Shown: piece by piece, positions 1 to 39,691 of the stretch
Layout: the number at the start of each line of letters is the position of its first letter
Numbering within the stretch: position 1 is the first letter of the stretch
From: a virus
Length of the DNA: 39,691 bases
IMG/VR virus record: IMGVR_UViG_3300042486_000071
Coordinates: 1-39,691 of that record
Strand: one strand, 5' to 3'
Position numbers and translations under genes: made by a program
Notes under the pieces: generated by a model
The model's database searches: none
Seen by the model: only the letters and a program-made list of their open reading frames with translations
Told to the model about the DNA's origin: nothing

Positions 1-142
1 TGCAAGTTGGTTGCATTATACCCTATTCGTTACTGAGACTAATAACATCTGATAATCACATAGCGTCGATAATGGCAATGATCCCTGTCTCAACAAGGCC
101 GCAATCATTGGCGATCATGTTCACCCTGTATCATTGGCAAGG

Positions 143-200
143 CTACGCTGTGACATAGGACGATCATTACTCTATGACATAGCACAGCGGCACAGCGTAG
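143..200. repeat. Inverted repeat with nested direct repeats
   Basis: CTACGCTGTG (143-152) is exactly complementary to CACAGCGTAG (191-200). Between them lie TGACATAG twice (151-158, 175-182), the palindrome CTATGACATAG (172-182) and a second CACAGCG (183-189). The arms could form a long-loop stem or be paired protein-binding sites. Confidence 0.7.
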
Positions 201-331
201 GCAGGGCATGGGCCTAAGGAATCTCTTATTTGCTGGAGGATGGACGCCCTCACCCCCTCCCCCCACACAGCCCAGCTCGCGCACGTCCCAATGCGGAAAC
301 CCCTCTCCCCATAAAAACCGCTATTTTGTAT

Positions 332-359
332 GTCAATATAGTCTATTGACAAGTCTTAT
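332..359. promoter_or_regulatory. TATTGAC half-sites, related to the 10680 operator
   Basis: GTCAATA (332-338) and TATTGAC (344-350) form an inverted pair. TATTGACAAGTC (344-355) matches 12 of 16 bases of one strand of the perfect palindrome at 10680-10695 (TATTGACAAGTCAATA when read on the minus strand). A minus-strand TTGACA (336-331) with TATGGG 17 bases downstream could be a weak promoter. Confidence 0.35.
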
Positions 360-423
360 GTCTTATGCTTCTCCCTATGTCTTATGCTTTGCCCTAATGT
401 CGCATGCTAATGTCGTATGTATT
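358..423. repeat. Four degenerate direct repeats (iteron-like)
   Basis: Four head-to-tail units begin with ATGTC: two long ones (358-376 and 377-396) share ATGTCTTATGCTT followed by a CCCT end, and two short ones (397-409, 410-423) read ATGTCGCATGCTA and ATGTCGTATGTATT. The last runs into the palindrome at 422. Head-to-tail repeats of this kind occur at iteron origins and at clustered operator sites; neither role is proved here. Confidence 0.6.
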
Positions 424-437
424 ATCGTTTCCGATAA
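422..437. promoter_or_regulatory. 16-bp palindrome copy 1
   Basis: TTATCGTTTCCGATAA, an exact match to TTATCGKWWMCGATAA. It lies 7 bases past the stop codon of the minus-strand gene 445-993, at the end of the direct-repeat block. Confidence 0.8.
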
Positions 438-444
438 CCATCCT

Positions 445-993
445 TTAGTTTTCGCATGAGTAAATAGTCTCTTGGAGTTTTAGTTTTGGGAGGGTAGTGG
501 GAAGGGTGTAGGAGTTGTCTATGAAGGCTACTTTGTTTGTGGGTTGGATGGTTAGCCTTCCGTTGGTGAGTTCTATGAAGATGAATTCTTTGTCTTGGTC
601 TGGGCTATCTGACCATCCGTCGTTTAGGTGGGCTACTGAGAACAGGTAGGTTCCCTTTAGGATGTTTGGGCCTATCTTCGTTGTTACTGGCATTCCTCTT
701 AGGATTGGGTTTTGTAGGATTGTGAAGTTGTATGAGTAGCAGTCCCAGAGTTGGGATTCTTCTATGCGCCAGTTTTCTAATGCTTGTTCTTTGAACCTTA
801 CTGCGTTTGGTGGCAAGTTTCTGTAGAGTGCGCCGCCTTCGCGTAGGATGACGTTTATTCCCCATGCTCTGCTTGGTATGGAGGTTAGTCCTACCCACAT
901 AGCCTCTACTGGCCCTACGGGTTTTTCGTGTGTGTATTCGCTATCTATCCAGATGTAGCGATGAGTTGGGAGTGCGCCGATTTTTGTATTCAT
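445..993 (-). CDS. Hypothetical protein, 182 aa
   Basis: I do not recognise this protein. It starts at the ATG at 993 with MNTKIGALPTHRYIWIDSEY, is of mixed composition with several Trp and Tyr residues, and has no signal peptide or membrane segment. It is the last gene of the minus-strand arm. Its start lies 3 bases after a near-perfect copy of the 16-bp palindrome (997-1012), so initiation at this gene may be controlled by that element rather than by coupling to its upstream neighbour. Codon use looks like that of neighbouring genes. The reading frame and start are well supported; function is unknown. Confidence 0.7.
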   Translation of the reverse strand: MNTKIGALPTHRYIWIDSEYTHEKPVGPVEAMWVGLTSIPSRAWGINVILREGGALYRNLPPNAVRFKEQALENWRIEESQLWDCYSYNFTILQNPILRGMPVTTKIGPNILKGTYLFSVAHLNDGWSDSPDQDKEFIFIELTNGRLTIQPTNKVAFIDNSYTLPTTLPKLKLQETIYSCEN

Positions 994-996
994 TGG

Positions 997-1012
997 TTAT
1001 CGTTACCGATAG
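997..1012. promoter_or_regulatory. 16-bp palindrome copy 2 (one mismatch)
   Basis: TTATCGTTACCGATAG differs from the consensus at the last base. It ends 3 bases before the ATG (993) of the minus-strand gene 445-993. Confidence 0.75.
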
Positions 1013-1121
1013 TGAGAGTCCCAGTTTTATGTGGTTACTGGAATGGTATAATTTATTAACCAGAGTCACACCCGCCAAGGTCTGCCCTCCGCCACAATAC
1101 CACGTTATTGCTCTCAAATTG

Positions 1122-1205
1122 TTACCTTCTAGTTGTTGTTTCTATGATGAAGCAGGCTACCACTATGCTCCATGCTAGGATTATTGCCATTACTTGGTCA
1201 TTCAT
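1122..1205 (-). CDS. Tiny membrane peptide, 27 aa
   Basis: A 27-residue frame reads MNDQVMAIILAWSIVVACFI followed by IETTTRR. It is a single hydrophobic helix with a short N-terminal polar stretch and a basic C-terminus, which predicts one membrane segment. Its ATG overlaps the TGA of the preceding gene (1202-1390) as ATGA, the same coupling used by the other genes of this operon; that is the main reason to believe it is translated. It could be a small membrane effector (holin-like, superinfection exclusion or toxin-like), but nothing in it identifies a family. Confidence 0.5.
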   Translation of the reverse strand: MNDQVMAIILAWSIVVACFIIETTTRR

Positions 1206-1390
1206 GGGTATAGTGCTTTCCGTAGGTTCTTATACTCTTCTTCTAAAAGCGAGAATGATCCTATGGGTAGTTTTTTGTTTATCGTGGATAACAGCGCGTG
1301 AGCAGCGGCGGCGAGGCTATCATATTCCTCTGCGTTTACATACCAGTCGTCAGTTTCATTCGCTTGTTCTTTTGTGAATTTCTGTATCAT
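1202..1390 (-). CDS. Hypothetical protein, 62 aa
   Basis: This small acidic, probably all-helical protein begins MIQKFTKEQANETDDWYVNA and contains the segment YDSLAAAAHALLSTINKK. Its start ATG overlaps the dCMP deaminase stop as ATGA, and its own stop overlaps the start of the 27-residue membrane peptide in the same way, so it is translated as part of the coupled operon. No family is recognised and no function is inferred. Confidence 0.65.
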   Translation of the reverse strand: MIQKFTKEQANETDDWYVNAEEYDSLAAAAHALLSTINKKLPIGSFSLLEEEYKNLRKALYP

Positions 1391-1899
1391 ATATCGAGTA
1401 GTTTTGCTCCATTTTGGTATCCTCCGCAGTGGATAATTGTATCTCCCCGCTTTACTACGAATACAGATGGTTTTCCGCTATGATCCCAGTAGGAGGTTAG
1501 TTTTTCCTGCTTAAATTGGACTACTGTGACTCCCATTTTTTCTGCTATCTCTAAGGCTATTGGGTCAGATTTGTATATTTCTTTGTAAATAACTTTTTTT
1601 ATCTTATAGGCGGCTATGGTCTTTAGGCAGTCTCTACAAGGTAGTAGGGTGGATACCAGTGTCTTTCCTTCGCCGGGGTTGGTATATCTCAAGGCATTCT
1701 GCTCTGCGTGGATTACAAACTTCGATCTCTCTTCTCTCGATGACCAGTCTTCTTCTACACCTTGAGGGAATCCATTATACCCTACTGATGCTATGGAATA
1801 ATCTTCTCTGAGGATCGCCGCGCCGACTTTATGCCACGGGTCTTTACTTTTCTTAGCCACTACCTCGGCTATGCTCATTGCGTATTCGTCCCAGTTCAT
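1387..1899 (-). CDS. Deoxycytidylate (dCMP) deaminase-like protein
   Basis: This is a zinc-dependent cytidine/deoxycytidylate deaminase family protein of 170 residues. The catalytic HAE motif is at residues 64-66 (IHAEQNAL) and the zinc-binding PCxxC at 87-91 (PCRDC), the spacing usual for dCMP deaminases. In phages such enzymes convert dCMP to dUMP and feed thymidylate or modified-pyrimidine synthesis. I chose the ATG at 1899 over one 24 bases upstream because it overlaps the upstream methyltransferase stop as ATGA. An extra C-terminal segment after about residue 130 carries HSGKPSVFVVKRGDTIIHCG and looks like a small beta-rich extension not needed for the deaminase fold. No thymidylate synthase is in the window. 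Confidence 0.85.
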   Translation of the reverse strand: MNWDEYAMSIAEVVAKKSKDPWHKVGAAILREDYSIASVGYNGFPQGVEEDWSSREERSKFVIHAEQNALRYTNPGEGKTLVSTLLPCRDCLKTIAAYKIKKVIYKEIYKSDPIALEIAEKMGVTVVQFKQEKLTSYWDHSGKPSVFVVKRGDTIIHCGGYQNGAKLLDI

Positions 1900-2438
1900 A
1901 GGTAGTAAGCGGTTCCGTAACATCCAGACTCTGCGAGTTGGATTGTTTTACCTTCCTTACCTATCCATTGATCCAGCTTTTCTTTGGTCAGTTCTACTGG
2001 ATGTCCGTCATGCGCTGGTATGTTTACCCATTCAAAGATTCTTAGTTTCTTTGCTGACTTTAATGCGTTCTGAATAATCAGTTCTGGATCGTCGGTATGC
2101 TGGAGGCAGTTGTATATCCACGCCTCGTCATATCCTTCTTCAATTACATCTTCTCCACGGAAGACCAAGCAATCAATCCCCTTCGCCGCATATCTGTCAT
2201 AAGTCCACTTTGGATATTCCAATGGATCAACAACCAATCCTTTGCCAAGGTTGATTGTCTTAAGCAGCATGGATGTTGGGCCACCACCAATGTCAATGAT
2301 CCTCGCGCCTGCTACATCGAACGAGTAGCCAACTTGCTTCAGTCCCATATATCTCGCGTAGACATAGTGCTTCTGATCCTCGTCAAAAGTATTGCAGCAG
2401 TCTCCCCAATATGCCGATTCAAATGTATAGTCGCTCAT
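1896..2438 (-). CDS. SAM-dependent methyltransferase-like protein, 180 aa
   Basis: A Rossmann-type methyltransferase motif I is visible at residues 48-56 (IDIGGGPTS), followed by an acidic strand end (VVDPLEYPKW) and a YNCLQHTDDPE segment like the post-II/IV region of class I methyltransferases. The target is not evident. It lies directly after two glycosyltransferase genes and is coupled to both neighbours by ATGA overlaps, so methylation of a sugar or of a glycosylated product is plausible. It is shorter than most small-molecule methyltransferases, suggesting a minimal catalytic domain. Confidence 0.7.
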   Translation of the reverse strand: MSDYTFESAYWGDCCNTFDEDQKHYVYARYMGLKQVGYSFDVAGARIIDIGGGPTSMLLKTINLGKGLVVDPLEYPKWTYDRYAAKGIDCLVFRGEDVIEEGYDEAWIYNCLQHTDDPELIIQNALKSAKKLRIFEWVNIPAHDGHPVELTKEKLDQWIGKEGKTIQLAESGCYGTAYYL

Positions 2439-3412
2439 TTTGTTTCAATAAACTCCATTATGCCTTTTTCCCACTGATGTTTTACACTATTCCAAGTGTG
2501 ATTTTGTAGTGTATTTTCTCTGATTATTACTGATTCTTTTTCCAAATGATCTGGGTTTTCTTTCCAGAATTTCAAAACATTTACTGCCATTTTAATGTAT
2601 TCCTGCTCATCGAATGTTTCAGTCATTACTCCACCGCCATTTGACAAGAATTGAGGTGCTAAACCTGCTGGTGCTGCAATAATCGGAATCCCGCAAACGC
2701 CTGCTTCTAATAATGGCGTTGACGCACCTTCGTAAATCGATGTCATCATGTAGACATCAACTTGTTTATACATTAAATCCATTGCTTGAAATGGAACATC
2801 ACCACGCATAATTAATTGAATTCCGCTCAATTCAGATGCCGTTACTGCAAGATGACCCCGTTTTGTATTCATACCTTGACCTTGAGTAGAATCAAAGTGT
2901 GTAAAATATCCCAAGTTATTTACTGACTTTCTTGTAAATGTAGATTGAGGAAAATTATTCTCATCTACTCCCAATTGAGTTAAGATTAACTTGCTGGAAA
3001 TCTTCGGAACTTCTTTTTTTACTGCGTGAATTGTATTCGGAGACACACAAAGTATCTTTTTAAATACATCCATGTCATTGAACAACAATTCACGATCAGT
3101 GTAAGTTTTAAGCCTCGATTGTTTTGAATTAAATGTATAGTCTGCAACCTGCTGCGGGCCATGACATACTGGCAATATTTTTTTCAGCATCTTGTCATTA
3201 AATACAGTCCCAATCCCTTCTTGAGCAGAGTTCATATCAATCAATATTGCATCGTAAACATCAGCAAAATCATTGAAGTTGTAATGATTAGGATCAAATG
3301 ACCAGTTGATAAATGTAAAATTAAATTTATCTGATAGGTTGTTGATTAAATCCCAATACACTCTTGCGTGACTCCACAACCCCATTCCGTAGATTAGTAT
3401 TTTTGGTTTCAT
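2435..3412 (-). CDS. Glycosyltransferase, GT4-like, 325 aa
   Basis: The C-terminal half carries the GT4-type donor-binding signature EGASTPLLEAGVCGIPIIAA (from residue 228), with the glutamates expected to contact the nucleotide-sugar. The N-terminal half is a degenerate Rossmann-like domain beginning MKPKILIYGMGLWSHARVYW. It is A/T-rich in codon use compared with the next glycosyltransferase, which hints at separate acquisition. It is coupled by ATGA to the glycosyltransferase upstream and the methyltransferase downstream. The acceptor could be virion protein, host glycan or modified DNA; the sequence does not say. Confidence 0.8.
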   Translation of the reverse strand: MKPKILIYGMGLWSHARVYWDLINNLSDKFNFTFINWSFDPNHYNFNDFADVYDAILIDMNSAQEGIGTVFNDKMLKKILPVCHGPQQVADYTFNSKQSRLKTYTDRELLFNDMDVFKKILCVSPNTIHAVKKEVPKISSKLILTQLGVDENNFPQSTFTRKSVNNLGYFTHFDSTQGQGMNTKRGHLAVTASELSGIQLIMRGDVPFQAMDLMYKQVDVYMMTSIYEGASTPLLEAGVCGIPIIAAPAGLAPQFLSNGGGVMTETFDEQEYIKMAVNVLKFWKENPDHLEKESVIIRENTLQNHTWNSVKHQWEKGIMEFIETK

Positions 3413-4536
3413 GGATAGTATCTGTTCATTGCTTCGATGTTATTTCCTTCGGCATACCACCCGTCTCCTGTGTAAACATCCATGACATCTGAGAAGTATT
3501 TCTCATACATGGGTGCTACCCGCTCCAAGGTGAAGTTTTTACCGAATCGGTGGCAGTTGTATGGTTGTATCTGATCTATGTTCTTAATCGCATCTACATA
3601 GTCACCCATCGTGCGGCAGCGGAATCCTGTAATTCCATGTAGGTTATTCTCGGTGAATGATCCCCAGTCGGTGGTTATTGTAGGAGTGCCAGAGAGTAGG
3701 TTTTCTATTTGGACTCCACCGAATGGTTCTACATACTGACTTGGCAGGAAGGATGCTTTCGCTCTCGACATGAGCCTCTTTCTGGTAGGAACATCAGCGT
3801 ATCCTACATAGGTAACATGGTCTGGGAGATGATAACCTTCCTCCTTTTGGCCTGCGATTACCAGTTTAACGCCTGCTCGCTGGGTAGCTTCAATGGCAAT
3901 ATCTACACCTTTCCCAGAGTATACCCTACCCAGATACAGAAAGTAATCTTCTTTCTGGTCACAGAAGTCGAAGTCTTCTTTATCGAAGTAGTTTGGGATT
4001 ACTACAGCATAGTTATCTTGCTGGCAATTCCCTACTGCTTGCATTCCGCAGAACGCATGGTAGATTGCGTAGGATTCAAATACTTTCCACCTCGCCCAGT
4101 GTCCACCCGCATATCCAATCCCCGGCTCAACTGTAATTAGGTCTGGATGCGCGTCACAGATTGGCCTTACTCCACTTCCCCAGAATGGGAGAATGAAGTC
4201 ATTTTTCTTCTTGCGCTGCCCGATTGCCTTAATAGCGTTTCGATAGAATGTTTGGTAGGCATGGTCATTGGTATTGAATTTGAAAAATGTCTTCCTCCAG
4301 TCATGTGATCCATAGCTTTTGTTGAAGTCATCGTTGGTTAGGACGGGCACGTGTTCTGTGCAGATTAAGTCTGAGTCTTCGTGTCCGTAGTGGATTACTT
4401 CATGGCCGCGTTGGGTCATCATCTTCCCGAACTTCACCACTTTTTGGGTGTAAGCACAGGCGTTAAACTCTTTAGAACTTACTGTGTGAGGTAAGCCAAG
4501 AATTTGGAATCTAAATTTATCGTTTACGATACTCAT
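3409..4536 (-). CDS. Glycosyltransferase, GT4 family, 375 aa
   Basis: This is a two-domain GT-B glycosyltransferase. Residues 198-217 (YFLYLGRVYSGKGVDIAIEA) match the GT4 phosphate-binding strand-loop, and EPFGGVQIENLLSGTP (270-285) is the EX7E-type donor-sugar motif. I prefer the ATG at 4536 over the in-frame one at 4563 because it overlaps the upstream TGA as ATGA. A copy of the 16-bp palindrome (4517-4532) occupies codons 2-7 directly after this start. With the next glycosyltransferase and the methyltransferase it forms a three-gene sugar-modification set. The acceptor is unknown. Confidence 0.85.
   Translation of the reverse strand: MSIVNDKFRFQILGLPHTVSSKEFNACAYTQKVVKFGKMMTQRGHEVIHYGHEDSDLICTEHVPVLTNDDFNKSYGSHDWRKTFFKFNTNDHAYQTFYRNAIKAIGQRKKKNDFILPFWGSGVRPICDAHPDLITVEPGIGYAGGHWARWKVFESYAIYHAFCGMQAVGNCQQDNYAVVIPNYFDKEDFDFCDQKEDYFLYLGRVYSGKGVDIAIEATQRAGVKLVIAGQKEEGYHLPDHVTYVGYADVPTRKRLMSRAKASFLPSQYVEPFGGVQIENLLSGTPTITTDWGSFTENNLHGITGFRCRTMGDYVDAIKNIDQIQPYNCHRFGKNFTLERVAPMYEKYFSDVMDVYTGDGWYAEGNNIEAMNRYYP
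4517..4532. promoter_or_regulatory. 16-bp palindrome copy 3 (one mismatch, intragenic)
   Basis: TTATCGTTTACGATAC differs from the consensus at the last base. It lies within the first codons of the glycosyltransferase gene on the minus strand (encoding Ser-Ile-Val-Asn-Asp-Lys), one base after the ATG. Confidence 0.7.
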
Positions 4537-4787
4537 AGGTTGATTAGCATCTTCTTTGCCCATTCGGGCGTATCTTCATCTACTTTCACTGTCCACTCTC
4601 CAGTAACTGCTTTGGTCATGGATAGGGCTTTAACTACTTTATTGAAGGTAACTTTCCTTGAATCAGTAATTACTTCTTTGGTTGAGAACCTTTCTCCGCA
4701 GGCACAAAGCCTCCTCCTTACTACTGTGCCATCTTTTTTTCTGCTATTGATGACTTCAGTAGGTGATTCACATTTAGGACACGTCAT
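4533..4787 (-). CDS. NrdR-like zinc-ribbon protein, 84 aa
   Basis: The N-terminus (MTCPKCESPTEVINSRKKDG, then VRRRLCACGERFSTKEV) closely resembles the zinc-ribbon DNA-binding domain of NrdR, the repressor of ribonucleotide reductase genes, including the SR and RRR residues. The second knuckle here is CxC (Cys28, Cys30) where NrdR has CxxC. The ATP-cone regulatory domain of NrdR (about 150 residues in total) is absent; a short tail ending EDTPEWAKKMLINL replaces it. It could bind NrdR boxes of the host without nucleotide control, or be a phage transcription factor. It overlaps both neighbours by ATGA. Confidence 0.7.
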   Translation of the reverse strand: MTCPKCESPTEVINSRKKDGTVVRRRLCACGERFSTKEVITDSRKVTFNKVVKALSMTKAVTGEWTVKVDEDTPEWAKKMLINL

Positions 4788-4948
4788 TTCTTTTCTTGTC
4801 CAGTAATCGTGTATCGTTTCATTCCACGCTTCTTGAAGAAGTCTTCACAGGCTTTAGCAATCTGCTTGGAGTTGAGTGGATACTTCCATCCTACTCTGGC
4901 ATCATCTTGATCAACATTACCCTCTGTATCTTTGCCGTTGATCTTCAT
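4784..4948 (-). CDS. Hypothetical protein, 54 aa
   Basis: I chose the ATG at 4948 because it overlaps the upstream TGA as ATGA; the longer frame needs a GTG start at 4978. The product (MKINGKDTEGNVDQDDARVG, ending RYTITGQEKK) is hydrophilic. It contains WKYPLNSKQIAKACEDFFKK, which looks like an amphipathic helix. No family is recognised. It overlaps the NrdR-like gene by ATGA. Confidence 0.6.
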   Translation of the reverse strand: MKINGKDTEGNVDQDDARVGWKYPLNSKQIAKACEDFFKKRGMKRYTITGQEKK

Positions 4949-5187
4949 TTCATTGACTTGCTTCCTCGGCACTTCCACTTCTTGCGCGAGAGATTATTCG
5001 GTGAGTTAGGATCGGATTTCCAATCACCTTTGATCTTAGCTGAACGGGCGCAATACGCATCACCTTTGGCCGTGCCGGGGCGAATACGATCACCGCCATC
5101 TTTAGCCTTACCAGCTTGACCATACTTCACAGTCTTAGTCCTGCCAGTCTTGGCGTTCTTTACTACTTTAGTGAATCTCTTTTCCAT
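4945..5187 (-). CDS. Small basic phage protein, 80 aa
   Basis: This Lys/Arg-rich protein has the ordered words TKVVKNAKTGRTKTVKYGQA, GDAYCARSAKIKGDW and SPNNLSRKKWKC. I recall similar words from conserved small phage proteins of unknown function, but I cannot confirm the family name. Two cysteines (in YCARS and KWKCRG) could bind metal or be structural. Its start overlaps the upstream stop as TAATG. High positive charge suggests nucleic-acid or virion-DNA binding; that is inference. Confidence 0.7.
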   Translation of the reverse strand: MEKRFTKVVKNAKTGRTKTVKYGQAGKAKDGGDRIRPGTAKGDAYCARSAKIKGDWKSDPNSPNNLSRKKWKCRGSKSMK

Positions 5188-5333
5188 TACTTTTTCTTGG
5201 CTGTTTTTGCTGATTGTTTAAATGCTTTCGCAGTTGGTGCGCCTTTGCTTCCAACCTTCCGCATCTTCTCACCACTACCAGCGGCGATGCGTTTGCGTTT
5301 AGCGTGAATATTTTTGTAAAGACCAGTTTTCAT
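5187..5333 (-). CDS. Tiny basic protein, 48 aa
   Basis: This frame reads MKTGLYKNIHAKRKRIAAGS, then GEKMRKVGSKGAPTAKAFKQ and SAKTAKKK. The LY.NIHAKRKRIAAGSGEKMRK.G wording is one I associate with conserved small proteins of many phages; the function is unknown. The start overlaps the upstream stop as ATGA and the stop overlaps the next start as TAATG, so it fits exactly between its neighbours. It is extremely basic and contains almost no hydrophobic core, so it is probably extended or nucleic-acid-bound. Confidence 0.75.
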   Translation of the reverse strand: MKTGLYKNIHAKRKRIAAGSGEKMRKVGSKGAPTAKAFKQSAKTAKKK

Positions 5334-5515
5334 TTCTTCTTTTTAACTCCGGCTGAGCGCAATGCAATCGCAACCGCTTGGGCGCGGCTTTTAGCGAGTG
5401 GTGCTTTCTTCGGGCCTTTAGGGTTAACTCCAGCATGGAGAGTTCCACGCTTGTATTCACCCATGACTTTAGCCACTTTCGCGGCCTTACCTGTTTTTGT
5501 TGTTGGTTTTTTCAT
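5330..5515 (-). CDS. DUF6496-like small basic protein, 61 aa
   Basis: The segment VMGEYKRGTLHAG, followed by KSRAQAVAIALRSAG, matches the pattern I know from DUF6496, a short phage and bacterial protein with a KxGxLHxG...V.KSRKQAIAIAL core. The function of that family is not established. It is the third in a run of three adjacent tiny basic proteins, each linked by ATGA or TAATG. It starts at ATG 5515, overlapping the nuclease stop. Confidence 0.75.
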   Translation of the reverse strand: MKKPTTKTGKAAKVAKVMGEYKRGTLHAGVNPKGPKKAPLAKSRAQAVAIALRSAGVKKKK

Positions 5516-5844
5516 AATGATTCCATTCCATCTCTTAGGAGTTTAAAAAATGTATCTGATGACATGGTTACTTTCCAAGGTTTATTATTCTTCTTTGAAG
5601 CCACGGCCCATGCAATGCCTTTAGCATCCCGCTCGGCCTGCTCACAAGCCTTATCTAAATTCAAGTTCTCTACACACTTTACCTCAAAGTGGAGTTTACC
5701 TTTGAGTTCTTCGCAGATTACATCTGGTGAGTCTTGTCCTCCTGCGAATTGCTGTCCTCGTTTAGCAGTGTAGCCTTCGGCGCGAAGCTGGTCACGCCAC
5801 TGACGCTCACCTCTTGCTCCTTTAGCTCTGGAGTTAATTGGCAT
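5512..5844 (-). CDS. PDDEXK nuclease / Holliday-junction resolvase-like protein
   Basis: This 110-residue protein has the start of a PDDEXK nuclease fold: SRAKGARGERQWRDQLRAEG (Glu13 in the first helix), SPDVIC (Asp41) and the ExK pair in LHFEVK (Glu54, Lys56), then a helix and AWAVASKKNNKPWKVTM. Phage proteins with this pattern are usually annotated as Holliday-junction resolvases or putative PDDEXK endonucleases and act on branched replication or recombination intermediates before packaging. It lies in the replication operon and overlaps its upstream neighbour by 11 bases. Confidence 0.75.
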   Translation of the reverse strand: MPINSRAKGARGERQWRDQLRAEGYTAKRGQQFAGGQDSPDVICEELKGKLHFEVKCVENLNLDKACEQAERDAKGIAWAVASKKNNKPWKVTMSSDTFFKLLRDGMESL

Positions 5845-6049
5845 AATTTTTATTTGCTAACAATTCACGCTTTTTCCTTCTTGCTTCACAGGCAAGTTTA
5901 GCCTGCTCCACTCTTGATGCCTTTCCAGCATCAATTAATTTTTGATCGAGTTCATCTTGTCTCAATATTTGAATAACTCCGATTGCGTTTATGAATGCTT
6001 CTTTTTCTTTTTTAGAAACGTGGTTCTCAAAGAATTTTTGTGAATCCAT
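5834..6049 (-). CDS. Hypothetical helical protein, 71 aa
   Basis: From the ATG at 6049 the product reads MDSQKFFENHVSKKEKEAFI and continues with charged helices, ending RKKRELLANKNYAN. A longer frame would need a TTG start inside the upstream gene, so I reject it. Composition suggests an all-helical, possibly coiled-coil protein. No family is recognised. It sits between the resolvase-like nuclease and a small gene next to the helicase, so a replication accessory role is possible but unsupported. Confidence 0.6.
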   Translation of the reverse strand: MDSQKFFENHVSKKEKEAFINAIGVIQILRQDELDQKLIDAGKASRVEQAKLACEARRKKRELLANKNYAN

Positions 6050-6059
6050 TTTTATTAGG

Positions 6060-6254
6060 TTATGGCAGCATTGAATCAATATCTTGTGGTTCTGTCAATA
6101 CTTTTGTTTCAGAAAAGTATTGGTTCATAATCTTGAGTCCTTCGTTGTGATAGTTCTCTGCTATACAATACCTTTCCTTGTCTTGAGCCTCCCAGATTGC
6201 GTTTGCCGCCTCCAAATACTTCAACGCTTTTCCGTATGCTTGGTCGATTGTCAT
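6060..6254 (-). CDS. Hypothetical helical protein, 64 aa
   Basis: The product begins MTIDQAYGKALKYLEAANAI and is predicted helical (TPR-like spacing of Ala, Tyr and Leu), ending LTEPQDIDSMLP. Its ATG overlaps the helicase stop codon as TAATG, so it is coupled to the helicase. No family is recognised; a helicase accessory role is only suggested by position. Confidence 0.6.
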   Translation of the reverse strand: MTIDQAYGKALKYLEAANAIWEAQDKERYCIAENYHNEGLKIMNQYFSETKVLTEPQDIDSMLP

Positions 6255-7486
6255 TAGTATACCTCCTCAAGTTTTGAGATGTCACCACGCATGATAATAT
6301 CAATCATGTAGTTCCTTTGTCCTCGGCGGTTCTTCTTGATCGTCAACCTACTCTTCTCCTTGATGTGTTCGATATACACTACTTGGTCAGAGTGCATTCC
6401 GATTGCCCGTGATTCGCGTAGTCTTCCTTCGTCATTTAACTGAGAAGCTGTGAGCATAATCGAGTTATTCTTCAGTGCTGCTAGTTTTAATCTCCTTGCA
6501 ATCTCGGAAATCTGGCTTTCTCTGCCTTCTTCACCATCAGATGAGATGATTTGTAGGTAATCTACGACGATTACATCTGCCCGTTTTTCACCAACGTATC
6601 GGTTGATTTGGGCCTCAATCTCGTCAATTTCGGCTATTCCATCCACGATTTCGATGGGTAACTTGTGTAATTGCAACAATGCGGAGTTGATTTTAAGGAG
6701 TTCGTGTTGGTTTGCATTCTTGTAATCCTCTGGTTCACGCACGGGATACCCTGCCAAGTTACAAGCCATGCGAGTTAGAATGTCTTTTGCCTTCATTTCG
6801 AGGCTGAAGAACAGAACTGACTTTCCTTCTAGTAAATTTGCGAGTGCCGCTTGCACAAGGTAGATAGATTTTCCTCCACCAGTCTCTGAAGCTACTGTCA
6901 TCATCTCGCCTTTGTGCATTCCACCCTTGAGCGCACGATCAACTTTGAGTAATCCAGTAGGAAAGAATTCCTTTACTGCTTTACCTTCCATCTCATCGAT
7001 GATTTCGATGATGAGGTCTTTGACTGGTTTTACTTTCGTCGTCCGATCCTCAGCCAAGTTCATTATCGTTTCCGATAATTCCTTCAAATCGGCCTTGCCT
7101 GCACGGAGATTTACTTCTTCCTTCTCCATGAGGGTAATGACATCGCGGTATGCCTTCGTGCGGTGAAGATGCTTCCGGTAATCATCTGCCATGTCTTGGC
7201 AAACCTTCCCCGAAGTTACTTTCATTGTGGTTAGGATTTCGTGAATCGCATCCTCTCCACCCGCAGCTTCTAATTGTCCAGTTGCTTCAAGTTCTGCAAT
7301 GGCAGAAAACGGGCAGCAAACCCCTGTCCGCTGGTGAACCCCTTGGAGTGCATTAAAAACGATCCTGTGGGCTGGTATGGCGAAATAATCACTATCCCAT
7401 GTTTGTTGGGAAAGGATGTTTCTGTCGATTGCGATAAGCGACAACACTGCCGCTTCGCTCTTTCGTGCTATTGGGACTTTTTTCAT
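6254..7486 (-). CDS. dnaB-like: Replicative DNA helicase, DnaB-like
   Basis: This 410-residue RecA-fold helicase has an N-terminal DnaB-type helical domain (about 1-110), a linker, then Walker A SETGGGKS (200-207), the DnaB word VLFFSLEM (about 224-231), Walker B VIVVDYLQII (305-314), RESR (357-360) and the arginine-finger region KKNRRGQ (about 385-390). It unwinds DNA 5' to 3' ahead of the replication fork. It is shorter than bacterial DnaB (about 450-470), as usual for phage versions. It starts directly after the methyltransferase stop. A copy of the 16-bp palindrome lies inside it (7063-7078). Confidence 0.92.
   Translation of the reverse strand: MKKVPIARKSEAAVLSLIAIDRNILSQQTWDSDYFAIPAHRIVFNALQGVHQRTGVCCPFSAIAELEATGQLEAAGGEDAIHEILTTMKVTSGKVCQDMADDYRKHLHRTKAYRDVITLMEKEEVNLRAGKADLKELSETIMNLAEDRTTKVKPVKDLIIEIIDEMEGKAVKEFFPTGLLKVDRALKGGMHKGEMMTVASETGGGKSIYLVQAALANLLEGKSVLFFSLEMKAKDILTRMACNLAGYPVREPEDYKNANQHELLKINSALLQLHKLPIEIVDGIAEIDEIEAQINRYVGEKRADVIVVDYLQIISSDGEEGRESQISEIARRLKLAALKNNSIMLTASQLNDEGRLRESRAIGMHSDQVVYIEHIKEKSRLTIKKNRRGQRNYMIDIIMRGDISKLEEVY
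7063..7078. promoter_or_regulatory. 16-bp palindrome copy 4 (intragenic)
   Basis: TTATCGTTTCCGATAA, an exact consensus match inside the helicase gene, where the minus strand encodes Leu-Ser-Glu-Thr-Ile. It lies about 410 bases into the gene. Confidence 0.75.
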
Positions 7487-8245
7487 TTATTCTCCTCCAA
7501 GAATTCTCCATGCTGTTGCAGCCACAAGTGGAACTTGTCCATTTCCAATGGCTTTAATGCGCTTTGACCTATCGGCCACATCATCCTCTCTTCTTGCCAA
7601 CAAGGGTTTAACGCTACCCTCTCTGGCATTGAATTGGATGTTAGCCAACTCTTGCAGAGAAATCTTGCTACCCGATCCCCCTTGTATAACTTTGCGAGAG
7701 ATTCCGGTTTTGACCACGTGTCTCTGCATTCTGATGCTACTGGGGTAGGCCAAAATCCATATCCTTTTTCTGTAGTGGTTTGCTCCAACATTATTCGCGC
7801 CAATAATTCCCCACGATGCGTCATACCCCATTTCGGCAAGGTCACTGATGACCACGGCAAGTCCTCGCTCCACAAGCAGCGGTGAGTTTTCCATGAATGC
7901 GTATCGAGGTCGTATCTCACCAATGATTCTCGCCATCTGTTTCCATAGGCCACTTCTTTCTCCATCAATTCCTGCTCCTCCTCCTGCGCTTGAGATGTCT
8001 TGGCAAGGAAACCCCCCGCAGACGACATCAACTTTTCCTCTCCACGGAGTTCCGTCAAAGGTGCAGACATCATCCCAGATTGGGAACTTTGGCAAGATTC
8101 CGTCTCGTTGCCGTTGGAGTAGGACTTCTCGGCAGTAAGGTTCAAGTTCAACAGCACAGACTGTGGTATGTCCGAGAAGCATCCCGCCCAGGATACCTCC
8201 CCCTGCTCCTGCAAATAAGTGTAGCTCATTTAATTTTTCTTTCAT
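7487..8245 (-). CDS. DNA (cytosine-5) methyltransferase
   Basis: The C5-methyltransferase motifs appear in order: motif I FAGAGGG (11-17), motif IV GGFPCQDIS with catalytic Cys81, motif VI ENS (120-122 region, where ENV is usual), motif VIII HYRKRIWIL (157-165) and motif X IGNGQVPLVAATAWRIL near the C-terminus. At 252 residues it is compact, leaving only about 60 residues for target recognition. No restriction endonuclease is adjacent, so it is an orphan enzyme that probably protects phage DNA from host restriction. I chose ATG 8245, 7 bases after a 16-bp palindrome; the longer frame needs TTG. Confidence 0.9.
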   Translation of the reverse strand: MKEKLNELHLFAGAGGGILGGMLLGHTTVCAVELEPYCREVLLQRQRDGILPKFPIWDDVCTFDGTPWRGKVDVVCGGFPCQDISSAGGGAGIDGERSGLWKQMARIIGEIRPRYAFMENSPLLVERGLAVVISDLAEMGYDASWGIIGANNVGANHYRKRIWILAYPSSIRMQRHVVKTGISRKVIQGGSGSKISLQELANIQFNAREGSVKPLLARREDDVADRSKRIKAIGNGQVPLVAATAWRILGGE

Positions 8246-8252
8246 TTGGTTT

Positions 8253-8268
8253 TTATCGGTAACGATAA
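8253..8268. promoter_or_regulatory. 16-bp palindrome copy 5
   Basis: TTATCGGTAACGATAA, an exact consensus match. It fills most of the 23-base gap between the stop of the replication-organiser-like gene (8269) and the methyltransferase ATG (8245). Confidence 0.85.
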
Positions 8269-9000
8269 TCAAAAGTTGGAGAATCGTTCTGGTTTAGTAG
8301 TTGCTGATCGGTTGATCCAGTTTGCGAGGAATGCGCGGCTGAACGGACGAGGCGGGTTAGCGAGTATCCAAGTCCGAGCTTTCTGCGCTTCACGTTCAAC
8401 GTCCTTATCGGGGTTGAGTCGTTTCAGTTCAGCGATGAAAGCATCATCAACAAGTTTTGGTTTTCTTTTTTGTGGAACTTTAATTGTAGTTTGGAATAGA
8501 TCAGTTGATTCGTTGCTGTTCGATGGAGCGATAGCGGAATCGGATGATGGTTCTATTTTCGGTTCCTTATTATGGTTCATTATAGGGAGACTAACTTTAG
8601 TTACCCCCACTACCATCTGCACTGGGTTAACCTCCCCCACATTAACCGCAGTTACCCCCTTGAATGTTTTCAATCGGCTTGGTGAAGTAACTTGGTTAAT
8701 GACATCTTGCGTTATTTCATCATCACCGATCTTCTCAACATTGATCGTATAAAGGTTCGATGTTTGCCTTCCAGAAAAGTCTTCACGCTCATCGCGGGTA
8801 ATGACTCCAATCTGGATTAAAGCATTCAGATACTTCTTCGTGATAGGTTCTGAGATGTTTGCTTTCTCTGCAATCTTACGGATGGACGGCCAGCAACTGG
8901 CATCGTCGTTGCAGGAGTCAGCTAAAGACAAAAGAACCAACCTTGCGTTACCTTGGGTCTTACTACGCTCAAAGACCTCTGACATTATTCTTACACTCAT
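8269..9000 (-). CDS. HTH replication-organiser-like protein, 243 aa
   Basis: The N-terminal 85 residues form a winged-helix-like domain: SEVFERSKTQGNARLVLLSL, then CWPSIRKIAEKANIS and KKYLNALIQIGVITRDER, the pattern of phage replication initiators and DnaD/O-type proteins. A long low-complexity linker follows, then a C-terminal helical segment (ELKRLNPDKDVEREAQKART) resembling the helicase-loading tail of such proteins. It precedes the methyltransferase and helicase genes, which fits origin binding and helicase loading. I chose ATG 9000 because it overlaps the upstream TGA as ATGA. The assignment rests on fold-like features and position. Confidence 0.65.
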   Translation of the reverse strand: MSVRIMSEVFERSKTQGNARLVLLSLADSCNDDASCWPSIRKIAEKANISEPITKKYLNALIQIGVITRDEREDFSGRQTSNLYTINVEKIGDDEITQDVINQVTSPSRLKTFKGVTAVNVGEVNPVQMVVGVTKVSLPIMNHNKEPKIEPSSDSAIAPSNSNESTDLFQTTIKVPQKRKPKLVDDAFIAELKRLNPDKDVEREAQKARTWILANPPRPFSRAFLANWINRSATTKPERFSNF

Positions 9001-9260
9001 AGTGGAACCTCCCATTTACATTTAGAGATCACATCTTCGATGTAACCAGCAGCAACCAATTCGTCGTAGGCATCGAGGCTTTCGGTATCAACGCAGGTCT
9101 TCCATAAATCAAGGGTCATAGCCGCATGGTCAATGCGCGACGAGTCAAGATAGCAGATGTATGCTGCGAGTCCTTTTGCCTTCCAAGACAACTTTTCGTC
9201 TTCAAGCAATTCAAGAGGGATGACTGTATAATTCGCAGCCATCTTATTAATTTTTTTCAT
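8997..9260 (-). CDS. Small HTH-like replication accessory protein, 87 aa
   Basis: The words NYTVIPLELLEDEKLSWKAK and GLAAYICYLDSS resemble the first helices of phage replication proteins of the YTVIPN.LL.D..LS.KARGLLAYL type. The protein ends after this domain. The gene downstream carries another HTH and a linker, so the pair may be a split initiator. I prefer ATG 9260; the longer GTG-started frame (9332) would translate a strongly structured leader and adds residues unlike the family. It is the first gene after the likely promoter at 9418-9446. Confidence 0.6.
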   Translation of the reverse strand: MKKINKMAANYTVIPLELLEDEKLSWKAKGLAAYICYLDSSRIDHAAMTLDLWKTCVDTESLDAYDELVAAGYIEDVISKCKWEVPL

Positions 9261-9276
9261 TTTAGAAAAAGGCGAC

Positions 9277-9411
9277 CCCTTGTAGTGGCGATAGAAAGCG
9301 GCAACTGACGCATGAAGGTGGATTACCACCACAAGGGATCATATAGTTTGTTTGTTAATTTAATTTCTATCTTGAATCCGGCCTTCACCCCGGATGTGCG
9401 ATTTCTCGCAC
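9277..9411 (-). promoter_or_regulatory. Structured leader with alternative pairings
   Basis: Three local hairpins are visible on the minus-strand RNA: TCGCAC/GTGCGA (9396-9411, 4-base loop), ATCCGG/CCGGAT (9376-9395) and GGTGG/CCACC (9317-9330). In addition 9326-9337 can pair with 9277-9288 over 12 positions with one G-U. This excludes the 9317-9330 hairpin, because both use 9326-9330. The long stem ends 16 bases before the ATG at 9260. This is the architecture of a conformational switch controlling translation of the replication genes. Confidence 0.5.
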
Positions 9412-9417
9412 GACTGA

Positions 9418-9446
9418 AAACTACTATAGGTTGTGCTCGATGTCAA
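9418..9446 (-). promoter_or_regulatory. Probable promoter of the replication operon
   Basis: On the minus strand TTGACA (9446-9441) is followed after 17 bases by TAGTTT (9423-9418). A run of seven A residues lies just upstream, like the A-tracts before the other TTGACA sites of this phage. The predicted start near 9411 coincides with the first hairpin of the leader. A 16-bp palindrome lies 11 bases upstream of the -35 (9457-9472). Confidence 0.5.
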
Positions 9447-9456
9447 GCATCTTTTT

Positions 9457-9472
9457 TTATCGGTTACGATAA
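9457..9472. promoter_or_regulatory. 16-bp palindrome copy 6
   Basis: TTATCGGTTACGATAA, an exact consensus match. It directly follows the stop codon of the PP-loop gene (9473) and sits just upstream of the probable minus-strand promoter at 9418-9446. Confidence 0.85.
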
Positions 9473-10267
9473 TCACCCATCATAGCACCCGCATGGAATT
9501 TTGTGTGGATCATTCTCGTCAAGCCATTCAAAAAGTTTCAATTGATCGTCGTCGGCATTAACAATATCACTCCACGGAACGCCAAAAGATAATCCTTTTA
9601 CTCGGCCCTTCACAACCATGTTTGTTTCCATTGCGATTGCTCGCGCAAAATATTCTGGATATTCTTTTCGCAGGCGAAGAATTTCACTATTCTTCATTGC
9701 TGGGCAGAAGAAACATGATGACTTTCCGGGTAACGGCAAGCCATGTCGTTTGATTGTATCAACGCACTCACTGCGAGTCCACATCCATTCGATAAGCGGA
9801 TACCAATAGTCTTCTTTTCTTGTTTTTCCTAAAGAGCCTTCGGTCTTGTTTATTTTTCTGTGACCTTCAGCGGCATCATATCCAATTGCCCGAATAATTT
9901 CAGACACATTATTATCTTTCATCCATGATTTGACTCGCTTGTTTTGCGGTTCAACCTTGTGCTTCATTGAGCAAGCCTTGAACCCATAGGCAAGAGATGG
10001 GAGCATCTTCTTTCTCACGCAAGAATCTTCAAGTGACTCGTATTGCCCTTTGTATGTAGCGTAAACTTTTTCAATTTCAAGACCCCACCATTCTTGAGTT
10101 TTCTTGCTCATCAAATCAATGTGAGCGTAAGTATTCGGAAGTTCACCGCCAGTATCTGCGAATACGATTAGGTCTGGTTTGATTCCTCTATCAAGAAATC
10201 CGCAAAGCATGGCGACTGAGTTTGTCCCGCCTCCGTAAGCAACAACTAATGGTTTATCTATTTTCAT
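9473..10267 (-). CDS. PP-loop ATPase, PAPS reductase-like, 264 aa
   Basis: This is an adenine-nucleotide alpha-hydrolase fold protein. The PP-loop is YGGGTNS (11-17, the variant of SGGxDS), followed by FADTGGELPNTY (36-47) and GYDAAEGHR (129-137). Cys99, Cys185 and Cys188 (SSCFFCPAM) could bind a metal or an Fe-S cluster. Phage members are routinely called PAPS reductases, but relatives include the sulfur-modification enzyme DndC and tRNA thiolation enzymes. Sulfate assimilation is an unlikely job for a phage, so base or nucleic-acid modification or anti-restriction is at least as plausible. A palindrome copy lies 4 bases before its ATG. Confidence 0.8.
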   Translation of the reverse strand: MKIDKPLVVAYGGGTNSVAMLCGFLDRGIKPDLIVFADTGGELPNTYAHIDLMSKKTQEWWGLEIEKVYATYKGQYESLEDSCVRKKMLPSLAYGFKACSMKHKVEPQNKRVKSWMKDNNVSEIIRAIGYDAAEGHRKINKTEGSLGKTRKEDYWYPLIEWMWTRSECVDTIKRHGLPLPGKSSCFFCPAMKNSEILRLRKEYPEYFARAIAMETNMVVKGRVKGLSFGVPWSDIVNADDDQLKLFEWLDENDPHKIPCGCYDG

Positions 10268-10271
10268 AACT

Positions 10272-10287
10272 TTATCGGTTACGATAA
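10272..10287. promoter_or_regulatory. 16-bp palindrome copy 7
   Basis: TTATCGGTTACGATAA, an exact consensus match. It ends 4 bases before the ATG (10267) of the PP-loop gene and includes the TAA stop of the upstream gene (10279-10281). Confidence 0.85.
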
Positions 10288-10656
10288 CCAGTCCATTTCA
10301 ATCTGCTCAACTTCACCTTTCGACCACTCATACATTTTGTCGTTGAGTAAGTCCCAGATTTGACTGGCATCTTCTTCTGTCTCACATTGGAAGATCGAGC
10401 GGCGTTCTCCGATACCTTCTTTAGCGATTACAATATCTGACTTGATTACAGTATTACTATCGTTGGCAGTTGCCGCCATGATCGCGGTGTTGTTAGTTCT
10501 GAGTGCCATGACAAGAATACCTTCATCACTTTCGTAGGTAGCCATGAAAGGAGTCTCCAGCGCGGCGGCTAAAGATAGGTTTGTTACCATGACAGTTTGC
10601 CTTACTCCCATCAGCAATTTTTCTGCGTTGTTGTTCATTTCGTTAGTGTTATCCAT
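10279..10656 (-). CDS. Hypothetical protein, 125 aa
   Basis: This is the first gene of the minus-strand run. Starting at ATG 10656 it reads MDNTNEMNNNAEKLLMGVRQ and continues with a mixed, probably alpha/beta domain (TPFMATYESDEGILVMALRT; DLLNDKMYEWSKGEVEQIEM). No family is recognised. Its likely promoter places transcription start within about 2 bases of the ATG, so the mRNA is probably leaderless. It is divergent from the XRE-type HTH gene and shares a palindromic operator with it, so the pair could form an early control circuit. Confidence 0.65.
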   Translation of the reverse strand: MDNTNEMNNNAEKLLMGVRQTVMVTNLSLAAALETPFMATYESDEGILVMALRTNNTAIMAATANDSNTVIKSDIVIAKEGIGERRSIFQCETEEDASQIWDLLNDKMYEWSKGEVEQIEMDWLS

Positions 10657-10664
10657 AAGCAACC

Positions 10665-10693
10665 AAAGTATCAAAAAAGTATTGACTTGTCAA
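10665..10693 (-). promoter_or_regulatory. Divergent promoter of the 125-aa gene
   Basis: On the minus strand TTGACA (10693-10688), 17 bases, TACTTT (10670-10665). The predicted start near 10658 is within about 2 bases of the ATG at 10656, again implying a leaderless message. Confidence 0.6.
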
Positions 10694-10695
10694 TA
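10680..10695. promoter_or_regulatory. Operator-like palindrome TATTGAC-TT-GTCAATA
   Basis: A perfect 7-2-7 palindrome in the divergent gap between 10656 and 10713. Its two arms supply the -35 elements of both divergent promoters, so a protein bound here would block both. The neighbouring XRE-type protein is the obvious candidate to bind it. Confidence 0.65.
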
Positions 10696-10710
10696 GTCTT
10701 GGTTTATTTT
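10682..10710 (+). promoter_or_regulatory. Promoter of the HTH gene
   Basis: TTGACT (10682-10687), 17 bases, TATTTT (10705-10710). Transcription would start near 10717, just after the first ATG (10713) and just before the second (10719), so the message is probably leaderless. An A6 tract lies 3 bases upstream of the -35. Confidence 0.6.
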
Positions 10711-10712
10711 TT

Positions 10713-11024
10713 ATGGAAATGAAACATCCATTAGAAACTGCTTATGAATCCTGCATGAGTGCCTACGAGCAATCACGCACGATCCGTTCTCTTGGACGAA
10801 AGACTTTCGCTAGCCAACTTCGTGAAACAAGGAGATTGCTGAAATTGACTGTCCGTGAACTTGGAGACAAGATCGGCGTAACAGGATCACTGGTCAACCA
10901 GATTGAAGTAAACTCCAAGAGTATCCTAAAGAAAGAACAAGTCGAAAAAGTAATCGCCCTATGCTACAAAGAAAAACGCCCCTACAGGCAAAAACAGGAT
11001 TCAAAAAGCGAGGCGGAAAGCTAA
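10713..11024 (+). CDS. XRE-type HTH regulator, 103 aa
   Basis: A Cro/CI-like helix-turn-helix is visible at about residues 34-75: FASQLRETRRLLKLTVRELG, then DKIGVTGSLVNQIEVNSKSI, with the usual xRELxxxxGVxxxxVxxIE pattern. There is no C-terminal peptidase or dimerisation domain, so it resembles Cro or a small regulator rather than a LexA-like repressor. Leaderless initiation would favour the ATG at 10719 (101 aa). It lies beside a perfect palindrome that covers both divergent promoters, which suggests autoregulation. It may also be the binder of the TTATCG palindromes; that is untested. Confidence 0.8.
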   Translation: MEMKHPLETAYESCMSAYEQSRTIRSLGRKTFASQLRETRRLLKLTVRELGDKIGVTGSLVNQIEVNSKSILKKEQVEKVIALCYKEKRPYRQKQDSKSEAES

Positions 11025-11275
11025 AAGCATTTAGTAATCGCAAGCGCGAGGAAAACGAAAAATATAAGGTAGCTCGAAATCTTTATTTTAGAATGAATCC
11101 AGATTGCGAAGTATGCGGTTGCCCTGCTACCGATATTCATCACAAAGCCAAGCGTGGAAAAAACCTTTACAACATGGAAACATTCATGGCAACCTGTCGC
11201 CCGTGCCACAACCGCATTCACGATAACCCTGCATGGGCAAGAGAATTAGGTTATTTAATTTATGACTACAAATAA
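10961..11275 (+). CDS. HNH endonuclease, 104 aa
   Basis: The HNH beta-beta-alpha metal motif is complete: CEVC (49-52), HH (60-61), CRPCHNRIH (79-87), with two CxxC zinc knuckles. The N-terminus (KTPLQAKTGFKKRGGKLKAF) has the basic KTPL..KTGLKK lead-in common in phage HNH proteins, which supports the start inside the HTH gene and a 64-base overlap. Many HNH proteins beside terminase genes assist cos cleavage and packaging; here the terminase is nearby but on the opposite strand. A free-standing homing role is the alternative. Confidence 0.85.
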   Translation: MLQRKTPLQAKTGFKKRGGKLKAFSNRKREENEKYKVARNLYFRMNPDCEVCGCPATDIHHKAKRGKNLYNMETFMATCRPCHNRIHDNPAWARELGYLIYDYK

Positions 11276-11489
11276 TACATTTGAATCCCGCATCATTTGC
11301 GAAGGAACTGAAGTAAGCAATACACCAGATAAGATTCTGTTTCGTCAGAAGTTCAATCAATGTTGGGTGAAGAAAAGTGACATCCGACTAAATGAAACTC
11401 TTGGACATCTTGACGGAGAGAAGATAATTCGTATTGTAGTTCCGGAAGAAGTAGCGAATACTTTGGAACTTGAAGGAATTCTTGATTGA
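11262..11489 (+). CDS. Hypothetical protein, 75 aa
   Basis: The product reads MTTNNTFESRIICEGTEVSN and continues KILFRQKFNQCWVKKSDIRL, ending EEVANTLELEGILD. It overlaps the HNH gene by 14 bases, so it is the third gene of the plus-strand island. It looks like a small beta-rich domain. No family is recognised. Confidence 0.6.
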   Translation: MTTNNTFESRIICEGTEVSNTPDKILFRQKFNQCWVKKSDIRLNETLGHLDGEKIIRIVVPEEVANTLELEGILD

Positions 11490-11504
11490 TCTTTACTGGG
11501 AAGC

Positions 11505-11633
11505 ATGGAGTCATGCGGTGAGCGTAACTTCCTCAATAAATTACGCGCCTTATATGGCAAAAAAAACCAAGCGGCAATACATGGGGCCGTCACTGAAACC
11601 ATGACCAAGAGTAACGCCTTGGCCCAGTATTAA
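11505..11633 (+). CDS. Possible small protein, 42 aa
   Basis: A frame starting 15 bases after the previous stop reads MESCGERNFLNKLRALYGKK, then NQAAIHGAVTETMTKSNALA and QY. It has protein-like composition (helical, KLRALYGKKNQAAI) and matches the operon spacing. The start lies in a small hairpin (GCATG-GAGT-CATGC, 11503-11516). It is short and unrecognised, so it may be chance. Confidence 0.35.
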   Translation: MESCGERNFLNKLRALYGKKNQAAIHGAVTETMTKSNALAQY

Positions 11634-11711
11634 ATTTTATATGGTCGGCGGATGAGGTCGGTGCGCTTTTAAACGCCCTTACCGATAATGCTGAGTTAAC
11701 CCGGCCACCCT
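11634..11711. other. Gap between convergent genes
   Basis: The plus-strand island and the terminase converge here. I see no strong terminator. A half-copy of the 16-bp palindrome (spacer TTAC plus CGATAA, 11679-11688) is present, but its left arm (ACGCCC) does not match. Confidence 0.4.
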
Positions 11712-13586
11712 TTACCAATCTCCGTTATCGTCTGATCCGTAATCATCGTCTGGGGTGGTATCAATTGATACCTCATCCCGCGCCCAAAATCGGTTAGTTG
11801 GAACTGGTTTATCGTTACCGATAAAAACGAGTCCATTACGCCGCGCCATTTCAAGGGCATAGATTAAGCTATCGCTCAAGTCGGGCGAGTAACCTGTTCT
11901 GCCTTTAAGCTCATCTTTAGTCTCAATGGCAATCTTCTTTGACTTGATTGTGTATCGACGTAAGCAAAGTTCCCGTGCCAAATCTGAAGCAGGATCAATA
12001 CCAAAGATAACGCGACTCTTAAAGGCGTGATAGGCTGAATAGTAATACTCACTGACCAACCTATCGTAAACATCCTTACACGGGCGTTTATCAACCTCTG
12101 CTGCAAGTCGGTCAGTAGGTTTACCCATAGATGAGATAAGAGCAATAGCGGCTCCAGAAGCGTCAAAGCGTAGCCACTCACGAATGATAGCCTGCCCGAC
12201 TCGACCACCATCACCAGACACGTCCATACCAAACTTAGATGGTTGAACGCCAGCCGCACGGCACAACTCAACAACTTCAGTAGCAAGTTGGATTTCAAAC
12301 TCAGCAGCGGCATTAGCCGATAGTTGGATTACTTTCTGACTTTCCAACCACATTACACGATTACGAGTGCCGCGCACGAACCCAAGTTTGGCTATGGTAA
12401 GAACGCACCTATCCCCACCAATTGTAAATGCCGTATCGAATCCAGCCACCTTGGTAAATCCTTCAGAATCCCATAATGGTTCTTCGTTGGTATCAGCATT
12501 ACGAATCAAATCAGCGGTAAGAATGGTCTGAGCGAATCCAGACTTCGGCCACCAACCGATAGCGTTACGCACATAGTCAATTGCATTCTCGTCTCCATAA
12601 CACAACTTGAGCATTTCCTGTTGCTTCTCCCGATCCATAAGGAATGGAAATGGAGATGGTTCATTTGGAGGCGCGGCGAAGTTTGGGCTACGCATACCGT
12701 TGTAGAACAAACAAACGCCAGTCTCGGTCTCCCACTTATCCATATCTGGACTGACTGAATCAAAGTTAGAGCAACCTTTAGGCATAGCCCAACGGGTATG
12801 TGGGTTATCTCCAGCGGATGGGTTTCCAATACCTATGAATGTCTTGTCATTGTTTGATGCTAAGTTGGTTCTTGCAGTAATCGCGCCCAGTTCCATTTCG
12901 GGCAACTCATCAAGTGCAAGGCGAACTCGATCATTCTTACGACCACGGGTGGTATCAATAGCTTTCTGACCTTCATTACCTGATTGAAATGCGAGAGCTT
13001 TAATAGCATTTCGGTAGTCTTTATCCTCATCGTTAGACGCGCCACCCCATACAATCATATGACGATAGTCGATGAGTTTACCTATTTGAACGCGAGCACA
13101 TTTGTAGAGTTTGGAAATGATGCCCCAGATACGATCTTCGGACGCACCCAAAGTGGTAGTGGCTACCCAAGATGAAGTGCAATGCGGGGCAGAACACCAA
13201 TCAAGATAGACCCAAAGACCAACTGGAAAACTTTTTCCCATCGAAGCAGCTCCAGCCAAACAGATGTCAGTATTACTACAAAGTTCATCTAGGGTTCTCA
13301 ACAACTGAGTGTTGGTATAACCACGATTCACAATAGAAACTTCAGTTGGCCATTGGAGCTTAACCGCATTTATAAAATGCTCAGATGGGGAAAGTAGTTT
13401 AAAATCTGAAAGATTTATATTTTTCCTAACACAATAAGTTCTACCATATTGCCCTCTGCTTATTGCATAGCAAAACAACTCAATACCAAGATCGTCCATG
13501 TTTTCTGGAAATTGCATCCCGTAACGACGAATACCTTTGTTTGAAGAAAAAACTCTTGACATATCAATAGGAAAATATATTTTCAT
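11712..13586 (-). CDS. terL: Terminase large subunit (packaging ATPase-nuclease)
   Basis: This is the 624-residue DNA-packaging motor. The ATPase domain has Walker A GAASMGKS (112-119) and Walker B LALDE (223-227). The RNase H-like nuclease domain has three acidic positions: GFD (Asp384), GMD (Asp455) and SPDLSD (Asp569, Asp572). The C-terminus is acidic. It is transcribed away from the portal, scaffold and capsid genes, with only 12 bases between the divergent starts, which is unusual because terminase and portal are normally co-oriented. A palindrome copy lies inside its 3' part (11809-11824). No small terminase is recognised nearby. Confidence 0.92.
   Translation of the reverse strand: MKIYFPIDMSRVFSSNKGIRRYGMQFPENMDDLGIELFCYAISRGQYGRTYCVRKNINLSDFKLLSPSEHFINAVKLQWPTEVSIVNRGYTNTQLLRTLDELCSNTDICLAGAASMGKSFPVGLWVYLDWCSAPHCTSSWVATTTLGASEDRIWGIISKLYKCARVQIGKLIDYRHMIVWGGASNDEDKDYRNAIKALAFQSGNEGQKAIDTTRGRKNDRVRLALDELPEMELGAITARTNLASNNDKTFIGIGNPSAGDNPHTRWAMPKGCSNFDSVSPDMDKWETETGVCLFYNGMRSPNFAAPPNEPSPFPFLMDREKQQEMLKLCYGDENAIDYVRNAIGWWPKSGFAQTILTADLIRNADTNEEPLWDSEGFTKVAGFDTAFTIGGDRCVLTIAKLGFVRGTRNRVMWLESQKVIQLSANAAAEFEIQLATEVVELCRAAGVQPSKFGMDVSGDGGRVGQAIIREWLRFDASGAAIALISSMGKPTDRLAAEVDKRPCKDVYDRLVSEYYYSAYHAFKSRVIFGIDPASDLARELCLRRYTIKSKKIAIETKDELKGRTGYSPDLSDSLIYALEMARRNGLVFIGNDKPVPTNRFWARDEVSIDTTPDDDYGSDDNGDW
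11809..11824. promoter_or_regulatory. 16-bp palindrome copy 8 (intragenic)
   Basis: TTATCGTTACCGATAA, an exact consensus match inside the terminase gene, encoding Ile-Gly-Asn-Asp-Lys on the minus strand, about 100 bases before the gene's stop. Confidence 0.75.
13547..13583 (+). promoter_or_regulatory. Probable promoter of the portal/head module
   Basis: AAAAAACTCTTGACATA (13547-13563) is identical to 18091-18107 upstream of the capsid gene. TTGACA (13556-13561) is followed after 16 bases by TATTTT (13578-13583), so transcription would start just before the ATG at 13599. The element lies inside the 5' end of the divergent terminase gene. Confidence 0.6.
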
Positions 13587-13598
13587 TTCAAAAGCAAG

Positions 13599-13976
13599 AT
13601 GAAACTAAAAAACAAAAACCTCGCTCCAATCGGCGGATTTTATTGGAAGTATGAAATCAAGCGCGATAAACTCACATTTCCTGCTATTGTTTACGGAAGC
13701 ACATGGAATTCTTTGATCAAGAATATCGAGAAAGACTATCGCTCAAACAACATCGAACTTCCTTCTAACATTGAAGAAATGGTTGAAGATCAAATCTGCC
13801 AGCGGCAACCAAGTGATCGTTGCTGGTATGTTGATGGATTTGGAGACAAGATTGCTAAAGTCATCCATACAGTTGCAGCGGTAACTGACAAAGTTTTGAA
13901 AACTAAACTTGAGCAGAAAGCTAAAATATGTCCTTCATGCAATAAACGTAGGGCCGTATTGAATAAATTATCCTAA
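13599..13976 (+). CDS. Hypothetical protein with CxxC, 125 aa
   Basis: This protein precedes the portal. It contains VEDQICQRQPSDRCWYVDGF, a wording I associate with small conserved phage proteins near head genes, and ends with a possible zinc knuckle (KICPSCNKRRAVLN). The middle (SNNIELPSNIEEM) is helical. The function is unknown. Position between terminase and portal would suit a small terminase, but I see no HTH typical of one, so I leave it unnamed. Confidence 0.65.
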   Translation: MKLKNKNLAPIGGFYWKYEIKRDKLTFPAIVYGSTWNSLIKNIEKDYRSNNIELPSNIEEMVEDQICQRQPSDRCWYVDGFGDKIAKVIHTVAAVTDKVLKTKLEQKAKICPSCNKRRAVLNKLS

Positions 13977-13988
13977 AAGATAAAACAT

Positions 13989-16487
13989 ATGCTTTCCGTA
14001 GGCAACGACCAATTTTCACTTGCTGTCTTAGATCAAGATGGCAAACCACCCGAAACGCGAATCTCCAACGCGAACCACGCTTGGAACATAGCAAATCATT
14101 TGCGACTCGCTAACATCGGGCGTGAGAATAAGCGTTTACGTATATACAAAGCCTACAAATCCTTTCCTCCCACTGGATACAGCAAGCTTGCCGAAAAACG
14201 TTTACCTTGGCAATCGGATGTAAACTATGGACAACTTAGTTTCATTGTTGATAACCAGAAGTCTAGTTATTACGATGTAATTACGGAACGGCAGGCTTGC
14301 TGCACGATCAAAAGTAAATTTGGCAATGAAAAAGAACGACTCGTCAACTCAGAGAACATCGGAATCGCATTTGACCAAGCAATCCGCGAATGGCCCGGAT
14401 ACCTCTACAATACAGAGCAAGACCTTGAGGAAATGTTGCTGTATGGAAAAGGAATCGGAATGTGGGATAGCCCTATGGGATGGATGCCAGAACACGTTTA
14501 CCTCTCCGACCTTCTTTTCCCGGATGATATTCGGATCGATTTTTGCAACCTTGAAGAGTTTGTGCGCCGTGTCCGTTTGACACCATACGAACTCTACAAG
14601 AAGATTGAGAATCGTGCGGCGGCAGAAGCAATGGGTTGGAATGTCGATGCAGCTATTGACGCTATCCGTTTCCATCGTGCATTCAGCAACAATCGCAAGA
14701 CACGCGAAGACTTCTTCCGCACGATCAGCGAGGCAGGATTCAACTGGTCACTCTCCGTAAACCAAAAGATCGACCTTTACGAAGTTTACTGGAGGGAGTT
14801 CGACGGCAAGATAAGTAAAGCAATTATCTTGCAAGACTACCAACCCATCTCCGACTATATCAACTCCAACATCAAAGGAGCAGGCAAGATCAGCGAAGAT
14901 GATGTCAGAACCCAACACGGGTTTATGATGCTGAAGATTGGACTATTCAACTCATGGGATGAGATTCTGTATATGCTGACCGACTCGGTTGGCAGCGGAC
15001 TCTTCCAAGACATTAAGAGCCAAGCGGAATCTGCGTTCGTCGCCTGCCGCCAGTATGACTTCACTATGAACTCGCTGGTTGATGCCGTGCGCCTCAACTC
15101 CATGTTGATGATCGAAGGTCAAGGGCCAGACGCAACAAAAATGTTGAAGCAAATGGAATGGTTGCCAATCAGCGTAATGCCAGATGGCGCAAAGTTCATC
15201 CAGAACCGCTTTCAGCTTCCAGTAGCAGAGAGCATGAGCTTCATGCAGTTCTTCATGGGAGATATGTATCGCGGCATGGGTCAGTATCGCATTAATGCAC
15301 CTACCGCTGGAGGCAAGCAACGCACCAAAGGCGAGGCTGAACTTGATGCTGCCGAGTCTGCAAAACTATCTGGAACTCAGATTCGCCGATTCAACGAGTG
15401 CCAAACTCTCTACTTTAAACAACTCTACAAACGCTTCGTAAATGCTAAGTCCAGCGATGATGGATACGAATATGTGAAGAAGTTCTATGAAGTTTTGGAA
15501 GAACTTGGAACTCCAAAAGAAGCCGCTGCTTGGAAGAACATCACAAGCATCCGTTCCAATCTAATCAACGGAGCGGGTAGCCCATCATTCAAACTTATCA
15601 CAGCAGAGAAGCTATTGCAGATTACAGCAATTACTCCAGCCAACGAAGGGCAAGAGAACGCAGTTAAAGATGCAATCGCGGCACTCTCTGGCAGGGACAA
15701 TGTAGCTCGTTACCGGAATACCAAGCCAACTAAGATTACTGATGTTGCTCGCGTAATCGGATTTGAAAATGCTGGCATGACAGATGCGTTTGTTAACCCG
15801 CAAAACTTCCCAGTATTGCCAACTGATCCGCATATCGAACACGCAGTTGGTCACTTGCAGGATATGATGATGCAATTACAGATGAACCTGCAATCTGTGC
15901 AACAAGGTCAACCAGAACTTACAGAACTTTCCAAGGCAGTCCGCTCAGTCAAATTCAAGGGTGGTCATATCATGGCGCACGTTGAATATATCAGTAAGGA
16001 TGAATCCAAGCAGGACTTCTTGAAGCAATTCATGCAAGGAATGAACGAAGCGCAAGCAATGGCCGACGAACTCCAACAAGTTTACGTCCAAATGGCAGAA
16101 GCCGAAGCTCAGAAACAAGGTCAACCAAACTCAGAAGAAGACATCAAACTTCAATACCTCGCCGCCAAGTCTGGTATCGAAATCGACACCAAGAAGAAAC
16201 TCGCTGACATCTCAATTGGCAAGGCTTCTATCAGTCACGCTCAACGCACTGAGCAGCGTAAGGAGCAAGGCATCACTCAACTCGCACTTCAGAAGGCCAA
16301 GGCTCGCGCTGAGATTCAAAAGGAGAAATCCAAGCAAGCAGCAATGCAAGGCAAGGCTCCAGAGATGGAAGAGCCAGAGATGGAAGAAGAAGAACCAGAA
16401 GAAATGGAGACTGAAACCGAAGAGGTTGAGACTCCAAAAGGAACTGAAGAAGTTGAGATGGAAAACAATATTACACCAATGCAATGA
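13989..16487 (+). CDS. Portal protein (head-tail connector), 832 aa
   Basis: By length, position and layout this is the portal of a podovirus-like phage. It has an N-terminal segment with aromatic and basic residues (LRIYKAYKSFPPTGYSKLAE), a central body (LEEMLLYGKGIGMWDSPMGW; ISVMPDGAKFIQNRFQLPVA) and a long helical C-terminus. The C-terminus becomes Gln- and Lys-rich (from about 690) and ends in a very acidic Glu-rich tail (from about 785, EEPEMEEEEPEEMETETEEV). The long helical part would form the barrel. The acidic tail is unusual and may contact ejection proteins or mimic DNA. Its stop overlaps the next start as ATGA. Confidence 0.85.
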   Translation: MLSVGNDQFSLAVLDQDGKPPETRISNANHAWNIANHLRLANIGRENKRLRIYKAYKSFPPTGYSKLAEKRLPWQSDVNYGQLSFIVDNQKSSYYDVITERQACCTIKSKFGNEKERLVNSENIGIAFDQAIREWPGYLYNTEQDLEEMLLYGKGIGMWDSPMGWMPEHVYLSDLLFPDDIRIDFCNLEEFVRRVRLTPYELYKKIENRAAAEAMGWNVDAAIDAIRFHRAFSNNRKTREDFFRTISEAGFNWSLSVNQKIDLYEVYWREFDGKISKAIILQDYQPISDYINSNIKGAGKISEDDVRTQHGFMMLKIGLFNSWDEILYMLTDSVGSGLFQDIKSQAESAFVACRQYDFTMNSLVDAVRLNSMLMIEGQGPDATKMLKQMEWLPISVMPDGAKFIQNRFQLPVAESMSFMQFFMGDMYRGMGQYRINAPTAGGKQRTKGEAELDAAESAKLSGTQIRRFNECQTLYFKQLYKRFVNAKSSDDGYEYVKKFYEVLEELGTPKEAAAWKNITSIRSNLINGAGSPSFKLITAEKLLQITAITPANEGQENAVKDAIAALSGRDNVARYRNTKPTKITDVARVIGFENAGMTDAFVNPQNFPVLPTDPHIEHAVGHLQDMMMQLQMNLQSVQQGQPELTELSKAVRSVKFKGGHIMAHVEYISKDESKQDFLKQFMQGMNEAQAMADELQQVYVQMAEAEAQKQGQPNSEEDIKLQYLAAKSGIEIDTKKKLADISIGKASISHAQRTEQRKEQGITQLALQKAKARAEIQKEKSKQAAMQGKAPEMEEPEMEEEEPEEMETETEEVETPKGTEEVEMENNITPMQ

Positions 16488-16729
16488 CAACAGACAAAGT
16501 AAAATCCCTATGCGCGGCAATAACCTCACACGAAGACTGGAACAAACTACAGGCGTATTTACTACTTAATGTAAACCCACCAGAAGGAGTAACCACACTT
16601 ATCCATGCAATCAAAACTATTGATGCTATTGGAACGGAAGAGCAGGGAGCATTCAAAAAAACAAAAGCTACTGCAAAGCATAAAGAGCCTGCGGATAGCA
16701 CGATTGATCCAGACCTTGACGAAATCTAA
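16484..16729 (+). CDS. Hypothetical small protein, 81 aa
   Basis: The product (MTTDKVKSLCAAITSHEDWN; ending EPADSTIDPDLDEI) is small and helical with an acidic tail. It sits between the portal and scaffold genes and is coupled to the portal by an ATGA overlap. It may be a head-assembly accessory protein, but I recognise no family. Confidence 0.6.
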   Translation: MTTDKVKSLCAAITSHEDWNKLQAYLLLNVNPPEGVTTLIHAIKTIDAIGTEEQGAFKKTKATAKHKEPADSTIDPDLDEI

Positions 16730-16732
16730 TTT

Positions 16733-18016
16733 ATGCCAGAAACAAACGACACAGCAGACGTAATCGCGGAACTGAAATCCAAACCTCAAGTCCCGATTAA
16801 AGGTAACACATCTGACTTCCTCAAGAAGTTCAGCAAACAACAATCCGACGAAGGCAAGCCAAGTGCTACCAATGTTGGCGATCCTAACCTTGGCATACCT
16901 AAATACAATGAAGAAGAACCACCAGAAGAACATACCGGAGTTACCGAGGCTGAAATCACCTCTGACCGAACAGGAAAGAAAAAAGGATTCGTTGAGCGGC
17001 AAATTGAAGAAAACCGAAAGCTCAAAGAAGAATTGGAGAAATACAAGAAAGACGAAATTCCCAAGTTTGAAACCAAAATCCAAGAACTTGAGCGAATGGT
17101 CTCCGAGTCAAAATCGACGGCAGAAACCAATCATTACCAAGATCAACTCAACAAAGCAAACCAAGAAAAGTTGGAAGTTGAGCAACAACTATCAGAGCAA
17201 ATCAAAGAGTTGCGTAGTAAGCTCGATTTCCACGACATCACAAGCAATCCAGATTTCAAAAAGAATTACCTCGATCCTATTAAAAGCACATACGATACTG
17301 CGAGGCAGTTGCTATCGAATGATCCAACGCTTCTTTCAACTTTCTCCCGTGCTGTTAATGCAAACGCCTCCATCTTCAATTCGGCCTCCGAAGAAGACCG
17401 TAGAGCGGCAGAAGCCGACCGCGATCAAGCGTTCGAAGAAATCACGAACTCGCTCTCGCAGTTCAAGCAATATCAGTTCGCAGAGCAAGTCAACAGCTTC
17501 ATCAAAGCAACTCAAAGCCACCATTCAGCTCTTGTCAACTTTGAAGAAACCAAGCAGAATATCCTTCAAACCGCTAAACAAAAAGAGCAAGAAGGCAGGA
17601 ACAAGTATCTGAACCAGTGGCGTGAAGGCTACAAGAATACTCAGCAAGAGATTGATAGGGCGACTGAAATCCCAGACACGATTGCTGACTACATGAAGGA
17701 GAAGGGAATCAAATTTGACATCTCCCGCGACGAGGCTATTGCTCTGGCAGCTACCCAGCAGACCAATGAGCAGGCATCAGTTGAAGACATGAACCGACTG
17801 ATCCACCAAGGCCGCGCCTATCAGAAGATTCAAGCACAACTGAAAGCATACCAAGAGATGGTAAAAGAGAAAGATGAGTATATCGCACAACTAAAAGGTT
17901 CGTCGCGCATCTCATCATCATCAAGTGCATCGGATTCCCAGAAACCAAGAATGAGCATTACGGAAGGACTGGCTGCTAAACTTGCGAAATTCTCACCGCA
18001 AGGTCGAACAGCATAA
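16733..18016 (+). CDS. Scaffold protein, 427 aa
   Basis: A highly charged, mostly coiled-coil protein lies directly upstream of the major capsid gene, the classic scaffold position. Long heptad-like runs occur at about residues 80-165 (RQIEENRKLKEELEKYKKDE; EVEQQLSEQIKELRSKLDFH) and at 275-395, followed by a Ser-rich linker (SSRISSSSSASDSQKP) and a basic end (LAAKLAKFSPQGRTA). The basic C-terminal helix is the region that binds capsid subunits in known scaffolds. A strong terminator follows the stop. Confidence 0.75.
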   Translation: MPETNDTADVIAELKSKPQVPIKGNTSDFLKKFSKQQSDEGKPSATNVGDPNLGIPKYNEEEPPEEHTGVTEAEITSDRTGKKKGFVERQIEENRKLKEELEKYKKDEIPKFETKIQELERMVSESKSTAETNHYQDQLNKANQEKLEVEQQLSEQIKELRSKLDFHDITSNPDFKKNYLDPIKSTYDTARQLLSNDPTLLSTFSRAVNANASIFNSASEEDRRAAEADRDQAFEEITNSLSQFKQYQFAEQVNSFIKATQSHHSALVNFEETKQNILQTAKQKEQEGRNKYLNQWREGYKNTQQEIDRATEIPDTIADYMKEKGIKFDISRDEAIALAATQQTNEQASVEDMNRLIHQGRAYQKIQAQLKAYQEMVKEKDEYIAQLKGSSRISSSSSASDSQKPRMSITEGLAAKLAKFSPQGRTA

Positions 18017-18043
18017 GCCTTACATTCCTAAATCTGGCATAGA

Positions 18044-18088
18044 TGGGGGAGGTAGTTTGTCGCTGTTCTACCTCCCCCAATTTTTTTT
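18044..18088 (+). terminator. Rho-independent terminator after the scaffold gene
   Basis: TGGGGGAGGTAG (18044-18055) pairs perfectly over 12 bases with CTACCTCCCCCA (18068-18079), followed by A and a T8 run. It ends the portal-to-scaffold transcript. A promoter-like element (18091-18107) begins 2 bases later, so capsid is transcribed separately. Confidence 0.85.
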
Positions 18089-18090
18089 AA

Positions 18091-18128
18091 AAAAAACTCT
18101 TGACATAGTAAATAGGTGATTGCAATGT
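18091..18128 (+). promoter_or_regulatory. Probable promoter of the capsid gene
   Basis: It has the same 17-mer as at 13547-13563 (AAAAAACTCTTGACATA). TTGACA is at 18100-18105. The -10 is less clear: CAATGT at spacing 17 (18123-18128) or TGCAAT at spacing 15. The position between a terminator and the capsid leader supports the call. Confidence 0.55.
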
Positions 18129-18150
18129 CCAGCGCAAGAGATATACGAAA

Positions 18151-18166
18151 TTATCGTTTACGATAA
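18151..18166. promoter_or_regulatory. 16-bp palindrome copy 9 (capsid leader)
   Basis: TTATCGTTTACGATAA, an exact consensus match about 20 bases downstream of the predicted capsid transcription start, a position typical of roadblock operators. Confidence 0.85.
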
Positions 18167-18171
18167 AATTA

Positions 18172-18315
18172 GTGATTCAGTCGCACTCTGACTGGCGAGT
18201 ATCAGCACTCGCATCAAAAGCTGTTTCCGGACTGGTCTTGAAAGAGACACCGAGGGTTGAACTCCGGCTCGAAAACAACAAGCATTCGCTTGGGGCTTTC
18301 GGGCCTTTTGCGTTT
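18172..18315 (+). promoter_or_regulatory. Structured capsid mRNA leader / candidate RNA element
   Basis: Several adjacent stems can form: CAGTC/GACTG (18178-18194), GCGAGT/ACTCGC (18195-18212), CCGGA (18227-18231) with TCCGG (18263-18267) enclosing GGTCT...AGACACC, and CAAGC/GCTTG (18279-18292), followed by GGGGCTTTCGGGCC and a TTTT. The stretch has no convincing coding frame. It is followed by an A-rich, unstructured region up to the ATG at 18369. It may stabilise the capsid mRNA or be processed as a separate RNA. Confidence 0.45.
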
Positions 18316-18368
18316 GTAAACCAAACTAAAACCAAAACCAAAAATCAAACTCAAACAAAATAAATATT

Positions 18369-19781
18369 ATGGCATCAGATCAGCTATATTTCAACAGTTG
18401 TGCCGAGATTGACAGTTTCTTCCGCGAGGGCCGCGAATATTTCAACGACCTCTACGTTAAGAAGCTCGTCACCAACTCTGCATATTTCACCCGTTTCGAG
18501 GAGCAAGCATGGCCTCTTAACCACACAACCGAACAGAAAGCATTCCGCTTTGGCCGTGGATTCCACGATCCTTGCGCTCCTTTCCGCACGATCACCGACA
18601 CCTACTGCGAGACTGATTCTTGCGATAGCAAACCTGAAGTCATTCAGCGTCCCGGCACTGAGAGCTACACTTTTGAGCTTCTCCGTAAAGAGATGACCAC
18701 TGACTGGATTTGCGTTGAGAGTCTTCTCTATCGCCTCTTCCCTGCCGAAGAGATTCTCCAGTTCGAAGAGTCGAATGCCCGTATCACCAAGAACGTCCAC
18801 GAAGAGTTCCTTCGCAGCAACTACATCGGTGGTTCTGGACACAAATGGATGGGCATCACTACTGATGACGGCACTTACTGCGGACTCGTTGACGATGCAG
18901 CATGGTTCGTTCCAGAGCATACGCTCAACAACGAAGCTGGCTACGACCTCTGCGCTCTTCGCGTTAAGATGGCTCCAGCCGACCTCAACAAGATCGCTTA
19001 TCTCTCGCTTGATATGCTCGACGACGCTCTCGTTGACCTCCAAGACGAAGATGACGCTTTCCGCCTTGATCTCCAAGACGCGACTGGTCAGCCTCTGCTC
19101 GACATCGTTATCCCTGATCCTCAAGTTGGCCGTGCGCTTTACTTCCAAGCCAAGCGCAACAATGGTTACTGGGATGCTAACACGGATTTCGATGAGCGTC
19201 TCACTCGTCTGAAGCTCGGCATCAATCGTATCATCGGCGACTACGCCTTCGGTTACGACATCAACGCCGCTCGTTTCAACGCTGACACTGCCTTCAACGC
19301 ATCGCTCGCTCCATTCAATGAAGCTGATCCTGCGACATGGGCACGTCTCGTTCGCGTTCCTCGTTACGTCAAGATCGTCCAAGAAAACGGATGCTCGTAT
19401 GTTCCTAACCGCGCTTACCGCAATGCTGACTTCGGTATCTCGGTTGCTATGGTTAACAAGGCAATGTGCAAATGGACAATGCCATCCTCGACTGGATACG
19501 GCCAAGCCCAACAAATGACCCAGAACTACGCTGGTGATTGGGAATGGAAGAACCCAGATTGGGAGTGCAACCGCTGGCGCAAATCGGGCTTCTATCAAGC
19601 CCAGTTCCGTCTCGCTGCACAGGTCAAAGACCCAACCATCATGCACTCGTTCCTGCATCGCCTGCCACAAAGCAAGAGCCTCTATGGTTCCTGCTGCCCA
19701 GTTCAGAGCTACATCGTTCCTGAGAACAATCAGGACTGCTATAGCTGCGCTGGTGTGGGTGACATCGTTGTGCCTTCCTAA
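18369..19781 (+). CDS. Major capsid protein, 470 aa
   Basis: This is called the major capsid protein from its position (after scaffold, own promoter, structured leader, hairpin after the stop), its length and its G/C-ending, even codon use that suggests high expression. The sequence starts MASDQLYFNSCAEIDSFFRE and is Cys-rich for a capsid protein, with a C-terminal cluster (YGSCCPVQSYIVPENNQDCY). It has no membrane segment and is presumably an HK97-fold protein, though I cannot verify the fold by eye. The many cysteines might allow disulfide or metal stabilisation of the shell. Confidence 0.8.
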   Translation: MASDQLYFNSCAEIDSFFREGREYFNDLYVKKLVTNSAYFTRFEEQAWPLNHTTEQKAFRFGRGFHDPCAPFRTITDTYCETDSCDSKPEVIQRPGTESYTFELLRKEMTTDWICVESLLYRLFPAEEILQFEESNARITKNVHEEFLRSNYIGGSGHKWMGITTDDGTYCGLVDDAAWFVPEHTLNNEAGYDLCALRVKMAPADLNKIAYLSLDMLDDALVDLQDEDDAFRLDLQDATGQPLLDIVIPDPQVGRALYFQAKRNNGYWDANTDFDERLTRLKLGINRIIGDYAFGYDINAARFNADTAFNASLAPFNEADPATWARLVRVPRYVKIVQENGCSYVPNRAYRNADFGISVAMVNKAMCKWTMPSSTGYGQAQQMTQNYAGDWEWKNPDWECNRWRKSGFYQAQFRLAAQVKDPTIMHSFLHRLPQSKSLYGSCCPVQSYIVPENNQDCYSCAGVGDIVVPS

Positions 19782-19789
19782 GTTAAATA

Positions 19790-19817
19790 GGGGAGGGGCT
19801 TATTCAAGCCTCTCCCC
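19790..19817 (+). terminator. Hairpin after the capsid gene
   Basis: GGGGAGGGGCTT pairs with AAGCCTCTCCCC over 12 positions (one G-U), loop ATTC. No U-run follows, so it may be a leaky terminator or an mRNA-end stabiliser that allows read-through to the decoration gene. Confidence 0.6.
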
Positions 19818-19841
19818 ACAACCTTAAATAAAATACAAAAT

Positions 19842-20456
19842 ATGTCTAATTCACGACCACTCGCTTATGATCGCGTCAACCTGTTTGGCCCTGTCGCAAT
19901 CAACCTCCTCGCTACTGGAGATGCTGACCTTCTCGTTCTTAACGACGAAGAGACCAAGTTCTTTCCAACTAGCATTGTTTTGGAAACTGCCTATGCTCGC
20001 GGAACCACTGCCACCGATCCAGTTGTGATCGTTGACAATGGAACTTCCGGCGAAAACATGACAGCTTCGCTCACCATCACGGACGCTCTTGATAACCAAG
20101 GCCGCTTCAATCCACTTGCGTTTGTTGCTAATCCTTACACTATCACTGGTTCCCGTAAACTCCGCTTGGTAAAATCCACTGTTGGACTCGGCCAAGCTAC
20201 TGCTACCCGCGCTCGCACTGCTGGCGTTGCTACAATCGTTACTGGTGCTGCTCATGGTTTTACCACGGGTGATGTCATCACGATTGCCAGCATGACCGAC
20301 ACTACGTTCAATGATTTGCAAGCTGAAGTTACTGTTGTTGACTCGACTACCTTCACCTACGCAAACGCTGGCGTAAATGTTGCTTCCGGTGCTGATACTG
20401 CTGGACGTGTTGGCGCACTTTATGTGAACGCCTACGTTGTTGGTATCTACTACTAA
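19842..20456 (+). CDS. Head decoration-like structural protein, 204 aa
   Basis: The protein follows the capsid gene directly and shares its codon style. After an N-terminal part (RVNLFGPVAINLLATGDADL) it has a Thr/Ala-rich beta domain with AGVATIVTGAAHGFTTGDVI, a word common in virion-surface and fibre proteins of phages. That combination suggests an outer head decoration or head-fibre protein. A tail-tube or completion role cannot be excluded. It is flanked by two G/C-rich hairpins. Confidence 0.6.
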   Translation: MSNSRPLAYDRVNLFGPVAINLLATGDADLLVLNDEETKFFPTSIVLETAYARGTTATDPVVIVDNGTSGENMTASLTITDALDNQGRFNPLAFVANPYTITGSRKLRLVKSTVGLGQATATRARTAGVATIVTGAAHGFTTGDVITIASMTDTTFNDLQAEVTVVDSTTFTYANAGVNVASGADTAGRVGALYVNAYVVGIYY

Positions 20457-20467
20457 AACTCAACCTT

Positions 20468-20495
20468 GGGCGGGGAAGTAAATACTTCCTCGCCC
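20468..20495 (+). terminator. Hairpin after the decoration-like gene
   Basis: GGGCGGGGAAGTA pairs with TACTTCCTCGCCC (one G-U), followed after a few bases by CCTTTTCATTTT. This is the third G-rich stem after consecutive head genes. Confidence 0.6.
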
Positions 20496-20512
20496 TTACC
20501 CCTTTTCATTTT

Positions 20513-20770
20513 ATGGCTTGCTTCACCGATCTCGACTATCGCAATAAATCTTACCCTTTCGTTCAAACAATCGCTGCCGCCGCTGGTATTGATCCAATCT
20601 CTTATGGTTGCTATGACTCGGCAACTGATTCTGCCAAACTTTACCAATTCTATGTTGGACTCGCAACCATTGGTAGCCTCACCCCAGTTACTCAAAACTG
20701 CTTTGTGCAAAAAACTGAAGACCAGCAATACTTCCTCACTAACGAAGCTCTTGCTGCTGCTCTTGCTTAA
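20513..20770 (+). CDS. Hypothetical virion-module protein, 85 aa
   Basis: The product (MACFTDLDYRNKSYPFVQTI; AAAAGIDPISYGCYDSATDS) is small and neutral and ends in an Ala-rich helix (NEALAAALA). It has the feel of a short structural or head-tail joining protein, but no family is recognised. It lies between two intergenic control elements: the hairpin at 20468 and the palindrome at 20771. Confidence 0.55.
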   Translation: MACFTDLDYRNKSYPFVQTIAAAAGIDPISYGCYDSATDSAKLYQFYVGLATIGSLTPVTQNCFVQKTEDQQYFLTNEALAAALA

Positions 20771-20786
20771 TTATCGTTAACGATAA
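20771..20786. promoter_or_regulatory. 16-bp palindrome copy 10
   Basis: TTATCGTTAACGATAA, fully self-complementary over all 16 bases. It ends 6 bases before the ATG at 20793 and begins just after the previous stop. Confidence 0.85.
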
Positions 20787-20792
20787 AATATT

Positions 20793-21059
20793 ATGGCACT
20801 CACTCAACCCTGCTTTACAAATCTAACTCCAGATCAACAGAATTTCAATATCTATGAATCTTTGAAAGAGATTGCAGGATTTGAGATTCCTGCCTACGAT
20901 CAGATTGATATTACTTACTATGGTTCGACTAACAATATTGCCACTGTGCAATATCTGAAAGACGGAACACCAGTTGCAACGCTAACTCTTACCTACGCTA
21001 TCCAGCCTCCAGTTGCCAATGATGCTAATCTGACAACTGTGTCTGTAGCTTACCCATAA
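20793..21059 (+). CDS. Hypothetical virion-module protein, 88 aa
   Basis: The product (MALTQPCFTNLTPDQQNFNI; ending NDANLTTVSVAYP) is Thr/Tyr-rich and probably beta-structured, with a repeated strand-like stretch YLKDGTPVATLTLTYAI. It precedes the polyglycine adhesin gene by 3 bases, so it may be a small base or adaptor for that fibre. No family is recognised. Confidence 0.55.
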   Translation: MALTQPCFTNLTPDQQNFNIYESLKEIAGFEIPAYDQIDITYYGSTNNIATVQYLKDGTPVATLTLTYAIQPPVANDANLTTVSVAYP

Positions 21060-21062
21060 AAT

Positions 21063-22868
21063 ATGGCACTTACATTTAATCCATTCACTGGCAAACTTGA
21101 TATTGCAGGAACAACGGGAGGTGGAGGATCGCCTACTGGTTCTGCTGGTGGTGATTTGGCTGGAACATATCCCAATCCTACTGTAGATGGATTACAAGGA
21201 ACTCCAGTTTCCAACGCGACACCAGTTAATGGACAAGTCTTGCAATACAATGGAGCGAGTTGGGTTCCGGGGACTATTCCTTCTGGCGGGTCTGGTGGTG
21301 GTGGTGTAATTTATTATTTGAATTTCAACACAGCAGCAGACGCTCCTGTAACAAATATTCCGCAAACACCAAACGCATCGAAAGAACTTGGACTTGTTGG
21401 AGAAACAACCGCAACAAGTTATCTTTCGCCAATTCTTTCTACTGCGAGTTACGACTTTCTCGCATCGTTTGTTACTGATCTCAATATTCCATCTGCTACA
21501 GCAATCCCTGCTGGCATTTGGGATTTCAATATCTTTGTAGAATCAACGACTACAAATTCTTCAAACCAAATTTATTTCAAAGTTGAAGTTTTGAAATATG
21601 ACGGGGTAAATGCTCCAACACTGCTTGGAACATCAAACGATACTTATATTTACGATCCTGCTGAAATTAACCAGCAAGTTGCATCAGTAGTCATGCCACA
21701 AACTACGATTCTTGCAACTGATCGAATCCTTGTTTATTTGTATGGACGGGCGAATCAAAACAACAATCGTCTTACATTCCATTTTGGCGGAAACTACCCA
21801 TCGCATACTCACAGCACAATGCCATCCGTCACAGGAACTGGTGTTGCAAAAGTAGTCAATGGAGTATTCCAATCACCAGCATCCACGATTGTTAATGCTG
21901 ACGTTTCTGCTACCGCAGCTATCGAAGTAAGCAAACTTTCTCAAGCAACCAATCGAATCCTTGGCAGAACAACTGCCGGAACTGGATCAGTAGAAGAGTT
22001 GAGTGTTGCAGGCAATCTTACGCTTGCATCTGGAACACTTACATCCGCATCTTCTGATGTTCAAATTTTTACATCAAGCTCAACTTGGACAAAACCAGCA
22101 AACGCTAAATCCGTAAACATCCAACTTTTGGGAGCAGGCGGCGGTGGTGGTGGCGGGTTTAAAAATGTTACTGGGGCTAATAGAATTGGTGGTGGTGGTG
22201 GTGGTGGCGGGGGGTATTTAAATACTACTGTTCCCGCATCCTTATTGTCATCTTCTGCAATTGACATAACTATCGGTGCTGGCGGTGCTGGTGGTGCTGG
22301 ATCAACAACAAACGGTGTTCAGGGAGTAGCAGGAACTCAAGGTGGATCAACAATTTTTGGGACTGGGGTATCTGGAACTGTAACATATATTGCTTTAGGT
22401 GGTATAGGAGGTGCTGCTGGTAGCGCAACATCTGGAAGTGGAGGCGCAGGATCACTAAATGCAAACAGTGGTGGAAATGGCGGAAGTGGCAATGGAGCTC
22501 AAGGTCAGCCAACATTCGTAACATCCAGTCACATGATGGGAGGTGCAGGAGGCGGTGGAGGCGGTGGGCTTAGTGCTGCCAGTGCTATTGGTGTGGGTAA
22601 CATCGGCGGCAGGAGCAATGTGCTTAATTTAAATGGCGGCACAGTAAACGGAGGGAATGGAATAAATAATGTAAATGCCGTTAATGGTTTATTCGCTGTT
22701 GGTTCTGGTGGTGGCGCGGGGAGCGCATCTTTAACAAATGGCGTGAATGGCGGGAATGGTGGATTTCCTGCATCTGGTGGCGGCGGTGGTGGTGCGGCTG
22801 AATCTGGCAATGGTGGGACTGGTGGGACAGGTGGAGCAGGAATGGCAATAATCACAACCTATTTTTAA
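21063..22868 (+). CDS. Tail fibre / polyglycine adhesin, 601 aa
   Basis: The N-terminus (MALTFNPFTGKLDIAGTTGG; GSAGGDLAGTYPNPTVDGLQ) is a phage fibre attachment pattern. The middle is a beta-rich body with a second fibre word (NGVFQSPASTIVNADVSATA). The last 230 residues begin with FTSSSTWTKPANAKSVNIQL and are dominated by poly-Gly strands spaced by short variable loops, like the polyglycine-sandwich receptor-binding tips of T-even-type adhesins. It probably determines host range. GGT-repeat tracts near 22140-22212 could change length by slippage without breaking the frame. Confidence 0.8.
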   Translation: MALTFNPFTGKLDIAGTTGGGGSPTGSAGGDLAGTYPNPTVDGLQGTPVSNATPVNGQVLQYNGASWVPGTIPSGGSGGGGVIYYLNFNTAADAPVTNIPQTPNASKELGLVGETTATSYLSPILSTASYDFLASFVTDLNIPSATAIPAGIWDFNIFVESTTTNSSNQIYFKVEVLKYDGVNAPTLLGTSNDTYIYDPAEINQQVASVVMPQTTILATDRILVYLYGRANQNNNRLTFHFGGNYPSHTHSTMPSVTGTGVAKVVNGVFQSPASTIVNADVSATAAIEVSKLSQATNRILGRTTAGTGSVEELSVAGNLTLASGTLTSASSDVQIFTSSSTWTKPANAKSVNIQLLGAGGGGGGGFKNVTGANRIGGGGGGGGGYLNTTVPASLLSSSAIDITIGAGGAGGAGSTTNGVQGVAGTQGGSTIFGTGVSGTVTYIALGGIGGAAGSATSGSGGAGSLNANSGGNGGSGNGAQGQPTFVTSSHMMGGAGGGGGGGLSAASAIGVGNIGGRSNVLNLNGGTVNGGNGINNVNAVNGLFAVGSGGGAGSASLTNGVNGGNGGFPASGGGGGGAAESGNGGTGGTGGAGMAIITTYF

Positions 22869-22869
22869 T

Positions 22870-23082
22870 ATGATCGAACGATATGTAGTTTTAAATGCAG
22901 AGGGAGGATGGCTTGAAAATGTCATCTTGTGGAACGGCAATACAGAAACATGGCAACCGCCGCAAGGAACTATTGTAAAATTGGAAAGCGAAGTTGATTA
23001 TTCAACACTTCCACTACATCCAGATATTTTAAATGATCCAGTCGAAATTATCATTGACATTGAAGAAGCTGGATCGTATTAA
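22870..23082 (+). CDS. Small fibre-associated protein, 70 aa
   Basis: The product (MIERYVVLNAEGGWLENVIL; WNGNTETWQPPQGT) directly follows the adhesin gene with one base between stop and start. Short acidic proteins in this position are often tail-fibre assembly chaperones or trimming partners. The YVVLNAEGGWLENVILWNG wording resembles such accessory proteins, but I cannot name a family. Confidence 0.55.
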   Translation: MIERYVVLNAEGGWLENVILWNGNTETWQPPQGTIVKLESEVDYSTLPLHPDILNDPVEIIIDIEEAGSY

Positions 23083-23090
23083 CACTTTCA

Positions 23091-23154
23091 TTGTTGAAAA
23101 ACTCAACAAGAAAAACAAAAACACAAAAACTAAACTAAACAACATAAACTAATT
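23091..23154 (+). promoter_or_regulatory. Short hairpin and A-rich leader of the coiled-coil fibre
   Basis: TTGTTGA/TCAACAA (23091-23109, loop AAAAC) is followed by a C-dotted A-rich run up to the ATG at 23155. The same style of A-rich, structure-free leader precedes the capsid gene (about 18316-18368), suggesting a shared enhancer of translation in the absence of a Shine-Dalgarno. Confidence 0.4.
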
Positions 23155-24840
23155 ATGCCAAACAACGACATCAACCGCACACGCTTCAGCAATCGTCATC
23201 GTCTTCTCGGTGATCCAGCAGGAGCAGGCGCACCGCAATCCGCTCTCACAGCAGAGTTGGCTCACAACGAAAACGACAACATCCTCTACATCGGAACTGG
23301 CAATGACGGAGCAGGCAATGCTACCGCCATCATCCCAATCGCTGGTGAAGGTCATTTCTCGACCCGTAGCTACGCTGAGTCCCTGAGTGGTGGAGTTCAA
23401 TCCGCCCTCGACGCAGAGGTTACTGCACGTCAAACTGCAGTTAGCGATCTCTCCAGCCGAGTTGACGCACTTGTATCCAACACGGATGCAGCGGCCCTTG
23501 ACTCCATCTCGGAAGTTGTAACAGCTTTTCAACAGGCTGATTCTGATCTTAACGGAGCCATTTCCGCTCTCGGCACATCGGCGACATCCGCCCTTGGTGC
23601 TGAAGTTACTCGCGCTCAAGCCGCTGAAGCTGCCCTCGCTTCGGATATTTCCGACGAAGAAGCCGCTCGTATCGCCGCTGACAACATCCTGACTGGCGAT
23701 GTCAGCAATCTCGTAAGCCGCGCCAACACCAACGACACTCGTAGCACCGCTATTGAGACTGCCGCTGGTATTGTCGAGGGACGTGTTAGTGAAGCTGAGA
23801 CAGACATTATCGCAATTGAAAATGCTGCTACGACCTTGACTGGCCGTGTTAGCACTCTGGAGAGCGACCTTGCTAGTGAAGTTAGCCGCGCTGAAGCTGC
23901 GGAGGCTGAACTTGAGAGCGACCTTGCTGCTGAAGTAACTGCTCGTATTGCTGCTGTTAGCGCAGAACAAACCCGCGCCGAAGCTGCTGAATCCGGTCTT
24001 GCTGACGACATCGCTAGCGAAACATCGGCTCGTGAAGCTGCTATCTCTGCGGAACAAACCGCACGTGCTGCCGCTGTTTCTGCCGAAGCAACTGCTCGCG
24101 CTGCTGCGATCTCTGCTGAGACCACTGCCCGTGAATCCGCTATCTCGGCTGTTAATAGCCGTGTTGATTCGGTTCTGAGCAACATCGACCCTGCCGCCCT
24201 TGACTCGCTCACGGAGGTTGTGTCTGCATTTCAGTCGGCTGATGGTTCCCTCACGGACGCAATCACCAACCTGACTGCAAGCTCGGCCACTGCCGTTGCT
24301 GCTGAAGAGACCCGCGCTCTTGCTGCTGAAGCCGCTCTGCAAACCGCAATCAGCGATCTCGCTTCGGAAATTGCTAGTGATATTGCTGACGAAGTTTCCG
24401 CACGTGAAGCTGCCGTGTCTCAGCTCCAGTCTCAGGTTGACGGAGTGGCTATCCTATTGGGAAACGCTATCGCCGATGAGGTTTCCGCTCGCACAAGCGA
24501 CGTTCAGAGCGTCCGCGACGTTACCGACAACCATGAGACCCGCCTTTCGTCGGCTGAAGGCACGATTGCTGGTCTTGGCACAATGTCAACCCAGAACTCC
24601 AGCAATGTAAGCATCACTGGTGGTTCTATCAGCGGTGTTAACCTCCAAGCTTCCAGCATGGAAATCAGCGGATCGGGTTCTACTGCGCTCTTTGTTGGTG
24701 CTGCTGGTTCGGTTGGTATCGGAACCGAGACTCCATCCACTGCGCTCGACGTTGTTGGATCGGTCACCGTTTCGCAAAACATCATCGGTTCTGGAACAAG
24801 CACACTTACTGGGTTCATCCTCGGTGGTGGCACGTTCTAA
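23155..24840 (+). CDS. Long coiled-coil tail fibre, 561 aa
   Basis: A short N-terminal domain (RTRFSNRHRLLGDPAGAGAP; AELAHNENDNILYIGTGNDG) resembles the fibre-to-tail attachment found in many phages. It is followed by a very long repetitive Ala/Glu helix with the recurring pattern AETTARESAIS and two copies of ALDSISEVVTAFQQADSDLN-type segments (around residues 115 and 350). That predicts a trimeric coiled-coil shaft. The last 95 residues (NVSITGGSISGVNLQASSME) form a beta tip. A terminator follows. Confidence 0.8.
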   Translation: MPNNDINRTRFSNRHRLLGDPAGAGAPQSALTAELAHNENDNILYIGTGNDGAGNATAIIPIAGEGHFSTRSYAESLSGGVQSALDAEVTARQTAVSDLSSRVDALVSNTDAAALDSISEVVTAFQQADSDLNGAISALGTSATSALGAEVTRAQAAEAALASDISDEEAARIAADNILTGDVSNLVSRANTNDTRSTAIETAAGIVEGRVSEAETDIIAIENAATTLTGRVSTLESDLASEVSRAEAAEAELESDLAAEVTARIAAVSAEQTRAEAAESGLADDIASETSAREAAISAEQTARAAAVSAEATARAAAISAETTARESAISAVNSRVDSVLSNIDPAALDSLTEVVSAFQSADGSLTDAITNLTASSATAVAAEETRALAAEAALQTAISDLASEIASDIADEVSAREAAVSQLQSQVDGVAILLGNAIADEVSARTSDVQSVRDVTDNHETRLSSAEGTIAGLGTMSTQNSSNVSITGGSISGVNLQASSMEISGSGSTALFVGAAGSVGIGTETPSTALDVVGSVTVSQNIIGSGTSTLTGFILGGGTF

Positions 24841-24860
24841 TCTAAACTAAACTAAATAAC

Positions 24861-24898
24861 ACCCTGCCGTTACAATGACGTAGCGGCAGGGTTATTTT
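24861..24898 (+). terminator. Terminator after the coiled-coil fibre gene
   Basis: ACCCTGCCGTTAC (24861-24873) pairs with GTAGCGGCAGGGT (24880-24892), 13 positions with one G-U, loop AATGAC, followed by TATTTT. Confidence 0.75.
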
Positions 24899-24918
24899 GG
24901 CAATCTATTTTACAATTT

Positions 24919-25692
24919 ATGGGAAACATTAAAATTTTTGGAAAAACTAAAATTGAAGGGAAAACATTTTTAAAAACAACACCAGTTCCTCTTACAATTT
25001 CTGGTCTCCAACTCTGGCTAAATGCTGCAGATAGCTCTACGTTTTTTGATGCAACCGCTGGTGGTTCTTTAGTAACTACTGATGGAGCTGCTGTGGCTCG
25101 ATGGGCTGATAAATCTGGTAATAACAGACATGCTACACAGACGACTGCCAATGCAAGACCAATATTCAACACAAGCCCTTCTTCACTGAGGTTCCAAACA
25201 AATGATTTCTTAAGCTTAAGTTCTTCTCACGATATTTTTTCTAACAACTTTGATGTCAACATTTGGCACAGAGCAACATCCGTTACTGGAGGTTGGAAAG
25301 TATTGTTTGAGACCAATACATATAGAGCAGGAGGAGGAGATGGCATAAGCATTTACCAGAACAACAACGCTTACGAAATTTGGACAAAAACTGCTGCTGG
25401 AACGGCAACTCTCATAATTAACGCAACAAATAAAGTTATGAACAATACATGGAGACTTTTAACTTTAAAAAGAAGCAGTAACGTTATGAGTTTACGCTTG
25501 AACAATCAACAAATAGGAAGTTCGGTTACAAATTCGACTAATTTTGTTGGAGGTTTGTATAACCTAGGTGGCGGAAGAACAACGTACTTTTTTGACGGAA
25601 ACATAGGAGACGTTTTGGCGTACAGCTCTTCACTAACTGAGCAACAATCTAATTTAATTTATCAAACCACAAAAAATAAATACGGTCTCTGA
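24919..25692 (+). CDS. LamG/concanavalin-like lectin protein, 257 aa
   Basis: Residues from about 30 on match the concanavalin A-like (LamG) pattern of phage fibres: GLQLWLNAADSSTFFDATAG, ARWADKSGNNRHATQTTANA, and the late strand YFFDGNIGDVLAYSSSLTEQ. Such domains bind sugars and sit at fibre tips. The short N-terminus (MGNIKIFGKTKIEGKTFLKT) may anchor it to a fibre. It is A/T-richer than the fibre gene upstream, hinting at exchange of this module. Confidence 0.8.
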   Translation: MGNIKIFGKTKIEGKTFLKTTPVPLTISGLQLWLNAADSSTFFDATAGGSLVTTDGAAVARWADKSGNNRHATQTTANARPIFNTSPSSLRFQTNDFLSLSSSHDIFSNNFDVNIWHRATSVTGGWKVLFETNTYRAGGGDGISIYQNNNAYEIWTKTAAGTATLIINATNKVMNNTWRLLTLKRSSNVMSLRLNNQQIGSSVTNSTNFVGGLYNLGGGRTTYFFDGNIGDVLAYSSSLTEQQSNLIYQTTKNKYGL

Positions 25693-25712
25693 TAATCTAC
25701 CAATAAAATCTT

Positions 25713-25973
25713 ATGAACAAATACTTCAAAACTGATTCGGTCACATACGAAACAATTCGAGACAACATGGACAAGGCTTCTGGATATCCTTCCAATGAAG
25801 CTGAGACTTGGTTTGCTTTAGTAACTGATGCGCCAATGGATGAACAAGGAAATGTTCTTATTGCTGCAATGCCTGAGATTGCAGAAGAGTTCATCAAAGC
25901 AGGAGCCACTGAAATCTCTGAAGAAGAGTTTCAAAGTATTTTTCCAGAACAAGAAAATGCTTTAAACATTTAA
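25713..25973 (+). CDS. Hypothetical acidic protein, 86 aa
   Basis: The product (MNKYFKTDSVTYETIRDNMD; ending QSIFPEQENALNI) is acidic and alpha/beta in appearance. It follows a lectin gene and precedes a fibre-like gene, so a fibre-assembly chaperone is plausible. The central DAPMDEQGNVLIAAMPEIAE does not match a family I know. Confidence 0.55.
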   Translation: MNKYFKTDSVTYETIRDNMDKASGYPSNEAETWFALVTDAPMDEQGNVLIAAMPEIAEEFIKAGATEISEEEFQSIFPEQENALNI

Positions 25974-25993
25974 AATTTGGAGTCTAAAATCAA

Positions 25994-26239
25994 ATGCCGT
26001 CCGAAACCGAAATCCCATCACGCATCCTCCCATTGCAGAGTTTAATCCCCGGTGCTAAACCAAGCACTGCTCAATGGATCGAACGCGAAATTGCGATCAA
26101 CGTGACGGACGGCAAGATTTACGTTCGGGTTGACGAGGCTCCCATCCTCGTCGCCGAGCGTATGCCTACACCGCCAAGCGACCAAGGAACATTTGCACTT
26201 AAAGTTGTGAATGGAATTTACACTTGGGTTGAAGAATGA
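25994..26239 (+). CDS. Fibre attachment-domain protein, 81 aa
   Basis: The words SRILPLQSLIPGAKPSTAQW and EIAINVTDGKIYVRVDEAP are those of the N-terminal attachment domain found on many phage fibres (xxxGaxPsxxQl..GElAiNtaDGklyvk). Here the domain stands alone and ends DQGTFALKVVNGIYTWVEE. It may be a small fibre or an adaptor for another fibre. Its last codons overlap the next start as ATGA. Confidence 0.65.
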   Translation: MPSETEIPSRILPLQSLIPGAKPSTAQWIEREIAINVTDGKIYVRVDEAPILVAERMPTPPSDQGTFALKVVNGIYTWVEE

Positions 26240-26604
26240 AATTCCTTGTTTCCATATTTGTTATCTTACTAACAAGCTGCACATCTACTCCCCCAGTAGA
26301 TCAACCGCAATTTGTCGGTAAATATAAAAATGCTTGTTTGCCAGAAGCAATTGCTATGACACAAGCATTGAAACAAAGTGGGATTCAAGCAAAAGTTCTC
26401 ATTGTAAATACTCCTAAGTTTAGTCATGCCTTGTCATGCTACCTTTATCCAACAAATCAAAATAAACTTTGGGTTTGGGATTCATACTGGAAAAGCATGA
26501 ATCTTCGCGCATGGTGGCATGATTCTGATTCAGTTGCAAAAGAGTGGCTGAAATGGTGCAGTGCAGAAACCAAACTTACGAGTTCTCACTTTATAGAAAA
26601 CTAA
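26236..26604 (+). CDS. Lipoprotein with possible Cys-His-Asp peptidase core, 122 aa
   Basis: The N-terminus is a lipoprotein signal: MKFLVSIFVILLTSC, with Cys15 in the lipobox LLTSC. The mature part has NACLPEAIAMTQALKQSG (Cys34 at the start of a helix), FSHALSCYL (His64) and LWVWDSYW (Asp82). This Cys-His-Asp order and local secondary structure are those of transglutaminase/papain-like enzymes. It could cut peptidoglycan peptides or process proteins in the outer membrane during lysis. It opens the lysis cassette. The enzymatic role is inferred from three residues only. Confidence 0.55.
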   Translation: MKFLVSIFVILLTSCTSTPPVDQPQFVGKYKNACLPEAIAMTQALKQSGIQAKVLIVNTPKFSHALSCYLYPTNQNKLWVWDSYWKSMNLRAWWHDSDSVAKEWLKWCSAETKLTSSHFIEN

Positions 26605-26608
26605 TCTT

Positions 26609-26830
26609 ATGATGGAGCAAGATGACATTCAGCGAACACTTGGAATCCTTTCTGGAAAACTTGATCTTGTGTTAGAAAATCAAAAAGACTTTGGCAGTAA
26701 ATTTGCTGACTTTGAAAAACGCTTGCGTTCGTTAGAATCTCATCGGGGCTACGCATTTGGAATCATTGCGGCAGCAGCATTTATCTGGACAGTGTTTTTT
26801 GAATTTCTCAAAAACAAAATTGGAAATTGA
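26609..26830 (+). CDS. Coiled-coil membrane protein, XhlA-like, 73 aa
   Basis: A charged helix (DIQRTLGILSGKLDLVLENQ; SKFADFEKRLRSLESHRG) is followed by one membrane segment (YAFGIIAAAAFIWTVFFEFL) and a basic tail. This N-in helical plus C-terminal membrane layout is that of XhlA-type or holin-accessory proteins that assist lysis. It lies between the lipoprotein and the small lipoprotein/holin pair. Confidence 0.65.
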   Translation: MMEQDDIQRTLGILSGKLDLVLENQKDFGSKFADFEKRLRSLESHRGYAFGIIAAAAFIWTVFFEFLKNKIGN

Positions 26831-26832
26831 AA

Positions 26833-26991
26833 ATGAAACCTAACCAACTCGCGCTTGTGCTGATCTTGATCTCACTTGCATTTCTCGCAATGGCATTTTT
26901 GAGTGGATGCACAACACTTGGAGTTTCATTAGAGACAGACTACGGGCGTTTGACATATGAACTACCCGAACCAAAAGGAACAAAAAAATGA
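26833..26991 (+). CDS. Small lipoprotein, possible outer spanin, 52 aa
   Basis: The frame reads MKPNQLALVLILISLAFLAM, then AFLSGCTTLGVSLETDYGRL and TYELPEPKGTKK. LSGC is a lipobox, so the mature part would be about 28 residues anchored in the outer membrane. Tiny lipoproteins beside holin and endolysin are often outer spanins or lysis helpers. No inner spanin partner is obvious unless the coiled-coil membrane protein just upstream serves as one. The stop overlaps the holin start. Confidence 0.65.
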   Translation: MKPNQLALVLILISLAFLAMAFLSGCTTLGVSLETDYGRLTYELPEPKGTKK

Positions 26992-27161
26992 AAAAAACAA
27001 TTAACACATTGCTCGCAAAATTGAGCGAAAATTCTACATGGCGCGGATTAATTCTGATCGCTACGGCAGCAGGAGTTAAGATCGAACCAGAACTCCAAGA
27101 GGCTATTCTTGTTGCAGGACTTGGCCTTGTTGGGTTAATCAATATTATCCGTAAAGGCTAA
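26988..27161 (+). CDS. Holin-like protein, 57 aa
   Basis: The frame reads MKKTINTLLAKLSENSTWRG, then LILIATAAGVKIEPELQEAI and LVAGLGLVGLINIIRKG. Two hydrophobic helices separated by a short polar turn, with STWRG before the first and a basic end, match the small holins with a S.TWxGxxxxxtAaGv...pe..eaI.xxgxxxvGli pattern. It would form the membrane lesion that releases the lysin. It overlaps the lipoprotein before and the lysin after (TAATG). Confidence 0.75.
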   Translation: MKKTINTLLAKLSENSTWRGLILIATAAGVKIEPELQEAILVAGLGLVGLINIIRKG

Positions 27162-27700
27162 TGGTTCCTAACTCCAGACCTCAGCAGGCGAAAGAAAAAA
27201 CCCTTGCAATGGTTATCCGTGCAGGGATTGAAGATCGCGTTGCGTTGGTGGGAATAAGAGGATATTACTCTGAAACATTCGCTCCATCTGGCAATCAAAG
27301 GGGAATTTATGATGATGCGATTATTCTATTATCCCCTTCTGTTCACGCTACGTTTAACGCTAATACCGATCCTTCTGTTTTTAAAAAAGGTATTGCGGTT
27401 CTTAAAACGGGTGTTCATAGGTATCGTAAAGGAAATCATGGTATCTCTAAGCCCGGAGGCGGCTATCCAGCGTTACGACCTGCTAACTCCAAAGAGGAGT
27501 TGCCTGTTACGCGAGACATTACTGGAGACGATATGGGCATCGCTATCAACATCCATAAGGGAAGTTACAAATCGACTTCCTCTGAAGGATGCCAAACTAT
27601 CTATCCTTCACAATGGGACGGATTCATCAACCTCGTCTATTCGGAAATGAACCGATACAACCAAAAGACGATTCTATATCTTTTAGTGGAAAACGCTTGA
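27161..27700 (+). CDS. Lysin-like protein with YkuD-type motif, 179 aa
   Basis: Residues 130-145 read NIHKGSYKSTSSEGCQ: His132 and Gly134 followed by Ser141, Gly143 and Cys144. This matches the HxG...SxGC signature of YkuD-type (L,D-transpeptidase fold) enzymes, including phage members followed by QT.xPSQW. It lies directly after the holin, where the endolysin is expected. It would act on peptidoglycan cross-links, either as a hydrolase-like lysin or as a transpeptidase. No other endolysin is in the window. Confidence 0.7.
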   Translation: MVPNSRPQQAKEKTLAMVIRAGIEDRVALVGIRGYYSETFAPSGNQRGIYDDAIILLSPSVHATFNANTDPSVFKKGIAVLKTGVHRYRKGNHGISKPGGGYPALRPANSKEELPVTRDITGDDMGIAINIHKGSYKSTSSEGCQTIYPSQWDGFINLVYSEMNRYNQKTILYLLVENA

Positions 27701-27713
27701 ATTAAAAATCACT

Positions 27714-27729
27714 TTATCGTAAACGATAA
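27714..27729. promoter_or_regulatory. 16-bp palindrome copy 11
   Basis: TTATCGTAAACGATAA, an exact consensus match ending 5 bases before the ATG (27735) of the first collagen-like gene. The identical sequence precedes the second collagen-like gene at nearly the same distance. Confidence 0.85.
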
Positions 27730-27734
27730 TCCAT

Positions 27735-29129
27735 ATGGGAAATTGTAATGAAACTATCATAGTTGCATCTTATGCAAGGTCAGCAAAAGAAAGTGCTGCG
27801 AGTGCCGCGCATTCTGCTTGCATAGCGTTACAATCCATTGGGGCGAGCGGAGCCACTGGAGCAACGGGAGTCGGAGCTACAGGGGCTACAGGACTCACTG
27901 GTTCTACAGGCCCAAGTGGTGGCCCGACCGGAGCTACCGGAGCTACGGGCGAAGGCGCAACTGGAGCCACGGGATTATCTGGTATTAACGGAACTACTGG
28001 AGCTACAGGATTGCGCGGGGCTACGGGAAGCACAGGATCGACTGGGCAGCAAGGTGCAACGGGATTGCAAGGTTCTACAGGCATAGGTGCATCTGGAGCC
28101 ACAGGAGCTACTGGTCAGCAAGGCCCAATCGGGCCACAAGGATCAACTGGAATGGTCGGCCCTCGCGGAGCTACAGGATTGACTGGGCCTATGGGAGCGA
28201 GCGGGTCTGGAGCTACAGGCTCTACTGGAATCGAAGGGCCAACTGGGGCTACGGGATTAGAAGGGGCGACTGGCGCGGGAACTACTGGAGCTACTGGTGT
28301 AGATGGGCCAACTGGAGCTACGGGAGCCACAGGGCCAGAAGGAAGCACTGGGGCTACTGGAATCGGAGCCACAGGCGCAACAGGAGTTCAAGGTGCTACT
28401 GGACTTACTGGACAATCATCTACTTTTTACAATTACAAAGCTGACACAACTATAACGAGCGGAACCCCTGCAATAAACACATTGTATTGGGATAACGCAA
28501 CTCAAGCCTCTTCATCAATTGTAACGCTTTCTCACATTGACGCACTTGGAAATGATATTGATGTCTTCTTCCCGTTATTCAAAACAAACGATACATTCAT
28601 TATTCAAGACCAAAGCAATTCAACCAATTTCCAAACTTGGAGGATTACCGCTACACCTACTGTTGTTCTTAATAGTTATATCTCAATTCCAGTAACACTT
28701 GTTACATCTGGAGGGACATCGCAATTCATAAACAATCAGCAATTGATATTTGCTATCGTTACATCTGGATTGACTGGGGCCACGGGATTACAGGGTAGCA
28801 CAGGAGCCACTGGTTTAGAAGGAGCTACCGGAGCTACCGGAGCTACTGGATTAACTGGTTCTACTGGAATCGAAGGCCCGACTGGAGCTACTGGAATTGG
28901 ATCGACTGGTGCAACTGGGGTTGGCGCAACTGGAGCCACTGGCCCAGCAGGATCAGCAGGCGGGGCTACAGGTGCAGGAACTGATGCCATCTTCTTTCTG
29001 AATGGACAAACAGTAAATACATCTTACACAATTCCAGTAGCGCAAAACGCTGGTAGTTTTGGCCCAATCACAATTGCGTCTGGCGCTGTTGTCACGGTCC
29101 CATCTGGCGGAATATGGACAGTGGTGTAA
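27735..29129 (+). CDS. Collagen-like fibre protein, 464 aa
   Basis: A Cys- and Ala-rich N-terminus ([20 protein letters not shown]) is followed by about 190 residues of Gly-x-y repeats, mostly GATGATG and GSTG/GPTG, then a globular insert of about 120 residues ([20 protein letters not shown]). A second collagen block and a C-terminal beta tip ([33 protein letters not shown]) complete it. The collagen parts predict a triple-helical shaft. The protein is a paralogue of the next gene, with the same tip and upstream palindrome. Confidence 0.85.
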
Positions 29130-29166
29130 TTATTTAAAAAAATGCTTGCAATGAAAACAATCAACC

Positions 29167-29182
29167 TTATCGTAAACGATAA
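29167..29182. promoter_or_regulatory. 16-bp palindrome copy 12
   Basis: TTATCGTAAACGATAA, identical to copy 11, ending 6 bases before the ATG (29189) of the second collagen-like gene. Confidence 0.85.
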
Positions 29183-29188
29183 TCAACT

Positions 29189-29824
29189 ATGAGTTGTGGA
29201 AATTCCAGAAGTTCTAAATGCAATCCATGCGGCCCAAGTGAGGCGGCATTGAATTCAATTGCAGATCGTGCAGCTTATTACGCTCGTATAGCAATAGTTG
29301 CTTCAGAGACTGGTGGCGGAATCCGCTGGGGATACATTGGGGATGGAACTGAAGTTACCTTCAACATTGATGGAGCCGCGACAACAAATAGCGCATCATT
29401 CCTTGTAACAATTGATGGAGTAGTCCAAGACCCATTGGATTATACAATCACCCAAGGATACCCATATACCATTACAATGAATAATCCCGTCCCATCTGGT
29501 GATGAGATTGTCATTGTATCATTGAATGGTAAAACAGGCGCGACTGGCCCCGGAGCAGGGGCGACTGGCCCAATAGGGCCAACTGGAGCTACAGGCATTC
29601 AAGGCCCAATAGGGCCGGGTGGTGGTGCTACTGGAGCAACTGGCCCAACAGGAATTGGAATTACAGGTGGAGGAACAGATGAAGTATTTTGGGAAAACGA
29701 TCAAGTTGTTACTACAAATTACACGATCACCACAAACAAAAATGCAATGTCCGCTGGCCCAATCACAGTTAATTCTGGAATTGTAGTAACAGTGCCAAGC
29801 GGATCAACATGGACTGTAGTATAA
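29189..29824 (+). CDS. Collagen-like fibre protein, short paralogue, 211 aa
   Basis: The N-terminus is Cys-rich (MSCGNSRSSKCNPCGPSEAA) and includes YYARIAIVASETGGGIRWGY, then a beta domain (EVTFNIDGAATTNSASFLVT). A short collagen stretch (about 115-155) and a tip (VTTNYTITTNKNAMSAGPIT; VVTVPSGSTWTVV) follow. The tip is closely related to that of the preceding gene, so the two arose by duplication and now differ mainly in shaft length and N-terminal domain. Confidence 0.8.
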   Translation: MSCGNSRSSKCNPCGPSEAALNSIADRAAYYARIAIVASETGGGIRWGYIGDGTEVTFNIDGAATTNSASFLVTIDGVVQDPLDYTITQGYPYTITMNNPVPSGDEIVIVSLNGKTGATGPGAGATGPIGPTGATGIQGPIGPGGGATGATGPTGIGITGGGTDEVFWENDQVVTTNYTITTNKNAMSAGPITVNSGIVVTVPSGSTWTVV

Positions 29825-29828
29825 TAAT

Positions 29829-30359
29829 ATGGCAACATCACTCTCATTAGAAAACGACTCCAGCCTCGCGCAAGGGTATCTCAAGGTCAATGGCACTACT
29901 GCCGCTACGCTGACTACGAGTGGCATTACAGGAAACTTGACTGGGAATGTGACTGGGAATGCAACTACTGCTACGGCACTATCTACTGCATCTGGTTCCG
30001 CTCCATCTTACGCCTGCCGTGCATGGGTGAACTTTGATGGCACAAGGGATACTTCTGGTGCAACAAGCACAGCAAATACAAATCGTCTTATTCGTGCAAG
30101 CGGGAATGTGACAAGTGTTCTTCGTAATGGGACTGGTGATTACACGATTACATTTACTACTGCGATGAGTGATGCTAATTATGCTGTATCAGGATCAGCA
30201 TCAGATATTACAAATGGAACAATAAACGCTGGGCCTTCAGTTTTGGTTCCAGATACAAGCGCAATTTTAACATCATCAATTAGAATACATACATTTGATA
30301 ATAACACAGATGGAAGAATTGATGTTAGGGGAGTAAATGTAGCAATCTTCGGAAACTAA
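29829..30359 (+). CDS. Fibre tip-module protein, 176 aa
   Basis: Residues from about 60 on carry the phage fibre module ACRAWVNFDGTRD, VTSVLRNGTGDYTITFTTAM and ANYAVSGSASD, ending VNVAIFGN. The N-terminus has SLAQGYLKVNGTTAATLTTS and a GNLTGNVTGNAT stretch typical of fibre shafts. It is a paralogue of the next gene. Such proteins are usually receptor-binding or distal fibre parts. Confidence 0.75.
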   Translation: MATSLSLENDSSLAQGYLKVNGTTAATLTTSGITGNLTGNVTGNATTATALSTASGSAPSYACRAWVNFDGTRDTSGATSTANTNRLIRASGNVTSVLRNGTGDYTITFTTAMSDANYAVSGSASDITNGTINAGPSVLVPDTSAILTSSIRIHTFDNNTDGRIDVRGVNVAIFGN

Positions 30360-30364
30360 TTATT

Positions 30365-30844
30365 ATGCCAACAACAATCGACTCCGCAGGAATTACTTTT
30401 AACGATGCAACCTCGTTTACGAGTGCTGTGCTTGCCGCTAGCTCTGTTGGTGCAACGCAGATCGCTAATGGATCTGTCACCGCAGCAAAACTTGGCACTA
30501 CAGAGCAAACCCGTATTGCAAAAGCATGGGTGAATTTTAATGGCACTACATCGCCCGGAACAATTCGCTCCAGCTTCAATGTTTCCAGCGTTACGAAGAA
30601 TGGAACTGGTGATTATACTGTGAATTTTGCTACGGCGATGGCAGATGCGAATTATTCTGTTTCCGGTTCTGTTGTTTCTTCCGACCCCACCACACCAAGA
30701 GGAATGCTTTTGGATCTCAACAGTTTGAATAATATATCTACTCCATTATTGACAACATCCGCTAGAATTAGAACAATTTGGGTAAATTCTAGTCCACAAC
30801 CGGCAGATACCACAATAGTTACATTGTCAATCTTCGGAAACTAA
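30365..30844 (+). CDS. Fibre tip-module protein, 159 aa
   Basis: This is the paralogue of the preceding gene: RIAKAWVNFNGTTS, VSSVTKNGTGDYTVNFATAM, ANYSVSGSVVS, ending VTLSIFGN. The N-terminus (TTIDSAGITFNDATSFTSAV; VGATQIANGSVTAAKLGTTE) is a common fibre shaft pattern. The two genes are separated by 5 bases and may form a heteromeric tip or be alternative tips. Confidence 0.75.
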   Translation: MPTTIDSAGITFNDATSFTSAVLAASSVGATQIANGSVTAAKLGTTEQTRIAKAWVNFNGTTSPGTIRSSFNVSSVTKNGTGDYTVNFATAMADANYSVSGSVVSSDPTTPRGMLLDLNSLNNISTPLLTTSARIRTIWVNSSPQPADTTIVTLSIFGN

Positions 30845-30848
30845 TTTT

Positions 30849-31358
30849 ATGTTTATTACCTATCCACAACCGAACGGACAAGTAGCAGTAGTCATCCCTA
30901 CTGGCGATGTTAATGACGCAATCAAAGATGTTCCAGAAGGAGTAGAATACAAGATCGTTGAATCAGTTGACATTGATAATGACTACTTCAACGCATACGA
31001 GTTTGACGCTGAAACTGGCGCAAAGGTAAACATTGATAAAGCAAAAGCTATTCATCTTGATAAGTTCCGTTCTGCTCGCGCACCTAAACTTGCCAAGCTC
31101 GACATTGACTTTATGAAGGCAGTTGAAGCTAACGACGAAGAGAAGAAGGCTGAAATCATTGCCGCGAAGCAAGCACTCCGCGATGTTACTTTGACTCCAC
31201 TTCCAGATGATCTTGCTGGCATTAAAGCAACTTTGCCCGATATTCTGAATGAGGTTCAAGCTCCGCAACCCTCTACAGAAGAGAACCAAGAACAAGTTAC
31301 AGAACCCTCGGTTGAACCTATATTAACTGAAGAAACTCCGTCTGATACTTTGAACTAA
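30849..31358 (+). CDS. Tail-fibre assembly-like protein, 169 aa
   Basis: The centre has AKAIHLDKFRSARAPKLAKL and KAEIIAAKQALRDVTLTPLP, words frequent in small proteins encoded beside phage fibre genes, which I take as fibre assembly chaperones. The C-terminus is an acidic, Pro/Glu/Thr-rich tail (STEENQEQVTEPSVEPILTE) that looks disordered. It follows two tip-module genes, which fits a chaperone role. Confidence 0.65.
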   Translation: MFITYPQPNGQVAVVIPTGDVNDAIKDVPEGVEYKIVESVDIDNDYFNAYEFDAETGAKVNIDKAKAIHLDKFRSARAPKLAKLDIDFMKAVEANDEEKKAEIIAAKQALRDVTLTPLPDDLAGIKATLPDILNEVQAPQPSTEENQEQVTEPSVEPILTEETPSDTLN

Positions 31359-31363
31359 ATATT

Positions 31364-32170
31364 ATGACTCCATGCACTCCAGCACCTCCATGCGACTTGG
31401 AATATCCATTGTTCTGCGAACCCCGCGAGCTTACAGCAATTGCTAAGAGGTTGGTTGTAGAAGATTCTTCCGCTTGCGATAGAACTCTTCAAACTCCACC
31501 ATCCAGTCAAGTTCTTGTATCCAACACAAACGGAACAATATCGTGGACTAATGGAGCGAGTAATACTCTTCTGAGTAAAAATTCAACTGGGAGCGTGGAG
31601 TTTGTTACGCTGAATAATATCCTGCAATCCGCGCCAGTTAATCTTGGTAGCCAACCATTTACTACTACTGGAGCAGTTAGCGTTGGATCACTTGCATCAA
31701 CTGGAGCTATTACCGCAGCAAGTGTAACGGCATCTGGAGCAGTTACCGCAGGATCACTTACTGTATCTGGAGCAACTTCAACTGCCGCGATTACCTCAAG
31801 CAGCACGATTCTCGCTAATGGTAACTCATCCAAGATTGGATATGACACTGGTGCTGGTGGATCGGTTACTCAAGGTGCAGGCGCAAAAACAAACGCTGTT
31901 ACTCTCAATCGTCCTACTGGAGTTATCGTTACCGATAATGCGGCACTCGCGGCCAATACTGCCGTTACCTTTAACTTGAGCAATTCTGTTATCGACGCTA
32001 CTGACATCGTGCTTGTAAGTCATATATCTGGAGGAACGCTTGGTTCATACAATTTTGCGGTAGCTCCAGCAACAGGCAATGCCAATGTCACAATCCGTAA
32101 CATTACCGCAGGATCATTATCCGAAGCTATTAGTCTGCGATTTATTGTAATCAAGAGTGTCAACGCATAA
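31364..32170 (+). CDS. Fibre-like protein, 268 aa
   Basis: The N-terminus is Cys/Pro-rich (MTPCTPAPPCDLEYPLFCEP). The centre is a repetitive beta shaft (SVGSLASTGAITAASVTASG; AVTAGSLTVSGATSTAAITS). The C-terminus (TGVIVTDNAALAANTAVTFN; ISLRFIVIKSVNA) is a compact beta tip. A palindrome copy lies in the codons for the TDNA segment (31923-31938). Its stop overlaps the next start as TAATG, linking it to the nozzle-like gene. Confidence 0.7.
   Translation: MTPCTPAPPCDLEYPLFCEPRELTAIAKRLVVEDSSACDRTLQTPPSSQVLVSNTNGTISWTNGASNTLLSKNSTGSVEFVTLNNILQSAPVNLGSQPFTTTGAVSVGSLASTGAITAASVTASGAVTAGSLTVSGATSTAAITSSSTILANGNSSKIGYDTGAGGSVTQGAGAKTNAVTLNRPTGVIVTDNAALAANTAVTFNLSNSVIDATDIVLVSHISGGTLGSYNFAVAPATGNANVTIRNITAGSLSEAISLRFIVIKSVNA
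31923..31938. promoter_or_regulatory. 16-bp palindrome copy 13 (intragenic)
   Basis: TTATCGTTACCGATAA, an exact consensus match inside a fibre-like gene, encoding Ile-Val-Thr-Asp-Asn, about 230 bases before the next gene. Confidence 0.75.
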
Positions 32171-34014
32171 TGCCAGCCGAAGGATCAGTTTTTGATGGAT
32201 TCACAAGTATTATAGCGCAAGACGCTGATACGCATCCATCGTATTTGCCAGAGTCTGTAGTATCAGAGTCAGTAAATAGGACATTCCGAGGTGGCATTAA
32301 TAGAACAAGGCCAAGCATTCGTAACATCTCCATTGAAGTTGGCGCGGGGCAGGATGCAAATATCGTTAACGATATTCAGAATGGAAACTTCCAAGGCGCG
32401 TATCCATATCGAGCGGTTAAATATAACTCCGCTGATGGAATACTGATTTCGGTATCTGGAACAATCTACTTTCTGAAGATCGCAAACAACAGCGCAACGG
32501 CATATAAGATTATCGAAGGGAATGATCCGGGTATGATGCACACATGGTTTGTGCAAGCCGAAGATCGGGTGTATATCCAAAACGGATACCAAAATGCTAT
32601 AGCATGGGATGGTGATTTAAATATTCCAGCTTATCGGTTGAATCCATATCTTGCCAAGATGCCGATTGGAACTGTGATGGAATACGCTTTCGGTCGGGTT
32701 TTTGTTTCTGATAAGTTCAATCAAATCTACGCTTCGGATATTATATATGGAAACGGATTCACCGATACCAAGAATACCGAGAACTTCACCGAGATAGGAT
32801 ACTGGGCAGAGGGCGGGGCATTCTCTACTCCTGCAATGATGGGGAATATCACAGGGATGAAGGTCATGCCACAGATTGGAACCAACCTTCGCGGCCAAGG
32901 TGAGCTTGTAATCCTAACTGGAAATGGAGCATTCTCAATGGATGTATCTATCCCAAGGTCAGAATGGAATACATCAAACATTCAGCGCATCTCTCTCCTT
33001 GGGCGCGGATGCACAAGCCCGTATGTGGGGTTGGCTAACTCGGAACTTTGGTTTAGGTCACACGATGGTTGGGCATTCTACTCCAATAGCCAATCTGAAT
33101 TCGCCAGATACTTTTCACTTCGCAAATTATCAAGAGAAGTGAACAAGTGGGTATCAAATGATACTCCTTGGCTGAAGCAATTCGCTTCTACAATGTTCTT
33201 CGATAACTACCTTATCAGCACAGTTTCGCCACAGACCTACCGCGCAGAAGGTGTAGAGGGATTGAATAGGTATCATCGCGGAATGGTAGTTCTCGACCTT
33301 GATCAATCTTCCTCACCAGCACCAGACGCACAACTTCAATTCCGCTGGAATGGAATCTGGACAGGCATCAGACCAACTCAACTGCTCACTGCATTGATCC
33401 AAGGTGAAAAGCGTGGATTCGGGTTCTCATTCGATGCAGACAATAAGAACCGACTTTACGAGTTTACTGTAGCTCAAGGCGATGACTACGGCCCTAATGG
33501 TAGCAGGCAGATAGAATCCTTCTTTACAACTGGCAGGTATGACTTCAATCGAAGCGGGGCTACCAACAAGTTCCTCCGCAAAAAGATTACTGGTGGAGAA
33601 ATGTGGATGAGTGAGATTAAGGGTGAAGTTCAAAGTTCAGCCGAGTTCCGCGCCGATTCTAATCCGTGCTGGTCAGAACTGAAAGTGCCTACAACATTTG
33701 GGTGTGACCCATGCTCGCCACAAGTAACCGAATGCTTCCCGCAACGAGGAGGTAATCGCTACAAACGCTACAAGTTTAACACACCAGACCCAAGCGAGTG
33801 CAATGACTTGGCAGGCATCCCATCGGTAGAAGGATCAGAATTCCAGATCAAAGTAAACTTAACCGGAGCAGCTACAGTTGACCGAGTGCGACTGATGGCA
33901 AACATTAAAAATAACGATGACTCTCCAGTTGGTGACTGCCCAGAAGAAAATCAAGAGTGTGAACCATTTTTGTGTTGCCAAGAGAAATATTGGAAATACA
34001 ATATCGTGAATTAA
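32170..34014 (+). CDS. Tail nozzle / tubular protein B-like, 614 aa
   Basis: Length, position before the adaptor-like gene and content resemble the nozzle protein (gp12-type) of podovirus tails: an early ESVVSESVNRTFRGGINRTR segment, an all-beta body with repeated WxG and aromatic strands (YGNGFTDTKNTENFTEIGYW; RISLLGRGCTSPYVGLANSE), and a Cys-rich end (FGCDPCSPQVTECFPQ; FLCCQEKYWKYNIVN). The nozzle conducts DNA from the connector. The Cys-rich C-terminus is unusual. An edge-mismatched palindrome lies inside (32359-32376). Confidence 0.7.
   Translation: MPAEGSVFDGFTSIIAQDADTHPSYLPESVVSESVNRTFRGGINRTRPSIRNISIEVGAGQDANIVNDIQNGNFQGAYPYRAVKYNSADGILISVSGTIYFLKIANNSATAYKIIEGNDPGMMHTWFVQAEDRVYIQNGYQNAIAWDGDLNIPAYRLNPYLAKMPIGTVMEYAFGRVFVSDKFNQIYASDIIYGNGFTDTKNTENFTEIGYWAEGGAFSTPAMMGNITGMKVMPQIGTNLRGQGELVILTGNGAFSMDVSIPRSEWNTSNIQRISLLGRGCTSPYVGLANSELWFRSHDGWAFYSNSQSEFARYFSLRKLSREVNKWVSNDTPWLKQFASTMFFDNYLISTVSPQTYRAEGVEGLNRYHRGMVVLDLDQSSSPAPDAQLQFRWNGIWTGIRPTQLLTALIQGEKRGFGFSFDADNKNRLYEFTVAQGDDYGPNGSRQIESFFTTGRYDFNRSGATNKFLRKKITGGEMWMSEIKGEVQSSAEFRADSNPCWSELKVPTTFGCDPCSPQVTECFPQRGGNRYKRYKFNTPDPSECNDLAGIPSVEGSEFQIKVNLTGAATVDRVRLMANIKNNDDSPVGDCPEENQECEPFLCCQEKYWKYNIVN
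32360..32375. promoter_or_regulatory. Palindrome copy 14, degenerate (intragenic)
   Basis: ATATCGTTAACGATAT keeps the core TATCG-TTAA-CGATA but has A and T at the outer positions. It is still a perfect palindrome and encodes Ile-Val-Asn-Asp near the start of the nozzle-like gene. Confidence 0.55.
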
Positions 34015-34018
34015 TCTA

Positions 34019-34519
34019 ATGGACAATCAATCTTCGTCTCCAGCACTTACGTTTCCAAATGTTCCAGATGACTTCTGTCCAACTGGTAACTGGCAGAATG
34101 TATTTCAGCAATTCATTGATGAGGTTCTTTCCAATGGAACAATTCTTGTTCCGGGCCTTGGTGATGTAACACCATCGCAAATTTCACAAATCAATCAAAC
34201 TCTTGCTAACCAGCAGAACGAAATTGATGCGCTTGATACTCGCGTTACTGCTTTAGAACCAGCGGTAAAAGTAAGAAGGGGTATAGTAACGGGGGTTCCT
34301 ACTGCTGACTCAATTCAAACTGTTTCTTTTGCTGCACTCCCAGATGTAAACTATGCGGTATCAATTACTCCAGTTTGCGCCGGAACAATTGGAGTTTCTA
34401 CTACTCCGTTATTTTCACTCAATAACGCAAGTAAAACAACGACTGGATTTTCTATCCGAGTCGAAAACAACATTTCTAACATAACAAGTATTGAATGGAT
34501 GGCAGTTCATACTTTGTAA
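34019..34519 (+). CDS. Short fibre protein with coiled coil and tip, 166 aa
   Basis: An N-terminal part with FPNVPDDFCPTGNWQNVFQQ, a short coiled coil (QINQTLANQQNEIDALDTRV) and a C-terminal tip (AALPDVNYAVSITPVCAGTI; NISNITSIEWMAVHTL) form the plan of a small trimeric fibre. The last strand IEWMAVHTL is a recurrent end of fibre tips. It lies between nozzle- and adaptor-like genes. Confidence 0.65.
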   Translation: MDNQSSSPALTFPNVPDDFCPTGNWQNVFQQFIDEVLSNGTILVPGLGDVTPSQISQINQTLANQQNEIDALDTRVTALEPAVKVRRGIVTGVPTADSIQTVSFAALPDVNYAVSITPVCAGTIGVSTTPLFSLNNASKTTTGFSIRVENNISNITSIEWMAVHTL

Positions 34520-34547
34520 TTAACATAGCCATAAAGAAAATAAACAT

Positions 34548-34706
34548 ATGACACCACTAAAAGGAACTGATCCTCGCCTTGTTTCAGGCGGCTCACCAAC
34601 TCGCGGCATGATCCGTGAGACTATGGGGAACAAACCGAACCTTGGTTCTAAGAAGCCCAGCATCTACACGACTGCTGGCACTCCCAAGCAAGGCTACCAG
34701 AAATAA
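34548..34706 (+). CDS. Small basic protein, 52 aa
   Basis: The frame reads MTPLKGTDPRLVSGGSPTRG, then MIRETMGNKPNLGSKKPSIY and TTAGTPKQGYQK. It is basic and Gly/Pro/Lys-rich, probably extended, as in small virion-associated peptides. The stop is followed directly by the palindrome at 34707. No family is recognised, but the frame fits the gap exactly. Confidence 0.55.
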   Translation: MTPLKGTDPRLVSGGSPTRGMIRETMGNKPNLGSKKPSIYTTAGTPKQGYQK

Positions 34707-34722
34707 TTATCGGAAACGATAA
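34707..34722. promoter_or_regulatory. 16-bp palindrome copy 15
   Basis: TTATCGGAAACGATAA, an exact consensus match placed between a stop codon (34704-34706) and the ATG at 34728, 5 bases away. Confidence 0.85.
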
Positions 34723-34727
34723 TCCCT

Positions 34728-35690
34728 ATGGCTGATACCCTCGAAGAGATGGTAGAACTTGTGAAGGGGTTCGTCGGAGACAGTGGCGTTTGCAATTATG
34801 AACGTGCTGTCAAAGCCGTAAACCAAGCAAGGCGACTACTTTGGAACAAAAGGGCGTGGACTTCGCAAGAAGAATACGTCCAGATTTGTTGCGTGAACGA
34901 TTGCTTCACGCTTCCAGCCCGATATGAGCAAATCAAACTTGCTTGGATCGGTGATGAGTCTGCGAGCCTCGCTGACGAATGGTTCAATGCTACAAATGCT
35001 TTTGCTCTTCAAGCAGGGAACTCATGCCATAGAGGAATTGTAGAAGTAGGAGGACTCCATGTTCTCTTCCGTGATTATACTACTCATCCATACCAAATCG
35101 GGGTAATGGCCGAGGAAGCTGATGACATCGGCGTAGAGTTGATGTTTGAAGCACAAGACCAGTATGACACCTATCATAAGGTTAAAGTAACTACTGCCAA
35201 TCCTCCAACGCTGGCTAAGTCTGATCTTCTTGTGAAGGGGATTCGGTCAGTAACCAAGCCAGTCACTAAAGGCAGGATTCGCGTGTATGCCTACGATACT
35301 GCATTGGAAGCAAAGACGCTGATAGCAATCTATCAACCGAATGATGCTCACCCTACATTCCGTAGGTTCAAAGCACCGAGGACGTGCGAGTGTATTACGC
35401 TTTACGCATCGAAGAAATACTTTGATTTGACCGATCCAAAGGAATTGGTTGAGTTCATCCCAGATGCGATGATCTATGCAGTTCTTGCATTGAACTCGCG
35501 GGAGAATCGCAAGGCGCAAGAGTTCTTGAGTAACTTGTCATTGGCCGTGCAGGAGCAAGAGAAAGAGATGGAAGGCTTAGAGATTCCAACTTGCGCTCCA
35601 TTGCGGATTGCTAACTATAGTCGGGCAGACAATCTAATCGGTGCTGATATATTGTCACCAACACCCAACGATTATTTCCTCTACCGATGA
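34728..35690 (+). CDS. Tail-tube adaptor-like protein, 320 aa
   Basis: I take this as the adaptor (tail tubular protein A-like) from position between nozzle and ejection genes and from its content: an N-terminal helical part (VKAVNQARRLLWNKRAWTSQ), a beta body (FRDYTTHPYQIGVMAEEADD; VKVTTANPPTLAKSDLLVKG) and a helical C-terminal part with basic residues (ALNSRENRKAQEFLSNLSLA). Adaptors of this type bridge portal and nozzle. It overlaps the cupin-like gene by 4 bases (ATGA). Confidence 0.65.
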   Translation: MADTLEEMVELVKGFVGDSGVCNYERAVKAVNQARRLLWNKRAWTSQEEYVQICCVNDCFTLPARYEQIKLAWIGDESASLADEWFNATNAFALQAGNSCHRGIVEVGGLHVLFRDYTTHPYQIGVMAEEADDIGVELMFEAQDQYDTYHKVKVTTANPPTLAKSDLLVKGIRSVTKPVTKGRIRVYAYDTALEAKTLIAIYQPNDAHPTFRRFKAPRTCECITLYASKKYFDLTDPKELVEFIPDAMIYAVLALNSRENRKAQEFLSNLSLAVQEQEKEMEGLEIPTCAPLRIANYSRADNLIGADILSPTPNDYFLYR

Positions 35691-36175
35691 CGCTGACAAT
35701 TCCAGACAAGATTGATGCAAGGAGCGTAGTTGGGTATGGTGATCCAGACTACGAGCTTAACTTGATGGACTTGGAGATTCTGAAACTACCTCCAAGAGAA
35801 TGTCCGCTGGTGCATAGGTTCACGCCGGGTATGTATATTCGGGAAATTTATATGCCGAAGGATACAATTCTTACAACCTTGCTCCATCTGACTACCCATC
35901 CATTCTTTATTATGAAAGGTGATGTGACTGTCTGGTATCACGGCATCCCTGCCCACCGCTACAAAACAGGCTACAGCGGCATTACAGAAGCAGGAACAAG
36001 GCGTATGCTTGCTACTCACAAAGACACAATCTGGACTACTTGCCATGTCACAGACTTAACTGATCCAGACGAAATTATTGACAGCATCACTTCAAGAGAC
36101 TTTAATCCTCACATCGCCAAGGAAGACCCAAGGGTGCAGAAGTGGCGGCATAACCGAACCGACTTAATCAAATGA
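35687..36175 (+). CDS. Cupin-like protein in the tail module, 162 aa
   Basis: The core REIYMPKDTILTTLLHLTTH, then PFFIMKGDVTVWYHG and the late strand THKDTIWTTCHVTD match a small single-domain cupin (beta-barrel), with conserved His in HLTTH and a GDVTVW turn. Similar proteins occur beside podovirus tail genes and have no known enzymatic role; a structural part of the tail or head-tail joint is likely. It is coupled by ATGA at both ends. Confidence 0.65.
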   Translation: MTLTIPDKIDARSVVGYGDPDYELNLMDLEILKLPPRECPLVHRFTPGMYIREIYMPKDTILTTLLHLTTHPFFIMKGDVTVWYHGIPAHRYKTGYSGITEAGTRRMLATHKDTIWTTCHVTDLTDPDEIIDSITSRDFNPHIAKEDPRVQKWRHNRTDLIK

Positions 36176-37275
36176 GATTCCTTCAGCATCCAGAAGATTT
36201 ACTTTTTAACAAACATCCAATGATGTTTCACTCCAGCGGATTCGCTATTGCTGCTGGTGTGGTAGCGGTTGGAGCAGCGGCAGGATCGGCGGCTATCTCA
36301 ATGTCAGCAGCAGATCGTGCAAAGCGGGCGCAAGGCAAAGCAGCAGCAGCATATAAAAAAGGACAACGCGAAGTCCAAAAGAGAATCGATGAGGTTAAGG
36401 TTCCAGAGTATAACCTTGCATCAATGATCGGTGATGCTGGTAGAATTTCACAATATAATAGAGGTGAATTGGAAAAGTTCCAGCCCGGAGCAGCGGCACT
36501 AAGGCAAAGGTCAGTTGGTCAACTTAACCAAGCAATGGATGTTACTGACCAATACTTGAGAGGCGAAATCCCCCAAGATGTCAGAGAACAAACCATGCGA
36601 AACATCGCTGAGTTTGGTGGTGCAGGATTCAACCCAGCAGTTGCAGGAAGGGCTGGTGGATTCCAAGCCGCACAAGCATTAGTTCCAAGACAATTTGGTT
36701 TAACCTCCCTTGATCTTCAAAGAACTGGGTTAGCTGCTACTTCTCAAATCCAAGGCACAGCACAGAACTGGCAGCAGTTGGCGAGAGCATTTACAGCAGA
36801 CCCATTGGATGTAGGTAGGGTTCAACTTGGATTCCAAACGGCAGCAGCAGAAGTTGGATTGCAAAAAGCAAGAATGACTGCTGGCGTTTACGAGAACATC
36901 TACGGAGCAAACAAAGAAAACATCGCCGCAAGCTACGCTGCACAACAAGCAGTAGGCCAAGGTGTATCTGACATTGGTAAGGCTACCTCTGGCGCGTTGA
37001 TGGGTATGAGTAATATTGGTGCTGCACAACAAGGACTTTCGTTTGGTGCTGGCGGTATGGGTGGAGGTATGGGAGGATTTGGTGGATCGGGAACTGGATT
37101 AGGAGCAACACCACTTTACAACACGCCATACACATTTACAACAAGAGCAGATCAATATGGTCAAGTTGCACCAAGCCGACTTTATCAAGGAGGAAACGTA
37201 GCTACTGGTGATTTGGCTGGAGGCAACGCAAATGTTCCAAGACCAACAGCGCAACAAACTGTTTACGGAGTATAA
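36172..37275 (+). CDS. Internal virion (ejection) protein, 367 aa
   Basis: An N-terminal membrane-like helix (FAIAAGVVAVGAAAGSAAIS) is followed by an Ala/Gln-rich helical body (LNQAMDVTDQYLRGEIPQDV; ENIAASYAAQQAVGQGVSDI) and a Gly-rich, flexible C-terminus (GAGGMGGGMGGFGGSGTGLG). This layout is that of ejection proteins that leave the virion and form a conduit through the host envelope. It starts the ejection cluster. Confidence 0.7.
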   Translation: MRFLQHPEDLLFNKHPMMFHSSGFAIAAGVVAVGAAAGSAAISMSAADRAKRAQGKAAAAYKKGQREVQKRIDEVKVPEYNLASMIGDAGRISQYNRGELEKFQPGAAALRQRSVGQLNQAMDVTDQYLRGEIPQDVREQTMRNIAEFGGAGFNPAVAGRAGGFQAAQALVPRQFGLTSLDLQRTGLAATSQIQGTAQNWQQLARAFTADPLDVGRVQLGFQTAAAEVGLQKARMTAGVYENIYGANKENIAASYAAQQAVGQGVSDIGKATSGALMGMSNIGAAQQGLSFGAGGMGGGMGGFGGSGTGLGATPLYNTPYTFTTRADQYGQVAPSRLYQGGNVATGDLAGGNANVPRPTAQQTVYGV

Positions 37276-37281
37276 AACACT

Positions 37282-38751
37282 ATGTCTATCGCAGAACTCA
37301 TAATGACAGGAACCAATCGCACATCACAAGATAGCGCATGGGTTGGAGATTCTTTGGCTAAACTTGGTCAGAATGTAGGACAAGCCTTGGCTCAACGCGA
37401 GCAGCAGAAGCAAGCGCAGGAGATGCTACCTATGTTTCAGCAGAGTATGCAGGAGTCGATGAAAAAGGCTGGAGAAGGTAAGTCGGGTGAGGCGTATTCC
37501 ATTTTGATGCCATTCTTGACTGACCCATCAGTTGCGAGGAATCCGTTTATGATGCCAGCATTAGAAGCTGGAATTAAAATGAATCAAATTGCAGCGGATG
37601 ACTTCTTGAGGAAGAGTCAGATTGATGCTTACAATACACGCACTACTGAAAAAGCCAGTCAAGGTATGGATAGTAGACAGGTCTATACTCCAGAAGAAAG
37701 AGCGAGAATGACATTGTTGGGTCAGAATCCTCCAGACACGACATACCCAGATCAGAATTTAATTTCTGATACAACAGCAGTATCGCAACCCATGACGCAA
37801 GGACAAACTGGAATGCCTGCAAATCAATTGGGTTCATCGACAATTGTAGAGCCTCCACTTCCAGAAGCAGTTCCAACAGAACCAATGCAAGAAGAGGGTG
37901 GTGCTACTGAAATGACATATAAAGGGCCACAAGTAAAAGCGGTTGAAAGCATGGCCGCATCAATCAAGTCTCCAGAATACAAGAAGGCACTTCTAAATTC
38001 TATTAAAAATCCAGCACCTCCAGAGCAAGTTGCTTCATTTAAACAATTTTCAGAACAATACAACTCGCTTCCAGAAAATAAAAAGATGGTAGTGATGCAA
38101 GACTTGTCTCTTGTTTTTGATTCTAATAAAAACTTTGAAAACAATAAAGCACAATTAGGAAAAGATTTTTATCCGCTTAAACCAGAGCAAAGCGATGCAA
38201 TTGGAAATAATATTACTGGAATAATTCTTGAACCTGTAACTGAAGCAAAGTCAATGACTGCTGGCGCAAAATCCGACTCAGTTACTTTTGGAACAAACAA
38301 AGAAGATATTGATAAATATCAAACCATATTTACTTCGGCTGCGACTGAATTGGCAGAAGGTAAACTTGGAAAGTTTTTGAAAGAAAATGGTGGTGTGTTT
38401 AATACAACATACACAGAATCTCCAGCAAAAGAAATTATTGATCCAGAAGCTCAAGCGGTTGATCCAGAAACTAAAGAAATAAAAAAAGTTCCCAGAAGTG
38501 TTATCTTGTATCAAAAAAATCTTGATCCTAATGACAAGAAAACTCCACTCATAGAACTTAGTGAAGGACAGCTTTCTGCATATCAAACAATCAAAAACTC
38601 TCCGAGTAGATTGCAGCAATTAAGAGCAGGGAATAGTAACTCTTCATTTGTTCGTATCGCGCCAACTGGCCCAACAAAAGAAGCGTCTAAATCAATGCCA
38701 CAGCAAATGCAACGTCCCCCACTTGGTTCTTTCTTTGGGATCAATAAATAA
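37282..38751 (+). CDS. Virion-associated protein, 489 aa
   Basis: This is a helical, Gln/Glu/Met-rich protein (LAKLGQNVGQALAQREQQKQ; AQEMLPMFQQSMQESMKKAG). A long Pro/Thr/Glu-rich middle segment (about 135-220) is followed by a second helical domain, and the end reads MPQQMQRPPLGSFFGINK. Position between two ejection-type genes and low-complexity composition support an internal virion protein. No enzymatic motif is visible. Confidence 0.6.
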   Translation: MSIAELIMTGTNRTSQDSAWVGDSLAKLGQNVGQALAQREQQKQAQEMLPMFQQSMQESMKKAGEGKSGEAYSILMPFLTDPSVARNPFMMPALEAGIKMNQIAADDFLRKSQIDAYNTRTTEKASQGMDSRQVYTPEERARMTLLGQNPPDTTYPDQNLISDTTAVSQPMTQGQTGMPANQLGSSTIVEPPLPEAVPTEPMQEEGGATEMTYKGPQVKAVESMAASIKSPEYKKALLNSIKNPAPPEQVASFKQFSEQYNSLPENKKMVVMQDLSLVFDSNKNFENNKAQLGKDFYPLKPEQSDAIGNNITGIILEPVTEAKSMTAGAKSDSVTFGTNKEDIDKYQTIFTSAATELAEGKLGKFLKENGGVFNTTYTESPAKEIIDPEAQAVDPETKEIKKVPRSVILYQKNLDPNDKKTPLIELSEGQLSAYQTIKNSPSRLQQLRAGNSNSSFVRIAPTGPTKEASKSMPQQMQRPPLGSFFGINK

Positions 38752-38792
38752 AAATCTTGGATTGGTTTAACCCATGAAGTAAATATAAAGGC

Positions 38793-39691
38793 ATGGAATT
38801 TTCTGTTCAATCAATAGCCAAAGCGCGGGAGGCTGGATACAACGACGATGAAATTATAGATTTCCTTGGACAGCAAAATGAAGGCTTCCGCAAAGCTAAA
38901 GATTCTGGATATAGTGTTGATGAGATCGTTGATTTTGCTTCAAAAAATCCTAATATTTTTGCTCCTCAAGAACCAGTAGGCACTTCTATTGGTCAAGAAA
39001 TCTCGCAAATACCAGCGGCACTCAAGCAATCATTTGGTCAACCGCTTGAAGCTATAGGGGAGACGGCACAAGTTGCTGGATTCCCGGCAGTAGCCACAGC
39101 ATTGAAAGGTGCGATTCAAGAACCAGAAGGTTATGTTTCTGCTGGTCAAAGATTCATGGAGCCACAAGAAGGTGAGTTCCAGATTGCAGGGTTTGCTCCC
39201 CAGTATGCACCAAGAGCTATTGCTGAACAAACTGGTCAGATTATTGGTAGTATTGGGACTCGTATTGCTGGTGCAGTTGCTGGCGGTGGACTTGGCGCAT
39301 TGATAAGTCCCGCTACAGGCGTTGCTGGCGCGGCAGCGGGTTCATTCGTAGGCCCAGCGTTGTTTGAAGCAGCGCAGATCGTCGGGCCAGTTGCCTTGGA
39401 GCGAGCAAAGAACAATGGCTACACAGAACCCACAGATAAGGACATGGCTTATGCGGTGGCAACTGCCGCTGGTTCTGGTTTGCTAAATGCGTTTGGCGCA
39501 AAGTATCTTCCGGGTGGCGAGAAGGCAGTTGGTTCATTTGCTAAACGACTTGCTGCGTCTTTCATTGGCGAAGGTGTTCCAGAAGGATTACAATCATTCA
39601 CTCAACAAGTGGGTGAGACTATAGAAACCAAGAAGGGAATACAGGTTAATCCTAAACAAGCTATCGGTGAAGCATTGATTGGTGGCGCGGC
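38793..39691 (+). CDS. Large internal virion protein, partial (5' end)
   Basis: The frame opens MEFSVQSIAKAREAGYNDDE and runs open for 299 codons to the window edge with no stop, so only the N-terminal part is present. Two SxxxAREAGYxxxEIxxFL-type repeats (residues 5-26 and 30-50, AGYNDDEIIDFLGQ and SGYSVDEIVDFASK) are followed by Gly/Ala-rich hydrophobic segments (IAGAVAGGGLGALISPATGV). This matches the N-terminus of large ejection proteins that start with short helical repeats and contain membrane-inserting stretches. The rest lies beyond the window. Confidence 0.7.
   Translation, partial: MEFSVQSIAKAREAGYNDDEIIDFLGQQNEGFRKAKDSGYSVDEIVDFASKNPNIFAPQEPVGTSIGQEISQIPAALKQSFGQPLEAIGETAQVAGFPAVATALKGAIQEPEGYVSAGQRFMEPQEGEFQIAGFAPQYAPRAIAEQTGQIIGSIGTRIAGAVAGGGLGALISPATGVAGAAAGSFVGPALFEAAQIVGPVALERAKNNGYTEPTDKDMAYAVATAAGSGLLNAFGAKYLPGGEKAVGSFAKRLAASFIGEGVPEGLQSFTQQVGETIETKKGIQVNPKQAIGEALIGGA

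Follow-up and report, generated by a model that had tools for sequence, protein, structure and literature searches.

A conserved pseudoknotted leader RNA preceding replication genes in a group of uncultured, probably cyanobacterial phages

Replication operon and upstream region

The window, meaning the whole stretch of DNA analysed, spans positions 1 to 39,691 (39,691 nt) of the IMG/VR virus record IMGVR_UViG_3300042486_000071, and sequence similarities suggest that its host is probably a cyanobacterium. A glycosyltransferase is 73% identical to that of Synechococcus phage S-CAM7, a hypothetical protein is 67% identical to its counterpart in ACG-2014f, and the minus-strand gene at 445–993 had mostly cyanophage matches. 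The nearest relatives of the genes at 1896–2438, 3409–4563 and 445–993 (minus strand) were found in phages of Synechococcus or other cyanobacteria (67%, 73% and 45% identity). The replication operon is on the minus strand, with a DnaB-like helicase gene (7486–6254) downstream of the O-like initiator, and starts with the following features:

9457–9472, no strand assigned: perfect palindrome TTATCGTAACCGATAA, a probable operator adjoining the promoter, at the same place in most relatives
9418–9446, minus strand: promoter-like sequence TTGACA-N17-TAGTTT, with the RNA predicted to start at about 9411
8997–9260, minus strand: first gene, encoding an initiator-like small protein of 87 aa (phrog_11718, 2e-5; phrog_428 replication initiation protein, 9e-4)
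8269–9000, minus strand: O-like replication initiator (HTH_36; phrog_8540, 1e-23; phrog_391, 5e-21; PF13730, 7e-8)

A scan for consensus promoters made no call at TTGACA-N17-TAGTTT (9446–9418), and both TTGACA and TAGTAGTTT were kept across the aligned relatives. The predicted 5′ UTR, from this promoter to the AUG, is taken up entirely by the RNA fold described below. Few genes in the whole window had Shine-Dalgarno matches longer than 3–4 bases upstream, and their starts look A/U-rich, with NATG or AAATG.

The palindrome TTATCGN4CGATAA occurred in 12 perfect copies in the window, and in 18 copies when up to two mismatches were allowed, versus 1.7 expected. Sites included 422–437, 997–1012, 8253–8268, 9457–9472, 10272–10287, 20771–20786, 27714–27729, 29167–29182 and 34707–34722, and several copies, on both strands, finish 3–6 nt before an ATG. 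The palindrome may be the operator of a phage regulator, or may form an RNA hairpin at start codons. Four relatives (L007, L015, L022 and L030) have an inverted repeat inserted between palindrome and promoter (e.g. TTTCGTGACATCACGAAA), which is probably the terminator of the upstream gene. The initiator genes related to 8269–9000 were mosaic, with unrelated N-terminal halves and a near-identical C-terminal tail (...KPERFSNF).

A conserved RNA fold on the minus strand

The minus-strand leader from 9411 to 9261 is a conserved structured RNA. Alignment by eye revealed five helices (P1 to P5) and one loop pseudoknot (PK), in the order P1, P2, P3 5′ strand, A-rich linker L1, P4 5′ strand, PK 3′ side, P5, P3 3′ strand, P4 3′ strand, GCC, pyrimidines and AUG. 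P3 crosses P4, and the pseudoknot formed by the P2 loop crosses both P3 and P4. The minimum free energy of the minus strand was −49.5, compared with −35.8 ± 3.3 for shuffled sequences (z −4.2), and none of 200 shuffles was as good. The elements, with their pairing in the aligned relatives, are:

9396–9411, minus strand: P1, 6-bp hairpin GUGCGA-GAAA-UCGCAC with a GNRA tetraloop; 99% of cells paired, 4 of 6 pairs changing on both sides
9376–9395, minus strand: P2, perfect hairpin AUCCGG-GGUGAAGG-CCGGAU; 91.5% paired
9364–9371, minus strand: P3 5′ strand GAUAGAAA, pairing with 9297–9290; all 8 positions change on both sides
9341–9363, minus strand: L1, A-rich single-stranded linker with conserved UUAAAUURAC; UAAAU(U/C)(G)AA kept in relatives
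9326–9340, minus strand: P4 5′ strand, 15 nt, crossing P3 and PK; 94.3% paired, 13 of 15 pairs two-sided
9312–9318, minus strand: PK 3′ side CCUUCAU, 7 bp with P2 loop positions 9388–9382; 98.2% paired, 5 of 7 pairs two-sided
9298–9311, minus strand: P5, small hairpin GCG-UCAGUUGC-CGC with a conserved loop; stem variants GCG/CGC, CUG/CAG and CCG/CGG
9290–9297, minus strand: P3 3′ strand UUUCUAUC; P3 pairs rank top in the covariation scan
9274–9288, minus strand: P4 3′ strand, pairing with 9340–9326, with one U.G
9266–9273, minus strand: GCC and pyrimidine tract separating P4 from the start codon; GCC in 55 of 55 aligned leaders

Parts of this fold had been described in an earlier note on the same DNA. 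The two perfect hairpins that it placed at the 5′ end (9411–9396 and 9395–9376) are P1 and P2, the 8-nt loop of the latter (9389–9382) being the 5′ side of the pseudoknot. Its 12-bp stem (9337–9326 with 9288–9277), which it correctly placed 16 nt before the ATG at 9260, extends to the 15 bp of P4 (9340–9326 with 9288–9274). It missed P3, the P2-loop pseudoknot and the P5 hairpin (9311–9298), P3 and PK having been overlooked because they are pseudoknotted.

Covariation was assessed in a MAFFT alignment of 55 leaders less than 97% alike, which was not fitted to the structure. In this alignment, 91.4% of cells were paired, against 79.3% in shuffled controls and 41–50% in slid controls, and changes on both sides were seen in 34 of 45 pairs (27.8 when shuffled); the shuffle tests are inflated by related sequences, while the slid control keeps relatedness. 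The covariation score was 0.447, versus 0.107–0.139 for slid helices. When arms were exchanged among relatives, P3 had 7.58 of 8 positions paired with its own arms versus 4.94 with exchanged ones (32 distinct arm pairs in 55 sequences), P4 13.8 of 15 versus 10.9 (29 arm pairs) and PK 6.87 of 7 versus 5.72. Duplex energies were better for own than for exchanged arms by 5.0 (P3), 10.9 (P4) and 5.0 kcal/mol (PK; own −8.1 versus cross-paired −3.1 kcal/mol), and an unsupervised scan of all column pairs placed its top 18 in the proposed helices, except for one alternative sharing PKb2. As the P3 5′ strand was placed by complementarity in the arm-exchange, column-pair-scan and duplex-energy tests, P3 is self-supporting in these three, whereas the pair count on the MAFFT alignment is free of this bias. 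G.U pairs were common on the transcript strand, with 33 GU and 22 GC at the first pair of PK and 35 UG at the third pair of P4, and the frequency of these pairs points to the minus-strand transcript as the selected molecule.

The earlier note interpreted the leader as a riboswitch-like or protein-controlled element, in which P4 and a local hairpin, GGUGG-UAAU-CCACC (9330–9317), compete for five bases next to the start codon. That the replication operon has a structured, regulatory-type leader at its start codon was borne out by our analysis, but the proposed switch was not. Both helices do exist in the window and share 9330–9326, as a two-state switch would need, and the compensatory changes that were looked for in relatives were found for the big stem, but not for its competitor. 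The local hairpin was 77.8% paired versus 74.1% when shuffled, it scored higher when its partner was slid by three positions, it was not among the top covarying pairs, and in several divergent members that keep all other helices it was absent (0 to −0.7 kcal/mol). In the window it would unzip only the top five pairs of the 15-bp P4 (−43.9 versus −45.8 kcal/mol), so that trading the top of P4 for the hairpin costs about 2 kcal/mol and leaves a P4 of about 10 bp. With one helix neither conserved nor covarying and the other still holding about 10 bp, a two-state switch between them is highly improbable.

Other mutually exclusive pairings fared no better. When the P3 5′ strand was instead matched to the pyrimidine tract, an option suggested by minimum free energy folding, no covariation was seen (own −2.0 versus exchanged −2.1 kcal/mol), and for the P2 loop with GCC and pyrimidines, own pairs were no better than exchanged ones. 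Two conserved, mutually exclusive helices of the kind that make up an expression platform were thus not found among the hairpin at 9330–9317, the P3-strand and the P2-loop alternatives. For the copy at locus L293, a P1-like loop as alternative partner of P3 was considered and dropped, as that sequence overlaps the −10 box and is probably not transcribed. The sequences further hint that (G)AAC of L1 may pair with GUU(C) of the P5 loop, for which the variants GAAC/GUUC, UAAC/GUUG and GAAA/UUUC lend weak support.

The region is noncoding. A start codon with an in-frame open stretch at the position of the GTG at 9332, named in the earlier note as the alternative translation start, was present in only 6 of 55 relatives, and the ATG frame was open through the leader in only one of the 55. 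As reading frames are not kept in relatives, the coding explanation was rejected.

Relatives, spacing and downstream genes

Using the O-like initiator (8269–9000) and its neighbour as query, we obtained 46 loci in IMG/VR, and blastn and nhmmer recovered the leader in 41 of the 47 loci of this first set, which includes the window itself (L001). A wider protein search, combined with a DNA pattern for P1–P2, gave the 55 leaders less than 97% alike that were aligned. All 78 loci fetched with an O-like initiator carry the RNA before the operon; a regular expression or a model detected 66 of them, and the remaining 12 (with ACAATG at the start) are aligned leaders or duplicates. Among 22 records searched whole, 21 had a single copy, located before the operon, and one (G019) had a second copy.

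No family among the 4227 of Rfam 15 matched the window at the gathering threshold, and at E ≤ 10 the best matches to the leader were attributable to chance and lay on the opposite strand; nothing beyond chance similarity, and no ribozyme family, came up for six relatives, HNH-type copies (see below) among them. In INPHARED, no cultured phage matched 8200–9700, with the leader itself giving only short chance matches. A search for hosts with the initiator alignment returned nothing from 84,980 genomes, the DNA pattern gave chance-like matches lacking the P5 motif or fold in the genome collection, and the RNA model found nothing in two phyla (289 and 296 genomes), in a search that had no positive control. 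Within the part of the literature covered, no published description of this RNA was found. The evidence strongly supports the leader as a real, new RNA family, which is of a known kind (a cis-acting leader) but novel in its fold and in the set of genes that it precedes.

The distance from GCC to AUG was 7–12 nt, and was 8–10 nt in 148 of 156 counts, which represent leaders counted from two anchor positions, or approximately 78 distinct ones. The tract following GCC is pyrimidine-rich rather than strictly U, with U4–U7 after P4 in most members and variants such as CCCUCUU, CCCUAUAU and CCCCUUCUC in several classes. Together with the location where the operon transcript is predicted to begin, the U-run after P4 could point to a transcriptional element, either an attenuator built from P4 and the U-rich tract or a put-like antiterminator RNA that modifies RNA polymerase as it enters the early operon. 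This we consider improbable, as the tract is mixed pyrimidine in several classes and lies 3 nt past the stem, and the AUG distance has no meaning for RNA polymerase. Scanning for a GC-rich stem followed within 0–2 nt by a U-run gave no terminator-like site; P4 is followed by the 3-nt GCC gap and mixed pyrimidines. The fixed distance to the AUG of unrelated genes fits an action on the ribosome better than one on RNA polymerase.

The RNA precedes at least 15 types of first gene, as distinguished by their N-termini, most of which encode replication initiators or DnaD/O-like proteins (PHROG) or are followed by such genes. Four RNA classes (A–D), defined by P5, have gene types downstream of them in common, and a single class can be followed by many types, indicating that RNA and gene recombine independently. 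This shuffling argues against autoregulation by the encoded proteins, which the earlier note had suggested checking, as the same RNA types precede so many different first genes and, additionally, an HNH nuclease gene. An autogenous operator tied to the product of its own gene, as for T4 genes 32 and 43, does not agree with the shuffled classes A–D and the HNH-type copies.

Four divergent copies of the RNA precede the HNH nuclease gene (the second copy of G019, and L296, L297 and L351), the product of which has a WHIDHI motif and resembles endonuclease VII (PHROG). In these copies PK, P4 and P5 are re-paired, the spacing to the AUG is the same, and σ70-like promoters of their own are present at the same distance from the RNA. 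Initiator and HNH-type copies occurred together in at least three of these phages (G019, G610 and G611). The HNH nuclease (L293:1552–2409, L296, L297 and L351:11685–12443) has N-terminal RGxxREDG(x)FWxY repeats, and its gene lies directly after a helicase gene in L293 and L351. With the RNA also placed before this nuclease in some phages, genes for DNA replication and for DNA cutting may together form a small regulon. In two HNH-type copies TCC replaces GCC, and two lack P1, so that P1 is not part of the core, which consists of P2, PK, P3, P4 and P5. The copies lacking P1 also bear on protection or processing of the mRNA 5′ end, by a stability element or a self-cleaving RNA: a GNRA hairpin does mark the predicted start of the RNA, but with that hairpin absent from two copies, no match to a ribozyme family, and the AUG spacing left unexplained, such a role is very unlikely.

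Precedents and candidate modes of action

SAM-II and preQ1 riboswitches are compact, pseudoknotted cis-acting leaders close to the start codon, and HEARO or IscB omega RNA is a structured RNA that directly precedes the gene of an HNH nuclease. The phage leader differs from the former in helix order, in its replication genes and in the absence of a match in Rfam 15. It resembles the latter in preceding an HNH gene in four loci, but the nuclease resembles endonuclease VII, the majority of copies are found before replication genes instead, and the HNH-type copies did not match the Rfam HEARO model.

In the T4 gene 32 operator, gp32 is nucleated on an unstructured region by a simple H-type pseudoknot located 67 nt upstream, and the gene is repressed by its own product (PMC3014915). 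The phage leader similarly has a pseudoknot and an A/U-rich stretch, the UUAAAUURAC linker resembling the UUAA(A) repeats of T4, precedes a phage replication gene, and would have translation as its regulated step. In contrast, it has three crossing helices that end 11–15 nt from the AUG and precedes genes for many different products, and no single-stranded DNA-binding protein was recognised among the window proteins scanned. Complex pseudoknots are also found at the translation starts of the E. coli alpha operon (S4) and of rpsO (S15), both acting by entrapment, and mycobacterial rpsO pseudoknots are located just upstream of the initiation site (PMC10931766). These embrace or adjoin the Shine-Dalgarno sequence and are bound by the encoded protein, whereas the phage leader has no Shine-Dalgarno sequence (the Shine-Dalgarno-like AAGGGG in P4 is not conserved, with others having GCAGCC or GUGACC) and no ribosomal protein gene downstream. 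None of the gp32, S4/S15 and S1 precedents is matched in its defining features.

Our preferred explanation, to which we give about even chances, is a new family of cis-acting leaders that act on translation initiation via a shared partner. In this mechanism, the promoter would start transcription at P1, and the RNA folds into the compact core shown by covariation, in which the P2 loop pairs with 9318–9312 and P3 crosses P4. The fold ends at the GCC that is invariant in the aligned leaders and at pyrimidines, held 8–10 nt before the AUG of the initiator operon, and the knotted structure would occupy the place at which the 30S subunit binds an mRNA that lacks a Shine-Dalgarno sequence, and either admit or block the ribosome. 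From the shuffling of RNA and gene we infer that the input would be a partner common to these phages, rather than the product of the downstream gene; it could be a protein of the host, whether ribosomal or not, a conserved one of the phage, or else a small molecule. Whether repressing or activating, any switching element would have to be P3, PK or the L1–P5 contact, as the 15-bp P4 is too stable to move.

A constitutive fold, serving only to recruit ribosomes or to protect the mRNA, would be nearly as good a fit. In its IRES-like form, with pseudoknot and pyrimidines binding the 30S subunit (e.g. via S1) to enhance translation without any sensing, it draws on the fixed AUG spacing before unrelated genes, the scarcity of Shine-Dalgarno sequences in the phage, the GCC followed by pyrimidines, and the high affinity reported for bS1 towards pseudoknots and U-rich enhancer sites in leaders (PMC10931766). 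Yet only one or two genes per phage use the RNA while all others manage without, and three crossing helices are not needed for a pure enhancer, and we therefore consider this reading rather unlikely. A strict metabolite riboswitch, in which the pseudoknotted core would be the aptamer of a ligand such as a nucleotide, whose binding locks P3 and PK, is unlikely. The compact fold, the conservation of unpaired positions in L1 and in the loop of P5, and the same RNA before different genes are what a common ligand predicts, but the downstream genes encode replication initiators and a nuclease instead of biosynthesis or transport proteins, and no known aptamer matches. A conserved, aptamer-like fold in the 5′ leader is present, a feature that is also common in protein-bound leaders, and the riboswitch reading is largely contained in the preferred explanation of a shared partner, in which the input stays general.

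The leader adds a well-supported phage RNA family, with a fold absent from Rfam, to a field in which a 2010 paper regarded T4 gene 32 as perhaps the sole viral pseudoknot in translational autoregulation (PMC3014915). It ties an RNA to the replication decision in a large group of phages that are uncultured and probably infect cyanobacteria. As the RNA is constant while the initiators are swapped, its partner must be something shared, which makes the signal that licenses initiation directly testable with a reporter. More tentatively, and with somewhat less than even confidence, we propose that this triple-crossing pseudoknot class responds to a shared signal of replication state or itself brings the ribosome to starts without Shine-Dalgarno sequences; if true, it would represent a bacterial IRES-like or sensor module, re-used before interchangeable replication initiators and DNA-cutting genes. 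The leader is probably a new kind of RNA control switch or ribosome landing site for the start of phage DNA replication.
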